Below are positions 1 through 64,000 of a DNA stretch of 64,000 nt, piece after piece. Each line of letters starts with the position of its first letter. The first letter of the stretch is position 1. Below the pieces are notes generated by a model. That model made no database searches. It saw nothing but the letters and a program-made list of their open reading frames with translations, and had not been told where the DNA came from. The stretch covers positions 4,464,001 to 4,528,000 of the forward strand of contig NZ_CP015772.1 in assembly GCF_001654455.1 (NCBI RefSeq), given 5' to 3'. The translations under genes and the position numbers were made by a program. Origin of the DNA: Niabella ginsenosidivorans (GTDB lineage Bacteria; Bacteroidota; Bacteroidia; Chitinophagales; Chitinophagaceae).

Positions 1-333
1 AATGATAAAAAGAATAACATTTGTAAGCACATTTTTGGGTTCATTTCTTTTATAGTGTATCCTTGCTGCAAACGGCATAATGAAAGCAAGGCAGATAGCA
101 GCAACAGGCGTAAGCCAGACCGCAATATGAAGGTATACAGGTACAATCAACCCTATAACACCTGCTACTTCAGATATACCAATAAACTTTATAAAATACG
201 GATGTAGCCCCTCAACCCCTGTTTGCCCCATAGCTACTAATTTTTGTTCGGGCAATAACAGCTTGCAAACGCCTGAATAAAGAAAAGCGCCGGCCGCAAT
301 TATTTGCAAGACCCATAGAATACTATTGCTCAT
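1..333 (-). CDS. DoxX-like membrane protein, 3' end cut by the window
   Basis: Reading the minus strand from the ATG at 333 gives 111 open codons up to the window edge, with no stop, so the C-terminus lies outside. The N-terminus has a hydrophobic helix followed by SGVCKLL, then two more hydrophobic stretches and a basic loop (RIHYKRNEPKN). This layout matches small four-helix DoxX-like proteins, an inner-membrane family linked to quinone or thiosulfate redox chemistry in some members but mostly of unknown function. An AAAGG ribosome binding site lies just upstream of the ATG. A Bacteroidota-type -7 box and an FNR-type palindrome precede it. The IS110 element lies between this gene and the Crp/Fnr gene on the same strand. 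Confidence 0.75.
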   Translation of the reverse strand, partial: MSNSILWVLQIIAAGAFLYSGVCKLLLPEQKLVAMGQTGVEGLHPYFIKFIGISEVAGVIGLIVPVYLHIAVWLTPVAAICLAFIMPFAARIHYKRNEPKNVLTNVILFII

Positions 334-353
334 AACCTTTTATTTTTAAAATG

Positions 354-399
354 CAAAGGTCAGAACAACAATGAACAGCCCTTTTGATATATATCAAAA
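354..399 (-). promoter_or_regulatory. Promoter with FNR-type palindrome upstream of the DoxX-like gene
   Basis: Positions 382-399 form a perfect 18-bp palindrome, TTTTGATATATATCAAAA. It contains TTGAT-N4-ATCAA, the consensus of FNR/ANR-type operators. On the minus strand GACCTTTG (354-361) is one mismatch from the Bacteroidota -7 box TAnnTTTG. A start point near 350 would put the palindrome centre (390.5) at about -41, the usual class II activator position. Regulation by a Crp/Fnr protein is inference. Confidence 0.5.
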
Positions 400-547
400 A
401 ATCAGCCAGGGTCGTGCCAAGCCTCAATTTTCTCCCGCAGAATGCGCTGACTTACGCAGATAATCAAATCATTCTGCGCTTTTCTGCTAAATCTGCGGGA
501 AACATCGACTTACACTTTATTGTGCCAATGACAAGATATGTAATGCA

Positions 548-1859
548 CTATATTTCAACTAATTTCAAGTTGTGTTTTGTAGCCAGTTTCAATAAATACT
601 GTTGCTCGCGTTGCTTTAATTGCTGTTCATATTTAGCAGCTCCTTGTTCTAAATAAGCTGTCCCTTTAGTCAGTAAGTTATAAAATGCAATAGCAATTTT
701 TCTGGCTCCTGCTTTTATTGCAATTGCGGGACCTTTCCTGGTGCGTATTCTGCGTATAAATGTTCCAATGGCTATAGGTTTGCTATTGAGCAGCGATTGT
801 GCGATCTCCCTGAATATCTGGCCCACTCTGGAACTGTTTTTCATTTTTGCTTTCCTGCTGCGGCTGCCGCTTTGGTTATGACCAGGGGAAAGCCCGCACC
901 AGCTTACATAATGCTTTTCCGTAGGAAATCTACTCAGATCGGTACCTGTTTCTCCCAGCAGCTTCAACATAGAATAGTTGGTTACTCCCGGCAGACAGCC
1001 CGCATCTACACCGTATATATTGAGCAATTTTTGATTTAAATCCTTAATCATTGGCTTATGATGGCGTACGGGCTTCTCCTTATGTACCGGCGCTACAAAT
1101 GAACTACCTTGCTCCAGAAAAGAAAGCAACACTTCCATACGCTGATCTACTATGAGTATTTGCTGCTCATGAATTTTCCAAAGCTTGAGGTTCTGTTCCA
1201 ACAAGAACAGCCAGCTTTCATTGTAGTTGCCTTCTAAGGCCATCAATACCTCGTCTGCCTTTTTATCTTTTATACTTTTGTGACACAGGCTTAATAATAC
1301 CTTTCCGTCCCTTTCCCCTCTAAGGATCGCCTCTATCATACGGATACCACTGACACCAGTAATCTGAGAAATAACCTCCGTCAATTTGATGTTCATCAAC
1401 TCTAATGCCTTCTGCATTTTATTTACATAACTGCTGCCCATACTGATAATATCTTCCCGCTCCCGCATTAGCATCCGGAGTTCTTTCAATCTACCGGCCG
1501 GTATATAGCTTTGCCGTACCAATCCTGCACTAAACATTTTCTGCATCCAACAGGCATCCGCAACATCTGTCTTCCGACCTTTTACCTGCTTTACCTCTTT
1601 GGGATTTACCAGGCATACACAGAAACCGGCTTGCTCCAGCAGCTCATGCAGCGCAATCCAGTAGACGCCTGTAGCCTCCATACATACATTTTTTCACCTG
1701 CTGGCTCCTAAGATCTTCAATACACTTACGATAGCTAAACGTAAAAGTATCGTAACTTTTAACCGTAATCCCATCACAGGAAACGAAGATTTTCTTTGAG
1801 CCGATATCTATAGCGGCTGCACACGCATTGTGTTGTTCAAAACTGACTAAATTTGACAT
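548..1859 (-). pseudogene. IS110-family transposase, frameshifted
   Basis: Two overlapping minus-strand frames make up one DEDD (RuvC-like) transposase of about 430 residues. The first 71-residue frame carries AIDIGSKK with the first catalytic Asp. The second, open from 1681 to 548, carries MEATGVYW with the Glu, GRKTDVADA with the paired Asp residues, and the C-terminal Transposase_20 domain around LPGV, WCGLSPG and NQSGSRSRK with the candidate serine nucleophile. The frames are out of register at a run of six A (T on the + strand, 1689-1694). With five A the reading becomes QQVKNVCMEATGVYW, an uninterrupted family sequence. The break could be an inactivating insertion, a sequencing error, or a slippage site. 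Programmed frameshifting is not usual in this family. Confidence 0.85.
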
Positions 1860-1887
1860 AACTACTTTTTTAAGTATTAATTAAAAA

Positions 1888-2052
1888 AAGCAGGTTACAG
1901 CTCAAAGAGGTTCAATAAAAAAGCAATGTGCCAAACGGGAATGCTGCTGCAAACAGTATCACCAAACATTAATGCACCATTCTTTGAAGCAAGTGTCGAC
2001 AGGAGGTACAAAACACTAATCGATACGACGGCTACGCTGCTGTAACCTGCTT
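1888..2052 (-). ncRNA. Candidate IS110 bridge RNA
   Basis: A perfect 14-bp inverted repeat (AAGCAGGTTACAGC, 1888-1901 against 2039-2052) closes a 165-nt non-coding segment directly upstream of the transposase. In the sense of the transposase the closing stem is followed by a run of T (1882-1889), like an intrinsic terminator. Inside are two further stem-loops: AGTGT/ACACT enclosing 16 nt (1992-2017), and AATG-G-TGC pairing with GCACATT around a loop of about 42 nt (1925-1981). A closing stem with two internal loops in the upstream non-coding end is the architecture of bridge RNAs, whose loops pair with target and donor DNA. Which loop does which was not worked out. Confidence 0.5.
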
Positions 2053-2160
2053 CTTTCAAAGATACCACTTGTCATTACTCATTAATTTTGATCCCTAATT
2101 AACAAGTTGACATGACACTATAGGATAAAATTGACCTATGCAAGCTCTGGTTTTACAGGT

Positions 2161-2724
2161 TCAGACCTGCGAACGTATCCGACTCAATGTTTCCTGCGTA
2201 ATGCCCAGATAGGAAGCAATCATGCCCAGCGGCACTCTTTGTATAAAGGAAGGATTGGTTTGCATTAATACCCGGTAGCGTTCCAGAGCCGTTGCAAAGT
2301 GCAGGTCATCAAATTTCTGCTGCAATTGTATCAGTCCAGCCGATACGAGCTTTCTGAAAAGTGTTTCAATGTCGTGATAGCTGTTGCAAAGCTTATCCAG
2401 GTCATTATAGTGGAGCGCGTACAATACAGCATCCTCTAAAAGCTCAATGCCGCGCCTGTCCGGCTTTCGCGTAATAAAACTGATAATAGAGCAGGCAAAT
2501 GTATATTCATCACTGATCCAGTCTGTAATCGCTTTACCGTCTTTCAGATAATAGGTGCGCGTTAACCCGCTGTCAATAAAATAAGTAAAATTGCAAACGG
2601 TATCCGGCTTAACAAGTGTATACCCTTTGGGCAATACCTGTTTTCTCAGGTGCGCAGCCAGCTCCTGCCTGCTTTGTGCAGACAGGTGGGTATACTGAGA
2701 AACCGTTGAAAAGAAATTTTCCAT
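2161..2724 (-). CDS. Crp/Fnr-family transcriptional regulator
   Basis: This 187-residue protein has an N-terminal cyclic-nucleotide-binding-like beta-barrel (about 1-115), a connecting helix and a short C-terminal winged helix. This is the usual size of the many Bacteroidota Crp-like regulators without a known ligand. There is no cysteine cluster of the FNR iron-sulfur type. The recognition helix reads GITQETLSRIR; its E-T-L-S-R matches the E-x-x-S-R of FNR, which contacts TTGAT half-sites. A TTGAT-N4-ATCAA palindrome lies 1.8 kb downstream, before the DoxX-like gene, on the far side of the IS110 element. That it controls that gene is inference. It is on the same strand as the SRPBCC gene, 54 bases downstream of it. 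Confidence 0.85.
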   Translation of the reverse strand: MENFFSTVSQYTHLSAQSRQELAAHLRKQVLPKGYTLVKPDTVCNFTYFIDSGLTRTYYLKDGKAITDWISDEYTFACSIISFITRKPDRRGIELLEDAVLYALHYNDLDKLCNSYHDIETLFRKLVSAGLIQLQQKFDDLHFATALERYRVLMQTNPSFIQRVPLGMIASYLGITQETLSRIRSQV

Positions 2725-2778
2725 ATTGCCTCTATTCTTAAATGATTCAGTTTTTTTATTGTTATTTAAATTTTGCTT

Positions 2779-3705
2779 TCATCGGCCGGATCTCCATGCT
2801 TCAACAAACCCGGCATCAAAGCCCTCGTATTGTTTGGAAATGGGATTGCCCTTACCTGTTGTTATAAGCTGGTACAGGCTTTCGCCGATCAGCTCATCCC
2901 AGGCGGTTTTACATACTGTATAACATTCGCATTCCTGAACCAGCCCATGATGCGTAAAAAGTATCTGCGTTTGATCGCCTTTTCTTATAATATCAAAAAC
3001 AATTTTTGTGCCTTCCAGTTCTGCCTTATCCTGTGTAAAATTAAAAAAGAAGTCTTTTACAAACCATACGATCTTATCGTAAGGTCGCAGCTCAACAATT
3101 TTTAATTTCATTAAGTGAACGTCATTGTAATGATAAAATAATTCCGCCCCGGTTTTATTAGTGTTGCCTTCAATATTTTCAGACCACCAGTTTTTTATAT
3201 CATTAATAGCTTTAAATACTTCCCCGGGCGATTTATTTACAAGTATAGAGGTAGTGTATGAATGTTCATCCCCTGAAATGTCGTTGCCCTTTCCTGTCTC
3301 TATCAGTTTTTTTAAACTGTCTTTTATAAAAAAGTCCCAGGAGCTGGAGCAAACAGTGAAACATTCAAATTCCGGCACGAGCCCTACATGCGTAAATTTA
3401 ACTTCGGTACTGCCTGCTTTGTCAGCTATTTCAAAAACTATTTTCGTTCCGTCCCACTCGGTTTTATGTTTGAAAAATTCGTTGTGTGTTTCAATCACGT
3501 CCCAAACAATTTTTTGTGGCGTACAATGAGTGATACGCATTTTTGCAGTAAGGTATTTATCGCGGTAAACAAACACACTGTTCAACTGATCCGTACTTCC
3601 TTCAATATTTTCAGACCACCAGCCGCGTACATTATTAATACCGTCAAAAACTTCCTGTGGTGTTGCATCTGTTACGAACCTTGTTGTAAAATCCCGGGGT
3701 TTCAT
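2779..3705 (-). CDS. Double SRPBCC (AHSA1-like) domain protein
   Basis: The protein, about 308 residues, holds two tandem copies of an AHSA1/START-like domain. Each begins with a segment like TTRFVTDATPQEVFDGIN and contains RGWWSENIEG or KNWWSENIEG, then GTKIVF and a conserved TxxGLV-E-E-C-T-VC stretch, and ends near LI-TGKGN. These folds bind hydrophobic ligands or act as co-chaperone-like modules; the ligand here is unknown. I chose the ATG at 3705 (MKPRDF) because the homologous second domain starts equivalently; ATGs at 3711 and 3750 are in frame upstream. It probably arose by internal duplication of a single-domain gene such as the one at 25584. Confidence 0.85.
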   Translation of the reverse strand: MKPRDFTTRFVTDATPQEVFDGINNVRGWWSENIEGSTDQLNSVFVYRDKYLTAKMRITHCTPQKIVWDVIETHNEFFKHKTEWDGTKIVFEIADKAGSTEVKFTHVGLVPEFECFTVCSSSWDFFIKDSLKKLIETGKGNDISGDEHSYTTSILVNKSPGEVFKAINDIKNWWSENIEGNTNKTGAELFYHYNDVHLMKLKIVELRPYDKIVWFVKDFFFNFTQDKAELEGTKIVFDIIRKGDQTQILFTHHGLVQECECYTVCKTAWDELIGESLYQLITTGKGNPISKQYEGFDAGFVEAWRSGR

Positions 3706-4302
3706 GATCATTTTTTTTATTATAATTAATGTATCACGTTCCGGGTTCAAAGTTACAGACAGCCATGTAACGGGCAGAGGGTAAAACGGACATTATCAAG
3801 GGCTGATCCAGACAATCCGGAGTAATATGCTCTGCATGGACGGCATAAGGGCGATTTATAAAACAGCCAGCTATCCACCAACAAAAGAGGATGTATCAAA
3901 AGTCGTTATTGCGAGTTTTTTATTTGCGTGGCCCGTCCGATTTCCGGGCAGGCAAAAGCATCTGAACGTTCGGATGAGGTGATGACATTATAATCTTCCG
4001 TCACCTTGCGAATCCCGCGACAGTGGGAGAAGTCGAAAGGTCTCCAAGTTGAAGAGATGCTTCGGCTACGCTCAGCATGACGAAAGTATAATTGATCCCC
4101 AATGCATAATACAACATGTCAGTGGCAGCGCAACGCCCGCCTGTACCATTCGGGCAAGCTTTAGTCTATATGACGATTTTCCGCCACCGTTAGTGTTGAG
4201 CACGGTTTATGAGCAAAGGAAAGACACCAACGGCATAACAGCGTTTGCTGGTGTTGCTGCTATTGCTACGAAGCCTCCGCGCAAAACTAACAAAAGCGCA
4301 AA
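3706..4302. other. Repeat-rich spacer without a gene
   Basis: I see no credible gene. The segment is a patchwork of interspersed repeat fragments (for example GAACGTTCGGATGA near 3964, and the unit at 4027-4126) and a 3' remainder rich in GCC/GTT. An open frame on the + strand crosses into katG antisense and has no family-like features. Confidence 0.6.
4027..4126 (+). repeat. Interspersed repeat, copy 1
   Basis: It starts with GAAGTCGAAAGGTCTC and contains GCTTCGGCTACGCTC, GACGAAAGTATAATTGATCC and AATGCATAAT, then GTCAGTGGCA. The same blocks in the same order and orientation occur at 7184-7316. Related fragments occur near 521-535 and 58290-58335. Confidence 0.7.
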
Positions 4303-4331
4303 ACTTAAAAAGGCAGCCCGTTCAGGCTGCC
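4303..4331 (-). terminator. Rho-independent terminator of katG
   Basis: On the minus strand, 27 bases after the katG stop, GGCAGCC pairs with GGCTGCC around a 6-base loop and is followed by TTTTTAAGTTT. Confidence 0.85.
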
Positions 4332-4357
4332 TCTTCTGTTATTCTTGTAGGGGTGAC

Positions 4358-6646
<2,289 letters not shown>

Positions 6647-6699
6647 TTATTTTTTAGGAACTGCTGGTTGCTGTTCAAAACGCAATCATTTCAATAAAA

Positions 6700-6731
6700 C
6701 AAACTTATGCTAATTAATACATAAACACAAT
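6700..6731 (-). promoter_or_regulatory. katG promoter
   Basis: On the minus strand TAAGTTTG (6700-6707) matches the Bacteroidota -7 box TAnnTTTG exactly. ATTG (6728-6731) lies 20 bases upstream as a partial -33 box. The katG ATG is 65 bases downstream. Confidence 0.5.
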
Positions 6732-6750
6732 CGATTAATTTTATAATTTC

Positions 6751-6765
6751 ATAGATTAAAACTAT
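6751..6765. promoter_or_regulatory. OxyR-like site upstream of katG
   Basis: ATAGATTAAAACTAT fits one half of the OxyR consensus, ATAG-N7-CTAT with the T and A at the conserved inner positions. A degenerate second half (ATAA-N7-CGAT on the minus strand) lies toward katG. It sits about 20 bases upstream of the -33 position, suited to an activator. OxyR itself is not in this window. Confidence 0.4.
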
Positions 6766-7592
6766 ACAAACAAGAACCTTCTCAAAGCCGTTACCGGCTG
6801 CTGAGCAACTCATACCCGGGTTCAGAATAAGACACCTATACTATACTGATCAGGGGCTGACCAAAAAGTAATGTCAGCCTGAGCGTCAGGCTGTTAATGA
6901 AGAGTGTTGCATTATGCTGAAAACCAACAACATACAAAATAATCGTTTCGACCATAGCGAAGTATAGCGGAGAACATTTGCACCGAAGGTAAATCTCTAC
7001 AAAAGTTCGAGCCCCGTCCGTCCGGCGTTCAGCCGGGCAGGCTTCGGGTCCGCTTTGCGCCTGCCAATGACATATGTGTTATTGTTTTGAAAAGCAATCT
7101 TTCTTTTTTGTCATGCCGGGTTTTTTATTTGTGCTGCAAAAACAATATGGCAATGACAAATCTTCCTATCGTCATCCTGCGGAAGAAGTCGAAGGATCTC
7201 TCAATCATCGAGCACTTCAATATTTCAGAGACTCCCCGGCTTCGCTCGGATCCGAACATTCGGATGACGAAAGTATTATTGATCCTCAATGCATAATTCC
7301 ATCTGTCATTGGCAACTTGTTCCGGCATCTATTTATTGCTCACCTGGGCCCTGAAATAAAACAGATCCCGGAACAGGTCCGGGACATCTTCAGGGTGACG
7401 GTAAAAAGGTTCGTCATTTCAAAGAACTTGATCTGCGGTTATTTGTGCCTCAATATGGCAATCAGGGAGGCTTTGGAGCTGCCCCGCTTTCTAATACAGG
7501 AAACGCCGCAAGAATGCCTTTTAGTGTTTAACACTTTCCCTGAGAATGAAAATTCAGAATTTCTCCTAAATCGCTTTCTACTTTAGCGGGTT
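6766..7592. other. Repeat-rich spacer without a gene
   Basis: More than 800 bases between katG and the next gene hold only interspersed repeat fragments, including the full unit at 7184-7316 and GCCAATGACA near 7062. An open frame of 170 codons at 7074-7586 runs through the repeats and has no recognisable family features, so I do not call it a gene. Confidence 0.6.
7184..7316 (+). repeat. Interspersed repeat, copy 2
   Basis: It has the same block order and orientation as the copy at 4027-4126: GAAGTCGAAGGATCTC, GGCTTCGCTC, GACGAAAGTATTATTGATCC, AATGCATAAT, GTCATTGGCA. A central insertion makes it longer. The two copies flank katG as imperfect direct repeats. Confidence 0.7.
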
Positions 7593-9692
7593 ATGAATGT
7601 TGGTGCGTTGTTGTTTCCGCTAAAAAAATTTGCTCCGGTAAGAATATTGTTGCTCATTGCCATCGGAATAGCTTTTATTACCAGGCTGGTACTATTGCTC
7701 AGCTTCTGGCACCCAATAGCCCCCGGCTTCAGCAATATACTCACAAGCTTTATCATTGGCTTTGTATACGATGCAGTGGTATCCATACTGCTCACCACAC
7801 CTTTCCTGCTCCAGATAGCTTTTACAACTAATTATATCTATACCAATAAGGGAAAATGGATCACCATTTTCTTTTTCGTGGTAGTATTATCGGTGGTTGG
7901 TTTCACGTCCCTGGTTCCCAAAGAATTTAACAGTGACCTGTACCATTCGCTTATTGGCTATCTTATTGCCCGCTTTGCCATATTTCTGTTTCTGCTGCAG
8001 CGCTCCTTTTCCTTTCGGCTGAAATGGAGAAGCGGGGTGTTAAAACTATTTTTCTTTATTACGGTTTTTCTGTTGGTCTCTAATGCGGTAAGCGAATGGT
8101 TCTTCTGGAATGAGTTTGCCTCCCGCTATAATTTTATTGCAGTAGATTATCTGATCTATACCAATGAGGTGATCGGAAATATACGGGAGTCTTACCCGCT
8201 GTTTCCCATTATAACAGGTGTGCTGCTGCTCAGCGCAGCGATCTTTTATTTTACATCCGGGCCAATAGCCTGCTCCGTAAGAACGCCGCTGGCCTTTTTA
8301 AAAAGGCTGCTGTTTGCAGCAATAATGATAGCAGCAGGACTGCTGCTGGCCCGGGTCATACCGCCACAATGGAAATATTTTAGCCGCAACACGTATGTGA
8401 ACGAGCTTGCGGGCAATGGCATTTATGATTTTGTACAGGCTTTTAAAAAGAATGAGCTGGATTTTTATACCTATTACAGAACCTTACCAGACACAACGGC
8501 CTTTAAGCTGGTAAGAGAACAACTGGGTATGCCCAACAGCCGGTATATGCCCCCTGACCTTACCAATCTGCGGCGCAGCATAAGGGATAGCTTACCGGAA
8601 AGGAAAATGAACGTGGCGCTCATTAGCATTGAAAGTTTAAGCGCTTCATTTATGCAGGCATTTGGAGACAGCAGCCATATAACTCCGCAACTGGATGCGC
8701 TGGCCAGCCGTGGTATGTTCTTTACCCGGCTCTATGCTTCCGGCACACGTACCGTTCGCGGGCTGGAGGCCCTGTCGCTTTCCATACCCCCGCTGCCGGG
8801 CCAGAGCATTATAAAAAGGCCGGATAATGAAGGACTGTACAATATAGGCGCTGTTCTCAAAAGCAAAGGCTATATTACACAATATCTTTATGGTGGCTTC
8901 GGGTATTTTGATAATATGAACTATTTCTTCGGGCATAATGGTTATGAAGTGCTGGACAGAAAAGCGCTGAAGCCTTCAGAAATACATTATGCCAATATCT
9001 GGGGAGTAGCAGATGAAGACCTGTTTACACTGGCTTTAAGAACGATGGATTCAGACAACTTAAAACAGCAGCCTTTCTTCATCCATATAATGACCGTATC
9101 CAATCACAGGCCTTATACTTATCCCGCAGGGCGCATCAACATTCCTCCATCGGCACATAGCAGGCAGGGCGCAGTAAAATATACGGATTATGCCATCGGC
9201 AATTTTATAAAGCAGGCAGCACAAAAGCCCTGGTTTAAAAATACGCTGTTTGTGATCGTAGCGGATCATTGTGCTTCCAGCGCCGGCAGACAGGAACTGC
9301 CGCTGCCCGGTTACCACATTCCCCTGATCATTTACGCGCCCGGGATTGTTCAACCCCGGCAGGTGAATGCATTGATGGGGCAGATCGATATTGCGCCTAC
9401 CATTCTGGGGCTGCTTCACTTAAATTACACTTCCTTGTTCTACGGAAACGATATACTGAAAACGCCCCCGCAAAAGCAAAGAGCCTTCATCAGTACCTAC
9501 CAGGGACTGGGCTACCTGAAATCAGACACGCTTATTGTACAATCGCCGGTTAAAAAAATCAGCGCATACAAAATAGATCCGGTTACAAAAGAACAGCAGG
9601 AAATTGCACCTCCCGGCCAGCTGGTCAATGAAGCAATCGCTTATTACCAAACCGCTGCCTGGCTGATCCGGCACAGGAAATACCGGTTTTAA
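7593..9692 (+). CDS. LtaS-like sulfatase-fold membrane enzyme
   Basis: This 699-residue protein has five or six transmembrane helices in its first 260 residues and an extracytoplasmic alkaline-phosphatase/sulfatase-fold domain from about residue 335. The domain shows the metal-binding start ALISIESLS (E347), a threonine nucleophile region ASGTRTVRGLEA (T387), a Trp/Gly-rich middle and VIVADHCASS, whose DH binds metal. This is the layout of lipoteichoic-acid-synthase-like phosphoglycerol transferases. In Gram-negative bacteria such proteins add phosphoglycerol or phosphoethanolamine to envelope glycans or lipids, so the exact substrate is not known. It stands alone between two long spacers. 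Confidence 0.9.
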   Translation: MNVGALLFPLKKFAPVRILLLIAIGIAFITRLVLLLSFWHPIAPGFSNILTSFIIGFVYDAVVSILLTTPFLLQIAFTTNYIYTNKGKWITIFFFVVVLSVVGFTSLVPKEFNSDLYHSLIGYLIARFAIFLFLLQRSFSFRLKWRSGVLKLFFFITVFLLVSNAVSEWFFWNEFASRYNFIAVDYLIYTNEVIGNIRESYPLFPIITGVLLLSAAIFYFTSGPIACSVRTPLAFLKRLLFAAIMIAAGLLLARVIPPQWKYFSRNTYVNELAGNGIYDFVQAFKKNELDFYTYYRTLPDTTAFKLVREQLGMPNSRYMPPDLTNLRRSIRDSLPERKMNVALISIESLSASFMQAFGDSSHITPQLDALASRGMFFTRLYASGTRTVRGLEALSLSIPPLPGQSIIKRPDNEGLYNIGAVLKSKGYITQYLYGGFGYFDNMNYFFGHNGYEVLDRKALKPSEIHYANIWGVADEDLFTLALRTMDSDNLKQQPFFIHIMTVSNHRPYTYPAGRINIPPSAHSRQGAVKYTDYAIGNFIKQAAQKPWFKNTLFVIVADHCASSAGRQELPLPGYHIPLIIYAPGIVQPRQVNALMGQIDIAPTILGLLHLNYTSLFYGNDILKTPPQKQRAFISTYQGLGYLKSDTLIVQSPVKKISAYKIDPVTKEQQEIAPPGQLVNEAIAYYQTAAWLIRHRKYRF

Positions 9693-10311
9693 CTATACCC
9701 GTTTTAACCCAATATGCAGATTCCGGCTTCTATTTCATTTTGGCGGGATTTAAAGAACCAATAATACGCAAGTGAAATTTATTACAGATCTAAACAAAGC
9801 ATTGCGGCTAAGTAGCCAGAGCATTAAAAGGTTCCCAAAAGCAGATGGATCTATTTTAGGATAGGGCATTCCCGACATCCCGGAAGAATCAAAAGAAAGG
9901 GCGGGTGCCATTCAATGCTCCCGCAGAACGCGCTGAATAACGCTGACAGCCAGACCATCTGCGCTTCCGCCAATGGTGGAAGCCTGCGTTCCGAAGGTTC
10001 GGAACAGCGGGACATAACATGCAAGTGAAATTCATTACAGACCAACAAAAAAAGCGTTGCGTTTTCTGAAAACCTTTCGGTCTGATTAAAAATGTCACTT
10101 CCGTATAACCCGTTTATTCCAAAAAATACCATAAATAGGTGATTGCCCCGGCCGGTGCAGACCGCTACCTTTAGATAAAAATGACGGTTGTACTATGAAG
10201 GGAATGCATTTGCCTGTTGCTCAGAAGCGGCATGCGCTTCCATAAAACGGGAACAGGATGCTTATGCCGTATTTTGTATACAACTGCTTAAAACCATCAA
10301 TATAAAAGACC
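9693..10311. other. Spacer with short repeats, no gene
   Basis: It contains a pair of related segments, AAGTGAAATTTATTACAGA near 9772 and AAGTGAAATTCATTACAGA near 10022, each followed by a GCATTGCG/GCGTTGCG block. It also has a CTCCCGCAGAACGCGCTGA unit near 9919, similar to CTCCCGCAGAATGCGCTGA near 432. Short open frames are not convincing. Confidence 0.55.
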
Positions 10312-10926
10312 ATGCTCTCATACACACCCGAATTAAAAAACAGCTACCGGCATCTGTTCAATATCTGTACAATAAAGAACGAGAAGGTGGCCGTAGTAAA
10401 CAGGATCGTACAGAAAATATTTAATAACAAGGTACGGTATACCAATGTAGCCCATGTTCTTTCAATGCCCTGGTATGTTATTGCCGTTATCCACAGTATG
10501 GAGGCTGATCTGAATTTTAACTGCCATTTGCACAACGGGGATCCTCTTACGGCCCGTACCGTGCATGCACCGGCCGGCCGGCCTTTAACAGGCACCCCGC
10601 CTTTTCCCTGGGAATTCAGTGCTGTAGATGCTTTGAAATTTGATGGCTTTGACCAGTGGGCAGACTGGAGCCTTGCCGGTATTTGCTATAAGCTGGAAAA
10701 ATACAATGGCACCGGCTACCGGGCTTTTCTGATCAACTCCCCCTATTTATGGAGCGGCAGCAACCTGTATGCATGCGGAAAGTATATAGCGGATGGAACA
10801 TTTTCTCGTACAGCTGTATCGGGGCAGATAGGCGCAATGGTCTTATTAAAAGACATGAGCACAAAAGGCCTGATCACCTTTCAGAATGCTATAATCACCG
10901 CCCCGGAAGTGCCTCATTCATCATAG
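10312..10926 (+). CDS. Putative lysozyme-like protein
   Basis: This 204-residue protein has no signal peptide or membrane helix. The conserved-looking core is MPWYVIAVIHSMEADLNF, then HLHNGDPLTARTVHAPAGRP and a C-terminal stretch around WADWSLAGICYKLEKYNG and GYRAF. From memory this resembles phage- and plasmid-type peptidoglycan hydrolases, with the Glu of HSMEA as a likely general acid; I could not test that. It lies 57 bases upstream of the patatin gene on the same strand, so the two may be co-transcribed. The lack of an export signal leaves open whether it is delivered by another route or acts on something other than the wall. Confidence 0.6.
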   Translation: MLSYTPELKNSYRHLFNICTIKNEKVAVVNRIVQKIFNNKVRYTNVAHVLSMPWYVIAVIHSMEADLNFNCHLHNGDPLTARTVHAPAGRPLTGTPPFPWEFSAVDALKFDGFDQWADWSLAGICYKLEKYNGTGYRAFLINSPYLWSGSNLYACGKYIADGTFSRTAVSGQIGAMVLLKDMSTKGLITFQNAIITAPEVPHSS

Positions 10927-10983
10927 GGCATTCGACAGGTGCATCATTCGCTATTAAAATTCACTATTCAACAACGTTCTTTT

Positions 10984-12027
10984 ATGAAAAAAATCAGCAT
11001 TCTTTCTCTCGATGGCGGCGGCATACGCGGCATCATTCCCGGCGTAATCCTTACATATATAGAAAAGCAACTGCAAAAACAGGATAACAGCAAACAAAAG
11101 ATCGGGGATTATTTTGATTTTATCGCAGGCACCAGCACCGGGGGCATTCTTGCCTGTGCCTACCTCATGCCTAATCCTGATGAGCAGGCAAAAGCCCACT
11201 ATTCCGCAGAACAGGCTGTACAGCTGTATCTACAGGAAGGCCATGATATTTTTAAAGAAAACATTCTTGATAAAATCATCAACCCATGGAGTCTGGTCAC
11301 TGAAAAATATTCCGCCGGGACGCTGGAAAAGAATTTTAAAGAATTATTCGGGCACACCCTGCTCAGTGAATTTATAAAGCCCTGTTTGATTACCAGCTAC
11401 GATATCACATCCCGCAACGCGCACTTCTTTACCAGTGCGGATGCTAAAACCAACGACATTGAAAATTTTAAAGTCATTGATGTGGCGCGCAGTACATCTG
11501 CCGCTCCCACCTATTTTGAGCCTGCCCGCGTTCAGTCAGTAACGGGGCAAATATTTAATCTGATCGATGGCGGTGTCTTTGCAAATAACCCTGCCCTTTG
11601 TGCTTATGCTGAGGTACGCAAGCTTCCTTTTTCCCGGCTGCTGAATGATCCCAAAAAACCGGATGCACCTTCCGCCAAAGACATGCTGATCTTATCCATT
11701 GGTACCGGTACCGTAAAAAAGCCCTATCATTTCAACGATCTTAAAAACGCTGGCGAAATAAAATGGATAGAACCGATCATCGACATCCTTATGTCCGGCA
11801 ACAGTGAAACGGTCGATTATCAGCTGAAACAGATCTATGGCACCCTTTCCCGTAAAGATGAAAAAGATTATTACCGCCTGGAGCCACCATTGCATGAGGC
11901 GCTCTCAGATATGGACAATGCGACCGGGGTAAACGTGGAGCACCTGCGCCAGGCAGGATTGCTGTTTGTAGAAAAAAATCAACCGCTGCTTGATGAAATT
12001 GTAAAAAAGATCCTGGCCAATCAATAA
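10984..12027 (+). CDS. Patatin-like phospholipase
   Basis: The 347-residue protein begins with the patatin signature at once: SLDGGGIRG (oxyanion loop, residues 10-16), then GTSTGG with nucleophile S51, and IDGGVFANNPA with the dyad aspartate. The family hydrolyses acyl esters of membrane phospholipids. I chose the ATG at 10984 rather than 10939, because the domain's first strand starts there. No signal peptide is present, so it acts in the cytoplasm. Cytoplasmic patatins also serve as effectors in CBASS defence (CapV), but no cyclase, sensor or other defence gene is next to it. The only close neighbour is the lysozyme-like gene, and a 376-base spacer follows. Confidence 0.9.
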   Translation: MKKISILSLDGGGIRGIIPGVILTYIEKQLQKQDNSKQKIGDYFDFIAGTSTGGILACAYLMPNPDEQAKAHYSAEQAVQLYLQEGHDIFKENILDKIINPWSLVTEKYSAGTLEKNFKELFGHTLLSEFIKPCLITSYDITSRNAHFFTSADAKTNDIENFKVIDVARSTSAAPTYFEPARVQSVTGQIFNLIDGGVFANNPALCAYAEVRKLPFSRLLNDPKKPDAPSAKDMLILSIGTGTVKKPYHFNDLKNAGEIKWIEPIIDILMSGNSETVDYQLKQIYGTLSRKDEKDYYRLEPPLHEALSDMDNATGVNVEHLRQAGLLFVEKNQPLLDEIVKKILANQ

Positions 12028-12403
12028 GGTATCCCTGTTTTATTAGCTTTGTGCTTTCAGCAGGCAATGAACCATTACAACATCTATTCTAAAAAGCATC
12101 CGGCGGTCAATGCCCTTTAAGGACCGATATAACCCAATACTATTAACTGATCCCCAACAGGTATATCCAAATTAACTTAAAGGCAGTCCATTTTTTTTTA
12201 GATATAAGGAATTGTACAAAGATCACCAATCCGGGCTTTCCTATTTACACTGCCAAATCATCGAGCGAGGCATCATACCTGGGCTGCCTTACAGCAAATG
12301 CACAGTAAGATAACATTATTCCTGCCGTTACGGCTTAACCTACTTTAACTTTATCCGGTAATAAAGACAGTACTTTTGTCTTTTAATTTTTAAAATCAAC
12401 AGC
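12028..12403 (+). promoter_or_regulatory. Spacer with promoter of the dioxygenase genes
   Basis: TACTTTTG at 12371-12378 matches the Bacteroidota -7 box TAnnTTTG exactly and ends 25 bases before the ATG at 12404. TTTA at 12350-12353 is a weak -33 candidate. I see nothing else in the rest of the spacer. Confidence 0.55.
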
Positions 12404-13333
12404 ATGGAAAATAAAGTACTGGGTTTACACCATATAACCGCAATTGCAGACAACGCAAAGCGCAATCATGAATTTTATACAACAGTTCTGGGATTGCGCC
12501 TGGTTAAAAAGACCGTCAATTTTGATGACCCTTCTACCTACCACTTCTACTATGGCAATGAAAACGGCACCCCCGGAACCATCCTTACCTTTTTCCCCTG
12601 GGAAGGGATCGGCCAGGGTAAGAACGGGGCGGGCATGGCTACTGATATCGGCTTTGCAGTTCCGGAAAACAGCCTTGACTCCTGGAAAGAGCGTTTTAAC
12701 GGCAATAAGATACCCTACAAAGAGGAGATGGTATTTGGGGAACAACAGCTGTCATTTGCAGATCCGGACGGCTTAAAGCTGTCGCTGATCATTCCCCGAA
12801 CCAAAGATGAGCGTACACCCTGGCAAACAGCAGCTATTGCACCGTCCATGGGCATTAAAGGGTTTCATAATGCTACTTTAACATTGCGTAAAGCAGCCCC
12901 TACAGCAAAAGTGCTGACTGAATTATTAGGGTACCGCCAGACAGTGCAGGAAGGAAACCGTTACCGTTTTACAAATGAAAATATTGACACAGCCAATCAT
13001 ATTGACATTATAGAGGATGCAAATGCCGGCTATGGCCGTAATGCTGCCGGCACCAATCATCATATTGCCTTTCGTGTTAAAGATGATACCATTCAAATGG
13101 AATTAAGAGAAAAGATCGCTTCGGCAGGGCTGAATATTACTCCGCAGATAGACCGCGATTACTTTTACTCCCTCTATTTCCGTGAACCGGGTGGCGTACT
13201 GTTTGAAATAGCAACAGATAACCCGGGATTTACAAGAGATGAGCCTTTAAATGAACTGGGCACAGCACTAAAACTGCCCAAACAGTATGAAGGGGCAAGA
13301 GCGAAAATTGAATCCATACTGCCAAAACTTTAA
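12404..13333 (+). CDS. Ring-cleaving dioxygenase, MhqO-type
   Basis: The 309-residue protein has two vicinal-oxygen-chelate (glyoxalase-fold) halves. The first starts at GLHHITAIADNAKRNHEFY and the second at GFHNATLTL. Metal-ligand candidates are the His of LHHITA, the His of NHHIAF and the Glu of REPGGVLFEIAT, the ligand set of extradiol-type dioxygenases in the PcpA/MhqA/MhqO group. MhqO proteins are induced by quinones in Firmicutes; their ring substrate is not settled. A close paralog follows at 13374 and an MhqD-type hydrolase after it, which supports a joint detoxification role. Confidence 0.9.
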   Translation: MENKVLGLHHITAIADNAKRNHEFYTTVLGLRLVKKTVNFDDPSTYHFYYGNENGTPGTILTFFPWEGIGQGKNGAGMATDIGFAVPENSLDSWKERFNGNKIPYKEEMVFGEQQLSFADPDGLKLSLIIPRTKDERTPWQTAAIAPSMGIKGFHNATLTLRKAAPTAKVLTELLGYRQTVQEGNRYRFTNENIDTANHIDIIEDANAGYGRNAAGTNHHIAFRVKDDTIQMELREKIASAGLNITPQIDRDYFYSLYFREPGGVLFEIATDNPGFTRDEPLNELGTALKLPKQYEGARAKIESILPKL

Positions 13334-13373
13334 TGGCCGGTATGTATACAGGTTACTTATTAAAACAGGCATC

Positions 13374-14327
13374 ATGGGCAGGCTTATAGATGGATTGCAT
13401 CACGTAACAGCGATCAGCAGCAGCATACAAAACAATATTGATTTTTATGCCGGGGTGCTGGGCCTGCGGCTGGTAAAGCAAACGGTGAACTTTGATGCGC
13501 CGGAGGTGTATCATTTTTATTATGGTACTGAAACCGGCGCCCCCTCCACCCTGCTTACGTTTTTCCCCTACCAGGGCCTCATCAACGGCCGGCAGGGCAA
13601 AGGAACGGCAAGCACTACGGGGTTTTCTGCAGATCTGGCTGCAATGGATTACTGGCTGCAGCGGCTAAAAAAATTCAACATCCCTTACAAAAAGCCGCAG
13701 CAGCGGTTCCCGGATGAAATAGTGGTGTATTTTGAAGATGAGGACGGGCTGGGCCTCGAGCTGGTCTTTAATGAAAAAGACAACCGGCCGGGATGGAATA
13801 ATACTATTATTCCAAAAGCGTACAGCATTAAAGGGCTGTACCACGTTGAGCTGTGGCTGGATCGTGCAGAGCTTACAATGAATTTATTCACAGATCAGCT
13901 TGATCACACTGTTATCCGGCAGTCCGGCAACAGGACCCGTCTGGCTACCGCAGACGCTCCGGGCCATTACATAGATCTTATAAGTACGCCGGAAAGCCTG
14001 AAGGGCCTGGCAGGAAGCGGCACTGTTCATCATATAGCACTTAAAGCAACCGGCCCGGCAGCACAGGAAACAATAAGGCAACGGGTCATTGGTCGGGGAC
14101 TGGCTCCCACGCCTGTAAAGGATCGCAACTATTTTACATCCGTTTATTTCCGGGAGCCGGGCGGCGTTTTGCTGGAGGTGGCCACAGCCACTCCCGGGTT
14201 TACTACAGATGAGCCCCCGGAGGCATTAGGCATGCATCTTATGTTACCACCGCAATTTGAACATCAGCGGAAACATCTTACAGCAATATTACCTCCTTTT
14301 AAAAATAATTGGTCACAGTTCAAATAA
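13374..14327 (+). CDS. Second MhqO-type ring-cleaving dioxygenase
   Basis: About 317 residues, and a paralog of the preceding gene. The starts align (GLHHVTAISSSIQNNIDFY, LGLRLVKQTVNFDAPEVYHF), as do the ends (REPGGVLLEVATATPGFTTD). The metal ligands are conserved: His in LHHVTA, His in VHHIAL, Glu in LLEVAT. I placed the start at 13374, where the sequence aligns with the paralog; the frame is open further upstream into the preceding gene. The gap to the first copy is 40 bases, and the stop is followed 5 bases later by the hydrolase start, so this is one transcription unit. The pair looks like a tandem duplication with substantial divergence. Confidence 0.9.
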   Translation: MGRLIDGLHHVTAISSSIQNNIDFYAGVLGLRLVKQTVNFDAPEVYHFYYGTETGAPSTLLTFFPYQGLINGRQGKGTASTTGFSADLAAMDYWLQRLKKFNIPYKKPQQRFPDEIVVYFEDEDGLGLELVFNEKDNRPGWNNTIIPKAYSIKGLYHVELWLDRAELTMNLFTDQLDHTVIRQSGNRTRLATADAPGHYIDLISTPESLKGLAGSGTVHHIALKATGPAAQETIRQRVIGRGLAPTPVKDRNYFTSVYFREPGGVLLEVATATPGFTTDEPPEALGMHLMLPPQFEHQRKHLTAILPPFKNNWSQFK

Positions 14328-14332
14328 TTACA

Positions 14333-14959
14333 ATGCATACATTACAGATCATCAAAGGTGGAAAGGAACTGAGCGAAGCTGAAAAAGCATTAATTCTGCT
14401 TCATGGCCGCGGTGCCAGCGCAGAAGATATACTATCCCTGGCAGCTCATTTGCAGCTCACCGGTTTTGCGTTGCTGGCACCGCAGGCCACCAACCATACC
14501 TGGTATCCTTATTCTTTTATGGCTCCGGTTCACGAAAATGAGCCCTGGCTGTCTTCCGCAATTGACATAGTGCAGCAAACAACTGCTGCAGCAGAGAAAG
14601 CAGGCATTACAAAAGACAATATCTACTACCTGGGCTTTTCCCAGGGCGCCTGCCTTACGCTGGAATTCATTGCACGGAATGCTACACAGTATGGCGGTGC
14701 CGTGGCTTTTACAGGCGGGCTGATCGGCGACAGGATCAACCCGCATCGTTATAAGGGCGATTTTAAGCAGACTCCTGTTTTTATCGGAACAAGCGATCCG
14801 GATTTTCATGTGCCGGTTGAGCGGGTATATGCCACCGCAAATATTCTGAAACAAATGAATGCGGATGTTACGGAAAAAGTATATGCCAATATGGGGCATA
14901 CGATCAACAGTGATGAGATCAGCCTTGCCAATAAGCTCGTCTTTAACCGGCAGCGCTAA
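14333..14959 (+). CDS. MhqD-type carboxylesterase/phospholipase
   Basis: The 208-residue alpha/beta hydrolase has LLHGRGASAED (oxyanion region), the nucleophile elbow GFSQGA (S103), an acid at GTSDPDFHVP and the catalytic His in ANMGHTI. This is the compact phospholipase/carboxylesterase family that includes MhqD, found beside MhqO in quinone-responsive operons. The ATG at 14333 is preferred over 14309, because the upstream codons overlap the preceding gene. The likely role is hydrolysis of esters or of ring-opened products from the dioxygenases, which is inference from context. Confidence 0.88.
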   Translation: MHTLQIIKGGKELSEAEKALILLHGRGASAEDILSLAAHLQLTGFALLAPQATNHTWYPYSFMAPVHENEPWLSSAIDIVQQTTAAAEKAGITKDNIYYLGFSQGACLTLEFIARNATQYGGAVAFTGGLIGDRINPHRYKGDFKQTPVFIGTSDPDFHVPVERVYATANILKQMNADVTEKVYANMGHTINSDEISLANKLVFNRQR

Positions 14960-15104
14960 TGGCAGCAGCGCCTGGCAGCAAAGGCAGCCGCTTACAGGAC
15001 CCGCGATCGTATCTTTGTTTTTTTGTAATTGATCAAACACTCCCCGGATCTGTGATGCCTGTAAACTTATGCCGGGGGTGGAATGGTATCTCTGCCGGAA
15101 TAGT

Positions 15105-15112
15105 TATTTTTG
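15105..15112 (+). promoter_or_regulatory. -7 box of the exporter operon
   Basis: TATTTTTG matches TAnnTTTG exactly and ends 20 bases before the tolC-like ATG at 15133. This supports that start and a promoter separate from the dioxygenase genes. I see no clear -33 box. Confidence 0.45.
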
Positions 15113-15132
15113 GAATAAAATACTCTTCCATA

Positions 15133-16578
15133 ATGAAAAAGATGCTGCCTTTCCTCATCCCTCTGCTGCTTTCTTTCAATTATTGCAGGGCACAACAGTC
15201 GCTTTCATTACAGGATTGCATTCATAAAGCGCTTGAAAATAACACGGTGGCCCGGCTGGCCAGACAGTCTGTTGAAACCCGTCAGCAGCAGTATAACGCT
15301 TCAAAATTAAACCTGCTGCCCAAAGCCGATCTGCTTGCAGGCTATAACCACCTTAGCAAGCCGCTCACGCTGGATATGGGTGAACTAAAAGATGGCATTG
15401 TGGAAGGCGCCGCTAACCAAAGTGTAAATACCGCCAATACCCTTTATAACCAGATCACAGGCAATGAGCTGCCAAAAGCGGTGCAGGATAGGATCTATTC
15501 TACAACAGAGAGCATCATTAATGCTTTTTATCCAACCGGTAACCCCGAAATCAGCAGGCAGGATTTTGTAACGGCAGGCATTCTTTTTCGCCAGCCCATT
15601 TACCTGGGCGGCAAATTAAAAGCCCTGCAGGAGCTTGCAAAGCAGCAGCTGGAATCCGGCAAGGTAAACCTGGATGCGGTGAATGATCAGTTAAAATTCA
15701 GCATCGCTTCCCAGTACATCCAGATCCTGTACCTCAACTCTATGCTTAATAAACAGGCCCAGCTGGTAACAGCTTTTAACAAAACCCAGCAGTCTGCTGA
15801 AGATTTGCTAAAAGCAGAGATCATTCCCCCCTATCAGAAAAAATGGGCAGATGTCATACAGGCACAGGGCCGCACCAGCTATGAAAACTTAAAACTGGAA
15901 AAGGAAAACGCATTGTTGCAAATGAAGCAGCTGATGGGCATGGCGCTGACAGATTCGGTTATCATCAATGACACTTTAGCTGACAATGCACAATTGCCAC
16001 CGGAATTCTTAGACCCGGATATTGAACAAAACCCGGATCTGCGTTTATTAAACAGCAAGCACGATGAAGCGAATATTGTTGTAAAAACAACAAAAACAGC
16101 CAATATTCCCAATGTTTTCGGGATCGCCAACTATCAGTTCCTGCAAAAGAACTTACCAGCCATTATGCCACCATGGATGGTTGGCATTGAAATGCAGTGG
16201 AGCCTTTTAGACTGGGTACAGAACTCCAAAAAGGTAAAAGCAGCAAGATCCCTATCCACCGAAAGCGAATTGCTCATCCGGCAAAAAAAGGAAACGCTGA
16301 ACCTGGGCACCCGTATAGCGCAAAATAAAATCCTGTCGCTGCGCAACCAGATGCTTACGTTAAAAATGGCAAGCAGTGAAGCCGCTAATACAGCAGCTAT
16401 TGTACAAACAAGACTGGAGAACAGCCTGGCTTCCGTTAAAGATGTTAATGATGCGCAACAGCTGCAATTTGAAGCAGAAAAAATCTATTACACCTCCCTG
16501 TTGGCCTACAAGATTGCAATAGCAACCTATTTCTATATTTTAGGGAAGCCGGAAACCATAGCACAGTTCATCAATTAA
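15133..16578 (+). CDS. TolC-family outer-membrane efflux protein
   Basis: The 481-residue protein has a signal peptide (MKKMLPFLIPLLLSFNYCRA) followed by QQSLSLQDCIHKALENN, the typical start of a TolC repeat. The remainder is helical, with the second repeat's pattern (LLDWVQNSKKVKAARSLS, TRLENSLASVKDVNDAQQ). TolC proteins form trimeric outer-membrane channels that join a periplasmic adaptor. The adaptor and two ABC-2 membrane subunits follow directly, so it is the outer channel of that exporter. The open frame extends back to 14959, but the signal peptide and the -7 box fix the start at 15133. Confidence 0.93.
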   Translation: MKKMLPFLIPLLLSFNYCRAQQSLSLQDCIHKALENNTVARLARQSVETRQQQYNASKLNLLPKADLLAGYNHLSKPLTLDMGELKDGIVEGAANQSVNTANTLYNQITGNELPKAVQDRIYSTTESIINAFYPTGNPEISRQDFVTAGILFRQPIYLGGKLKALQELAKQQLESGKVNLDAVNDQLKFSIASQYIQILYLNSMLNKQAQLVTAFNKTQQSAEDLLKAEIIPPYQKKWADVIQAQGRTSYENLKLEKENALLQMKQLMGMALTDSVIINDTLADNAQLPPEFLDPDIEQNPDLRLLNSKHDEANIVVKTTKTANIPNVFGIANYQFLQKNLPAIMPPWMVGIEMQWSLLDWVQNSKKVKAARSLSTESELLIRQKKETLNLGTRIAQNKILSLRNQMLTLKMASSEAANTAAIVQTRLENSLASVKDVNDAQQLQFEAEKIYYTSLLAYKIAIATYFYILGKPETIAQFIN

Positions 16579-16601
16579 AACAGGTAAAACAAATTTTTAA
16601 A

Positions 16602-17627
16602 ATGGAACAGCAAACAAATGCACCATCACGGCGTAAAACAGCGGGTTTTAAAAATTACCGGGCAATTTTAATTCCTGTTGTGATACTGCTTATTGCCTTT
16701 TTCTTCCTGTTCAGGAAAGATAAAAACAAGCCGGAAGCAACGGTTACCGGTATGGTAGACGCCTCCAGCATAGACGTAAGCGCCGGTATGCCGGGACGGC
16801 TGGAAGTAATAAAGGTAACGGTGGGCGACACGGTTGCCGAAGGACAATTGCTGGCCGCTCTGAAAAGTGAAAGTTTTGACGTTGTAAGCTCACAGGCGGC
16901 TGATGCGGTAAACATTGCACAGCAAAACCTGGATCTTTTAAAAAGAGGGGTGGCACCGGAAGTAGTGCAGTCTGCGGTGAACATTCAGCAGATCGCGGAG
17001 CAGCAGCTGGACCTGGTTACAAAAACCTATGACCGTATGATCAAATTATACGATCAGGGCGTTATTTCAGGACAGGAAAAGGACCTGATCAGCTTTAAAT
17101 ATGAGGCTGCAAAAAAGGAGCTGGAAACCGCCAAACTCAATGTGCAGTTGCTGCGCAAAGGAAGCAACCCGCAAATGCTGGGGTCAGCAGCATCAATGCT
17201 CAGCCAGGCAAAAGGCGCCGAGCAACTGGCCCATAATATAAAAGAAGGCACTGAAATAAAAGCACCTGCCTCAGGCATTATTACCTCGCTGATCTCCAAA
17301 CAGGGAGAAATGGTAAACGCGGGTTACCCCATAATGACGCTCCAGAAAACCAATTCTTTTTTTGTCAACTTTAATATCCGGCAGGACCAGATGTCAAAAA
17401 TAGCAAAGGGCACTGTAGTGGATCTGAAGATACCGGGCTGTGTGCCCGAGAAAATGAAAGGAACGGTAACGGAACTGGCGCCCGCTCTGGGCTATGCCAA
17501 CTGGGTACCGGCCGACCAGTCGGGTCAGATGGAGCTGCGCACCTTCAGCATCAAAGTAACGCCACAAAACAGCAATGCAATACAGGGGCTACGTTCCGGA
17601 ATGACCGCACAACTGATAGTACCCTGA
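16602..17627 (+). CDS. HlyD-family periplasmic adaptor
   Basis: The 341-residue membrane fusion protein has one N-terminal transmembrane helix (about 21-37), a split lipoyl domain (ASSIDVSAGMPGRLEVIKV and IKAPASGIITSLISKQGE), a helical hairpin between them and a C-terminal beta-barrel. It bridges inner-membrane transporter and TolC channel. Its stop overlaps the start of the first ABC-2 gene (ATGA type). The subfamily resembles YbhG/YhiI adaptors, which work with ABC-2 permeases and normally with an ATPase encoded beside them. Confidence 0.92.
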   Translation: MEQQTNAPSRRKTAGFKNYRAILIPVVILLIAFFFLFRKDKNKPEATVTGMVDASSIDVSAGMPGRLEVIKVTVGDTVAEGQLLAALKSESFDVVSSQAADAVNIAQQNLDLLKRGVAPEVVQSAVNIQQIAEQQLDLVTKTYDRMIKLYDQGVISGQEKDLISFKYEAAKKELETAKLNVQLLRKGSNPQMLGSAASMLSQAKGAEQLAHNIKEGTEIKAPASGIITSLISKQGEMVNAGYPIMTLQKTNSFFVNFNIRQDQMSKIAKGTVVDLKIPGCVPEKMKGTVTELAPALGYANWVPADQSGQMELRTFSIKVTPQNSNAIQGLRSGMTAQLIVP

Positions 17628-18792
17628 TGAATACTTTTGCCCACATAATTATAAGAGAGTGGAAGCGGATCGTATCCCTGCCGGCGCACTATGTAGTGCT
17701 GCTGGTGATTCCGCCGGTTGTGTTCCTGTTCTTTGGCCTTATTTACAATAAAAAATTCGCAGAGGATATGCCCGTCATGGTCTGGGATGAAGACCATTCG
17801 GCGCTCAGCACCCGGCTTACTGATATACTCAATGCCACTCAAAGCATCCGCATCAGCAGCATTGCAACCGATGAAAACCAGGTGCGGTCGGCAATTAGAA
17901 GCGGCAGGGTTTCCGGAGCCATACACTTTCCGCCGCGCATGGAAGCCAATCTCAAAAGCAATCACCCCTCCGTAGTAACCGTTTATACCAATGCAGCGGC
18001 CATTGTGCCCGCTAAACTGATCTATAAAGATGCGGCCGGCGTTATTGTAAAAGGCGGGCTGGCAGTAGTACTGCAAAAGTTTACCAGGCAGGGAATGCCG
18101 GAAGGGAAGGCTATGGCGTTATTACAGCCCATCCAGCTCAATACCGTTACCCTTTATAACCCTGATTATAATTACCAGCAGTACCTCACACCCGGACTGA
18201 TCACGGTTGGCTTCCAGATGGCGCTGATCCTGGCGGGCGTTTTGCTGATCAACTATGAAAAAAAACAAAAACGTTTGAAGAGCTGATCCAAACCGCAAAG
18301 GGATCTGCCGCTTCTATCATTATTGGAAAAAACATTGCCCATTTAACCGTGGCCTGGATCAATTACCTTTTAATTGCCGGAATTATCTTTCCGCTTTACG
18401 GGCTTTCCAAACCCGGTGCCTTCTGGCCTTTCTTTGTACTTTTTTCCCTGTTATCCCTGGCCTGTATTGGTATTGGGATCCTGGTTTCCACCATTGTCAG
18501 TGATGTTATTACGGCAACGGATGTGGCGCTGTTCTATACGTCCCCTGCTTTTGTGTTCAGTGGTTTTACTTTCCCCCGGTGGGCCATGCCCTGGTACGAC
18601 CAGTTTTATGCCGGCCTGATGCCATACACTCCTTTTCTTGACGGATTTATAAAAGTATATTTCATGCAGCTGCCTTTATACTATGCCCGTAAGGAATGTG
18701 GCGTGCTGCTTCTTTTTATTGGTGTAACACTACTGGTATCCATCATATTGCTTCAACAAAAAATAAATAACAACAAAACGGTTCTGGCTTGA
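17627..18792 (+). pseudogene. ABC-2 type permease, frameshifted
   Basis: One YhiH/YbhR-like permease is split into two frames. The first (17627-18286) has a membrane helix near its start, the large extracytoplasmic domain and the second helix, ending LLINYEKKQKRLKS. The rest continues in the -1 frame as TFEELIQTAKGSAASIIIGK and four more helices to 18792. The shift falls in a run of eight A (18258-18265) followed by C. A -1 slip there gives NYEKKTKTFEEL, restoring the expected sequence without gap. The site contains A-AAA-AAC, a classic slippery heptamer. It may be a mutation, a lost A in sequencing, or functional slippage; the second part has kept its sequence, so decay is not advanced. Confidence 0.8.
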
Positions 18793-19934
18793 AGTCGGTC
18801 ATCAACATATTAAAACGGGAGATCCGGTTTGTTTCCGCCCAAAAGGCGCTGGTGCTTATTTTCCTGATCGCACCAATCGCCTACGCGTTTATGTACGGAA
18901 GCATTTATGCCAATAAGCTGGAGGAAAAGGTAAAGATCGCAGTAGTGGATATGGACGGCAGTGAATTGTCGCGTATGATCGCTACCCAGCTTAACGCCAC
19001 ACAAATGGCAGATGCCGTTTATGCCAGCGATCTGAACGATGCAGAACAGCAATTATATCACGGAGCCGTGCAGGGCTATTTATTTTTAGAAAAAGGGCTA
19101 CAGGAAAAAGTACTGGGTTTGCAAAAAGCCACTGTTACGCTTGCAGTAAATGCTTCCCGCTTTCTGCCTTCCAGCGATCTTACAGCCACCCTGTCAAAGA
19201 TTAGTTTAACGCTTGGCGCGGGAATACGTATGAAATACATCAGCAAACAGGGTACCGGTAACGAAGCGGCATTACAGCAGGCCAATCCTTTAAGTTTAGA
19301 TTACCGGCCGCTGTATAATGAGACCTCCAGCTACGGGGCATTTTTATTGCCGGGGCTTTTGGCCATCATTTTACAGCAAACATTATTGATAGGCCTGGTG
19401 GCAGGTATGGGCATTGAACGGGAACAACGGTTTTCCGGGCTTTTCCGGATGGGTAACAGTTCTGCTGTGCTGCTGGGTAAAGGGATTTTCTACCTGGTCA
19501 TCTTCCTGATCATCGGGCTGTTTTTTGTAACCATCAATTTTACCGTGCTACGGGTGCCTATGCGGGGCAGCGGGTTCAGCCTGTTGCTGCTGAGCGCCGT
19601 TTTTATTGCCGCGCTGATCCCTATGGGCTTATTCATCGGCTCTTTTTTCAGGTCGCCCTTAATGGGTATGCAGGTGATGGCCTTCTCCTCCTATCCCATC
19701 TTCCTGATCACCGGTTATTCAATGCCCTACCATTCTTTACCCCGCACCGTTCAGTGGCTGTCAGCACTGTTGCCTACCACACCCTTTTTAAAAAGTTATC
19801 AATCTGTTGTTCAGGCAGGCGGCAACCTGCTGGATAATAAAGAACCGCTGCTGCACCTGCTCCTGCTTTGGGCAATATATTGTTTCCTGTTCCTGTGGCG
19901 CTTCAGCTATGTGAGGAAAAGAATTGAGCGTTGA
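18789..19934 (+). CDS. ABC-2 type permease, second subunit
   Basis: The 381-residue membrane protein starts at a TTG that overlaps the previous stop (TTGA). It has an N-terminal helix (ALVLIFLIAPIAYAFMYGSI), a large periplasmic domain and five C-terminal helices (from LLPGLLAIILQQTLLIGL on), the layout of YhiH/YbhS-type subunits. With the preceding gene it forms a permease heterodimer for the TolC/HlyD exporter. No ATP-binding subunit is found anywhere in the window. It ends in a short Arg/Lys tail. Confidence 0.9.
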   Translation: MKSVINILKREIRFVSAQKALVLIFLIAPIAYAFMYGSIYANKLEEKVKIAVVDMDGSELSRMIATQLNATQMADAVYASDLNDAEQQLYHGAVQGYLFLEKGLQEKVLGLQKATVTLAVNASRFLPSSDLTATLSKISLTLGAGIRMKYISKQGTGNEAALQQANPLSLDYRPLYNETSSYGAFLLPGLLAIILQQTLLIGLVAGMGIEREQRFSGLFRMGNSSAVLLGKGIFYLVIFLIIGLFFVTINFTVLRVPMRGSGFSLLLLSAVFIAALIPMGLFIGSFFRSPLMGMQVMAFSSYPIFLITGYSMPYHSLPRTVQWLSALLPTTPFLKSYQSVVQAGGNLLDNKEPLLHLLLLWAIYCFLFLWRFSYVRKRIER

Positions 19935-20166
19935 GATTCGGGAATTGAGTTTTCAGTCTTCAGTCTTCAGAATTGAGAAGGAAGAGCCTATGAACTATGA
20001 ACCATGGACTGTCTACCATTGACTCTCCACTCGCCCATCACCTACTTACTACCATCTGCTTCCTATTTCTTATTCCTTATTTATCCCTCTCCCTATTCAC
20101 TACTTAACCTACATTAAGAATAAGAGCGCAGCATTGTTGTAACTTTATAGAAAAGGAGCAATAATT
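19935..20166. repeat. Spacer with low-complexity repeat fragments
   Basis: It contains GTTTTCAGTCTTCAGTCTTC (short tandem units of CAGTCTT) and TATGAACTATGAACCATGG, one arm of the TTCATAGTTCATGG repeat family that forms full hairpins at 26645, 31071 and 36880. AAGGAG lies 9 bases before the next ATG. Confidence 0.5.
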
Positions 20167-20535
20167 ATGAAAGCAGCTATTCTTGGAATTAATATCAGCA
20201 ACCATATAACCGATCATTTAAAAAAACATTCGGACTGGAGCATTGTTCCAGCAGCAACAGTTGAAGAGGCCATCGAAAAAATGCAGCAAATCGATTTTGA
20301 GGTAGTAACCGCCCCGGACGCCTGGCTGGAAGAAAAGGAAGAGGCAAAACTGAAAAAATTGCTTTCCATACAGCAGCACGATAGTATGTGGATCACTTAT
20401 ACGGATGAAACGGCCAACAGCCTGGAAAAAGAAATTGAAACATTTATAACCGATAAAGCGGCCGCGCCCCGGTCTTCTTTTTCCGTGATCGATGACGGGT
20501 TTAAAAGCCCTGAAATTACAATTGAAATCCTGTAG
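20167..20535 (+). CDS. Hypothetical protein, receiver-like pattern
   Basis: I do not recognise this 122-residue protein. It starts KAAILGINISNHITDHLKK and alternates strands and helices, somewhat like a response-regulator receiver fold without the phospho-acceptor Asp pattern. It has an acidic/lysine-rich middle (WLEEKEEAKLKK). A good ribosome binding site (AAGGAG) and close spacing to the pirin gene (19 bases) support it as a real gene in that operon. Confidence 0.6.
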   Translation: MKAAILGINISNHITDHLKKHSDWSIVPAATVEEAIEKMQQIDFEVVTAPDAWLEEKEEAKLKKLLSIQQHDSMWITYTDETANSLEKEIETFITDKAAAPRSSFSVIDDGFKSPEITIEIL

Positions 20536-20554
20536 AACAGGAAGAAGGAATAAT

Positions 20555-21418
20555 ATGCAAAAAACAATCGCAAAAATAACGCCCCGCCCTGCACAACCAC
20601 ATATGGTAGGTGACGGGTTCAGGGTATTCGGATTCATACCCACAGCAGTGGAAAGGCGGGCAATAAGCCCTTTCCTGGTACTGGACTTTAACCCGGAATA
20701 CGATTTTGGTCCGTCTGAAATTCCCAAAGGCTTTGGAACGCACCCGCATAAAGGATTTGAAACCGTTACTATTGCTTACAAGGGAAGTGTACAGCATGCA
20801 GACAGCAGTGGTGGCGGCGGTATCATCAACGAAGGAGACGTACAGTGGATGACGGCCGGCGCCGGCATCCTGCATAAGGAGTTTCATGAGGAGCAATTTT
20901 CAAAAACCGGCGGCCCGTTTGAGATGGTGCAGCTTTGGGTAAATCTTCCTGCAAAGAACAAAAATGCCCAACCGCGCTATCAGTCTGTTGGTAAACAACG
21001 CATGGGCAAATACGAAATTCCCGATAACGGCGGTACCGTCAATGTGATAGCCGGAACATTTAACGGCGTAAAAGGCCCGGCGCAAACCTATACGCCAATA
21101 GTCCTTTCAGACATCCGCTTAAAAGCAGGCGGTACGGTAACTACACAGCTCCCGGAAAACTATAATGCTGCCCTGTTAATCATTAAAGGCAATGTGGAGG
21201 TAAACGGATCACAAGCTGCTGAGCACAGTTTTGTACAGTTTAATAATGAAGGGGAAACCGTCACCATTAAAGCCGCAGAAAATGCAATCATGTTATTGCT
21301 GGGCGGCGAACCGATAGAGGAGCCCATTGCCGCATACGGCCCTTTTGTAATGAACACGCAGGAGGAAATTTATGAAGCCATAGAGGATTTCCGGAACGGC
21401 AAGTTTGGTACCCTGTAA
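20555..21418 (+). CDS. Pirin-family protein
   Basis: The 287-residue bicupin has the pirin metal site in its N-terminal cupin: GTHPHKGFETVT gives two His, later residues are HADS and EFHEE. The core block is GDVQWMTAGAGILHKE. Some bacterial pirins have quercetin 2,3-dioxygenase activity and others act as redox-sensitive regulators; which applies is not shown. I chose the ATG at 20555, preceded by AGAAGGA, over the overlapping 20492. A second pirin follows at 21484 after a terminator-like hairpin. Position beside quinone-type detoxification genes fits an oxidant or aromatic role. Confidence 0.92.
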   Translation: MQKTIAKITPRPAQPHMVGDGFRVFGFIPTAVERRAISPFLVLDFNPEYDFGPSEIPKGFGTHPHKGFETVTIAYKGSVQHADSSGGGGIINEGDVQWMTAGAGILHKEFHEEQFSKTGGPFEMVQLWVNLPAKNKNAQPRYQSVGKQRMGKYEIPDNGGTVNVIAGTFNGVKGPAQTYTPIVLSDIRLKAGGTVTTQLPENYNAALLIIKGNVEVNGSQAAEHSFVQFNNEGETVTIKAAENAIMLLLGGEPIEEPIAAYGPFVMNTQEEIYEAIEDFRNGKFGTL

Positions 21419-21422
21419 CAAC

Positions 21423-21467
21423 AAAACCTGCAGGATCAGGATGGTTCCGCAGGTTTTATTTATTTTC
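21423..21467 (+). terminator. Rho-independent terminator after the first pirin
   Basis: AAAACCTGC (21423-21431) pairs with GCAGGTTTT (21449-21457), with inner GGA/TCC pairing, followed by ATTTATTTTC. It may separate or attenuate transcription into the second pirin gene. Confidence 0.7.
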
Positions 21468-21483
21468 AGATAAATAACACGTT

Positions 21484-22377
21484 ATGTCAAATATTGGAAT
21501 GATCATAGAAGAACGCGCCGCAGACATCGGTAATTTTTTTGTAGGGCGCCTGTTGCCCTTCCGTCAAAAGCGGATGGTAGGCCCCTTTATATTTATTGAC
21601 CACATGGGGCCGGCAGATCTGAAGAACTATCAGAACCTGGATGTGCCTCCGCATCCGCATATCGGGCTTTCTACGCTTACCTATTTGTTTGAAGGCGCCA
21701 TTATGCACAGGGACAGCCTGGGCACTGCAGTGGAAATACAGCCGGGCGCGGTGAACTGGATGACTGCCGGAAAAGGGGTGACCCATTCTGAAAGAACCCC
21801 GGAGCATTTAAGGACCTCGGACAAAAAACTGCATGGACTGCAAATATGGGTGGCCTTACCAAAAGAGCTGGAGCAAACGGAGCCTTCCTTTACGCACGTA
21901 GCCGCTGAAGACATTCCTGCCTGGGAACAGGATGGCATGCAGCTAAAATTAATAGCAGGAACCGCGTTTGGCAAAACTTCCCCGGTACCGGTGCACAGTC
22001 CGCAATACTTCATCAAAATAATAACGCCCAAGGGGCAAAAAGTAGCAATAGGAAAAGACCTCTATGGGGAAAGCGGCCTGTATATTCTTGAAGGCAACAT
22101 GCTTAGTGACGGAAACACGTATGGCCCTAAACAACTACTGGTAGCCAGGGATAGCACGCTGTGCGAATTTGAAACAACGGATCACACAACAGTGTTTATC
22201 TTTGGTGGAGCCCCATTCCCGGAAGAACGGTTCATTTACTGGAACTTTGTCAGCTCCGACAGGGCAACGATCGAAAAAGCCAAACAGGACTGGCTGGAAC
22301 AACACTTTCCTCCGGTGCCTGGCGACACCGGTTTTGTTCCTTTACCGCAACAATCCCCTAATATAAAAATCAAATAG
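21484..22377 (+). CDS. Second pirin-family protein
   Basis: The 297-residue protein belongs to a different pirin subgroup from its neighbour. The N-terminal cupin has PPHPHIGLSTLTYLFEG with the metal-binding His pair, MHRDSLG, and GAVNWMTAGKGVTHSERT. The C-terminal cupin is also present, so length is normal. It is one base from the downstream oxidoreductase gene and so co-transcribed with it. The divergence between the two pirins suggests old acquisition rather than a recent duplication. Confidence 0.92.
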   Translation: MSNIGMIIEERAADIGNFFVGRLLPFRQKRMVGPFIFIDHMGPADLKNYQNLDVPPHPHIGLSTLTYLFEGAIMHRDSLGTAVEIQPGAVNWMTAGKGVTHSERTPEHLRTSDKKLHGLQIWVALPKELEQTEPSFTHVAAEDIPAWEQDGMQLKLIAGTAFGKTSPVPVHSPQYFIKIITPKGQKVAIGKDLYGESGLYILEGNMLSDGNTYGPKQLLVARDSTLCEFETTDHTTVFIFGGAPFPEERFIYWNFVSSDRATIEKAKQDWLEQHFPPVPGDTGFVPLPQQSPNIKIK

Positions 22378-22378
22378 T

Positions 22379-23353
22379 ATGAAGGCAGCTGTTTTAAAAA
22401 AACTGGGCGAAGCGCCTGTTTATGAAGAATTCCCCGACCCTGTTATTGCTAATGATCAGCAGGAGATCATAACCATAAAGTCAGCCTCTGTAAAAAATTT
22501 AGATAAGGCAAGGGCTGCAGGCACACACTATTCCGGATATAAACAATTACCCGCAGTAGCCGGTATTGATGGTGTGGGATTACTGGCAGACGGCACTCCT
22601 GTTTATGCACAGGGCGTTTCAGGTACCCTTGCAGAAAAAGCGGTCATTAACAAAGGACAGTATATAAAATTACCGGAGGGAATTGATGCTGATACAGCCG
22701 CCGCGCTGCCCAATGCGGTTATTGGCTCAGCAATGGCATTACAATTCCGTGCAAAAATAAAGCAGGGCAGCACCGTTCTTGTAAATGGCGCCACAGGCGT
22801 TACCGGCATCATAGCTGTGCAACTGGCAAAATATTACGGGGCAGGAACTGTCATTGCAACAGGGCGCAATGCAAGGCAACTGGAAAAAGCAAAAGAGCTG
22901 GGCGCAGATCATATCATCTCTCTTTTACAGGAGGATGCTGAGGTCATCACCCAGATAAAATCGATCCATCAGCAGACCCATATTGATTATGTAATCGATT
23001 ATTTATGGGGCAGGCCCGCTGCCATGCTCCTTGAAGCGCTGCAAGGAGCAGGCGTCAATTATGTGTCGGATAAGGTGACCATTGTAACCGTAGGCGCTAT
23101 GGCCGGAGACCTGCTGCCCCTAAGCTCCGGTACTTTACGCAGCAGCGATATTGAGATCCTCGGATCAGGATTTGGCAGCCTTTCTTCCCGGCAGTTCCAG
23201 CAATTTAATACCTCGCTGCTTCCGGAAGCATTTCAACTGGTGGCTGAAAAAAAGCTGCACCTGGAAGTAGATGTAGTGCCCTTAGAGGATATTCAGAATG
23301 CATGGAATAAGCCCGTTTCTCCAGGGAAAAGGCTGGTAGTAAAAGTCAGCTGA
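22379..23353 (+). CDS. NADPH:quinone reductase-like MDR protein
   Basis: The 324-residue medium-chain dehydrogenase/reductase has an N-terminal GroES-like domain (to about 120) and a Rossmann domain with the nucleotide-binding loop VNGATGVTGIIAVQLAKYYG. The catalytic-zinc Cys/His set of alcohol dehydrogenases is absent, so it belongs to the zinc-free quinone oxidoreductase branch, which reduces quinones or enones with NADPH. It directly follows the second pirin, consistent with a reductive detoxification role. Confidence 0.88.
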   Translation: MKAAVLKKLGEAPVYEEFPDPVIANDQQEIITIKSASVKNLDKARAAGTHYSGYKQLPAVAGIDGVGLLADGTPVYAQGVSGTLAEKAVINKGQYIKLPEGIDADTAAALPNAVIGSAMALQFRAKIKQGSTVLVNGATGVTGIIAVQLAKYYGAGTVIATGRNARQLEKAKELGADHIISLLQEDAEVITQIKSIHQQTHIDYVIDYLWGRPAAMLLEALQGAGVNYVSDKVTIVTVGAMAGDLLPLSSGTLRSSDIEILGSGFGSLSSRQFQQFNTSLLPEAFQLVAEKKLHLEVDVVPLEDIQNAWNKPVSPGKRLVVKVS

Positions 23354-23400
23354 ACCGGGAAAAAACGGCGCCTTAAAAAAAATAAACAAACCCATCAATT

Positions 23401-23715
23401 ATGAAACCGGAGTATACTGAGATCCCATTGATAAAAAATGATGCCTTGCAGCAATTTGAAATAACCATTGATGGCTATAAGGCTTTCATAAAGTTCCATG
23501 AAACGCCTGGTCATTTTACATTAATTCATACGGAAGCAGCACCGGAGCTGGAAGGCAAAGGGGCCGGCACAGCCGTGGTGGAAAAAACACTGGAATACAT
23601 TGCACAAAGCAATAAAACGCTTATTCCTTTGTGCCCCTTTATTTTTGCCTATATAAAACGGCACCCGGAATGGAAAAAGCAGGTTGCTCCGGAGTTTAAA
23701 GGCTTTAACGATTAA
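23401..23715 (+). CDS. Small GNAT-fold acetyltransferase (YjdJ type)
   Basis: The 104-residue protein is the short GNAT form with acetyl-CoA loop ELEGKGAGTAVVEKTLEY and the C-terminal CPFIFAYIKRHPEW, which is diagnostic of the YjdJ/NATD1-like family. The substrate is unknown. It follows the oxidoreductase after 47 bases and is probably the last gene of the + strand run, since ffh faces it from the other side. Confidence 0.88.
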   Translation: MKPEYTEIPLIKNDALQQFEITIDGYKAFIKFHETPGHFTLIHTEAAPELEGKGAGTAVVEKTLEYIAQSNKTLIPLCPFIFAYIKRHPEWKKQVAPEFKGFND

Positions 23716-23924
23716 TTGAAGTTCTTCTGTTCCCGGGCGGGTCTATGGATGCGGTCCTGCGTCCTGGCATGTGCACTATTGCTGTTATCTTATGGTCCGA
23801 GCTTATGGCTCTCTGCTTTCGTTACCGTTATTTCAGCAACGAACTAAAGTTCCTTGTTAACACATCCAATCGAGGCTATGCTTCTTATTCTGCGTATTTC
23901 GCGGAAGTATCTGTGCCTGTGCTT

Positions 23925-25265
23925 TCAGGATGGCATTTTAAATTTGCCCATGCCCGGCATCATGCGGCCGAATGCGCCCATTTTGTTCATGTTCTTCATC
24001 ATGTCGCGCATCTGTTCAAATTGCTTCATAAAGGCGTTCACGTCAGCAATATCCTTTCCGCTGCCCAAAGCAATACGTTTGCGGCGGCTGCCATTGATCA
24101 GGTCGGGGTTGCTGCGCTCTTCGGGGGTCATAGAGTCGATCATTGCCTCTATGCCTTTAAAGCTTTCATCGCTGATGTCGAGGTCTTTTATTTTAGCGCC
24201 TACTCCGGGGATCATGCCCAGCAGGTCTTTCATATTGCCCATTTTCTTGATCTGCTCCAACTGCATTTTAAAATCGGCAAAGTCAAATTTATTTTTCCGG
24301 ATCTTGCTTTCCAGCTTCTTTGCCTGCTCTTCATCAAACTGCTGCTGTGCACGTTCCACAAGCGTGGTAATATCTCCCATGCCCAGGATCCGCTGTGCCA
24401 TCCGCTCCGGGTAGAACACATCCAGCGCATCCATTTTTTCTCCGTTGCTTACAAACTTAATAGGTTTCTGAACCGTGTATTTGATAGATAAGGCAGCCCC
24501 GCCACGGGTATCACCATCCAGCTTGGTTAAAACCACACCGCTGAAATCCAGCCGCTCGTTAAAGGCCCTGGCCGTGTTTACAGCGTCCTGTCCGGTCATG
24601 CTATCCACCACAAACAGGATCTCCTGCGGGTTTACCGCATTTTTAATATTGGCTACTTCGGTCATCATCTGCTCATCAATTGCCAGACGACCGGCTGTAT
24701 CTATAATAACAACATTCTTGTTTTTAGATCTTGATTCCGCAATTGCATTTTTGGCAATGCTGACAGCATCTTTATTTTCAGCTTCAATATGTACTTCCAC
24801 GCCGATCTGCTCCCCCAAAACGCGCAACTGTTCCATCGCCGCAGGGCGGTAAATGTCTGCCGCCACCAGCATGGGCGACAATCCTTTCTTGGTTTTCAGG
24901 TAGTTGGCCAGCTTGCCGCTGAAAGTGGTCTTACCGCTACCCTGCAATCCCGCAATCAGGATCACTGCCGGGTTGCCTTTTGCATTAAAGCCGGCTTCCT
25001 CGCCACCCATCAGCTCCGTTAGCTCATCCTTCACAATTTTTACCATCAGCTGGCCCGGGCTGACAGCGTTCAGCACCTTTTCGCCCATTGCCTTTTCTTT
25101 GATCTTGTCGGTAAAATCCTTGGCAATCTTATAATTCACATCCGCATCCACCAGTGCGCGGCGGATCTCCTTTATCGTGGAAGCCACGTTTAACTCTGTA
25201 ATACGGGCCTGGCCTTTCAGGTTCTTAAAGGCCGATTCTAACTTATCCTGTAAATTATTGAACAT
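23925..25265 (-). CDS. ffh: Signal recognition particle protein Ffh
   Basis: The 446-residue SRP54-type GTPase has an N-terminal helical domain, then the G domain with GLQGSGKTTFSGKLANYL (G1), DTAGRL (G3) and TKLDGDTRGGAALS (G4 and following). The C-terminal methionine-rich M domain ends GRMMPGMGKFKMPS. It binds 4.5S RNA and signal sequences and docks with FtsY for co-translational membrane targeting. Length is normal and no anomaly is seen. It has its own promoter with a -7 box 38 bases upstream. Confidence 0.97.
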   Translation of the reverse strand: MFNNLQDKLESAFKNLKGQARITELNVASTIKEIRRALVDADVNYKIAKDFTDKIKEKAMGEKVLNAVSPGQLMVKIVKDELTELMGGEEAGFNAKGNPAVILIAGLQGSGKTTFSGKLANYLKTKKGLSPMLVAADIYRPAAMEQLRVLGEQIGVEVHIEAENKDAVSIAKNAIAESRSKNKNVVIIDTAGRLAIDEQMMTEVANIKNAVNPQEILFVVDSMTGQDAVNTARAFNERLDFSGVVLTKLDGDTRGGAALSIKYTVQKPIKFVSNGEKMDALDVFYPERMAQRILGMGDITTLVERAQQQFDEEQAKKLESKIRKNKFDFADFKMQLEQIKKMGNMKDLLGMIPGVGAKIKDLDISDESFKGIEAMIDSMTPEERSNPDLINGSRRKRIALGSGKDIADVNAFMKQFEQMRDMMKNMNKMGAFGRMMPGMGKFKMPS

Positions 25266-25302
25266 TCTTTACTGATTATTTGTTGATTTAGAACAAATTA
25301 TT

Positions 25303-25310
25303 CAAATATA
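25303..25310 (-). promoter_or_regulatory. -7 box of ffh
   Basis: On the minus strand this reads TATATTTG, an exact TAnnTTTG match, 38 bases before the ffh ATG. A TTTG at 25334-25337 is 23 bases further, longer than the usual spacer. Confidence 0.4.
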
Positions 25311-25518
25311 ATTATCGCTCCTGTCACTCGTTGCAAACAGGCTCACCATTAATTTTAACAACAGCCTTGCCCATCAGCCCTGCCACACCGTTTTAAAAAT
25401 GACAGCAAATATACTATTTTACAAGGCAGCAGCCATCATCGCCGGCCAAACACCCTACAGGAAATTCCTGGCTCAAAAACGGAATCGCTGTGCATAAACC
25501 CTTGATTTTAAAAAAAAT

Positions 25519-25548
25519 TTTGAAAGTATGATAATTTTTATATTATTG
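25519..25548 (+). promoter_or_regulatory. Promoter of the AHSA1-like gene
   Basis: TTTG (25519-25522) and TATTATTG (25541-25548, one mismatch to TAnnTTTG) are 18 bases apart, close to the Bacteroidota -33/-7 spacing. The ATG is at 25584. The rest of the 318-base gap between ffh and this gene shows nothing else. Confidence 0.35.
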
Positions 25549-25583
25549 CGACTTATTGCATCTATAAATATATTGAAAAAGAA

Positions 25584-25961
25584 ATGAGTAAACAGCTGTA
25601 CACACTGGAATATCCTGTTCGTTGCTCACCAACAATCCTGTATGAGTTTCTGGCAACCTCCAACGGATTGGGCGAGTGGTTTGCAGAAAGCGTGGACGAA
25701 CGGGGAGGCCGCTTCTATTTCGGGTGGAACGGCTCAAACGAGGAAGCGGAAGTTGTGGACCAGGAAGAAGAAAAATTCATTCGCTTTCATTGGGTAAACT
25801 CCCCCAAAAACGAATATTTTGAATTTCGTATTGATAAATCTGAAATAACGAACCAAACGATCCTTGTCATTACCGATTTTGCTGAAAAAAGAGATATTAA
25901 GGATCAGAGCCAGCTTTGGGATTACCAGGTAAAGGAATTATTTCACAGGCTTGGCAATTAG
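25584..25961 (+). CDS. START-like (AHSA1-type) domain protein
   Basis: This 125-residue single-domain SRPBCC protein starts LEYPVRCSPTILYEFLATSNGLGEWFAE, the usual first strand and helix of Aha1-like folds, followed by FYFGWNGSNEEAEVV. It is short and acidic and ends in an amphipathic helix (WDYQVKELFHRL). Such proteins are widespread in Bacteroidota without known function. Its own promoter precedes it and a gene on the opposite strand follows, so it is probably monocistronic. Confidence 0.85.
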   Translation: MSKQLYTLEYPVRCSPTILYEFLATSNGLGEWFAESVDERGGRFYFGWNGSNEEAEVVDQEEEKFIRFHWVNSPKNEYFEFRIDKSEITNQTILVITDFAEKRDIKDQSQLWDYQVKELFHRLGN

Positions 25962-25976
25962 ACCCGCCGGAAAATT

Positions 25977-26591
25977 TTAATGCTGACGGCTGAGTATTTC
26001 AATGAATGTGCTGAACGCATCTCTCCAAAGTTCCGGCGCCTCTTTAAGTTTACTGACAGGAGCAAAGGATGCTATTTTAATGAAGGCATGCCCTGCAATT
26101 GCCTGCTTTAGCTGATGGGCTGTTAATCCTGCCAAAGAAATATAGTTGCTCCCCAGCAGATCATGATCCCATTCATCCCCGCTGTAGCTCAGGTAAAAAC
26201 CCTTTTTTTGCAGCAGCGCAAAATGCCTGCTGATGGCGGGTGCAAAAAGTTGTTTCCACTCTCCTGAGAGATGTAACGTGGTGCTTATTTGCCTGCCCCA
26301 CCAGAACATGCTTCTGATTGCAAAAATATGTTCCTGTTTAAAATTGCGCGGGTAATCCAGCACTACATACGGAAGCCCGTTATAGTTTTCACCTTTGGAA
26401 ACCTTGCCATTGATTGCAAAAGAAGCAGGCGGCAGGCCCTGCCGGTTTTGAACAAGATCAATTGCCCAGGCATGCAATGCATCCAGCGCAGCTTTTACCT
26501 TTTGTAAAACTGCATTCTTTGTTAAAATAATGCCGGCATTGGCGGCTATTGCAAACTCCTCTGCAGAAAGGCTTAATTTTGTTTGTTCCAT
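25977..26591 (-). CDS. Conserved hypothetical protein
   Basis: I recognise no domain in this roughly 204-residue protein. It starts MEQTKLSLSAEEFAIAANAG, has a middle rich in aromatic residues (GLPYVVLDYPRNF, RSMFWWGRQISTTLHLSG) and a C-terminal helix. No signal peptide or membrane segment is present. The ATG at 26591 is preferred over 26612, because the family-like sequence starts there. It converges with the AHSA1-like gene (15 bases apart) and is divergent from the LptF/G permease. Confidence 0.65.
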   Translation of the reverse strand: MEQTKLSLSAEEFAIAANAGIILTKNAVLQKVKAALDALHAWAIDLVQNRQGLPPASFAINGKVSKGENYNGLPYVVLDYPRNFKQEHIFAIRSMFWWGRQISTTLHLSGEWKQLFAPAISRHFALLQKKGFYLSYSGDEWDHDLLGSNYISLAGLTAHQLKQAIAGHAFIKIASFAPVSKLKEAPELWRDAFSTFIEILSRQH

Positions 26592-26644
26592 TATTGTATA
26601 CGTTATTTGCAAAATAATGAATTAGGGTTAGAAAGTTCATAGAT

Positions 26645-26690
26645 CATAGTTCATGCTCCATGTTCTATGAACAATATGCCATGAACTATG
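26645..26690. repeat. Hairpin of the TTCATAG repeat family
   Basis: CATAGTTCATG (26645-26655) and CATGAACTATG (26680-26690) form a perfect 11-bp inverted repeat just upstream of the permease start. The same words recur at 31071-31112 and 36880-36930, and as a single arm near 19990. Confidence 0.7.
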
Positions 26691-26709
26691 AACCAGAAAC
26701 AGGAAGCAG

Positions 26710-28476
26710 TTGAAAAAGTTAGATAAACTTATTATTAAATCATTTATCGGCCCGTTTGTGGCTACTTTTTTCATTACCCTTTTTGTACTGGTAATGCAGT
26801 TCTTCTGGCTCTGGATTGATGATTTTGTAGGCAAAGGGCTGGACGCTGTTACCATTTTAAAATTTATCTGGTACCAGAGCGCTGTGCTGATCCCGCTGGC
26901 ATTACCACTTGCTGTGCTCCTTTCGTCCTTAATGACTTTTGGGAACCTGGGCGAATCCTTTGAACTGGTAGCCATTAAGTCTGCCGGCATTTCTCTGCTG
27001 CGCTTTATGCGGCCGCTGGTATTTGTATCGCTGCTGATCAGTCTTGGTGCCTTTCTTTTTGCCAATTATATTATTCCGGTAGCAACATTAAAATCGCGTA
27101 CCATGCTGGCCGATATTGTGCTGGCAAAACCCGCTTTTGATATAAAGGAAGGCGTGTTTTATGACAAGCTGGACCGCTTCGCCATAAAGATCGGTAAAAA
27201 AGAAAAAGACGACAGCACCATCCGCGACGTAATTGTATTTGAGAATAATTACAGCGGGGGCGGGCTGCAGGATAATTTTGTGGTGGCTAAAGACGGGGTA
27301 ATGAAGCCTTCCCCGGATAAGCGCTTCCTGGATATTGTTTTCAAAGACGGATGGCGCTACCAGGAACGGGGAAGCCGTTCCGATTCTTCCACGGAATACA
27401 TCCGCCTTGGATTTAAGGAATATAAAATGCAACTGGACATCAGTTCCTTTAATTTTAAAGCCTCAGACGACAGCAGCAACCGCAACAATGAGCGGGTGCT
27501 GAGCATGCGGCAACTGGACATTGCCATCGATTCCATGACCCGGTTTGCCAATCTGGAAATAGACCGCTACCGGAGCAGTATGCGCAATAATTTCAGCCTG
27601 CTGATGTATAAGGACAGCGTGGTAAAAGGCGTTGTTATCCCGGATTCTGTTTTAAATTTCAAGAAAAACAATGATGCTTTCCGTGGTCTTGACAGCATCA
27701 CGGGAAGGGCGGTATCCACATTAACGGATAAAGCAAAAACGCCTTCAGACAGTACGGTGCGGAAAAAAGATTCCGCCGGAAGCACTGCACTGGCAGGAAG
27801 CAGTAAACGCATCAGAAACAGCAAAAGCCGGCAGGCTGCTGCTCTAAAGAAACCGGATACAGTGGCTGCAGCAACCACACCTGCCGCTGCCCGGGCGCTT
27901 AAAAAGGATTCTGCCGCCCGGCGGGATTCTGCTGCACTTGCAAAACGCAAACTGGAAGCCAATACCATAACGGCCTTTTTGCCGGACAGTGCCCAGTTGA
28001 ACCTTACAGAACGGGCCATTGGTAATATAAATATAGCAAAGGATAATGCCAGCATTAACCTGGGAAGCATACAGGAGCAGGAAAAGAGCATCCGCCGTTA
28101 TAAAATTGAGTGGCATAAAAAAATTGTGCTGGCCCTGGCTTGTTTTTTAATGTTCATGATCGGCGCCCCGCTGGGCTCCATTATCCGGAAAGGAGGGCTG
28201 GGAACACCAATGATCTTTGCCATCATTTTCTTCCTGGTCTTTTATTTTTCATCGAACACCGGCGAAAAAATGGCAAAAGAAGGCAGCCTGACCCCATTCT
28301 CCGGCATGTGGCTCTCAACCTTTATTTTAACGCCTATCGGTGCGTTCCTTACTTATAAAGCCATGCGCGACTCGAATCTCTTTAATAAAGAGTTTTATAA
28401 CCGGCTTAAAAGAAAGATGCAGGACGCGCTCAGAAAAAAACAGCAACGTTTAAAAACAAAACAAAAAACCGCATAA
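26710..28476 (+). CDS. LptF/LptG-family permease with long insertion
   Basis: The 588-residue YjgP/YjgQ protein starts at a TTG; no ATG fits the N-terminus. Three helices lie in residues 10-125 (FIGPFVATFFITLFVLVMQF onward), a periplasmic jellyroll-like domain follows, and three helices lie in 470-550. LptF and LptG form the inner-membrane part of the LPS transport ABC machine with LptB. Residues about 337-415 are a low-complexity stretch of Ser, Lys, Ala and Asp with repeats such as KKDSA and RRDSAA, absent from proteobacterial homologs and probably disordered on the periplasmic side. The CDF transporter gene begins 6 bases after the stop. Confidence 0.9.
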   Translation: MKKLDKLIIKSFIGPFVATFFITLFVLVMQFFWLWIDDFVGKGLDAVTILKFIWYQSAVLIPLALPLAVLLSSLMTFGNLGESFELVAIKSAGISLLRFMRPLVFVSLLISLGAFLFANYIIPVATLKSRTMLADIVLAKPAFDIKEGVFYDKLDRFAIKIGKKEKDDSTIRDVIVFENNYSGGGLQDNFVVAKDGVMKPSPDKRFLDIVFKDGWRYQERGSRSDSSTEYIRLGFKEYKMQLDISSFNFKASDDSSNRNNERVLSMRQLDIAIDSMTRFANLEIDRYRSSMRNNFSLLMYKDSVVKGVVIPDSVLNFKKNNDAFRGLDSITGRAVSTLTDKAKTPSDSTVRKKDSAGSTALAGSSKRIRNSKSRQAAALKKPDTVAAATTPAAARALKKDSAARRDSAALAKRKLEANTITAFLPDSAQLNLTERAIGNINIAKDNASINLGSIQEQEKSIRRYKIEWHKKIVLALACFLMFMIGAPLGSIIRKGGLGTPMIFAIIFFLVFYFSSNTGEKMAKEGSLTPFSGMWLSTFILTPIGAFLTYKAMRDSNLFNKEFYNRLKRKMQDALRKKQQRLKTKQKTA

Positions 28477-28482
28477 CTCATC

Positions 28483-29484
28483 ATGCGTGGAACCGGCTCG
28501 CAGCAAAACCTGAAGATCCAGAAATGGGTAGCCCTTATATCCCTGGTATTGCTGATCATAAAATTCATTGCCTACTTTTTTACCTTTTCTGTAGCCATAT
28601 TAACAGATGCATTAGAGAGCATTGCCAATGTTGCTGCCGGGTTTATCGGTTTATACAGTCTGTATCTTGCCGCAAGGCCCAGGGATGAAAACCACCCCTA
28701 TGGCCATGGAAAGGCAGAATTCTTATCGGCGGCTGTAGAAGGCACGCTCATCGGCATTGCCGGGCTGGTAATCCTTTATAAAGCTGTTGAGCAACTGGTG
28801 CATCCTGTTCCTTTACAAAAATTAGACCTGGGCATGCTCCTGATTACTGTTACAGCTCTGGTTAATTATATCCTAGGCTATATTTGTATTGCAACAGGAA
28901 AAAAGAACCATTCCCTGGCACTGGAGGTAAGCGGCCGGCATTTACAAACAGATACCTATTCTACCGTTGCCATCATTACAGGCCTGGCGTTGCTTTATTT
29001 TACCAACTGGCATTGGGTCGATTCTGTTGTGGCGCTTATGCTGGCCGGCTATATTCTTTATACCTCCTACTCCATTTTGCGCCGCTCTGTAGCCGGCATT
29101 ATGGATGAGGCAGACCAGCAACTGCTGTCAGCAATGATCGATTACCTTAATACAAACCGTAGGGCCAACTGGATAGACCTGCACAATTTCCGCGTTATAA
29201 AATACGGAAGCGTGCTGCATATAGACTGCCATCTTACCGTGCCCTGGTACCTGACCGTGGCGCAGGCACACCAGGAGGTGGATGCACTGGCTGCCCTTAT
29301 CCGTAACAAATACGGGGAAGCCGTTGAATTTTTTGTGCATTCAGATGGATGTAAACCTTTTCAATGTGCGCTTTGTTTTAAAGAACAGTGCCCCGAAAGA
29401 AAGCATCCCTTTGAAAAGCGTATTCCCTGGAGCCTGGAAAATGTGCTTCAAAACCAGCGCCACCGACTAAAAGCAGAAGGTTAA
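28483..29484 (+). CDS. Cation diffusion facilitator transporter
   Basis: The 333-residue CDF protein has six predicted helices. The metal-site residues appear as FSVAILTDALESIANV in helix 2 and HLQTDTYSTVA in helix 5, and the family's loop HPYGHGKAE is present. The C-terminal cytoplasmic domain ends with a cysteine cluster, CKPFQCALCFKEQCPERKH, which could bind a soft metal. CDF proteins export Zn, Co, Fe or Mn with proton exchange; the metal here is unknown. It is probably co-transcribed with the upstream permease. Confidence 0.9.
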   Translation: MRGTGSQQNLKIQKWVALISLVLLIIKFIAYFFTFSVAILTDALESIANVAAGFIGLYSLYLAARPRDENHPYGHGKAEFLSAAVEGTLIGIAGLVILYKAVEQLVHPVPLQKLDLGMLLITVTALVNYILGYICIATGKKNHSLALEVSGRHLQTDTYSTVAIITGLALLYFTNWHWVDSVVALMLAGYILYTSYSILRRSVAGIMDEADQQLLSAMIDYLNTNRRANWIDLHNFRVIKYGSVLHIDCHLTVPWYLTVAQAHQEVDALAALIRNKYGEAVEFFVHSDGCKPFQCALCFKEQCPERKHPFEKRIPWSLENVLQNQRHRLKAEG

Positions 29485-29594
29485 GCGCACAGGCCGGATT
29501 ATTAATAAAAAGAATGCAGTATCAACTTTCCTGCAGATTAAGTTTTCACCCAATAGTTCCTTAACTTTATAATTGAACAGTTGTTATATAGGTT

Positions 29595-30002
29595 ATGCTT
29601 ACAAAAAAATCACAATATGCCTTTAAGGCGCTGACCTACCTGGCTAACAAGCAGGAGAGCGGCCCTGTGCTGATTTCTGAAATAGCCAAAAAGAAAAAGA
29701 TCCCGCTGAAATTCCTGGAAAATATCCTGCTGGAATTAAGAAAAGCAGGGATACTGGAAAGCAAAAAGGGAAAAGGAGGCGGTTATTTTTTTAAGAAAGA
29801 CCCCGCCCAGGTACAAATGGCCACTATTATCCGTTTAATAGATGGCCCCATCTCCATGCTGCCCTGCGTAAGCCTGTACTTTTATGAACGCTGCAAAAAC
29901 TGCGATGAAAAGCGCTGCGGCCTGCATGATATAATGAAAGAAGTAAGAGATGCTACCCTTAAGATACTGGAAAACCGGACTTTAAAAGACCTGCAGGATT
30001 AA
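29595..30002 (+). CDS. Rrf2-family regulator with four-Cys motif
   Basis: The 135-residue winged-helix protein starts LTKKSQYAFKALTYLA, the usual Rrf2 opening, with the recognition part around LLELRKAGILESKKGKGGGY. Residues C91, C100, C103 and C108 (spacing 8, 2, 4) plus H111 form a cluster like that which holds Fe-S or Zn in IscR-type members. It is encoded 410 bases before the sulfur assimilation genes, and dyads of Rrf2-operator size lie in front of several of them. I infer that it controls sulfur assimilation, like CymR or IscR-type proteins elsewhere. Confidence 0.88.
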   Translation: MLTKKSQYAFKALTYLANKQESGPVLISEIAKKKKIPLKFLENILLELRKAGILESKKGKGGGYFFKKDPAQVQMATIIRLIDGPISMLPCVSLYFYERCKNCDEKRCGLHDIMKEVRDATLKILENRTLKDLQD

Positions 30003-30256
30003 AAAGCGGCGTTGCTAATGGCAGTGCCACTGAAAGATCATTGTTCCCTGCAGGCCGGTATCGCCTTTTACACCCGGTCATTAAAAACCAGCAATCCGGA
30101 TTGATGCAGTTTCATAAAATATTTTACCAGAGCCAGTAATAATCGCTTATCAGCACTAACACCGCCTGATAGCAGATAAAATACCTGAATGTGACGATAC
30201 AGCCGCTCATAACATGCCTGTAGCAAACTCCGCGCAACAAACATTCATTAGCAATG

Positions 30257-30275
30257 CTATTCCATTTTGGAATAG
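30257..30275. promoter_or_regulatory. Perfect dyad upstream of the sulfur island
   Basis: CTATTCC-N5-GGAATAG is a perfect 7+5+7 dyad with the same spacing as the inner dyad at 30340-30380. It is not followed by a T tract, so it looks like an operator rather than a terminator. The rest of the 410-base spacer between the Rrf2 gene and the peroxiredoxin holds no gene. Confidence 0.4.
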
Positions 30276-30339
30276 TCAATAAAATTTTAATTATAGGGTT
30301 TGTACATCTCAATTGAAAAAAAAGCTGTACCTTGCCAAC

Positions 30340-30380
30340 CACTCTATTAGTCTACCTGATTGGTAGGTTTATTAAGAGTG
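30340..30380. promoter_or_regulatory. Candidate Rrf2 operator, site A
   Basis: A 41-base inverted repeat has outer arms CACTCT/AGAGTG and inner arms TCTACC/GGTAGG around TGATT. The left part reads ATTAGTCTACC, close to the arms of the sites at 34270 and 41818. The peroxiredoxin ATG is 32 bases downstream. Confidence 0.55.
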
Positions 30381-30412
30381 GCTATTTTGTCACTAAAAAC
30401 TGTTTTAAAATT

Positions 30413-31048
30413 ATGTCATTAAGATTAGGAGATACTGCGCCGGACTTTACCGCACAGTCTACAGAAGGAGAAATTCATTTTCATGAGTACTTGGGTAATT
30501 CCTGGGGCCTTTTATTCTCTCACCCCGCGGATTATACACCCGTTTGTACTACTGAATTGGGCAAAACAGCCTTATTAAAGAGCGAATTTGAAAAACGTGG
30601 TGTAAAAGCATTAGCAGTAAGTGTTGACCCACTGGATTCACATATCGGCTGGAAAAATGATATTAATGAAACTCAGAGCTGTTCGGTTGACTTTCCGATC
30701 CTGGCGGATCCGGACAGGAACATCGCTACTCTTTATGATATGATCCATCCGAATGCATCAGAAAAAGCTACAGTGCGTTCTGTATTTGTAATCGGGCCCG
30801 ATAAGAAAATCAAATTAACACTGACTTATCCTGCTTCTACCGGCAGAAACTTTAATGAGATCCTGCGGGTGATTGATTCTTTACAGTTGACGGCCAACCA
30901 CAGCGTGGCTACTCCGGCAGACTGGAAACAGGGCGAAGATGTGATTGTAGTGCCTTCCATCAGCACAGAAGATGCAATCAAAAAATTCCCTAAAGGGGTA
31001 AAAGAGGTAAAGCCTTACCTGCGTTATACTCCTCAACCCAATATTTAA
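30413..31048 (+). CDS. 1-Cys peroxiredoxin (Prx6 type)
   Basis: The 211-residue thiol peroxidase has the active site HPADYTPVCTTELG (peroxidatic C45), followed by the 1-Cys Prx C-terminal domain. C90 (NETQSC) is the only other cysteine, and no standard resolving-Cys motif is present. The frame is open back to 30332, but the family starts at MSLRLGDTAPDF, so 30413 is used. It heads the sulfur island, with the TCTAC-type dyad directly upstream. This suggests co-regulation with cysteine synthesis and a role in coping with peroxide when thiol supply changes. Confidence 0.92.
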   Translation: MSLRLGDTAPDFTAQSTEGEIHFHEYLGNSWGLLFSHPADYTPVCTTELGKTALLKSEFEKRGVKALAVSVDPLDSHIGWKNDINETQSCSVDFPILADPDRNIATLYDMIHPNASEKATVRSVFVIGPDKKIKLTLTYPASTGRNFNEILRVIDSLQLTANHSVATPADWKQGEDVIVVPSISTEDAIKKFPKGVKEVKPYLRYTPQPNI

Positions 31049-31070
31049 TTATAGTTCATAGCTAATGGTT

Positions 31071-31112
31071 CATAGTTCATGGTAGCTTTTGCTTTTAATT
31101 CCATGAACTATG
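31071..31112. repeat. Hairpin of the TTCATAG repeat family
   Basis: CATAGTTCATGG (31071-31082) and CCATGAACTATG (31101-31112) form a perfect 12-bp stem between the peroxiredoxin and cysH. No T tract follows. Confidence 0.75.
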
Positions 31113-31137
31113 ATCTGTAAGCCATCAACAACAGAAC

Positions 31138-31833
31138 GTGTTTACAGACGAACAAATACAAGAGATAGAAAATGCTTCACTGCCGGATGCGTTGAAATTA
31201 GTGGCAGAACAGTACCCGGATGAAACCGTGTTCTCCACCTCCCTGGGTCAGGAAGACCAGGTATTAACAGAGGTCATTGCCACTCATAAGCTCCCGGTAA
31301 AGATCTTTACCTTAGATACCGGCCGCTTGTTCTATGAGCATTATGAACTGCTGGAAAGAACAAATGCCCGCTACAAAACCAATATACAGGTTTATTTTCC
31401 CGAAGCGGCGGATGTGGAAGCCTACGTAGCAGCAAAAGGCATTAACGGATTTTACGAATCAGTAGAGAACCGGAAGGAATGCTGCTTCATCAGGAAGGTG
31501 AAACCCCTCAACCGCGCACTGGAAGGTGCAAAGGTCTGGATCACCGGCTTACGCAGTGAGCAGTCGGAGAACCGGAAAGACATGAAAATGATCGAGTGGG
31601 ATGACGACCGCAAGCTCTATAAGTTCAACCCGTTGATCCACTGGAGTTATGATGAAATGACAGGTTATATACAACAAAAAAACATACCCTATAACCCGCT
31701 GCACGACAAAGGGTTCATCAGCATTGGCTGTGCGCCCTGTACCAGGGCCATTGAGCCCGGTGAGAATCCCAGGGCCGGAAGATGGTGGTGGGAAATCTCT
31801 CACAAAGAATGTGGACTTCATGTTCACCAATAG
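31138..31833 (+). CDS. cysH: Adenylyl-sulfate (APS) reductase CysH
   Basis: The 231-residue enzyme starts at GTG. It reduces APS to sulfite with thioredoxin or glutathione. It has C115-C116 (KECCFIRK) and C198-x2-C201 (GCAPC), the four ligands of the [4Fe-4S] cluster that marks APS-type rather than PAPS-type reductases, and the catalytic C225 in KECGLH near the C-terminus. STSLGQED is the PP-loop-like nucleotide site. That the enzyme is of APS type agrees with the absence of an APS kinase gene (cysC) from the island. Confidence 0.95.
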   Translation: MFTDEQIQEIENASLPDALKLVAEQYPDETVFSTSLGQEDQVLTEVIATHKLPVKIFTLDTGRLFYEHYELLERTNARYKTNIQVYFPEAADVEAYVAAKGINGFYESVENRKECCFIRKVKPLNRALEGAKVWITGLRSEQSENRKDMKMIEWDDDRKLYKFNPLIHWSYDEMTGYIQQKNIPYNPLHDKGFISIGCAPCTRAIEPGENPRAGRWWWEISHKECGLHVHQ

Positions 31834-31916
31834 ATTGAACTGTATAGCAAACCTGAAAAATCACTTTTTAATTTTAAAAAAATCCGCCCGGGCGGATCTG
31901 TATAAAGAAGACAAGT

Positions 31917-32825
31917 ATGGGTGAGTACACACTGGATTATTTAGAACAGCTGGAAGCTGAAAGTATTTATATTTTCAGGGAGGTAGCTGCGCAATTTGAG
32001 AAACCGGCACTGCTTTTCAGCGGCGGTAAAGATTCTATTACCCTGGTGCAGCTGGCAAAAAAAGCATTTGCGCCCGGAAAAATTCCCTTTCCTCTAGTGC
32101 ATATTGACACAGGGCATAATTTCCCTGAAGCACTGGAATTCCGCGATGCGCTGGCAAAGGAAGTAGGCGCAGAGCTTATTGTAAGAAAAGTAGAAGATAC
32201 CATCAGACAAAAACACCTCACAGAACCCAAAGGTAAGTTTGCCAGTCGCAACTGGCTGCAGATCCATACACTGCTGGATACGATTGAGGAGTTCCGTTTT
32301 GATGCCTGTATCGGCGGTGCAAGGCGCGATGAAGAGAAGGCAAGGGCCAAAGAGCGCATCTTTTCCGTAAGAGATGAATTCGGGCAGTGGGAGCCTAAAT
32401 TACAACGCCCCGAATTATGGAACATCTACAACGGCCGTATCCATAAAGGCGAAAATGTACGCGTATTCCCCATTAGTAACTGGACAGAGCTGGATGTATG
32501 GAACTACATAAAAAAAGAAGGCATTGCCCTGCCCTCTATTTATTTTGCCCATGAGCGGGAGGTGATTGAGCATGAAGGCCAGCTCATTGCTGTTTCCGAT
32601 TATATTACCATAGACGAGGACGATGTGATCTCTACAAGAAAGGTACGTTACCGCACCGTTGGGGACATGACCTGTACTGCCGCGGTAGAGTCCAGTGCCA
32701 CAACACTGGATGAAGTAGTGAATGAGATCATGGCTACCCGCATTTCCGAAAGAGGCGAAACCAGGATTGATGACAAGGTAACAGAAGCCGCCATGGAAGA
32801 CCGGAAAAAGGGAGGCTACTTTTAA
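31917..32825 (+). CDS. cysD: Sulfate adenylyltransferase subunit 2 (CysD)
   Basis: The 302-residue ATP-PP-loop enzyme has LLFSGGKDSITLVQLA (PP-loop) and the family blocks HIDTGHNFPE, GGARRDEEKARAKERIFS and RKVRYRTVGDMTCTAA. With CysN it makes APS from sulfate and ATP. Length matches the E. coli enzyme. It follows cysH after 83 bases and precedes cysN after a hairpin-bearing spacer. Confidence 0.97.
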   Translation: MGEYTLDYLEQLEAESIYIFREVAAQFEKPALLFSGGKDSITLVQLAKKAFAPGKIPFPLVHIDTGHNFPEALEFRDALAKEVGAELIVRKVEDTIRQKHLTEPKGKFASRNWLQIHTLLDTIEEFRFDACIGGARRDEEKARAKERIFSVRDEFGQWEPKLQRPELWNIYNGRIHKGENVRVFPISNWTELDVWNYIKKEGIALPSIYFAHEREVIEHEGQLIAVSDYITIDEDDVISTRKVRYRTVGDMTCTAAVESSATTLDEVVNEIMATRISERGETRIDDKVTEAAMEDRKKGGYF

Positions 32826-32840
32826 AGTCAGGAAGTTGTT

Positions 32841-32885
32841 AGTCCGGGAGTCCGAAAAAAAATCGTTCCCTCCAACTCCCGGACT
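32841..32885. repeat. Intergenic hairpin between cysD and cysN
   Basis: AGTCCGGGAGT (32841-32851) and ACTCCCGGACT (32875-32885) are perfect complements around a 23-base A-rich loop. TTGGACTTTCCGACTTT follows. It is of a repeat type distinct from the TTCATAG hairpins. Confidence 0.7.
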
Positions 32886-32943
32886 CTTGGACTTTCCGAC
32901 TTTAGATCTTTACTGAATTTTAAAAATTATAAGTATTTTAGAA

Positions 32944-34185
32944 ATGGACATATTAAGATTCATAACAGCAGGTAGTGTGGATGATGGTAAAAGCACTTTG
33001 ATCGGAAGGCTTTTGTATGACAGCAAAAGCATACTGGTGGATCAGCTGGAAGCACTGGAAAAACAATCCAGGAATAAAAACGCAGATGGCATCGACCTAG
33101 CCTTGCTGACTGATGGGCTGAGGGCAGAAAGAGAACAGGGCATCACCATTGATGTCGCTTACCGTTACTTTTCCACGCCAAAGAGGAAATTTATTATTGC
33201 AGATGCGCCCGGCCATGTACAGTACACCCGCAACATGATCACCGGCGCCTCCAACTCAAGCCTCATTGTTATCCTCATCGATGCAAGGGTTGGCGTAATT
33301 GAGCAGACCCGCCGCCACTCCATCATTGCTTCCTTATTAAAAATACCGCATGTGGTAGTGGCCATTAATAAGATGGACCTGGTTGATTTTTCTGAAGAAC
33401 GGTATGAGGCAATAAAAGCAGATTACGAAAAAGTAGCTGCACAGCTTAACATAAAAAATACAACTTACATACCTATTTCAGCTTTATTGGGCGATAATAT
33501 TGTGGAACCGTCAAAAAATATGACCTGGTATACCGGCAAACCTCTGCTGGAGTTCCTGGAAGAAGTAAAGCTGGACGCGGATATTAACCATAATGATCCC
33601 CGCTTTCAGGTGCAGTACGTGATCCGCCCCCAAACTACCGAGCTGCATGATTACCGTGGCTACGCCGGGCAGATCATCAGCGGTGTTTACAGGGCAGGTG
33701 ACCGCATACAGGTACTGCCGGCAGGAATCACCACCACCATTACAAAAATTGAAACAGGTGGCCAGGAAGTGAGCGAAGCATTTGCTCCCCAGGCCGTTGT
33801 ATTACATATTGCAGATGATATTGATGTGAGCCGCGGTGATACTTTTGCGCGGGTTGACAATTTGCCAAAAGTAGCAAATGAAATAGAAGTAGTGCTTTGC
33901 TGGCTGGATAATAAGCCACTTATACAGGGCAACAGGTACTTCCTCCAGCATAAAAGCCGTCTGGTAAAAACCATTGTGCGCGAAGTGTCCTATAAACTGG
34001 ATGTAAATACATTGGAGCGCATACCCGCAGAAGACGGTGTAAAACTGAATGAAGTAGTGCGTGCCAGAATTAAAACAGCGGCACCGCTGGTATACGACGA
34101 CTTTGTTGCATTACGTGATTATGGCAATGCCATTCTGGTAGATGAGACCAGCAACAGCACGGTGGCAGCAGTATTATTAAACTGA
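32944..34185 (+). CDS. cysN: Sulfate adenylyltransferase subunit 1 (CysN)
   Basis: The 413-residue EF-Tu-like GTPase has GSVDDGKSTLIGRLLYDS (P-loop), EREQGITIDVAYR (switch I), DAPGHVQYTRNM (G3) and NKMDLV (G4), followed by two beta-barrel domains. It drives APS formation by CysD through GTP hydrolysis. There is no C-terminal APS kinase domain as in NodQ/CysNC fusions. It is somewhat shorter than the enterobacterial protein but complete. Confidence 0.96.
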   Translation: MDILRFITAGSVDDGKSTLIGRLLYDSKSILVDQLEALEKQSRNKNADGIDLALLTDGLRAEREQGITIDVAYRYFSTPKRKFIIADAPGHVQYTRNMITGASNSSLIVILIDARVGVIEQTRRHSIIASLLKIPHVVVAINKMDLVDFSEERYEAIKADYEKVAAQLNIKNTTYIPISALLGDNIVEPSKNMTWYTGKPLLEFLEEVKLDADINHNDPRFQVQYVIRPQTTELHDYRGYAGQIISGVYRAGDRIQVLPAGITTTITKIETGGQEVSEAFAPQAVVLHIADDIDVSRGDTFARVDNLPKVANEIEVVLCWLDNKPLIQGNRYFLQHKSRLVKTIVREVSYKLDVNTLERIPAEDGVKLNEVVRARIKTAAPLVYDDFVALRDYGNAILVDETSNSTVAAVLLN

Positions 34186-34196
34186 TATAAAAAAAC

Positions 34197-34213
34197 TTCA
34201 GGAACTGCCTGAA
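34197..34213 (+). terminator. Weak hairpin after cysN
   Basis: TTCAGG-AACTG-CCTGAA forms a 6-bp stem 11 bases after the cysN stop. A T5 tract follows only after 12 more bases, so it is at best a weak terminator or attenuator before the methyltransferase gene. Confidence 0.25.
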
Positions 34214-34269
34214 ATACAGGACTCCTTTTTAAGCAGCTCCGTGGAATAAGATCATTTTTTATTAATAAG

Positions 34270-34285
34270 TCTACTTTTAAGTAGA
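34270..34285. promoter_or_regulatory. Candidate Rrf2 operator, site B
   Basis: TCTACTTTTAAGTAGA is a 16-base dyad (TCTACTT/AAGTAGA around TT), preceded by ATTAATAAG. It lies 16 bases before the methyltransferase ATG. TACTTTTA inside it is one mismatch from the -7 box, so a promoter may overlap the operator, as at 41818-41864. Confidence 0.55.
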
Positions 34286-34301
34286 ATAGAAAATACAGAG
34301 G

Positions 34302-35177
34302 ATGCTTCTTCAACATTCGCCGTCCACAAAAAAACAGCCAGGCAGAAATACCGGTAAAGTGATCCTTGCCGGTGCAGGGCCCGGAGACCCGGATCTGATC
34401 ACGGTAAAAGCAGCAGACGCTTTACGAAAAGCGGACGTAGTGCTCACAGACCGCCTGGTGAGCGAAGTGATCCTGCACCGCTACGTTCCTGCCACTGCTG
34501 AAATCGTGTATGTAGGTAAGGAATGCAGCAAAAAAAGATCGGTACCGCAAAAAACCATCAATGAGCTGCTGGTGCATTATGCGTTGCAGGGAAAGGGAGT
34601 GGTTCGGTTAAAAGGAGGAGACGCGTCTATATTCTCCAATATCCTGGATGAGCTGCAAACACTTACAGAACATGCCATTTCCTATGAGATCATTCCGGGT
34701 GTGACAGCTGCACTGGGCGCTGCAGCCTGTGCCGGAATGCCTCTGACCGCAAGGGGGTACGCAACAGCCGTACGGTTCCTTACGTATTATAAATCGGATA
34801 TGGTTACCGATGCTTACTGGAAAGAACTGGCCGGCACAGAAGATACGCTTGTATTTTATATGTCATCCGGAACACTGGATCAGGCCGTGCAGAAATTAAT
34901 ACAGTTCCGTATTTCAAAGGAAAAGCACCTGGCAGTTATTGAGCAGGCTACCACCTGCTTTCAGCAGGTGCATACCTGCAGCCTGTATGATTATGCCACT
35001 ACATTAAAGGGCATAACCTTTGCATCGCCAAGCCTGGTGGTCATTGGAAAAGTAGTAGCGCTCCACCAGCAATTCAAATGGCTGGCAAACAGCCATAACC
35101 GGCAGTTGTATTTTAAACCGGTAACAGAAGAAATGATCAATGTTCATCAACAAAATAATTTAAAACATGCTATCTGA
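34302..35177 (+). CDS. cobA: Uroporphyrinogen-III C-methyltransferase (CobA/SUMT)
   Basis: The 291-residue SAM-dependent enzyme makes precorrin-2, the first step toward siroheme. It has VILAGAGPGDPDLITVKA at the start (SAM-binding loop), VRLKGGDASIF and EIIPGVTAALGAAACAGMPL. A short extension of about 30 residues at the C-terminus (ANSHNRQLYF onward) is not part of the usual domain. CAGAGG just upstream is a reasonable ribosome binding site. The gene overlaps cysJ by 11 bases. Its product feeds the siroheme-synthase domain of the fusion at 39525, and siroheme is the cofactor of CysI. Confidence 0.94.
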   Translation: MLLQHSPSTKKQPGRNTGKVILAGAGPGDPDLITVKAADALRKADVVLTDRLVSEVILHRYVPATAEIVYVGKECSKKRSVPQKTINELLVHYALQGKGVVRLKGGDASIFSNILDELQTLTEHAISYEIIPGVTAALGAAACAGMPLTARGYATAVRFLTYYKSDMVTDAYWKELAGTEDTLVFYMSSGTLDQAVQKLIQFRISKEKHLAVIEQATTCFQQVHTCSLYDYATTLKGITFASPSLVVIGKVVALHQQFKWLANSHNRQLYFKPVTEEMINVHQQNNLKHAI

Positions 35178-36867
35178 TGTTAAATTAGGGGCCCTCAAAA
35201 GTCTTACGCCTACGCTTACACGGGATGAGCTGCTTTGGGCAAGCGGATATTTTGCCGGCCTGGCGCAGGGAATTGCAGGTGGGCAGGAGCCAATCGCAGC
35301 TGCACCGGCAGCCGTAAAAAAAATAGCACTGGTGTATGGCACAGAAACGGGGAACGCCAAAAAACTGGCTACACAATTAGCCGGCATTGCAAAGAAGAAA
35401 GGAATTACAGTAAAGCTTACCGGCCTGGATCAGTACCGGTTTGCCGATCTTCCGAAAGAAGAATATTTTTTTGTAGTGATCAGCACCCAGGGTGAAGGCG
35501 AACCGCCGGTTCAGGCAAAAAAATTTTATGAACATATTCATGAGAACCAGATCGACCTGAGCAAATTAAAATTTGGTGTACTGGGGCTGGGAGACAGTTC
35601 TTATCCGGAGTTTTGCAAAACCGGTGAAGACGTGGATGCACGGCTGGAAGCATTGGGTGGCCACCGGCTGCTGCCTTTAAAAAAATGTGATGTAGATTAC
35701 GAGGAAGATGCGCTGCACTGGCTTGAAAATGTGATTGCAGTATTGCAGACGAGCGCTGCACATGCAGCTCCCATACCATCCCTGCCTACTGAAAAGAAGC
35801 CTTCCGGTAAAAAATATTACAACGGAAAGGTGATCACCAATATCAATTTAAACGACCGCGGCTCCAGGAAACAGACCTTTCATATTGAAATTGTAACGGA
35901 AGAGCCCATAGATTATGAGCCGGGAGATGCGCTGGGAATTGTACCTTCCAATAAACAGGATATGATCAATAAGATCATTGGCATTACAGGCATCGATCCT
36001 GATAAAGAAATTAAAACAGAAAAAATAACCGCCACTGTCCGCGATCTCTTAAGCCAGCATTTAAATATCTGCTACCTGCTAAAAGCTACCGTAAAGAAAT
36101 TTGCAGAGCTTACGGGGCAGCAGATCCCGGATACCCGCATGAGCCTTTACGACCTTTTGCGCATTTATCCCGTAAAAGACGCAGCGCAATTTGAAGAGGT
36201 CATCAAAATATTAACAGCACAGTCGCCACGGCTGTATTCCATTTCTTCCTCCCCCAATGCGCACGGAGAAAATGAGATTCATATAACTGTTTCCAAAAAC
36301 CAGTTCACCGTTGAAGATGAAGAACGGTATGGGGTATGCAGTGAATTCCTGTCAGACCTTGATGAAGGGCATGAGATCGAGTTTTTTATCCAGAAGGCCA
36401 GGCATTTTAAACTGCCGGAAGAAAGTAAGGATGTGATCATGATCGGACCCGGTACCGGCATAGCACCGTTCCGATCCTTCCTGGCCGAGCGCGATGCCAC
36501 CGGCGCAAGCGGTAAGAACTGGCTTTTCTTCGGAGAACAGCATTTTGTGACCGACTTCCTGTACCAGACAGAGATACAGAGTTACCTGGCAACAGGCGTA
36601 TTAAACAACATCGACCTGGCTTTTTCCCGGGACACTGATCAGAAAATATATGTACAACATCGCATAAAAGAAAAAGGGGACGAACTGATCCGCTGGCTGA
36701 ATGACGGCGCCTATCTTTACATCTGTGGTGCAAAAGACCCTATGTGCAGTGATGTGGAGGCCACCTTTATTGAGCTGCTTCAGTCAAAAGGAAAATCAAA
36801 AGAAGAAGCACGCAGCTTTTTAACACAGCTGGAGGAAGAAGGAAGATATTCAAAGGATGTATATTAG
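35167..36867 (+). CDS. cysJ: Sulfite reductase flavoprotein (CysJ-like)
   Basis: The 566-residue diflavin reductase passes electrons from NADPH through FAD and FMN to CysI. It has a flavodoxin domain (about 52-195; LVYGTETGNAKKLA), an FAD domain (RLYSISSSPNAHGENE) and an NADPH domain (GPGTGIAPFRSFLAER, then YICGAKDPMCSDVE and the terminal RYSKDVY). The order is that of CysJ/cytochrome P450 reductase. It overlaps cobA and is 73 bases from cysI. Confidence 0.95.
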   Translation: MLSDVKLGALKSLTPTLTRDELLWASGYFAGLAQGIAGGQEPIAAAPAAVKKIALVYGTETGNAKKLATQLAGIAKKKGITVKLTGLDQYRFADLPKEEYFFVVISTQGEGEPPVQAKKFYEHIHENQIDLSKLKFGVLGLGDSSYPEFCKTGEDVDARLEALGGHRLLPLKKCDVDYEEDALHWLENVIAVLQTSAAHAAPIPSLPTEKKPSGKKYYNGKVITNINLNDRGSRKQTFHIEIVTEEPIDYEPGDALGIVPSNKQDMINKIIGITGIDPDKEIKTEKITATVRDLLSQHLNICYLLKATVKKFAELTGQQIPDTRMSLYDLLRIYPVKDAAQFEEVIKILTAQSPRLYSISSSPNAHGENEIHITVSKNQFTVEDEERYGVCSEFLSDLDEGHEIEFFIQKARHFKLPEESKDVIMIGPGTGIAPFRSFLAERDATGASGKNWLFFGEQHFVTDFLYQTEIQSYLATGVLNNIDLAFSRDTDQKIYVQHRIKEKGDELIRWLNDGAYLYICGAKDPMCSDVEATFIELLQSKGKSKEEARSFLTQLEEEGRYSKDVY

Positions 36868-36879
36868 TTAATAGCATAT

Positions 36880-36930
36880 GGTTCATGGCTCATAGGGATA
36901 CTATGAACTATGAACTATCAACCATGAACC
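36880..36930. repeat. Hairpin of the TTCATAG repeat family
   Basis: GGTTCATGG (36880-36888) pairs with CCATGAACC (36922-36930) between cysJ and cysI. The loop contains two direct TATGAAC units. It ends 10 bases before the cysI ATG. Confidence 0.7.
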
Positions 36931-36940
36931 CAATTAGATC

Positions 36941-38617
36941 ATGAGCGGTAAAAATAATTTATCAGGAACAGAAAAAATTAAATTGGCCAGCCAGGGCCTG
37001 CGGGGCACTTTAAAGGAAAGCCTTAAAGATGACTATACAGGAGCCATCAGGGAAGACGATCAGGCACTGGTCAAATTCCATGGCATGTACATGCAGGACG
37101 ACAGGGATCGCCGTGAGGAACGGAGCCGCAAAAAGCTGGAACCTCTTTATTCCTTTATGATCCGTTTACGTTTACCCGGTGGTCTTATGACGCCGGAGCA
37201 GTGGATAGGGCTATACCACATTGCAGGAAAGTATTCCACCGGCACTATAAAAATCACCACAAGGCAAACCATTCAGCTGCATGGCATTCTGAAATCGCAT
37301 ACCAAACCCACCATCAGTGCATTTAACACCCTGCACCTGGATTCCATTGCCGCCTGCGGCGATGTGAACAGGAATGTCACCTGCGCATCGCATCCAAAAG
37401 AATCTCCGTTACATGAAGAGATCTATCAGTTTGCCCGGGAAATCAGTGCTTATCATCTTCCCAAAACCCGCGGCTATTATGAAATATGGATGGATGCAGA
37501 GAAATTAGCAGAAACTACGGAAGAAGATCCGTTATACCAGGATCGCTACCTGCCCAGGAAATTCAAGATCGGTATTGCCATTCCTCCCAATAATGATATA
37601 GATGTATTTATCAACGATCTGGGACTGATTGCTATTATAGAGGACGGTATCCTGAAAGGGTACAACTTTGCTGCCGGAGGCGGGCTTGGTTCAACACACG
37701 GCAATCCGGCCACTTACGCACGCCTGGGGAGTATGCTGGGTTATGTGCCCAGGGAAAAGGCTTTAAAAGCCATTTATGAAGTGATAACAGTGCAACGCGA
37801 CTTTGGAAACAGAAGCGACCGCAAACAGGCCCGTTTAAAATATACGATCGACAAAATGGGCGTTGATCAATACCGGGAAGAAGTGGAAAAACGCTGCGGC
37901 TTTCAGTTTGAGCCGGCCCGCCCCTATACATTTACCAGTCGCAAGGACGCCTATGGCTGGTCGCAAAACCATGAAGGAAAATGGTACTATACTCTGTTCG
38001 TTGAAAACGGGCGCGTGCTGGATGAAAAAGGATATCCTTTAAAAACCGGTTTATTAAAAGTAGCCGAAACCGGCAAGGCAAATTTCAGGTTCACCTGTAA
38101 CCAGAATCTGATCCTCAGCGATATTGCGGATGAAGATAAAGCAGCAATAACGGATATTTTAACAGCGCACGGCATTATACAAAGCACCAGCGGGGCCAGC
38201 GCCATCCGCAAAAATGCAATGGCCTGTGTAGCTTTGAATACCTGCGGTCTTGCCCTGGCTGAAGCGCAGCGTTATTTGCCTACTCTTATCACAAAGCTGG
38301 AACCCGTTTTACAGAAGCACCAGCTGCAGGATGAAGATATTATTGTACGAATGACAGGCTGCCCTAACGGCTGCGGACGTTCGCCCAATGCTGAGATCGG
38401 GTTTGTAGGTACCGCTTTGGGCAAATACAATCTGCACCTGGGCGGCGACCGTTTAGGCAGCAGGCTGAACACAAAATATAAGGAAAGCCTCGATGAAAGG
38501 CAGATCATTGATACGCTGGATGAGCTCTTTGGCATTTATGTAAAAGAAAGGATGCCGGAAGAAACCTTTGGCGACTTTTCACAACGAAAATGGATCGACC
38601 CAACCCCAAACCTATAA
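36941..38617 (+). CDS. cysI: Sulfite reductase hemoprotein (CysI)
   Basis: The 558-residue siroheme/[4Fe-4S] enzyme reduces sulfite to sulfide with six electrons. The cluster cysteines are C429-x5-C435 (ACVALNTCGLA) and C474-x3-C478 (TGCPNGCGRS). Siroheme-contacting regions are TTRQTIQLHG and the Arg/Lys set around ACGDVNRNVTC. Length and order match NADPH-sulfite reductase beta subunits. The stop lies within the first arm of a hairpin (38608-38640). Confidence 0.96.
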   Translation: MSGKNNLSGTEKIKLASQGLRGTLKESLKDDYTGAIREDDQALVKFHGMYMQDDRDRREERSRKKLEPLYSFMIRLRLPGGLMTPEQWIGLYHIAGKYSTGTIKITTRQTIQLHGILKSHTKPTISAFNTLHLDSIAACGDVNRNVTCASHPKESPLHEEIYQFAREISAYHLPKTRGYYEIWMDAEKLAETTEEDPLYQDRYLPRKFKIGIAIPPNNDIDVFINDLGLIAIIEDGILKGYNFAAGGGLGSTHGNPATYARLGSMLGYVPREKALKAIYEVITVQRDFGNRSDRKQARLKYTIDKMGVDQYREEVEKRCGFQFEPARPYTFTSRKDAYGWSQNHEGKWYYTLFVENGRVLDEKGYPLKTGLLKVAETGKANFRFTCNQNLILSDIADEDKAAITDILTAHGIIQSTSGASAIRKNAMACVALNTCGLALAEAQRYLPTLITKLEPVLQKHQLQDEDIIVRMTGCPNGCGRSPNAEIGFVGTALGKYNLHLGGDRLGSRLNTKYKESLDERQIIDTLDELFGIYVKERMPEETFGDFSQRKWIDPTPNL

Positions 38618-38640
38618 GATTTATAAAACCTTATAGGTTT
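38608..38640. repeat. Intergenic hairpin between cysI and cysE
   Basis: AAACCTATAAG (38608-38618) and CTTATAGGTTT (38630-38640) form a perfect 11-bp stem with an 11-base loop, covering the cysI stop codon. No T tract follows. Confidence 0.7.
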
Positions 38641-38658
38641 GTTCAAAAACAGAAAACA

Positions 38659-39504
38659 ATGACCGAAAAAGATTTTTTGAGCCTGCTCCAGAAACACAAT
38701 AAAAAGCACACAGGAAATATTCCTGATAAAGCTTTAAGCCACCAGTTCATCGACGACATTTTCGGGTTCCTTTTTGTGCCCAAAACAGGCGTTAACCAAA
38801 AGGAAAGTGATCTCGAAAAAGGATGGTATTCCTTAAAAAGTCATTTAACCACTCTTATTTACGATGTGGTGAACGACGGTGCAAAAGCGCAAAACCTGTC
38901 TGATAAATTCTTCAAGGAATTGCCCGGCATCTATGATACATTGCAAAAGGATGCTTCTTTTTTTATAGCCAATGATCCGGCTGCCTTAAATAAAGAAGAA
39001 GTGCTGCATGCATACCCCGGCTTTTATACAATTGCTGTTTACCGAATTTCCAATGAGCTGTGGAAGCTGGGCATACGCGTGCTGCCCCGCATCTTTACAG
39101 AATATGCGCATAGCAAAACCGGGATTGATATTCATCCCGGTGCCACCATTGGCGCTTCCTTTTTTATTGATCATGGTACAGGAGTTGTGATCGGCGAAAC
39201 AGCAGTGATCGGCGAAAAAGTAAAGATCTATCAGGGGGTGACCATTGGCGCATTAAATTCCGCCAAATCAAGAAAAGACCAGCAAAGACATCCGACCATT
39301 GAAGACAATGTGGTTATCTATTCCGGGGCCACCATTTTAGGAGGCGATACCATTATTGGAAAAGACAGTATTATTGGCGGCAATGCCTGGATCACCTTCA
39401 GCGTACCGCCGGCTTCGCTGGTTTATCACAAAAGCGAAGTGATTGCCAAACAGCATTTTTCTTATAAGGATTCAGTAGAGCAAATACTGGAAAAGAAAAA
39501 ATAA
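38659..39504 (+). CDS. cysE: Serine O-acetyltransferase (CysE type)
   Basis: The 281-residue enzyme acetylates serine to give O-acetylserine, the carbon skeleton for cysteine. It has an N-terminal helical domain and a C-terminal left-handed beta-helix with hexapeptide repeats (GIDIHPGATIGASFFIDHGTG, VIGETAVIGEKVKIYQGVTIG). Catalytic His and Asp of the family appear in IHPG and DHGTG. I start it at 38659, because the longer frame runs back through the hairpin into cysI. No O-acetylserine sulfhydrylase (cysK) is found in this window. Confidence 0.93.
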   Translation: MTEKDFLSLLQKHNKKHTGNIPDKALSHQFIDDIFGFLFVPKTGVNQKESDLEKGWYSLKSHLTTLIYDVVNDGAKAQNLSDKFFKELPGIYDTLQKDASFFIANDPAALNKEEVLHAYPGFYTIAVYRISNELWKLGIRVLPRIFTEYAHSKTGIDIHPGATIGASFFIDHGTGVVIGETAVIGEKVKIYQGVTIGALNSAKSRKDQQRHPTIEDNVVIYSGATILGGDTIIGKDSIIGGNAWITFSVPPASLVYHKSEVIAKQHFSYKDSVEQILEKKK

Positions 39505-39524
39505 ATACCCAGAATTCCCCCTGC

Positions 39525-41099
39525 ATGAAAGAGCAACAAGCTATAGCCGGCACCAATGCTTCAAAAGATGTGAACCCGTTGTTTCCCGTTTTTCTGAAGC
39601 TGGAACAATTACGGCTATTGATCATCGGTGGCGGAAAAGTAGCCCTGGAAAAGCTGGAAGCTGTTTTGGGCAATGCACCGGGAACCTCCGTTACGCTTGT
39701 GGCAAAAGAAGTGGCACAGGACATTAAAACACTGGCATCAGCATACGCCGGCCTCCATATTGAAGAAAGAGGCTATGTTGCTGATGATATCCGTAACGCT
39801 GATCTGGTCATTGCAGCCGTGAACAATATAGCAACGGCCCAGGAAATAAGAGCCGTTGCTCTAAAAGAAAAAAAGCTGATCAATGTAGCGGATAAACCGG
39901 AATTATGCGATTTTTATCTGGGATCGATCGTAAAAAAAGGGCATCTGAAAATTGCCATTTCTACCAACGGTAAATCACCCACCATAGCAAAGCGCCTGCG
40001 CGAAACACTCAGCGCATCCATACCGGAAGAAATGGATGACCTGCTGAATAATATGCAGCACATCCGCAACCAGCTAACGGGAAGCTTTGACCAAAAAGTA
40101 AAAGTGCTGAACCAGATCACCAAAGAACTCGCGGTAAAAAGTGCTGACAGCAATGCTGCATTGCATCTGCAAACCCGGCCGGAAAATGAAATGATGGAAA
40201 GCTCCGTTTTAGTAGCCAGTGCAACAAGACGTAGCAAGCCTTACTTAATAGGCATTGGATTGTTCCTTATCATTGCCTTTGCCATATATATTATTTATGC
40301 TTTCGGGCTATCAGGAGATATTCTTCATTTCCTGAACAAAGATCATCACCTGTTCTACTGGATGCTGCTGATAGGCTTTCTGGCAGAGATCGTAGCAGGA
40401 TCTATGGGAATGGGCTATGGTGTTATCTGCACCTCAATACTGCTGATGCTGAACGTGGCGCCTGCCGTGGTAAGTGCCAGTATCCATTCAGCAGAGTCCT
40501 TTACTACTGCTGCAGGAAGCATCAGTCATTTCAAATTAGGGAACGTTAATAAAAAGCTCACAAAAGCACTGGCCATCCCGGCCATTATTGGTGCCATTAT
40601 CGGTGCTATCTCTCTTTCTTATCTTGGAGAAAAGGATGCCAAACTGCTGAAACCTTTTATTGGTGCTTACACCTTATACCTGGGAGTACGCATATTAATG
40701 AACGTCTTTAAGAAAAAGAACGTAAAGATCAAACCAAAATCCACCCGGTTAACCCCGTTAGGGCTTATTGGCGGCTTTATTGATTCCTTTGGCGGCGGGG
40801 GCTGGGGACCGTTGGTTACCGGTACACTGATTAAGAACGGGCGCACTCCCCGTTATGTGATCGGAAGCTCTACTGTTGCCAAATTCATTCTTACCCTTAC
40901 AAGCGCTATTACTTTTGTATTTACCCTGGGCGTTCAGCACTGGAATATTGTATTGGGACTGCTGATAGGCGGGATTGTTACAGCGCCTTTTTCGGCCATG
41001 CTTACCTCTAAATTACCGGCAAAAAAGATGTTTGTAGTAGTAGGAGCGCTGGTCATTATTATGAGCCTTGTTACCATTTACAAAGCACTGTTTTTATAA
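39525..41099 (+). CDS. Siroheme-synthase domain fused to TauE/SafE permease
   Basis: The 524-residue fusion has at its N-terminus (about 17-200) a CysG-N/Met8-like domain: LLIIGGGKVALEKLE is the NAD loop and INVADKPELCDFYLGS carries the Asp (D123) used for dehydrogenation and iron chelation. From about 238 to the end there are eight or so helices of a TauE/SafE (DUF81) permease, including GSMGMGYGVICTSILLMLN and GGFIDSFGGGGWGPLVTG. The first part should oxidise precorrin-2 and insert iron to give siroheme; the second should move sulfite, sulfate or an organosulfonate across the inner membrane. No other sulfate importer is in the island, so this may be the entry route; direction is not shown by sequence. 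Confidence 0.93.
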   Translation: MKEQQAIAGTNASKDVNPLFPVFLKLEQLRLLIIGGGKVALEKLEAVLGNAPGTSVTLVAKEVAQDIKTLASAYAGLHIEERGYVADDIRNADLVIAAVNNIATAQEIRAVALKEKKLINVADKPELCDFYLGSIVKKGHLKIAISTNGKSPTIAKRLRETLSASIPEEMDDLLNNMQHIRNQLTGSFDQKVKVLNQITKELAVKSADSNAALHLQTRPENEMMESSVLVASATRRSKPYLIGIGLFLIIAFAIYIIYAFGLSGDILHFLNKDHHLFYWMLLIGFLAEIVAGSMGMGYGVICTSILLMLNVAPAVVSASIHSAESFTTAAGSISHFKLGNVNKKLTKALAIPAIIGAIIGAISLSYLGEKDAKLLKPFIGAYTLYLGVRILMNVFKKKNVKIKPKSTRLTPLGLIGGFIDSFGGGGWGPLVTGTLIKNGRTPRYVIGSSTVAKFILTLTSAITFVFTLGVQHWNIVLGLLIGGIVTAPFSAMLTSKLPAKKMFVVVGALVIIMSLVTIYKALFL

Positions 41100-41493
41100 C
41101 ATACTCCGGCAAATTTCCTGACATACCTGTTATAGGACGCCTGTTTTAAGCGCTTTAATGAGAATGGGAAAGTTGCAACGAATCAGACACAGAATAATTG
41201 GTAAAAGAATCAATAGTACCTCAAAATGGGCACTTTGATGAAAAAAAAGTAATCTGCAACCAGCAAATCTTCCTGAAACGAATATCTGCCTGTATTTTAT
41301 ATTATCGGGAAAATCCCGGATAAACAGGAATCCTTTAACTAAAAAAAAACACCCTCTTCCGCATTTTACGCGTTCCAAAGTTTCGCGGAACTGCGGGAAA
41401 CCCAGAGCAATAACGGCAGCTGTTGCCGGGTTGAATCAACGTATACCTTCCCCCTTTATTGAAACACGGTCTGACGGCTATTACACAGGCAAC
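41100..41493. other. Spacer without a gene
   Basis: It is AT-rich apart from a TTCGCGGAACTGCGGGAAAC unit near 41382, which resembles CTGCGGGAAAC at 501-511. I see no promoter or structured RNA here. Confidence 0.5.
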
Positions 41494-41685
41494 TCACTCC
41501 TTCTGCTCCTCTTCATTCTCTTTATGCCCTTTTTCAGCGCCCTTTTCTTCAATAATTTCCTTTCCTCTCTGAAGCAGGGAGGAAACAGGCCCTTCCATTG
41601 TATCCTGGGGATCAGTAGTCTTTGGATCCGGCTCCGGTTGCGTTGGCTCCTTATCTTGTTTTTGTTGTTCTTTATCCGTTATCAT
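41494..41685 (-). CDS. Small acidic, probably disordered protein
   Basis: The 63-residue protein is made almost only of charged and polar residues: DKEQQKQDKEPTQPEPDPK, then TTDPQDTMEGPVSSLLQRG and a Glu/Lys-rich tail. It should be disordered. The + strand frame over it is very hydrophobic, as expected of an antisense shadow. Function unknown. The central TDPQDTMEGPVSS looks like a conserved short segment, which supports a real gene. Confidence 0.55.
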   Translation of the reverse strand: MITDKEQQKQDKEPTQPEPDPKTTDPQDTMEGPVSSLLQRGKEIIEEKGAEKGHKENEEEQKE

Positions 41686-41817
41686 AATCTGTTATTTATT
41701 AATTAATGGGGTCTGTTTTTAACTTAACAAGAATTATGCCCTTACTTAACCGAAAAACTAAAGGTTTCGTAATATGCAGAATCCCTGCATTGCTGAATAC
41801 AGGTAATTGCTTTTAAA

Positions 41818-41850
41818 TTTATTATTCTACTTTTTTGGTAGACTAATAAA
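41818..41850. promoter_or_regulatory. Candidate Rrf2 operator, site C
   Basis: TTTATTATTCTAC (41818-41830) and GTAGACTAATAAA (41838-41850) are complementary at 12 of 13 positions around a 7-base centre. It overlaps the -33 box of the promoter for the leader and receptor. A further half-site, GTAGACTAA, lies at 42015-42023, just before the receptor ATG. Binding at site C would block RNA polymerase. Confidence 0.65.
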
Positions 41851-41864
41851 TTATACTATTTTTG
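41834..41864 (+). promoter_or_regulatory. Promoter of the leader peptide and receptor
   Basis: TTTG (41834-41837) and TATTTTTG (41857-41864) match both Bacteroidota boxes exactly, with a 19-base spacer. The predicted start near 41871 is 12 bases before the ATG of the leader frame, the short 5' end usual in this phylum. Confidence 0.7.
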
Positions 41865-41882
41865 CCGACTGAAAATATTCTT

Positions 41883-41975
41883 ATGCGTATTGATCGATCT
41901 CTGCATGTACCCGTTAAAGCAAACGGTATTAATCCCGAAATTGAATTCCGATGTTGCTGCTTTTCTTACCTGTAA
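41883..41975 (+). CDS. Candidate cysteine-sensing leader peptide
   Basis: A frame of 30 codons and a stop starts MRIDRSLHVPVKANGINPE and ends FRCCCFSYL. The three successive cysteine codons (TGT TGC TGC, 41952-41960) lie close to the stop. Its ATG is the first start codon after a strong promoter whose -33 box is covered by a sulfur-regulon dyad. The TonB receptor starts 64 bases after its stop. Cysteine is otherwise rare, so a run of three points to a translational sensor of cysteinyl-tRNA, as known for leader peptides of amino acid operons and for polycysteine upstream frames in mycobacterial sulfur genes. It is too short for usual gene finding. It could also be a functional microprotein. 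Confidence 0.6.
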   Translation: MRIDRSLHVPVKANGINPEIEFRCCCFSYL

Positions 41976-41992
41976 AAACAGTGTATTTTTTT
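41970..41992 (+). terminator. Possible attenuator at the leader end
   Basis: CTGT (41970-41973) and ACAG (41978-41981) can form a 4-bp stem over the leader stop codon, followed by TGTA and seven T (41986-41992). The stem is too short for a strong terminator, but a ribosome stalled at the Cys codons would cover it. Function is inference. Confidence 0.25.
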
Positions 41993-42039
41993 AAACATAT
42001 TCTCTATAAAATTAGTAGACTAAAAACCAGATAGATATA

Positions 42040-44613
42040 ATGAGACTTCAAATCGCCTCTTATAGGCTTATTCTTACAGGTACTGTATGGCTGCTTTCCC
42101 ACTCCTTAAGAGCGCAGCTGGCAGGACGTGTTATTAACGAGCAAAATGAAGGGATCCCCAATGCCAGTATTCAGGTAAAAGGAAAGGATATCGGAACTAC
42201 TGCTGACGATGCCGGCATCTTTACACTGGATAATATACCTAAAATACCCTTTACCATAACAGTAACCTCTGTTAATTATGACCCCAGGAATATTGTTGTA
42301 CGAACTACCCATGATTCACTGATCGTAAAGCTTTCAGTAACCTATCACCTGGATACGATTGTGGTTACCTCCCGCCGGCGGAACGAGCTGCTCCAGGAAG
42401 TGCCCATTGCTGTTTCCGTGATCGGCGGTGCTAAAATTGCTGAAGCAGGCGCCTTTAATGTAAACCGCATTAAGGAACTGGTGCCCTCTCTCCAATTATA
42501 TACTTCCAACCCCAGGAACACCGGTGTGAATATACGAGGCCTCGGTTCTCCCTTTGGGCTTACGAACGACGGGCTGGACCCCGGTGTGGGTTATTATATT
42601 GATGGCGTTTATTATGCCCGGCCCGCTGCGGCTGTTCTGGACTTTATTGATGTAGACCATATAGAAGTGCTCCGGGGGCCGCAGGGAACATTGTTCGGGA
42701 AGAACACAACTGCAGGTGCCATTAATATCATCTCCAGGAAACCCAGCTTTCATCCAGGAGGAACCATAGAAGCCAGCTTTGGTAATTACGGCTATATACA
42801 GGCCAAGGCCTCCATTACAGGACCGCTTTCCAAACGGATTGCAGGAAGATTGTCCTTCTCCGGTACCCAGCGGGACGGGTTAATTTATAATACCCGTACC
42901 CAGCAGCATGTAAATGATATCAATAACCTGGGGTTCCGGGCTCAGCTGCTGTACAATGTTTCAGACAACACCGCTATCACCCTGAGCGGGGATGTGTCTT
43001 CCCAGAAACCCGTTGGATATGCCCAGGTCATTGCCGGCATTGTTAAAACAGAAAGGCCCGATTACCGGCAATTTGATGCCATCATTGCCGATCTGAATTA
43101 TAAACTGCCTTCCTTAAACGCATTTGACCGGGTTATAGACCATGATACTCCGTGGAAATCGGACAATGAATTGGGCGGCGCATCGCTGAATATTGACAGC
43201 AAGATAGGTCCGGGCACATTCACTTCAACCACTGCCTGGCGGTATTGGAACTGGAATCCTTCCAATGACCGCGACTTTACAGGGCTGGAAGCGCTTTCCA
43301 AATCACAGAATCCATCTGAACATAAAAGCTTTTCACAGGAATTCCGGTACGCAGGTGATATTAACGACCGCCTCAGTGGTGTAGTAGGCCTGTTCTTTAT
43401 TGACCAGGATGTGAAAACGCATGGAACAGAAGAATCCGGCAAAGATCAGTGGCGCTTTGCACAAAGTTCTACAAGCGAGCTGTGGAAAACTCCGGGCCTG
43501 CTTGACGGGTATGGGATCAAAACCGAATCCTCTATAAAATCGTTAAGCGCAGCAGCATTCGCTAATGTAGACTGGGAGTTTGTGGACCATTTCCATTTTT
43601 TACCCGGTATTCGTCTGAACTATGATGAAAAAAGCGCTGTTTACGACCGGAAAGCCTATGGTGGCCTGCAAACAGATGATCCGGATCTGCTTGCATTAAA
43701 AAATGCTGTCTATTCAAGCCAGTTCTATGAATCCAGCGCAGCAGAGCGTAATTTTACTTATCAGCTTACCCTGGCATACAAACCTTCCAGGCGTATTAAT
43801 TCTTTTGCCACTTATTCCACCAGCTTTAAGCCCGTAGGGGTAAATGTGGCCGGTATTCCAACCGTTTCCGGGAAACCAGCTATTGACCTGGCTGTAATAC
43901 GCCCGGAATATACCAAACATGAGGAAGTAGGAATTAAGACCAACCCGACCAACGACCTTACATTAAATTTAACCTTCCATAATTCTGACATCAGGGATTA
44001 CCAGACCAACGTTCAAAGCCCGGAACTGGGAGTAAACCGCGGGTACATTGCCAATGCTGATAAAGTGAATGTTAAAGGCGTTGAATTTGACGGAAGCTTT
44101 CGTGCCAACACCCATTTTAATTTTAACGGGTCTTTTGCATATACAGATGGTAAATATGTGAAGTTTACCAATGCGCCCCTGCCTTTAGAAGAAACCGGCC
44201 ATACCGAAAATGGCGTTCAGGTCGCATTTAAAGACATCTCCGGCAGTCAATTGCCGGGCATTTCCAAATGGGCCGGTTCATTAGGAGGTGAATACAGCAC
44301 AGCAGCAGCGCTTTTTGGCAGACCCGGTCAGTTCTTTATTGCGCTTGACGGTTTCTATCGCTCTTCTTTTTCCTCAAGCCCCACTCCTTCCAGATATTTA
44401 AATATAGATGGTTACACCCTGGTTAATGGCCGGTTGGGCTTCCGGGCGCAGAAAGGACTGACCGCTTATATATGGAGCCGCAATATCCTGAACAAAGATT
44501 ATTACGAGCAACTGCTGGTAGCCGGAGGCAATTCCGGTCAGTATGCCGCTGTGCTGGGTGATCAGCGAACATATGGCATAACACTCAGCTATACCTTCAA
44601 CAGCCATAATTAG
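42040..44613 (+). CDS. TonB-dependent receptor, likely for organosulfur compounds
   Basis: The 857-residue outer-membrane transporter has a signal peptide (to about LRAQ), a carboxypeptidase-like regulatory domain (AGRVINEQNEGIPNASIQVKG, about 25-105), a plug domain (RRRNELLQEVPIAVSVIGG to FGKNTTAGAINIISRKPSF) and a 22-strand beta-barrel ending in a C-terminal aromatic/hydrophobic strand (YGITLSYTFN). The plug has GLGSPFGLTNDGLDPGVGYY and YARPAAAVLDF, features of the receptor branch that includes SftP of sulfate-ester users. With the sulfur-type operator, leader peptide and neighbourhood, I infer uptake of a sulfate ester, sulfonate or other sulfur compound. Iron-siderophore uptake is the main alternative. 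Confidence 0.9.
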   Translation: MRLQIASYRLILTGTVWLLSHSLRAQLAGRVINEQNEGIPNASIQVKGKDIGTTADDAGIFTLDNIPKIPFTITVTSVNYDPRNIVVRTTHDSLIVKLSVTYHLDTIVVTSRRRNELLQEVPIAVSVIGGAKIAEAGAFNVNRIKELVPSLQLYTSNPRNTGVNIRGLGSPFGLTNDGLDPGVGYYIDGVYYARPAAAVLDFIDVDHIEVLRGPQGTLFGKNTTAGAINIISRKPSFHPGGTIEASFGNYGYIQAKASITGPLSKRIAGRLSFSGTQRDGLIYNTRTQQHVNDINNLGFRAQLLYNVSDNTAITLSGDVSSQKPVGYAQVIAGIVKTERPDYRQFDAIIADLNYKLPSLNAFDRVIDHDTPWKSDNELGGASLNIDSKIGPGTFTSTTAWRYWNWNPSNDRDFTGLEALSKSQNPSEHKSFSQEFRYAGDINDRLSGVVGLFFIDQDVKTHGTEESGKDQWRFAQSSTSELWKTPGLLDGYGIKTESSIKSLSAAAFANVDWEFVDHFHFLPGIRLNYDEKSAVYDRKAYGGLQTDDPDLLALKNAVYSSQFYESSAAERNFTYQLTLAYKPSRRINSFATYSTSFKPVGVNVAGIPTVSGKPAIDLAVIRPEYTKHEEVGIKTNPTNDLTLNLTFHNSDIRDYQTNVQSPELGVNRGYIANADKVNVKGVEFDGSFRANTHFNFNGSFAYTDGKYVKFTNAPLPLEETGHTENGVQVAFKDISGSQLPGISKWAGSLGGEYSTAAALFGRPGQFFIALDGFYRSSFSSSPTPSRYLNIDGYTLVNGRLGFRAQKGLTAYIWSRNILNKDYYEQLLVAGGNSGQYAAVLGDQRTYGITLSYTFNSHN

Positions 44614-44663
44614 ATTGGCAACATAGACGCAGAGAGACTCATCCATACAGAGCAATCAAACAA

Positions 44664-44694
44664 GCCCCGCCGTTTTTACGGTGGGGCATTTTTT
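44664..44694 (+). terminator. Rho-independent terminator after the receptor
   Basis: GCCCCGCCG (44664-44672) pairs with CGGTGGGGC (44679-44687) with one G-U pair, 6-base loop, followed by ATTTTTT. Confidence 0.9.
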
Positions 44695-44750
44695 AACAGC
44701 CGTTTATCATTAATATTAAACCTTATGCAGTTTTCCCCATCTAATATTTG

Positions 44751-44758
44751 TATTTTTG
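44751..44758 (+). promoter_or_regulatory. -7 box of the propeller/barrel operon
   Basis: TATTTTTG matches TAnnTTTG exactly, 21 bases before the ATG at 44780. It overlaps an in-frame ATG at 44756, which argues against that start. Confidence 0.5.
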
Positions 44759-44779
44759 ACAATACTGTTTGGATCGGCA

Positions 44780-46036
44780 ATGAGGAAATTATTAGTTGTT
44801 TGCGGGGTAATGATCGGATGGCTTACTGCTTACGGCCAGTCCAAAACCCTGTACATTGATCCTGATAAAACAACAGGCGCCCCTGCTTCCCGCGTATTTG
44901 AAGAGATGCAGTTCATTCCTTTACAAACAACAAAAAAAAGCATTTTTGGCGCTATTAGGCAATTGGTGGTCACTAAGGATTATTTTGTTGTACTGGACGG
45001 AGATACGGATGCGTTGTATTTCTTCAGCAAAAAAGGAGCCTTCATCTACAAATACAAAATAAAAAGGTTTCGTATACAGAATATTCAGTTGGATCATTCA
45101 AAAAATGCGCTTCTCATTTTCAGTCAGAATAAAAATTACACAATTCCTTCTGTTAAAATACAGCAATACCTGGAACCGGATTCAAAAAAAGACGTATCCC
45201 GGTATGTGAAAGCAACCTATTTCTTCCTGGACAATGTACCCGCTGCAAAGACACAGGACATTAAAAACTTCCGGTATGCCTTTACCAACCCTGTTTTATT
45301 TGATACAGACAGGTTTGCCACCAGCTTTATAAAGGCAAAAAAAAACAGCAGGGACACACTGGACTATCAGCTGAAGATCATTAACCAAACAACACAGCTG
45401 CATAGCTATTTTCCTTATAACAAGCAATCCGAATCTGCTTTTTATTTTGCCGGAGCGGCCCAGTGCACCATTATGCCAACACACAATGACTCCGTATTAT
45501 TTGTTACACGCCCCTTCCGTTACCAGATCTATACGCTTACACCTTCTGTGTTAAAAGAGAGTTATAAGCTTATATTGCCAATAGAGAACGCTATACCGGC
45601 TTCCTTTTTTTCAGCCAACTTCCAAAGCCGTGGAGAAATGGATACTTATAAAATGGAACATGCCTCTTATGCCAGCCAGATTGATAATGTGATCCGTTTC
45701 AACAACCTGATCTTCTTTAATCTCCGCCTGTTCAATGGGTACAAGCGGTACATTTTCAACAGCAAGCTGGATCTTATTTATGATTATAACAAAATATCCA
45801 CGGACAGCGCTACCTGTTACCTGCCCCTGTATGGCACTACCATAAAAGGATTTGATGAAAACTATATTTACCTGAGCCTTTCTGCAAAAAGCGTATTGAA
45901 CGCTAAAAAGAATATTCAGAACAGAACACCCCAATGCACCAACGGGGCATTGAATCAATTTCTGCAAACCGGTAAAGGAACGGACAATCCGGTATTGATC
46001 CGTTTAAAACCCAAAAAAGACCAGCAAGGCGAATGA
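44780..46036 (+). CDS. Secreted six-bladed beta-propeller protein
   Basis: About 418 residues, starting with a signal peptide (MRKLLVVCGVMIGWLTAYGQ). The body has repeated strand patterns (VVTKDYFVVLDGDTDALYFF, SKKGAFIYKYK, LLIFSQNKNY) of the six-bladed propeller family common in Bacteroidota, usually periplasmic or surface proteins beside TonB-type barrels. The function is unknown, and no catalytic motif is seen. It overlaps the next gene by four bases (ATGA), so the two are translationally coupled. The ATG at 44780 is chosen because the signal peptide begins there. Confidence 0.8.
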   Translation: MRKLLVVCGVMIGWLTAYGQSKTLYIDPDKTTGAPASRVFEEMQFIPLQTTKKSIFGAIRQLVVTKDYFVVLDGDTDALYFFSKKGAFIYKYKIKRFRIQNIQLDHSKNALLIFSQNKNYTIPSVKIQQYLEPDSKKDVSRYVKATYFFLDNVPAAKTQDIKNFRYAFTNPVLFDTDRFATSFIKAKKNSRDTLDYQLKIINQTTQLHSYFPYNKQSESAFYFAGAAQCTIMPTHNDSVLFVTRPFRYQIYTLTPSVLKESYKLILPIENAIPASFFSANFQSRGEMDTYKMEHASYASQIDNVIRFNNLIFFNLRLFNGYKRYIFNSKLDLIYDYNKISTDSATCYLPLYGTTIKGFDENYIYLSLSAKSVLNAKKNIQNRTPQCTNGALNQFLQTGKGTDNPVLIRLKPKKDQQGE

Positions 46037-48924
46037 ACAAACGGTTACTGATCATACTATTCCTGATACCTGTTTTTGCATTTGCTCAAAAAGGGAACAT
46101 AAAAGGATGGGTAGAAGACTCCCTGCATAAATACGCTCTGCAATCGGCTACCGTTACAGTTTATCAAAAAGCAGATTCAACGCTGCTCAATTATCAGATC
46201 ACTAATGCCCAGGGAGAATTCAACATCGGAGACCTGCCCGTAAATACAGGAATGTTCGTTTCCATCAGTTTTTCGGGCTATATCAGTTTTTCAAAGGAAA
46301 TACGGTTGGATTCTGCCAGCAAATTATACGACTTTAAAAAAATATACCTTCAAAGAGATACTGCTAAAAATTTAGAAGAAATTGTTGTAAAAGCAGTGGT
46401 GCCCGTTAAAATGAATGAGGATACATTGGAGATCAACCCGCGTGCGTTTAAGCTGGATTCTTCAGCAGTTGTGGAAGACATGCTGCTAAGAGTGCCCGGT
46501 GTTACCATGTGGAGCGATGGAACCATTACCGTCAACGGTAAGAAAGTAGATAACGTTTTTGTTGACGGCAAGCCTTTTTTTGGCGGAAGCCCGGAAATGG
46601 CAACGCAAAACCTGCCCAAAACAGCCATTGACAAGATCCAGGTTTACCAGGAAAAGGATTACAGCAAACAGGAAATAACCAATACGGACCTGGATTCTAC
46701 GCTTACAATGAACATCAAACTACAGCCCGATAAAAAGAAAGGCTATTTTGGCAAGGCAACGGCAGGCATCGGATCCGATCACCGTTATGAAGGCGATCTT
46801 TCGTTGCAGGGTTATAATAAGACCTCAAAGCTGGGCGTTGTAGGCAACATCAATAATATCAACAAATCGATCGACAATGTACAATCGGCGCTTCAGAACA
46901 ATACCTTCCGGTCCTATAACAGAAGGAACTACGGAGCACCGGACCTGAGCAGCTCCGGCGTAAACACTGTCCATTATTTCGGAGCAACCTTCCAGCATAA
47001 CTTTAATGCATCAACCAGTACGCGCTTTGATAATTCCATTAACGGCACCTACGACTGGCGACAAACCAATAATGACCTGGTTACGGACCGCGTCAATGTG
47101 CAGAACCTTGAAGACACCTTAGGAGTTGCCTACAAGTTAACAACCTCTTCCAATAATACCAGCAATTCCAATGGTATTTATCAGTCCGCCAACGCAACCT
47201 ATCAGAACCGGAAAAGAGCAAGATCCTTCAGCCTGAATACTGCCTATAACTGGAATGATGTCAACAGCGTTTCTCAGGGAAACTCAACTACCTATAAAAA
47301 TGATACGCTGCTGGCCAGTAAAGGCGCCAATAGCTCGGAATCCCATTCAAAGTCAAATAACCTTAACCTGAGCGGGTATTTTAATAACAATGACTACGAC
47401 GAAGGCATCAATAAGAAAAGCTTCTCCACTAACTACTCCTTATTGTATAACAGTGCCGAAAGCGATAGTAAACGCACCAGTGATTATGAATCATTTGTTG
47501 ACAGTCTTTATACCCAAAAATACGACCGCAGGTATCATAATGAAAGCTCCAACCTCACCGCCAATGTAGGCCTGAATTATAACGGGCTGCGGTCATTGCT
47601 GTTTGGCAATTATAATTTCTGGAACATCAATATCGGGCTCAGAAACAACATTACCGTTAACAAATCGGATCTGCAGGCCAACGTTCAGGAACTGGATACC
47701 CTTACAAATACTTATAAAATCAATGAGCAGCTCACAAACACCAACTCTGTTATCAATATTCAGAATCGCCCCGGGATCAGCTTTTTTAAAACGTTTACCA
47801 AAATGCTTACAGACCGGTACTATCAATCACTTGTTGTAAGAACCGATCTGCAGGAGCAGATGCTTTATCAGAAAAATACGTCCACCTTAAGCTACAGGAA
47901 TGTAGAGCGCTCGTATAATTTCTTTACGCCCGCCTCTTCTGTCAATTATAACTACAACCGGTTCAACAAGTATAATCTGAACCTGGGCCTGGCGCACAGC
48001 AGTTCAGCTACTGCACCTACCATTGACCAGTTATATCCCATAAAAGACAGCATTAATATATATAACGTTGTGGTAGGAAACCCCAATCTGAAGTCAGCTT
48101 TTGGAAACAGTTTTACTTTCAATGCAAATTACAACAGCCAGAAGTTCAGCGCCAACAACAGCTACAATGCAGGGTTAACCCTTACTTATAATACAATGAA
48201 GAACGGAATTTCGGATAGCAGCATTTACAGTGGAGGTGGCGGCCGTACCGCATACCTCATCAATATTGACCATACAAAATCCTTTAGCGGCAACTTCAAT
48301 GCCAATGCTTCATTTAAACTTAAGAAAAACATGCTGCAGGTAGGATACAGGGGCGGTTATACCTCCGCTAATGCACCGCAGTATATAAACAGCCGTCTTT
48401 CTTCTTACAAAAATCACAGCCTCAACAACGCTGTAACCGCTTTTTACAGTATGCTGGATATTTTTAATATCACCCTTACCCAATCGGTTTCCAATACCGT
48501 TACCGAACAATCGGGGCAGGAGGACCAGCAACCGACGAAATCAAAAACCTACAGCACCCGCGCCAATTTTAATTTGACCGTGCCCAAAGATTTTATAGTA
48601 AGCAGTAATATTAATTTACTCAATAATACTTCCGCAAACGATCAATCCGTAAGCGCCGCCATCTGGAACGCTTCTGTCACCTATCGCTTTACAAAACAAA
48701 AACAGGCTGAAATAAAATTTTCTGCTTTTGATATTCTCCATCAGAACAAAAACATACAGAACACGGTTACGGCCAACTCCAACACCACCACCATTACCAA
48801 TGGACTGCAGCAGTTTTATATGCTGACCCTGTCTTACTATCCAAGAAAATTTGGTGGTAAAGGGCGTGGCTCCGGCGGACATAACAGAACAGGCTCAGGA
48901 CAAGGCAGAGGCAACAGGTCTTAG
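46033..48924 (+). CDS. Outer-membrane beta-barrel with carboxypeptidase-like domain
   Basis: The 963-residue protein has a signal peptide (MNKRLLIILFLIPVFAFAQ), a CarboxypepD_reg-like domain (GNIKGWVEDSLHKYALQSATV), a plug-like region (LEEIVVKAVVPVKMNEDTLE, VDNVFVDGKPFFGGSPEMA) and a large barrel rich in Asn, Ser and Tyr. It belongs to the TonB-dependent-receptor-like outer-membrane family of Bacteroidota. The last residues form a Gly/Arg-rich tail, GGKGRGSGGHNRTGSGQGRG, beyond the last barrel strand, so the final aromatic residue usual for barrel insertion is not terminal. It probably acts with the propeller protein encoded just before it; the substrate is unknown. Confidence 0.87.
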   Translation: MNKRLLIILFLIPVFAFAQKGNIKGWVEDSLHKYALQSATVTVYQKADSTLLNYQITNAQGEFNIGDLPVNTGMFVSISFSGYISFSKEIRLDSASKLYDFKKIYLQRDTAKNLEEIVVKAVVPVKMNEDTLEINPRAFKLDSSAVVEDMLLRVPGVTMWSDGTITVNGKKVDNVFVDGKPFFGGSPEMATQNLPKTAIDKIQVYQEKDYSKQEITNTDLDSTLTMNIKLQPDKKKGYFGKATAGIGSDHRYEGDLSLQGYNKTSKLGVVGNINNINKSIDNVQSALQNNTFRSYNRRNYGAPDLSSSGVNTVHYFGATFQHNFNASTSTRFDNSINGTYDWRQTNNDLVTDRVNVQNLEDTLGVAYKLTTSSNNTSNSNGIYQSANATYQNRKRARSFSLNTAYNWNDVNSVSQGNSTTYKNDTLLASKGANSSESHSKSNNLNLSGYFNNNDYDEGINKKSFSTNYSLLYNSAESDSKRTSDYESFVDSLYTQKYDRRYHNESSNLTANVGLNYNGLRSLLFGNYNFWNINIGLRNNITVNKSDLQANVQELDTLTNTYKINEQLTNTNSVINIQNRPGISFFKTFTKMLTDRYYQSLVVRTDLQEQMLYQKNTSTLSYRNVERSYNFFTPASSVNYNYNRFNKYNLNLGLAHSSSATAPTIDQLYPIKDSINIYNVVVGNPNLKSAFGNSFTFNANYNSQKFSANNSYNAGLTLTYNTMKNGISDSSIYSGGGGRTAYLINIDHTKSFSGNFNANASFKLKKNMLQVGYRGGYTSANAPQYINSRLSSYKNHSLNNAVTAFYSMLDIFNITLTQSVSNTVTEQSGQEDQQPTKSKTYSTRANFNLTVPKDFIVSSNINLLNNTSANDQSVSAAIWNASVTYRFTKQKQAEIKFSAFDILHQNKNIQNTVTANSNTTTITNGLQQFYMLTLSYYPRKFGGKGRGSGGHNRTGSGQGRGNRS

Positions 48925-48967
48925 TTTTTGTTATTCCGGCAATTCCTGTTTTTGCCGCCGCCATTTC

Positions 48968-50032
48968 TTATTCCTGCCTGGCCAGCTTTTCTGAGTTTTC
49001 TGCAAATTGCAACTGATCAATAAACTCCTGTATATCCCCGTTCATAAAGGCGTCCAGGTTATAAGATGTCAAATTGATGCGGTGGTCCGTAACCCTTCCC
49101 TGGGGATAATTGTAGGTTCGGATCTTTGCACTCCGGTCGCCTGAGCTTACCAGGCTTTTGCGGTGACGGGAAATTTCTTCCTCCTGTTTGCGCACCTGCT
49201 CTTCATACAGCTTTGTACGCAACATCTGCATCGCTTTTTCCCGGTTGCCCAGCTGGGTGCGTTCTGTCTGGCAAATGACCACGGTGCCCGTTGGAATATG
49301 TGTCAGCATTACCTTGGTTTCCACTTTGTTTACGTTCTGCCCTCCGGCACCACCGCTTCGCGCGGTTTCCATTTTCACATCACTTTCCCGCAGCTCAAAA
49401 TCAATTTCATCGGCTTCCGGCATTACCGCAACAGTTGCGGCAGAGGTATGCACACGGCCCTGCGTTTCCGTATCCGGCACCCGCTGTACCCGGTGCACAC
49501 CACTTTCAAATTTCAGGGTACCATATACATCATCGCCGGTTACCTCTAACTGCACCTCCTTATAACCGCCTACAGTTCCCTCACTTTCGCTAAGCACGGC
49601 TGTTTTAAAACCATGCCGTTCACAGTATTTTATATACATGCGCAGCAGGTCGCCGGCAAACAGGCTTGCCTCATCACCACCGGTGCCTGCACGGATTTCC
49701 ATAATCACATTCTTTTCATCCTGCGGGTCTTTGGGAATCAGCAACTGGCGGATATGTGCTTCTATTTTTTCTTTCTGTTCTTCCAGGCCGTCCAGCTCTT
49801 CCTTGGCCAGCTCACGCAATTCCTCATCATCCCCGTTCAGCGCTTCTTTATTAAATTCCAAATCATCCAGCAATCTTTTGTAATCGTTATAGGCATTAAC
49901 AATCTTTTCAAGACTACGGTATTCTTTACTGGTTGCAGCAAATTTTTTATTATCACCCACGATCTCCGGGTTGGTCAATGCCACTGCCAGCTGGTCATAT
50001 TTGGCTTTTATAGCCTCCAATTTATCTAACAT
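48968..50032 (-). CDS. prfA: Peptide chain release factor 1
   Basis: The 354-residue class I release factor has [14 protein letters not shown] with the GGQ motif that triggers peptide release. The tripeptide that reads stop codons, usually PAT in RF1, is PDT here ([20 protein letters not shown]). The RF1-type context on both sides leaves the assignment clear: it reads UAA and UAG. Normal length. It converges with the barrel gene and has its own -7 box upstream. Confidence 0.95.
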
Positions 50033-50063
50033 CAGAAAAGTTTATTTTTTGATAAACAGGGCG

Positions 50064-50071
50064 CAAAGTTA
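50064..50071 (-). promoter_or_regulatory. -7 box of prfA
   Basis: On the minus strand this reads TAACTTTG, an exact TAnnTTTG match, 32 bases before the prfA ATG. Confidence 0.45.
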
Positions 50072-50275
50072 ACTAAATTGGCGGTATGGCACCCCCTGTA
50101 ATTTTAACGCGGATATATCTCCTTTTACAACCGGATGCCCGTTTTTCTAAGTTAGAGCCTCAAACTGCTATTGTATGCCGGCGATGGACCCGCTATTCTT
50201 TTCTTCAACTAATAAACGGAGTTCTGTGTCACCACTCATAGCCACGGGGCATAAATGCGCATGAAAAAAATAACG

Positions 50276-50283
50276 TACTTTAG
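50276..50283 (+). promoter_or_regulatory. -7 box of the amidohydrolase gene
   Basis: TACTTTAG is one mismatch from TAnnTTTG. It lies only 9 bases before the ATG at 50293 but 30 before the ATG at 50314, which favours the latter. Confidence 0.35.
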
Positions 50284-50313
50284 CGCGCGGCCATGGGGTC
50301 CGTTATTGTTATT

Positions 50314-51489
50314 ATGACCACCATATCTCCCAAAAACCAAATAAAGATAAAACCCACACAGTTATTTGACGGGTATCGTATAACTGAAGAGGACGTTTTG
50401 ATCCTGACGCAGGAAGGCACGGTTGAAGCTGTTGTGCACCAATCCGAAGCGGGCGACGATATTAAAAAGGTGGACGGCCTTCTTTCACCGGGCTTTATCA
50501 ATTGTCATTGTCACCTGGAGCTCAGTCATATGCAGGGGATGATTCCGGAGCACACCGGGTTATTGCAATTTGTAAACCAGGTGGTGCGGCAAAGGGATGC
50601 CCCTGCTGATGAGATCGCTGCTGCCATTGAAAAAGCCGAAGCAGCAATGATCAAAAACGGAATCGTAGCCGTGGGGGACATCTGCAATACCGCTGACACG
50701 CTTTTTCAAAAGGAAAAAAACAACCTTTATTATCACAATTTTATAGAGGTCATCGGGTTTGAGCCGGGGCTTGCGGATGAAGCTTTTAAAACCTATAAAA
50801 TGGTTTATGACGGGTATCAAAAGGTATTCCCGCCCCAACAGCTTTCCCTGACCCCGCATGCCCCCTATTCTGTTTCCACACCCCTGTGGAAATTACTGGC
50901 ACAGTTTCCCGGAAATCATTTACTGAGCATTCACAACCAGGAAACACCTGATGAAAATGAATGGTTTATAAATGGCGGTGGTGGCTTTAAAGCATTATAT
51001 GAACGGTTGCAGCTAAAGCAGAGCCCCATTGCCCCAACCGGTAAAACCAGTATTCAGACCTATGCTGACTATTTACAAAAAGAACAGCAGTTGCTGCTGA
51101 TTCATAATACCTGTACGGATGCGGAGGATGTCCGGTATATCCAGGACCGTTTCCCTTTGGTCTTCTGGTGCCTTTGTCCTAACGCCAATTATTATATCAG
51201 CAACCGGTTACCGGATATTCCCATGATGCTGGAGCAGAACGCACAGCTTGTTTTGGGTACGGACAGCCTGGCTTCTAACTACGGGCTAAGCATCCGGGGT
51301 GAAATGCAGCGTATTCAGCAACATTTTCCGCAGATCACCGTTGAGCAAATGCTACCCTGGGCAACGCTTAATGGCGCCAGGGCATTGCAGATCGATGACC
51401 TGTACGGGAGTTTTGAAAAAGGCAAGAGGCCGGGTGCCGTGCTGATCAGTGGCGATACCGTTATGCTTCTTAGTAAAAGCAATGTATAG
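50314..51489 (+). CDS. Amidohydrolase-family metal-dependent deaminase/hydrolase
   Basis: The protein, about 391 residues, has the composite fold of the TRZ/ATZ-type amidohydrolases. The metal site includes INCHCHLELSHM (HxH), HAPYSVS (third His), LSIHNQET (fourth His) and LGTDSLASN (Asp). Such enzymes deaminate aminated purine or pyrimidine rings or related compounds; the exact substrate cannot be told. Deamination of a nucleoside-like intermediate, such as in the futalosine route, is one possibility. The frame is open back to 50293. It is convergent with recO. Confidence 0.87.
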   Translation: MTTISPKNQIKIKPTQLFDGYRITEEDVLILTQEGTVEAVVHQSEAGDDIKKVDGLLSPGFINCHCHLELSHMQGMIPEHTGLLQFVNQVVRQRDAPADEIAAAIEKAEAAMIKNGIVAVGDICNTADTLFQKEKNNLYYHNFIEVIGFEPGLADEAFKTYKMVYDGYQKVFPPQQLSLTPHAPYSVSTPLWKLLAQFPGNHLLSIHNQETPDENEWFINGGGGFKALYERLQLKQSPIAPTGKTSIQTYADYLQKEQQLLLIHNTCTDAEDVRYIQDRFPLVFWCLCPNANYYISNRLPDIPMMLEQNAQLVLGTDSLASNYGLSIRGEMQRIQQHFPQITVEQMLPWATLNGARALQIDDLYGSFEKGKRPGAVLISGDTVMLLSKSNV

Positions 51490-51524
51490 CCCTCGGAAGC
51501 ACTGTGCATTAATGACCCTTTGTT

Positions 51525-52283
51525 TTATCGTAAGATTTCCTTTAAGACCGGCAGCGATTTCAGCCTGCCAAAATCCTGGATATGAAGGGAATAATACTGC
51601 TCCATGGCCTCCAGTATCTTTGAGCGCGCATGGGCGTTCGACTGTATTTCAGCCAGTTCACCGGGGTGCCGTACGCGTAATAACTCATCTACAACCCGGG
51701 CGTACCGGGCTTCCAGATAAAACGGATGAGCCGGCAGGTCTGCTGTAAAAATGCCTTCCTGCAGATCCAGCAGCAGCGCTCCTTCTTCATGATGACCGGC
51801 TACCGGGTATTTGGGCACAAACCCAAAAAAAACAGGCAAATGCACCGCAAAGAAAACAGGAAAATTTGCCATCACAGAATCCGTGCAATCATTTAAATGC
51901 TGCCAGCTGTCCTCAATAAATGCAAACAAGTCCGGGTTATTTTCGGGCTCTTTCAAACACCGGGTCAGCAATTCTGTCATATACAGCGTTACCCCGTTTT
52001 TCAGCACATCAGTAAGCAAATTAGAATGGATCACAGCCCATTTATATTCCTTAATACGGTTCAGCTGTTTAAACTCATTATGATAAACTACCAGCTCCAG
52101 CAGGGCCCCGGGCTGAAAGAAGCCGGCTTTGGAGCCTCCTTTTTTAGAAACCGAACGCACTCCGTTTACCAGGTAAGATTGCAGCCCCAATAATTCTGTA
52201 TATATGGATACAATAACGCTCGTTTCCCGGTATTTTACCGTTTTCAGCACCAACCCTTTTGTTTTATGTAATAAATCTGCCAA
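51525..52283 (-). CDS. recO: DNA repair protein RecO
   Basis: The 252-residue protein starts KTKGLVLKTVKYRETSVIVS, the N-terminal OB-fold of RecO, followed by YLVNGVRSVSKKGGSKAGFF and a helical C-terminal domain (LLTRCLKEPENNPDLFAFIE). RecO loads RecA onto SSB-coated DNA with RecR. Length is typical for Bacteroidota. The four-Cys zinc motif seen in some homologs is absent. It is divergent from the MMPL gene. Confidence 0.93.
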   Translation of the reverse strand: MADLLHKTKGLVLKTVKYRETSVIVSIYTELLGLQSYLVNGVRSVSKKGGSKAGFFQPGALLELVVYHNEFKQLNRIKEYKWAVIHSNLLTDVLKNGVTLYMTELLTRCLKEPENNPDLFAFIEDSWQHLNDCTDSVMANFPVFFAVHLPVFFGFVPKYPVAGHHEEGALLLDLQEGIFTADLPAHPFYLEARYARVVDELLRVRHPGELAEIQSNAHARSKILEAMEQYYSLHIQDFGRLKSLPVLKEILR

Positions 52284-52497
52284 TTGTACAACCTGCCTGG
52301 TTGCAAGGTATGTTTTTTACAAATAATGGTTATTAACTTTTCAATAGTTAGTTTTGCACTGCATGAGAATGATCAAACAGCGTAATACAGGCCTGCATAT
52401 TAACAGGCTCCTGCTGCCGGTAATTTACTGATTGATAAACGGCAATCCGGAACACCCTGTTTTTCGTTTCTTTGCAATCATTTAAACCTATCCAAAG

Positions 52498-54885
52498 ATG
52501 ATGTGGAAGCAAACCGGCCGTTTTATTCTTAAATACAGGGTCTTCTTATTAGTTATAACAGCCTTATTAACCACTGTTGCCGCTTATTGGGCAAGTAAGG
52601 TGGGTCTAAGCTATGAATTCTCCAGGGCCATACCTACCAATCATCCCGTAAATATTGCTTACCAGCAATTTAAAAAGAAATATGGAGAAGACGGGAATAT
52701 GCTGGTCATTGGTATACGAACAGATCAGCTTTTTTCAGAAAAAATGTTCAACAGCTACCGTCAGCTCCAGGATGGCTTAAAAAAAATACCGGGAGTGGAA
52801 GATGTGATCAGCGTGCCAACAGCCATTAATCTTGTAAAGGATGCTACTTCAGAAAAACTTACGGTAAAAAGAATATTTCCTGATGAAGCAATGAACCAAA
52901 CCCGGATCGATTCAGGCGCGGCTGTTTTTCAGCAGCTTCCCTTTTACCAGGGCTTACTGTACAACCCCCGAACCCATGCGTATCTGATGGGATTGCGCAT
53001 GAACAAGGAAGTCATTAACTCCGCCAAAAGGGATGCCGCCATTGCTGCAGTAAAAAGAGAAGTAGCCGCTTTCCAGTCGGCCACAGGAATAGACGTAAAG
53101 CTGAGCGGACTGCCTTATATCCGTACGGTACTGGCTGCCCGCATTGCCCATGAAATGAGGTATTTCCTGGCAGCATCCATACTGCTCTCCGCGTTCATCC
53201 TCATCCTGTTCTTCCGTTCATTCAGTTCCATGCTGTTATCGCTATCCGTGGTGATCATTGGCGTGCTATTCAGCATGGGCACCATGCACCTGTTTGGATA
53301 TAGCATTACCCTGCTCACAGCCTTAATTCCCCCTTTGATCGTAGTGATCGGTATCCCCAACTGCATTTATTTTCTGAACAAATTCCATACAAGCTGGAAT
53401 GAGCTTACAGAGGGGCTTACAGAAGACATCGTCAAAGTGCGAAGCGCTGAGCTGAAACGACAGGCTTTGGAGCATATGGTAAGTAAAATGGGGGTTGTAA
53501 CACTGTTTTGCAATCTTGCCGCCGCCGTTGGTTTTGCGGTATTTGCTTTTACCAGGAGCGAGATATTACAGGAGTTTGGTGCCGTTGCAGGCATTAATAT
53601 TATGCTGCTGTTCTTTATTTCCCTGGTCCTCATCCCCTCCGTATTAAGTTTTTTACCACCGCCCAAACCCAAGCACACCAGATACCTGGATAACGCCCGG
53701 CTAAACCGCTGGTTAGACCGGTTGGAAAAGTGGTCTATGAACCACCGCAATGCTATTTATAGTGCCACCCTGGTCATCGTAGCCATAGCTGTTGCCGGTA
53801 TTTTCCGGTTACAGGGCAATGCGCATATGGTAGATGATGTGCCGCACAATGATAAAATCTACACAGACCTTAAATTCTTTGAGAAGAATTTCAAAGGAGT
53901 AATGCCGCTGGAAATCTTAGTAAATACGAAAAAAAAATATGGCGTTACCCGTAACTTCGGCAACCTGGTTAAGATCGATTCCTTATCGCAATACCTTGCT
54001 GCAAAAAAAGAGATCGCCCGCCCACTGAGCATTACAGAAGGTTTAAAATTTGCAAAGCAGGCCTTTTACGAAGGCGATAGCAGCAACTACTCCATGCCTT
54101 CTGAATTTGACCTGCCCGGGCTGTCGCAATATCTTAATATGGGCAGCAGCCAGGACACAGCCGGGAAAGGCGCATCCACCTTTACCAGATTACTGTCCAG
54201 CTTTATGGACAGTGCAAAGCAGGAAGCGCGCATCAGCGTAAATATGGCCGATGTAGGATCGCACCAACTGCCGGCACTGATGAACGGCATTCAAAAAAGG
54301 ATTCATGAACTGTTCCCGGCAAAAGATTATGACGTAACGCTTACGGGTACAACCATTACCTTCCTGGAAGGCGGGCAGTTTATTATTAACGGGCTTAAAG
54401 AAAGTATTTTCTGGGCCTTTTTATTGATCGCGTTGTGCATGCTCTACCTGTTCCGGTCGCTTCGCATCTTATTATGCTCACTGATCCCGAACATTATTCC
54501 GCTGGTGATTACCGCCGGGGTCATGGGTTGGGCAGGTATACCGCTGAAACCCAGTACGGTCCTCATTTTCAGCGTTGCTCTTGGTATTGCCATAGACATT
54601 ACCATACGATTCCTGGTCAATTATAAACAGGAGCTGCCCGGTCATGATAATGAAGTAGCACCCACCGTTGTGCAAACCATCCATAGCACGGGCATCAGCA
54701 TCCTCTATACTTCAATGGTATTGATTGCGGGGTTTGTCATTTTCTGTTTTAGTAATTTTGGCGGTACCCAGGCATTAGGATGGCTGACCTCTCTTACGCT
54801 CATTACGGCAACCTTTACCAACCTTATTTTACTACCGGCATTACTGATCAGTTTTTCTAAAAAGAAAACAAAAAAAAACAGATAG
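52498..54885 (+). CDS. MMPL/RND-superfamily transporter
   Basis: The 795-residue protein has two RND-like halves. Each has one helix, a large periplasmic loop and five more helices: helix 1 around LLVITALLTTVAAYWAS, helices 2-6 from about 225 to 385, a Lys-rich cytoplasmic loop, then the second set ending LILLPALLISF. The TMD4-like motifs for proton relay (LIPPLIVVIGIPNCIYFLNKF, VALGIAIDITIRFL) carry Asp or Asn residues. The family exports lipids, hopanoids or drugs; no adaptor or outer-membrane partner is encoded beside it. The start may be the first or second of two adjacent ATGs (52498, 52501). Confidence 0.9.
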   Translation: MMWKQTGRFILKYRVFLLVITALLTTVAAYWASKVGLSYEFSRAIPTNHPVNIAYQQFKKKYGEDGNMLVIGIRTDQLFSEKMFNSYRQLQDGLKKIPGVEDVISVPTAINLVKDATSEKLTVKRIFPDEAMNQTRIDSGAAVFQQLPFYQGLLYNPRTHAYLMGLRMNKEVINSAKRDAAIAAVKREVAAFQSATGIDVKLSGLPYIRTVLAARIAHEMRYFLAASILLSAFILILFFRSFSSMLLSLSVVIIGVLFSMGTMHLFGYSITLLTALIPPLIVVIGIPNCIYFLNKFHTSWNELTEGLTEDIVKVRSAELKRQALEHMVSKMGVVTLFCNLAAAVGFAVFAFTRSEILQEFGAVAGINIMLLFFISLVLIPSVLSFLPPPKPKHTRYLDNARLNRWLDRLEKWSMNHRNAIYSATLVIVAIAVAGIFRLQGNAHMVDDVPHNDKIYTDLKFFEKNFKGVMPLEILVNTKKKYGVTRNFGNLVKIDSLSQYLAAKKEIARPLSITEGLKFAKQAFYEGDSSNYSMPSEFDLPGLSQYLNMGSSQDTAGKGASTFTRLLSSFMDSAKQEARISVNMADVGSHQLPALMNGIQKRIHELFPAKDYDVTLTGTTITFLEGGQFIINGLKESIFWAFLLIALCMLYLFRSLRILLCSLIPNIIPLVITAGVMGWAGIPLKPSTVLIFSVALGIAIDITIRFLVNYKQELPGHDNEVAPTVVQTIHSTGISILYTSMVLIAGFVIFCFSNFGGTQALGWLTSLTLITATFTNLILLPALLISFSKKKTKKNR

Positions 54886-55104
54886 TCGTACGATACCGGG
54901 GCGAATGTAACATATAGAAATTCGCTAAATAAACATTAATGCCGCAAATGCACGAATAAGGTGTTATGCGAAGTTTCCGGTCAAAACAATACCCATAATA
55001 TACCTTTAGCCCTATTCGCGTATCATTTATAATGATTTAATTGATTAGTGTATTCGTGACAGATCTACGCTGCATAGAACTGTTTTTGTTCCGGAAACCC
55101 TATC
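54886..55104. other. Spacer without a gene
   Basis: AT-rich convergent spacer between the MMPL gene and the VIT/VWA gene. No clear terminator is visible. Confidence 0.4.
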
Positions 55105-58023
55105 CTAAAACTCAAATTCGGCTATAAGCGTTTGGCCATCGGCGCTGTTTGCATTGCTTCCTTTTGCATCCTGGAATACAACGATCCTGCGTTCCTCCTC
55201 CCCGGTAGCGTATCGCAGGAATACTTCTGCCATCAATGTGGGAGGACCAGGATCTGTTAAGCTGCGTCCACCAAAAAAATTGGTTTTGATCTGGTATTTT
55301 CCTTTCACTGCTTTTTTTAACAGGAACTGCTCAGGGCCAAAACCATCTGTAAAATCATCGCTGAGGCGGCCTCCGATGGCGGTCTGTTTATTTTGATAAT
55401 AGCACTCTTCCTTAAGCGGGTCAATGATATGCAGGTCCATATCCATGTTATCCCTGTTCCAGTTCAGCACTACGCGGATATCTACCGGCAGCCGGTATAA
55501 GAGCGCTTTATCTATTTTTACAGTATTCACCTGTGCATTATGCCGGCTGGCGATCTGATTGATCTCCATAAGCAATACTTCTTCAATACCATTATCGCGG
55601 TTGCGGCTTTCTTCTGTATACGGATGTGTTAATGCAGTGTACAGCGTATCCAGGGCTTCCTGGTATTTCCCGTTGTCCTGCAATGCCAGTGCATAATCGC
55701 GGTAACTTTGCGGATCCATAGGCCGCCAGTCCAGCACCCTTTTTGTAATGATCAGCTCTTTTTGATAGCTGCCATATTTCTTTAACAGGTAAGCCACAGT
55801 TTTGTATAGCGTTGCATCCTCCAATTCTAACTCCACCAGGTTGCTCAGGATGGTTACTGCCAATGCCTGTTCTTTATGATCATAGAACCAGTTCGCCACA
55901 TCAAAATAAAATGACGGGGTAGTTGAGTAGGTTGCGCGCAGGCGTAAATAAATTTTATAGGCATCAGCGGAGGTAATGCTTTTCCCGAACTGCTGCATAT
56001 ATGCCGCATCGCTCCGGATATTGATCGTTTTTACTTTTCCGCGAGGGGCCATATCTGTTACTACTACTTCTTCCAGTTGCGGGTTACTTATAGCTAATCC
56101 TGCAACCCTTCCCTGTAGTGAGATAGCAGGCATGGCTGCAACCTCACGGTCTTCTTCCATTGTTGAAGATCCTAAAGATCGATCTCTGCCAAACCCCGTT
56201 CCCGTTATAAATATCTCACGCGTCCTTTGTTTTTTAGGAAGTTTTGAAAAATCGGTATTCCACCATTCCTTCAGCTCCCTGATCTGTTCCTTTGCTGCTG
56301 CAAGATAATTGCCCCAGGCAGCATCCTGTTCCTCTTTTTTTTGTTTTACAAGCATCCTGTATTCCTGCATCAGATCCGGAGGCGGTGTAATTTCATACTT
56401 TGCATAATCTGCCGCATTTTCCAGAACAAGGAGGCTGGTATTCCTTGTGGCAATGCCCATTCTTTTACCCAGGCGGGCAATGGCCTCTTTGTTCTGCTCA
56501 TAAAACACCTCAAGCGCTGCAATTTTCTGTTGCGCCCAAAAGGTTTCAATATTCCAATCGATGGCCATTTCATTTGTATTCAGCTGCACAGGTATTTCTT
56601 TTTCCACTTTGTCCCCAAATCCGAACTGTAAGGTAACGGTAGCCGGCAGTTTATGGGCAATGCCCGTAACCAGCAGGTTACCGTTTACAGCAACAGGGTT
56701 TACCGGGTAAACCTCTGTTATATCATAGAGGTATTTGATGCCGAGGAACCGGTAAGGGCTTGTGGTCATCCGCTTCACAGCATCATCTATAGTTACCCGG
56801 TTCAGGTCAATCAATTGCCCACCGGTTATATTGCTGATGAATTGCAGCTTACTGTAATCTGCCACAGGTGTAGCAACCACTGTGTACACGGCCACTTTTG
56901 GCAGCCGGCTCCATTCGCCAAAATTAGAAAGCCCGTCTGTAAAGAACAGCACTTCCCCGTTACCGGTTATATCATCCGGAATTGTGCTGTAATCCGTGGC
57001 GCCATCGTAAACCAACGCATCAATTGCTTTCAATACCTTTTCGATGGCGCCATTGGAAATGGTGTAATCTCCTATTTTTTGTGTGGTGGTAGCAACGGCA
57101 TACAGGGTTACATCTATTTTATTTTTGGTTGCAAGCAATTTTTGAAGCAATCCGGTTTCTTTACGGTGATCTCTTTTCTGACCACTGAGAGAACGATCCC
57201 AAAGAATAGTAATATGGTTGATTGTTTTTTTGACCGGATTAGGAGGGGTTATATGGATATTCGTAAGGAAATAATAGCCTCCCTCATTGTTCTTCTTTAC
57301 CAGGGTTTCCGGCATTTCATCCGTTTGCGGAAACGCTATTGTTAACGGACTTCCGGGCATAAAGTCAGACCGGCGAAGGGATGCCTGCCATACATTGCCT
57401 TTCTGCTCAAACTCAAAGCTTCCGTCTGGTTTTTCCGTTAACTGCGGTACCGATACTTTATCATAAACACTCGCCGTTAATGTAAATGCCTTTATCCGTT
57501 CACTGGCCAGGGGCAGGTGGTAGATCAGTTTTCCTTTATCAGGCACCAGCTGCTGATTATACACAATTTCAATCGTTCTGATCCCGTGAGGATTTAAGGG
57601 ATATACACGTGTTCTGAAATTGTTGCCTTCTGTTTTTTCTAACAGGCCCGGGTCTATAGTACGCCTTTCCACGCTTTCAAAAACAGCCGTAGCCTTCTCT
57701 TTTTCAACCGGAACCGCTTTGCGCATATACCCGTTTATATCCAGCGCAAAACCGCTTACACTTACATCTTCCGGCAGGGGGAAGGTCAACCGCCCTTCTT
57801 TAAGACGCCCGGAATTATTATAAAAACTTACACGCAGAGTTGTGGTAGCTACAAGGCCTATGATCTTAACATCGGCTGAAAGCTGCTGCAGTATTATGGT
57901 CTGATCCTTTTTATACTGACCTTTTTCGTGAATTTCCATAACGGGCACCTGAGCTGTGATCGTTATTGTAAGCAACAGTAACAGTGGTGTTATTACATAC
58001 CGGTAAATTTGTTTTATACACAT
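55105..58023 (-). CDS. VIT-VWA-TPR-DUF2135 envelope protein
   Basis: The 972-residue protein has a signal peptide (about 1-24, ending TITAQ), a VIT domain (about 30-165; YPLNPHGIRTIEIVYNQQ) and a von Willebrand A-like domain from about 268 with the MIDAS D276-x-S278-x-S280 (ILWDRSLSG). A charged helical segment follows (540-600). Residues 634-658 read like a fragment of a SusC-type plug (SLQGRVAGLAIS, LEEVVVTDMAP). TPR-like helices lie at about 705-800, and a DUF2135 (YfaP-like) beta domain at about 848-950 (VVLNWNRDNMDMDLHIIDP). VIT-VWA proteins bind other proteins through a metal site. It should be exported to the periplasm or surface. The function is unknown, and no partner gene is adjacent. 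Confidence 0.88.
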   Translation of the reverse strand: MCIKQIYRYVITPLLLLLTITITAQVPVMEIHEKGQYKKDQTIILQQLSADVKIIGLVATTTLRVSFYNNSGRLKEGRLTFPLPEDVSVSGFALDINGYMRKAVPVEKEKATAVFESVERRTIDPGLLEKTEGNNFRTRVYPLNPHGIRTIEIVYNQQLVPDKGKLIYHLPLASERIKAFTLTASVYDKVSVPQLTEKPDGSFEFEQKGNVWQASLRRSDFMPGSPLTIAFPQTDEMPETLVKKNNEGGYYFLTNIHITPPNPVKKTINHITILWDRSLSGQKRDHRKETGLLQKLLATKNKIDVTLYAVATTTQKIGDYTISNGAIEKVLKAIDALVYDGATDYSTIPDDITGNGEVLFFTDGLSNFGEWSRLPKVAVYTVVATPVADYSKLQFISNITGGQLIDLNRVTIDDAVKRMTTSPYRFLGIKYLYDITEVYPVNPVAVNGNLLVTGIAHKLPATVTLQFGFGDKVEKEIPVQLNTNEMAIDWNIETFWAQQKIAALEVFYEQNKEAIARLGKRMGIATRNTSLLVLENAADYAKYEITPPPDLMQEYRMLVKQKKEEQDAAWGNYLAAAKEQIRELKEWWNTDFSKLPKKQRTREIFITGTGFGRDRSLGSSTMEEDREVAAMPAISLQGRVAGLAISNPQLEEVVVTDMAPRGKVKTINIRSDAAYMQQFGKSITSADAYKIYLRLRATYSTTPSFYFDVANWFYDHKEQALAVTILSNLVELELEDATLYKTVAYLLKKYGSYQKELIITKRVLDWRPMDPQSYRDYALALQDNGKYQEALDTLYTALTHPYTEESRNRDNGIEEVLLMEINQIASRHNAQVNTVKIDKALLYRLPVDIRVVLNWNRDNMDMDLHIIDPLKEECYYQNKQTAIGGRLSDDFTDGFGPEQFLLKKAVKGKYQIKTNFFGGRSLTDPGPPTLMAEVFLRYATGEEERRIVVFQDAKGSNANSADGQTLIAEFEF

Positions 58024-58501
58024 CTTATTGGGTTCATTTGGATTTAAGATGCAGAAACAAAAAGATTACACAAATGATCTGAAATTATTTTAAGCAGCTG
58101 ATATATATATGTTTTCTTCAGGGAAAGATGATCGGCAATATTAAAATCATACGGTACCATAGCAGCATTGCTGTTACTTAATTGCAGGCTTTTAATTTAT
58201 TTTACAGAAGTTGGTTACAATAACGGGGCCCTTAAGTCATCACCGTGAGCAGTCATAAAGGAGCAATTCAGTTTTTTGGAAGGATCAATAAAGGAGCGTC
58301 ATGCTGCGGAACGGAGTACAGCCGAAGCATTTTTGAAAAATCGGTTAGCCATAATAATCGGAAGCTCCTTTTTCCGATAGTTATCGGAACGTGGGTTTTC
58401 TAACTTTTGCAGAAATTACTTTCGGTAAAATAGCGCTTCTTCTTGCACCAGCCTCCCGGCCGGTGCATAACCGTTACTTTATTGTTGCAACAACTTCACA
58501 A
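58024..58501. other. Spacer with repeat fragments
   Basis: It holds GCGTCATGCTGCGGAACGG and GTACAGCCGAAGCAT (58298-58330), related inversely to the interspersed unit at 4027, and a CCGATAGTTATCGG palindrome near 58374-58387. No gene is seen. Confidence 0.5.
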
Positions 58502-58536
58502 AAAAAGAGGCTGTTCTTTAAAAACAGCCTCTTTTT
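58502..58536 (-). terminator. Bidirectional terminator after the M13 peptidase gene
   Basis: AAAAAGAGGCTGTT (58502-58515) is perfectly complementary to AACAGCCTCTTTTT (58523-58536) around 7 bases. T tracts are present in both directions; it lies 26 bases after the M13 stop. Confidence 0.9.
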
Positions 58537-58561
58537 ATTTTATGCCTGCCGGATATAAACC

Positions 58562-60601
58562 TTACCAGATGCGGATCCGGTCTTCCGGCTTCTTGTACAG
58601 TTTATCTCCGGGCTGTACATTAAAGGCCTTATACCATGCATCCATGTTTACAATGGGCCCGATGGTCCTGTACGGCCCGGGAGAGTGCGGGTCCGTTAAA
58701 ATGGATTGCGCGGCAAACTCCGGCAAAATATTTCCACGCCAAACCTGTGCCCATGAAAGGAAGAAACGCTGATCCGGGGTAAACCCGTCTATTTTTTCAT
58801 CAGACTGCCCCTCTTTGGTCATTTTAAAGGCCTCATAGGCTACATTTAATCCGCCAAGATCTCCTATGTTTTCTCCAAGTGTCAGCTTACCATTTACATG
58901 GATCGTATCCAAGACAGTGTAGCCGTCATATTGCTTTGCCAGCGCTGCTGTTTTGGCATCAAAATTCTTCCGGTCTTCATCCGTCCACCAGTTCCGTAAT
59001 GTTCCGTCAGCGTCGTATTTGCTTCCGTTATCATCAAAGCCATGCGACATTTCATGCCCGATCACAGCGCCGATGCCCCCATAGTTCACCGCATCATCTG
59101 CATTCGGGTCAAAGAAGGGGAACTGTAAGATCCCCGCAGGGAACACAATTTCATTCAGTGTGGCATTATAGTAGGCATTCACAGTAGGCGGTGTCATACC
59201 CCAGCGGGTTCTGTCAACAGGCTTACCCAGCCGGCTGATCATAAAATTATATTTCCATGCATCAACATTCCTCACATTCTGAAAGAACGCATTCCGGCGG
59301 ATCACCAGCCCGTCATAGTTTTCCCATTTATCCGGATAGGCGATCTTGGGATGAAAGGCTGCCAGCTTTGCCAGCGCTTTTTGCTTGGTAGAGTCCGACA
59401 TCCAGTCCAGGTTCTTTATTCTTGCAGCAAACGCTTTTCTTAAATTCGCTACTAATTCTTCCATACGGGCCTTTGCAGCCGGTTTAAAATATTCTTTTAC
59501 ATACAGCTGGCCCAGTAATTCGCCAATGTTGTTATCTGTTAAGGAAGACATCCGCTGCCAGCGGGGCGTTTGAATCTTTTGTCCTGTAAGCGCCCGGGTG
59601 AATGCAAAATTTGCATTTACAAAGGGAGTGCTCAGATAAGCGGCTGAATTCTTCAGCACATTCCATTTTAAATAGACTTTCCAGTCTTTTAAGGGAACAG
59701 ATTTTAACAGCTCAGACACTGTTACAAAAAATGCCGGGTTGTTTACCAATATACTGTCCTGCCCCTTTACATTCAGCGCTTCCAGGATGGTTCTCCAATC
59801 CAGCCCCGGTGTGGTTTTGGAAAAATCATCAATAAAAAACTTATTATAGGTTTTATAGGCATCGCGCATCTCAACACGACTCAACTGCGCTGTTGCCAGT
59901 TGCTTTTCAATGTTAAAGATGGTGGCTGCATTTGCAGCAGCGTCTGCTTCCTTTGAGCCGGTAAGACTGAAAAGTGTGCTAATATAACGGGCATAAGCAT
60001 CTCTTATAGCTACGGACCGTTTATCTTCTTTTAAATAATTATCCCTGTCCGGAAGAGAGGTGCCACCCTGTGATAATTGCGGGATCATTACTTCCACATT
60101 CTTCCGGTCCTGTCCTACATAAAAACCATACAGCGGAGCGGCAATACCATTGCTTCTTAAATAGCTGATCTTCCTTAAAAGATCCGGAACCGACCGGATG
60201 GCATCAATAGCCGCCAGGTCAGCTTTTATGGGCATGTAGCCCGCTTTTTCAATAGCCACGCTGTCCATGCCCGCAGCATAAAAATCGCCTACGCGCTTTT
60301 CCACCGATCCGGCCGGTGCATGCTGATCTGCTGCGGCCTTTTCCAGGATCGATTTTACTGCGTTGATATTAAAATCGCGCAGTACATTAAAACTACCCCA
60401 GCGGGTTTCTTTTGCCGGCACCGGGTTGTTTTTAACCCAGGTACCGCTGGCATACTCATAAAAGTCATCGCCTGGTTTTACTGAAAGATCCATATTGGCG
60501 GGGTCAATAAAACGCTGCTGCTGTTGCGCAAATAACGTTGTGTTAAGCAATAGCAGGCAGGCCCCGGCACCCAACAGGCCTGTTTTTGACAATTTTTTCA
60601 T
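58562..60601 (-). CDS. M13-family metalloendopeptidase
   Basis: The 679-residue neprilysin/PepO-like protease has a signal peptide (LSKTGLLGAGACLLLLNTTLFA, of lipoprotein-free type) and the zinc site VIGHEMSHGFDDNG (HExxH) with the downstream ligand in GENIGDLGGL. The substrate-arginine region PGPYRTIGPIVNMDAWYKAF is present, and NAYYNATLNEIVFPAGILQ forms the S1 edge. It is periplasmic or surface-bound and cleaves short peptides. It ends KKPEDRIRIW, as Bacteroidota members do, lacking the C-terminal Cys of animal neprilysins. It is monocistronic, with a strong terminator. Confidence 0.95.
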   Translation of the reverse strand: MKKLSKTGLLGAGACLLLLNTTLFAQQQQRFIDPANMDLSVKPGDDFYEYASGTWVKNNPVPAKETRWGSFNVLRDFNINAVKSILEKAAADQHAPAGSVEKRVGDFYAAGMDSVAIEKAGYMPIKADLAAIDAIRSVPDLLRKISYLRSNGIAAPLYGFYVGQDRKNVEVMIPQLSQGGTSLPDRDNYLKEDKRSVAIRDAYARYISTLFSLTGSKEADAAANAATIFNIEKQLATAQLSRVEMRDAYKTYNKFFIDDFSKTTPGLDWRTILEALNVKGQDSILVNNPAFFVTVSELLKSVPLKDWKVYLKWNVLKNSAAYLSTPFVNANFAFTRALTGQKIQTPRWQRMSSLTDNNIGELLGQLYVKEYFKPAAKARMEELVANLRKAFAARIKNLDWMSDSTKQKALAKLAAFHPKIAYPDKWENYDGLVIRRNAFFQNVRNVDAWKYNFMISRLGKPVDRTRWGMTPPTVNAYYNATLNEIVFPAGILQFPFFDPNADDAVNYGGIGAVIGHEMSHGFDDNGSKYDADGTLRNWWTDEDRKNFDAKTAALAKQYDGYTVLDTIHVNGKLTLGENIGDLGGLNVAYEAFKMTKEGQSDEKIDGFTPDQRFFLSWAQVWRGNILPEFAAQSILTDPHSPGPYRTIGPIVNMDAWYKAFNVQPGDKLYKKPEDRIRIW

Positions 60602-61260
60602 TTTTACGACTTAATTTAGCATAAAAATAAATAATTTTTAATACAGAATCCATTGCTCTTTTTAAAATATCAAAATATGCCGGTTCTTTTCAACGGGATG
60701 GCGCTGGATCTTGTCTCCGATGTGCATTTTGTTGTTAATATATGAGGGTAAAATGTGATTTACGGTGGATAACTGCCCAAACCTGTGGATGAGCCTGTTT
60801 ACAACAACTGTATAACAACCAGCCCGGAAATTTGGAAAAGGAGCTTTTCAAATAGTATCTTCAAATTGCAATTGATAAGAGCAACTATATTTTCTTAAAT
60901 GATGGTATTGGAGTTTTTTTCAAAAATGCATTGACAGTTTCTTTGAAAAATTGATTTTCAAACACAATTATACCAGGTAAAGCGGTAAAACGTGGCGCCG
61001 GGTGTTGTTGTTGAACTTCAGAAACAGAGGGCTGTCTCCGCTTAACAAGGAAAGAAAAGATAGCCTTCCAAAAAGGGAATTGCCGGAATACAGCAATGTA
61101 TGAGGCGCTCCGTTTGAGGAATGGCCAATCATCTGGAATTTTAAGCAACAGCGGAAGCCTTGCCAGTTGCTGTGAGTTGTGTAACATTATAAAGTACCGA
61201 TCTTATTGAGAGCGGTGCCGGTGTTGCCCGATTAGAGCGGCGACAATGCAGAAGCTAATT
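60602..61260. other. Spacer, one doubtful small frame
   Basis: A 100-codon frame on the minus strand (60885-61187) starts MLHNSQQLARLPLLLKIPDD and is rich in Phe, Lys and Pro. I recognise nothing in it and see no ribosome binding site, so it is not called as a gene. The remainder shows no structure. Confidence 0.35.
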
Positions 61261-61331
61261 AAAAAAGCATCGGGTTAGCAAGTAAAAAAAGGGAAACCGG
61301 ATTTTACCCAGGAAACGCGATGCTTTTTTTT
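61261..61331 (-). terminator. Long-loop hairpin after the glycosidase gene
   Basis: AAAAAAGCATCG (61261-61272) and CGATGCTTTTTT (from 61318) pair over 12 bases around a 45-base loop. T runs are present on both strands. Position 50 bases after the glycosidase stop suits a terminator, but the loop is unusually long and could hold a small structured RNA. Confidence 0.5.
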
Positions 61332-61380
61332 ATGCCATAGGCACAATCATATTTTACGGCGCAAATTATGCGCCGGCTGG

Positions 61381-63999
61381 CTATTCCTTCTCTGTTAGTT
61401 CGCTGATCATTTCCGCAACCAGTGCAGACCAGCCTGTTTGATGACTTGCCCCAAGGCCACGACCTGAATCGCCGTTATAATATTCATAAAACAGGATGAG
61501 ATCCTGGTTCTCCGGCAAACTGAAAAACCAGTTATATTCCCCGTAAATAGAGCGATTGCCTTTTTCATCTTTCCGGAAAAGACTAATGACCCTTTTTGAC
61601 AACTCAGTGGAAATATTGAACAGGTTCATTTCGTTCCCGGAGCCCGTGGGGTATTCCATAAGGAACGAATCATGATAAAATTTGCCCAGCCGCCTTATCG
61701 ACTGTATAATGATGAAATTAATTGGGATCCACACAGGACCTCTCCAGTTGGAATTACCACCAAACATATCGGAAGTGGAATCGCCCGGATCATATTGAAT
61801 CGTATTTACCTCACCATTAATAGTAACAGAATAAGGATGCGCTTCATGATATTTTGACAAGGCCCTGATGCCCCCGTCTGACAGGAACTCGGTCTCGTCC
61901 AGTAATCTTGTCAGCAGGGCCTTTAGCCGGTTGCGTTGCACCAAAGACATCAGCATTTCTTCCCCGTTGCCCTTTTCTTCGTTGGGCCAGAACAGGCCAT
62001 TCTTCAGCCGGTAATTTTTAAACCAGTCAAAGCGCTTTTTAAAATCAGGCAGCTTTTCAAATACATCCTTACTGATCGTATTTACGGCATACAGGGATGT
62101 CAGCCCAACAATAGACCGTATCTTTAGGGGTTGCGGAGGTGCATCGCGCATACAAAGCACATCATAGAAGAACTGGTCTTCATCATTCCATAAAACATGC
62201 GCGTTCAGGGCTTCGGCAATCAGCACAAAATGCTCAAAGAATTTCGTTACCATGTCTTCAAACGCCGGATCCACCACTGCAATTTCCAGCGCTATATCCA
62301 TCATGTTCAGGGCATAAATGCCCATCCAGCTGGTACCGTCTGCCTGTTCCAGTTGTATCTCCCCTTTATCATGATAGCTGCGGTTGAACACGCCAATGTT
62401 ATCCAGCCCCAGGAACCCGCCTTCAAAGATGTTATCACCTTTCAGATCTTTACGGTTGATCCACCAGGTAAAATTAATGGTCAGCTTGTTGAATACCTTC
62501 TTTAAAAAATCAATATCCCCAATGCCCGTTCTCTTCTTTTCGATCTGGTAAATTTCCATAGCTGCCCAGGCCTGCACCGGCGGGTTTACATCACTGAAAT
62601 TCCATTCATAGGAAGGCAGCTGCCCATCGGGTTTCATAAACCATTCACGCATCAGCAGCAATAACTGGTTCTTGGCAAAAACAGGGTCTACCACGGCCAT
62701 GGAAATACACTGGAACGACTGGTCCCATGCGGCATACCAGGGATATTCCCATTTTTCAGGCATTGAAATAATGTCCTGGTTTTTCAGGTGCGTCCATTCA
62801 CTGTTCCTTCCCTGCAGTCTTGCAGGGATAATAGGGGTAATGCCGTCTGATTTTGTCAGCCAGCGCTCCACATCATAATGATAGTATTGTTTGCTCCAGA
62901 GCAGGCCTGCCAATGCCTGGCGCTGCACCTTTGCCAGGTGCGGGTCAGTGCCGCTGTGAAAAATATCCTCATAAAAATCATCCGCTTCTTCTTTTCGTTT
63001 GCTGAACAGCGTCATAAAAGCCTCATCAAAAGGCGCTTCCAGCTCATAATTAGCCAGCCTGCAATAAATGGAAATGGTTTCTCCGGCACCTACAACCCGC
63101 TTAAATACCGGTGCAAAGCGCGTTCCGTGCTTCCTGTTTCTCAGTGCCTCTGTATTTTTTCCGTTAATCACTGCATCATGAAAAGCATCTCTTACAAAAG
63201 CACTTTTATTGGGCTGTCCGAATAATTTTTCCATATTGGTTTCATTATCCGTAAACAGGGCATCATCGGCATCCTGAAAATAAAAATAATAATTGCCGAT
63301 CCTGTTATGGCGGGCAATTACCGTATGATCATTTATAGAGGCAATATCCGGTATATTGGTATTAGAGCCGTTGGCCCACCTGTTATAAAACCATAGCAGC
63401 GGTAATACTGTTATGGGCGCAGGCTCATTGTAAAGATTGGTGATGTTGATACGGATCGCTATATCCGTACTGTTTGCTTTTGCATATGTAATATGCACAT
63501 CAAAATACTTCCGGTTATTAAAAACACCGGTATCCAGCAGCTCATATTCGGTTTCATCTTTTCCTCTTTTGCGGTTCTCTGCTCTTAACTGCTCATAGGG
63601 AAACGCCTGCTGCGGGTATTTATACAGGTATTCCATATAATAATGCGTGGGCAGATTATCCAGGTAGAAATACAATTCCTTTACATCCTCACCATGGTTG
63701 CCCTCATGATTGCCCAGGCCAAATAAGCGTTCTTTCAGGATCGGGTCCTGTCCGTTCCAGAGCGCTACGGCAAAACACAAATTCTGGAAATAATCGGAAA
63801 TGCCTGCCAGGCCATCCTCTCCCCACAAGTAAGCACGGCTATGTGCATGATCAAAAGGAAAATAATTCCAGGTATCACCATTCTGACTATAATCTTCCCT
63901 TACGGTTCCCCACTGGCGCTCACTCACATAAGGGCCCCACTGCTCCAGAGGGATCGGTTTCCGTGCATTCTCTGCTAAGCGTTTATGTTCTTCTGTCAT
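61381..63999 (-). CDS. GH63-like glucosidase (MGH1 type)
   Basis: The reading frame is open to the window edge; the first ATG is at 63999, and it may be the true start, giving 872 residues. The N-terminal part has WGPYVSERQWGTVREDYSQN, then a super-sandwich domain. The C-terminal (alpha/alpha)6 barrel has WAAWDQSFQCISMAVVDP-like and YEWNFSDVNPPVQAWA segments and DGTSWMGIYALNMM. The pattern fits inverting glucosidases of GH63 and the bacterial MGH family (yeast processing glucosidase I-like, mannosylglycerate or oligosaccharide hydrolases). No signal peptide is seen in what is present. Substrate is unknown. Confidence 0.85.
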   Translation of the reverse strand: MTEEHKRLAENARKPIPLEQWGPYVSERQWGTVREDYSQNGDTWNYFPFDHAHSRAYLWGEDGLAGISDYFQNLCFAVALWNGQDPILKERLFGLGNHEGNHGEDVKELYFYLDNLPTHYYMEYLYKYPQQAFPYEQLRAENRKRGKDETEYELLDTGVFNNRKYFDVHITYAKANSTDIAIRINITNLYNEPAPITVLPLLWFYNRWANGSNTNIPDIASINDHTVIARHNRIGNYYFYFQDADDALFTDNETNMEKLFGQPNKSAFVRDAFHDAVINGKNTEALRNRKHGTRFAPVFKRVVGAGETISIYCRLANYELEAPFDEAFMTLFSKRKEEADDFYEDIFHSGTDPHLAKVQRQALAGLLWSKQYYHYDVERWLTKSDGITPIIPARLQGRNSEWTHLKNQDIISMPEKWEYPWYAAWDQSFQCISMAVVDPVFAKNQLLLLMREWFMKPDGQLPSYEWNFSDVNPPVQAWAAMEIYQIEKKRTGIGDIDFLKKVFNKLTINFTWWINRKDLKGDNIFEGGFLGLDNIGVFNRSYHDKGEIQLEQADGTSWMGIYALNMMDIALEIAVVDPAFEDMVTKFFEHFVLIAEALNAHVLWNDEDQFFYDVLCMRDAPPQPLKIRSIVGLTSLYAVNTISKDVFEKLPDFKKRFDWFKNYRLKNGLFWPNEEKGNGEEMLMSLVQRNRLKALLTRLLDETEFLSDGGIRALSKYHEAHPYSVTINGEVNTIQYDPGDSTSDMFGGNSNWRGPVWIPINFIIIQSIRRLGKFYHDSFLMEYPTGSGNEMNLFNISTELSKRVISLFRKDEKGNRSIYGEYNWFFSLPENQDLILFYEYYNGDSGRGLGASHQTGWSALVAEMISELTEKE

Positions 64000-64000
64000 T

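Follow-up and report, generated by a model that had tools for sequence, protein, structure and literature searches.

The window analysed here, a stretch of 64,000 nucleotides from Niabella ginsenosidivorans, carries on its plus strand a gene for a TonB-dependent receptor of 857 amino acids (42040..44613; PF00593, PF07715 and PF13715). Upstream, on the same strand, lies an open reading frame of 30 codons (MRIDRSLHVPVKANGINPEIEFRCCCFSYL, 41883..41975), which runs from an ATG at 41883 to a TAA at 41973-41975, its peptide ending in FRCCCFSYL, and in which three adjacent Cys codons, TGT TGC TGC (41952..41960), stand just behind a CGA (41949-41951). The frame is located between the receptor gene and a putative promoter of the Bacteroidota type, read from the plus strand as a -33 box TTTG (41834..41837) and a -7 box TATTTTTG (41857..41864) with 19 nt between them; the leader ATG is 18 nt past the -7 box, and 64 nt separate the leader stop from the receptor ATG. 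This arrangement of promoter, 30-codon frame and 64-nt gap had been reported in a preliminary description and is confirmed by direct reading of the sequence. The same holds for its statement that the -33 box falls within a dyad common to sulfur genes: an operator-like dyad, TTATTCTAC-N7-GTAGACTAA (dyad 1, 41822..41846, plus strand), overlaps the box with an exact core match, and elsewhere in the genome its near-exact copies lie ahead of Cys leaders. A weak stem-loop that is not conserved (41967..41985, plus strand; predicted at -3.8 kcal/mol) spans the last leader codons and the stop, and is followed on the plus strand by a T7 tract (41986..41992), the end of which lies exactly 6 nt 5' of a second operator-like dyad within the transcribed part (dyad 2, ATTCTCTATAAAATTAGTAGACTAA, 41999..42023).

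The leader lies in a sulfur locus. On its 5' side, the plus strand encodes a siroheme synthase N-domain fused to a TauE sulfite exporter (39525..41099), and further upstream are a cysH-type PAPS/APS reductase (31138..31833, plus strand; PF01507, E=7.6e-46), which has no polycysteine leader, and a dyad on the minus strand (30347..30371) positioned 5' of peroxiredoxin and cysH genes, where no Cys leader was seen. An Rrf2-family regulator is encoded nearby (29595..30002, plus strand; PF02082, E=2.5e-35), whose sequence relatives with a solved structure include CymR (2y75), and the gene neighbourhoods place Rrf2 genes next to dyad-bearing genes; in one Flavobacterium locus (L148) a 46% identical Rrf2 protein is encoded immediately 5' of the leader and receptor. 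As with CymR/IscR-type regulators, the Rrf2 protein here adjoins sulfur genes, and the PF02082 match together with this neighbourhood makes it a candidate binder of the common dyad.

The 13-base core of the dyad occurs exactly at the leader locus, at 30347-30366 and at two more places in the genome. When three mismatches are allowed the window holds no excess (7 matches against 8.65 expected), and at two mismatches the 45 matches in the genome are fewer than the 116 for a reversed control pattern. The longer dyad was found 10 times on one strand of the own genome against 1 for the control, and across 60 genomes, at two mismatches, its forward matches sum to about 133, the reversed pattern reaching about 63, such that only near-exact core sites and the longer dyad rise above control. 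In the own genome, Cys leaders stand behind dyads at 116956, 337359, 1480346, 1484579, 2607805 and 4922906, preceding receptor/SusC/SusD genes, a siroheme/TauE paralog, a PhyH gene and a SusD–sulfatase cluster. The survey of dyads in other genomes covered 60 regions from the listed sites, with those of G064, G066, G019 and G022 left out; of the 22 directions in which the dyad is immediately followed by a -7 box, 4 had leaders, a number within the range of the shuffles (mean 1.5, maximum 4). The 29 leader-bearing directions of this survey represent 27 distinct leaders (L203 and L251 being counted twice), of which L239 is identical to L085 of the main receptor set, and L244, L248 and L251 are also in the cysH set.

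Three consecutive TGY triplets occur 1621 times in the genome, and the run by itself is therefore little proof of function; the preliminary description had named a lack of conservation of the frame or its Cys codons in relatives as a refutation, and the Cys codons are indeed kept. All 11 genus orthologs with readable upstream DNA (own included) carry a short frame rich in Cys in this position, as do 60 of 78 named homologs, Chitinophagaceae, Mucilaginibacter and Flavobacterium among them, compared to 5.1 in shuffles; the homolog counts rest on 78 of 80 loci (upstream DNA is lacking for L116 and L128), and the loci are not independent events, with duplicates such as L075/L037 and L076/L035. Under a strict rule (at least three Cys among the last 8 codons of an ATG-initiated frame 10-60 codons long), by which shuffles predict a hit in about 0.3% of upstream regions of 400 nt, leaders were present in 34 of 78 homologs against 0.26 per 78 shuffled regions. 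Cys doublets close to the stop were found in 42 of the 78 regions (1.1 expected; 0 of 30 for a control gene, release factor 1), followed by Met doublets (13 against 0.5) and Ala doublets (9 against 1.8), with the remaining amino acids much nearer expectation. Both Cys codons are used, TGT 136 times and TGC 60 times, and of the 8 terminal codons inspected by the rule the last four are where Cys is most frequent. An Arg codon precedes the Cys cluster in 25 of 63 leader rows and is CGA in 23 of those 25; in 17 genes of the window, CGA makes up 13 of the 355 codons for Arg. A second ORF starting from the out-of-frame ATG in CGATGT was considered and rejected, as no fixed end was seen among 24 rows.

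What is conserved is the Cys cluster and not the peptide itself. Searched family-wide, the window's own peptide yielded no convincing homolog, with nothing beyond E=0.021 outside its own genome, and most of the loci brought in by this search look like chance. Rfam gave four matches, all far under the family thresholds, and NCBIfam has no family for the five leader peptides searched. Homologs from Cytophagales (or a family thereof) lacked a leader under the strict rule in 8 of 10 cases. The Flavobacterium set comprises 63 regions (L280, L310 and L311 left out), 60 of them with a leader and 54 of these distinct; the rule used there requires Cys near the end, and the three that fail it are L256 (MMCMWW), L294 (MMCMS) and L146, which has a mislocated start. 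The N-terminal parts of these leaders have a dN/dS of 0.72, which is weak proof of translation.

Similar leaders occur before cysH. In other Chitinophagaceae, 26 of 70 cysH upstream regions have a frame with at least three Cys, compared to 0.55 in shuffles; this set covers 70 of 75 matches (G035, G026, G023, G103 and G101 left out). The cysH gene of the window has no leader and its 26 nearest orthologs have only two dubious ones, while one dubious leader was seen among 22 Flavobacteriales cysH upstream regions. Spacer and pairing tests were run on 30 of 35 cysH leaders, the five with a frame end at least 190 nt from the gene having been dropped by eye, and for L342 and L343, where the gene start is off by one base, the leaders are valid and the spacer lengths are not. 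Considering that a Cys leader recurs before sulfur genes in so many relatives, stalled translation is suggested as a sensor of cysteine shortage.

The preferred reading, which we consider probable, is a cysteine attenuator operated by the ribosome and superimposed on a regulon under an Rrf2-type repressor. The Cys cluster, its position, the gene company, the dyads, the skew and the fixed spacing described below are all read from the sequences; translation of the leader, stalling on uncharged tRNA-Cys, the sign of control, the identity of the regulator and the read-out are inferred. RNA polymerase would initiate at the dyad-overlapped promoter, where an Rrf2-type repressor may form the first control layer, with a ribosome trailing on the leader. 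A shortage of charged tRNA-Cys would halt this ribosome at the Cys codons close to the stop, allowing transcription or translation to proceed into the sulfur-scavenging gene, and when cysteine is plentiful the ribosome would complete the leader and depart, so that expression is attenuated. Two marks of an attenuator are present, i.e. an ORF enriched for the codons of one amino acid, here Cys, and downstream nutrient genes, represented by cysH, the sulfatase behind SusD and siroheme/TauE. A third, mutually exclusive terminator and antiterminator RNAs, was not found, as stems equal those of shuffles and pairing of the Cys arm lacks covariation.

The preliminary description was upheld as to the Cys-codon leader, the sulfur locus and the shared dyad, but its weak stem and T7 tract find no support as a conserved switch. 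The window stem is better than its own shuffles (-3.8 against -1.0 kcal/mol), whereas the stems of 17 distinct leader loci with a T-run average no better than shuffles (-2.0 against -2.3 kcal/mol). An intrinsic terminator was hinted at in a first scan, where 4 of 63 loci reached -6 kcal/mol or lower against 0.4 expected, and rejected when a focused test of the 17 T-run loci showed no excess, a single locus reaching -5 kcal/mol or lower against 2.9 expected. Instead of a stem, two features are conserved, viz. a fixed 6-nt distance from T-run to dyad 2, and a C-rich, G-poor spacer in most relatives. The C-over-G skew past the leader stop is 0.41 for 28 cysH leaders and 0.44 for 63 receptor leaders, against 0.06 in 316 control regions and 0.01 in 40 other cysH regions, among which the dropped leaders L314, L315, L341, L367 and L378 are counted. 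The skew is only 0.24 in the group of Chitinophagaceae and other receptors (positive in 80% of 30), and the window's own spacer, with 7 C and 6 G, is not C-rich. The Rho RNA-binding domain is present in the genome, and in most relatives the read-out would probably be Rho-dependent termination within this spacer.

It is unlikely, though worth serious consideration, that the leader acts on translation instead, the stalled ribosome freeing the receptor start region or handing over ribosomes. The short distances agree with this: the stop-to-ATG gap is 45-59 nt in the 54 distinct Flavobacterium leaders, and four cysH spacers measure only 8-36 nt, one of them 8 nt, which leaves little room for Rho. 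So does a hairpin of the Cys arm in five closely related Flavobacterium loci, where the MCMC codons could pair with CAYATATAC immediately 5' of the receptor ATG (z -3.5 to -6.4). This hairpin was nevertheless rejected, since the pairing is weak when the 63 receptor leaders are taken together (median z -0.33) and shows no covariation, the own spacer pairing better than a swapped one in 26/54 Flavobacterium cases and in 16/28 and 25/50 others.

The fixed spacing points to a different possibility. In Chitinophagaceae receptor loci a gap of exactly 6 nt separates the T-run from dyad 2 at 19 of 24 sites, compared to 2 of 32 promoter dyads, and at these loci, the one in the window included, the U-tract ahead of that operator may supplement the attenuator with a stop that depends on the repressor. 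A hairpin-free, repressor-gated terminator of this kind, in which the U-tract would destabilise RNA polymerase halted by Rrf2 on its transcribed operator and the leader ribosome would decide between push-through and release, is a tentative and rather doubtful proposal. Distinctly unlikely is that this operator-gated stop acts alone, Rrf2 on dyad 2 stopping polymerase at the U-tract with the leader incidental or a modulator, even if trailing ribosomes are able to push polymerase onward (PMC10310618). Dyad 2, at five mismatches, was found in 0/20 of the Sphingobacteriaceae group and 0/13 of the Flavobacterium group, and the T-run spacing was not seen before cysH leaders; the existence of Cys leaders without dyad 2 and T-run makes an incidental leader unlikely.

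We regard it as improbable that the nascent Cys-rich peptide is a sensor of metal (copper, zinc) or redox state, like CruR, and not of cysteine supply. The MMCMC tails of Flavobacterium could bind Cu(I), but the Cys spacing is variable (CC, CCC and CMC all occur, and runs reach seven), the gene company is cysH, siroheme/sulfite and sulfatase, and the Cys run is 1-4 codons from the stop, residues which the exit tunnel still encloses when translation ends. BfrG, the product of the gene behind CruR, is a TonB receptor. PMC9426467 describes CruR as a copper-sensing DUF2946 uORF, likewise 5' of a receptor gene (bfrG), which works through cysteines of the nascent peptide and whose read-out depends on Rho and involves a C>G bubble; its CXXC and RAPP motifs, 45 residues apart, are absent from the window's 30-codon ORF. 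That the frame arose by chance in intergenic DNA rich in AT, for which the abundance of TGY runs and the E=0.021 limit of the peptide search could be cited, is scarcely credible for this locus and is refuted for the leader set as a whole by the shuffle, reverse-strand, far-upstream and control-gene tests.

Polycysteine leaderless sORFs have reportedly been described in mycobacteria by Canestrari et al. in 2020, under a title presenting them as a cysteine-responsive attenuator. The likeness lies in adjacent Cys codons in a short ORF 5' of genes; those sORFs are leaderless and belong to another phylum, whereas the ATG of the window leader, 18 nt past the -7 box, leads us to expect a short 5' UTR, and the leaders here are tied to dyads next to Rrf2 genes and to TonB receptors and SusC/D. 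The uORFC-8-2 motif, which precedes cysS in Rhodobacterales and for which ribosome-mediated attenuation was proposed, also has tandem Cys codons within a uORF, but PMC8632094 gives it two stems, an intrinsic terminator and one target, compared to several target types and no conserved terminator here. For Flavobacterium psychrophilum and B. thetaiotaomicron, control by leader-peptide attenuation has been put forward (PMC9723704, PMC7366714), in passages that deal with operons for amino-acid biosynthesis or with sORFs left unspecified and do not mention cysteine leaders. The text passages searched, supplementary tables aside, contained no description of a polycysteine leader in Bacteroidota.

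If the attenuator reading is true, cysteine attenuation by polycysteine leaders would reach the Bacteroidota, in Chitinophagaceae, Mucilaginibacter and relatives, and Flavobacterium, where the Met and Cys tails suggest that both sulfur amino acids may be sensed. The fixed spacing of T-run and operator raises the question of a transcription stop without a hairpin, and were the hairpin-free terminator correct, signals from the Rrf2 effector and from tRNA-Cys charging would converge at a single spot of the transcript. Cysteine control of outer-membrane nutrient receptors and of a SusC/D–sulfatase system would also be suggested, and the Cys leader together with the dyad may offer a sequence handle on sulfur-scavenging systems among TonB receptors without a known substrate.

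The promoter, leader and receptor order given in the preliminary description, where a frame with three cysteine codons was proposed to sense cysteine supply by ribosome stalling, is borne out by the window. Read from the sequence, a promoter, TTTG-N19-TATTTTTG (41834-41864), is followed by a leader ATG (41883), the codons CGA TGT TGC TGC (41949-41960) and a stop (41973-41975), and the receptor, with CarboxypepD_reg-like, plug and barrel domains, starts with an ATG at 42040. A fusion of a siroheme synthase N-domain with a TauE sulfite exporter is encoded upstream of the leader (39525-41099), and the window also holds cysH (31138-31833; PF01507), genes between about 31917 and 39504 which, named from sequence, we take to be other sulfate-assimilation genes, and an Rrf2 regulator gene (29595-30002) adjoining a further copy (30347-30371) of the operator-like dyad.

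Three consecutive TGY triplets, at 1621 sites in the genome, are common DNA, and sequence and family searches found no convincing relative of the leader peptide; the test rests on position and conservation. Receptor orthologs are present in 12 of 17 Niabella genomes; a check on conservation of the cysteine codons did not refute the original proposal: in all 11 orthologs with a readable upstream region, this one included, a short frame rich in Cys separates the promoter region from the receptor. The peptides are barely alike beyond close relatives, ending in FRCCCFSYL (own), YCCPAAGSRCCC, MCCNPAADARCCD, HCCPAADARCCC, ACCRPATGCRCCY (start codon GTG), RCIPAAGFRCCR, SCCCSSCRKAWYYFN, TCCCRAFPGVSCCCG, EWRCCMCS, YCSCCCNTYCSCGSA and SCCCSAFSGKSCCCC. 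Nine of the 11 pass a strict rule, which asks for an ATG start within 400 nt upstream, a length of 10-60 codons and two or more Cys among the final 8.

Beyond the genus, 80 named homologs were retained among 297 found, 78 of them with upstream DNA. Counting loci that are phylogenetically related rather than independent events, the strict rule is passed by 54/78, versus 4.98 in shuffles (maximum 10), 5/78 on the reverse strand, 2/63 in the region 2 kb upstream and 4/63 on its reverse strand; at least three Cys are found in 34/78 (shuffles 0.26, maximum 2). A looser rule (C.?C at any position, 8-60 codons, 330 nt upstream) gives 60/78, compared with 5.1 (maximum 12). By our own sorting of record labels, leaders that pass the strict rule precede 13/14 receptors in Flavobacterium and flavobacterial MAGs, 20/21 in the Sphingobacteriaceae-type group, 2/10 in the Cytophagales-type group and 19/33 in the remainder, mostly Chitinophagaceae. 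In the last 8 codons of the short frames upstream of the 78 homologs, 42 Cys doublets were observed against 1.1 expected; the observed and expected numbers are 13 and 0.5 for Met, 9 and 1.8 for Ala, 13 and 7.0 for Lys, and 9 and 4.4 for Phe, with the remaining amino acids near or under expectation. Cysteine is encoded in the leaders by 136 TGT and 60 TGC codons and, within the last 8 codons, peaks in the final four, as expected if the amino acid close to the stop matters. Of 25 leader rows with an Arg ahead of the cluster, 23 encode it by CGA, as at 41949-41951, although CGA makes up 13/355 Arg codons in 17 window genes; the CGATGT may be constrained at the nucleotide level. At one Chitinophagaceae locus (L087:6912-8081) a gene for a Cys/Met-metabolism PLP enzyme follows the receptor at a distance of 1.4 kb.

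In Flavobacterium, 60 of 63 regions gave a leader (54 distinct leaders); most of these end in (M)MCMC, optionally followed by W, and their stops lie 45-59 nt from the receptor ATG. The combination of Met and Cys codons (L148-L154, L252-L309) suggests a read-out of both sulfur amino acids, and a dN/dS of 0.72 over 217 pairs at the leader N-terminus weakly supports coding. In one genome of this group (L310), a leader with seven consecutive Cys at its end precedes a receptor homolog; the frame upstream of it has an end that presumably resembles sulfite reductase.

The dyad core recurs, with at most one mismatch, at 11 places in the source genome; at two mismatches there is no excess there over a control pattern. 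Leaders ending LRCCCCCGS (genome position 337359) and FRCCPA (2607805) precede SusC/SusD genes, and on the minus strand one ending DRCCRCFF (4922906) precedes a SusC-like start (a 450-aa frame, assigned by resemblance alone), SusD and a sulfatase. At 1480346 (L158, about 1480346-1482363), a leader ending HRFCCC lies about 550 nt from a TauE/NAD-binding fusion, a second TauE fusion in this genome, with two further dyads between, three in all. The minus-strand frame at 1484579, ending AGMCCCC, lacks an ATG, would need a TTG start and precedes a PhyH dioxygenase; FRCWQC (116956, two mismatches) precedes a TonB receptor. Behind 582656 there is merely a weak frame, and after the dyads at 30347 (window position) and 4148441 no Cys leader was seen.

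A longer dyad (16 fixed bases, two mismatches) is present in 33/60 Chitinophagaceae genomes. Across 60 fetched regions, leaders follow 29 of 131 dyad directions (27 distinct), versus about 7.8 by shuffles. The excess lies in directions other than those in which a -7 box directly follows the dyad (25/109, shuffles mean 6.3, maximum 13, versus 4/22, mean 1.5, maximum 4, no clear excess), which would be explained by the -7 box often standing, by eye, ahead of the dyad in cysH loci. Genes behind these leaders include cysH in three genomes and six whose products carry the N-terminal domain commonly seen in SusC-type receptors; at L212 and L220 the gene start resembles the source genome's PhyH protein, yet has no Pfam match. 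At L226 and L242 a single dyad is flanked on each side by a Cys leader, in opposite directions. Of 70 cysH upstreams, 35 have two or more Cys near the stop (shuffles 6.8, maximum 12) and 26 have three or more (0.55, maximum 3), as in the leader ends MRCCCCCSCC, YMCCCCCCR and DACCCCCNSSCCMQ. The 27 cysH orthologs closest to that of the window, itself included (L312-L338), gave two matches, both dubious, and 22 Flavobacteriales upstreams one, also dubious; no Cys leader was found in 30 upstreams of a control gene (window 48968-50032), which we take to be release factor 1.

Leader translation, stalling, the sign of control and the regulator's identity are what we infer. Stem and pairing tests across leader loci gave no conserved hairpin accounting for a read-out. 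The spacer after the stop holds more C than G, with a skew of 0.41 in the 28 cysH loci whose spacer is 30 nt or longer, every one of them positive, and of 0.44 in 63 receptor loci, 90% positive, versus 0.06 in 316 other intergenic regions, where neither value was reached in 5000 resamplings; 40 other cysH upstreams give 0.01 and 30 control-gene upstreams 0.12. Among receptors it is 0.78 in Flavobacterium (where a spacer has on average about 5 C and 0.3 G), 0.51 in the Sphingobacteriaceae-type group and 0.24 in Chitinophagaceae and others; the window's own spacer, with 7 C and 6 G, has no C excess of this kind. In the Chitinophagaceae/other group, 23/30 loci have a second dyad (at most five mismatches) between leader and receptor, and at 19/24 sites (17 distinct loci) the distance from the end of a T-run to this dyad is exactly 6 nt, across an interval of variable sequence, versus 2/32 promoter dyads; elsewhere, 11/180 oriented dyads likewise have a T-run at 6 nt, some promoter dyads among them. 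Since the T-run accompanies the transcribed dyad and is mostly missing at the promoter dyad, T-run and transcribed dyad could possibly form a repressor-dependent stop signal. Polymerase, according to a passage of PMC10310618, can be pushed forward by trailing ribosomes. By eye, L196 (minus strand) and L129, which have no Cys leader, show a hairpin right before T-run and dyad; this may be a version of the arrangement with an ordinary terminator.

The Bacteroidota leader would work like the polycysteine attenuators of mycobacteria that Canestrari et al. 2020 reportedly describe. It can also be likened to the cysS uORF of Rhodobacterales (PMC8632094), whose terminator stems are absent from Bacteroidota leaders, as are the motifs of CruR (PMC9426467). 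Passages of two Bacteroidota transcriptome papers (PMC9723704, PMC7366714) mention leader attenuation in general terms, and listings from searches of the open-licence PubMed Central literature showed no published Bacteroidota cysteine leader; an earlier description may exist in subscription journals or supplements. Unlike the mycobacterial and Rhodobacterales cases, the Bacteroidota leaders go together with outer-membrane receptors and with dyads that neighbour Rrf2 genes.
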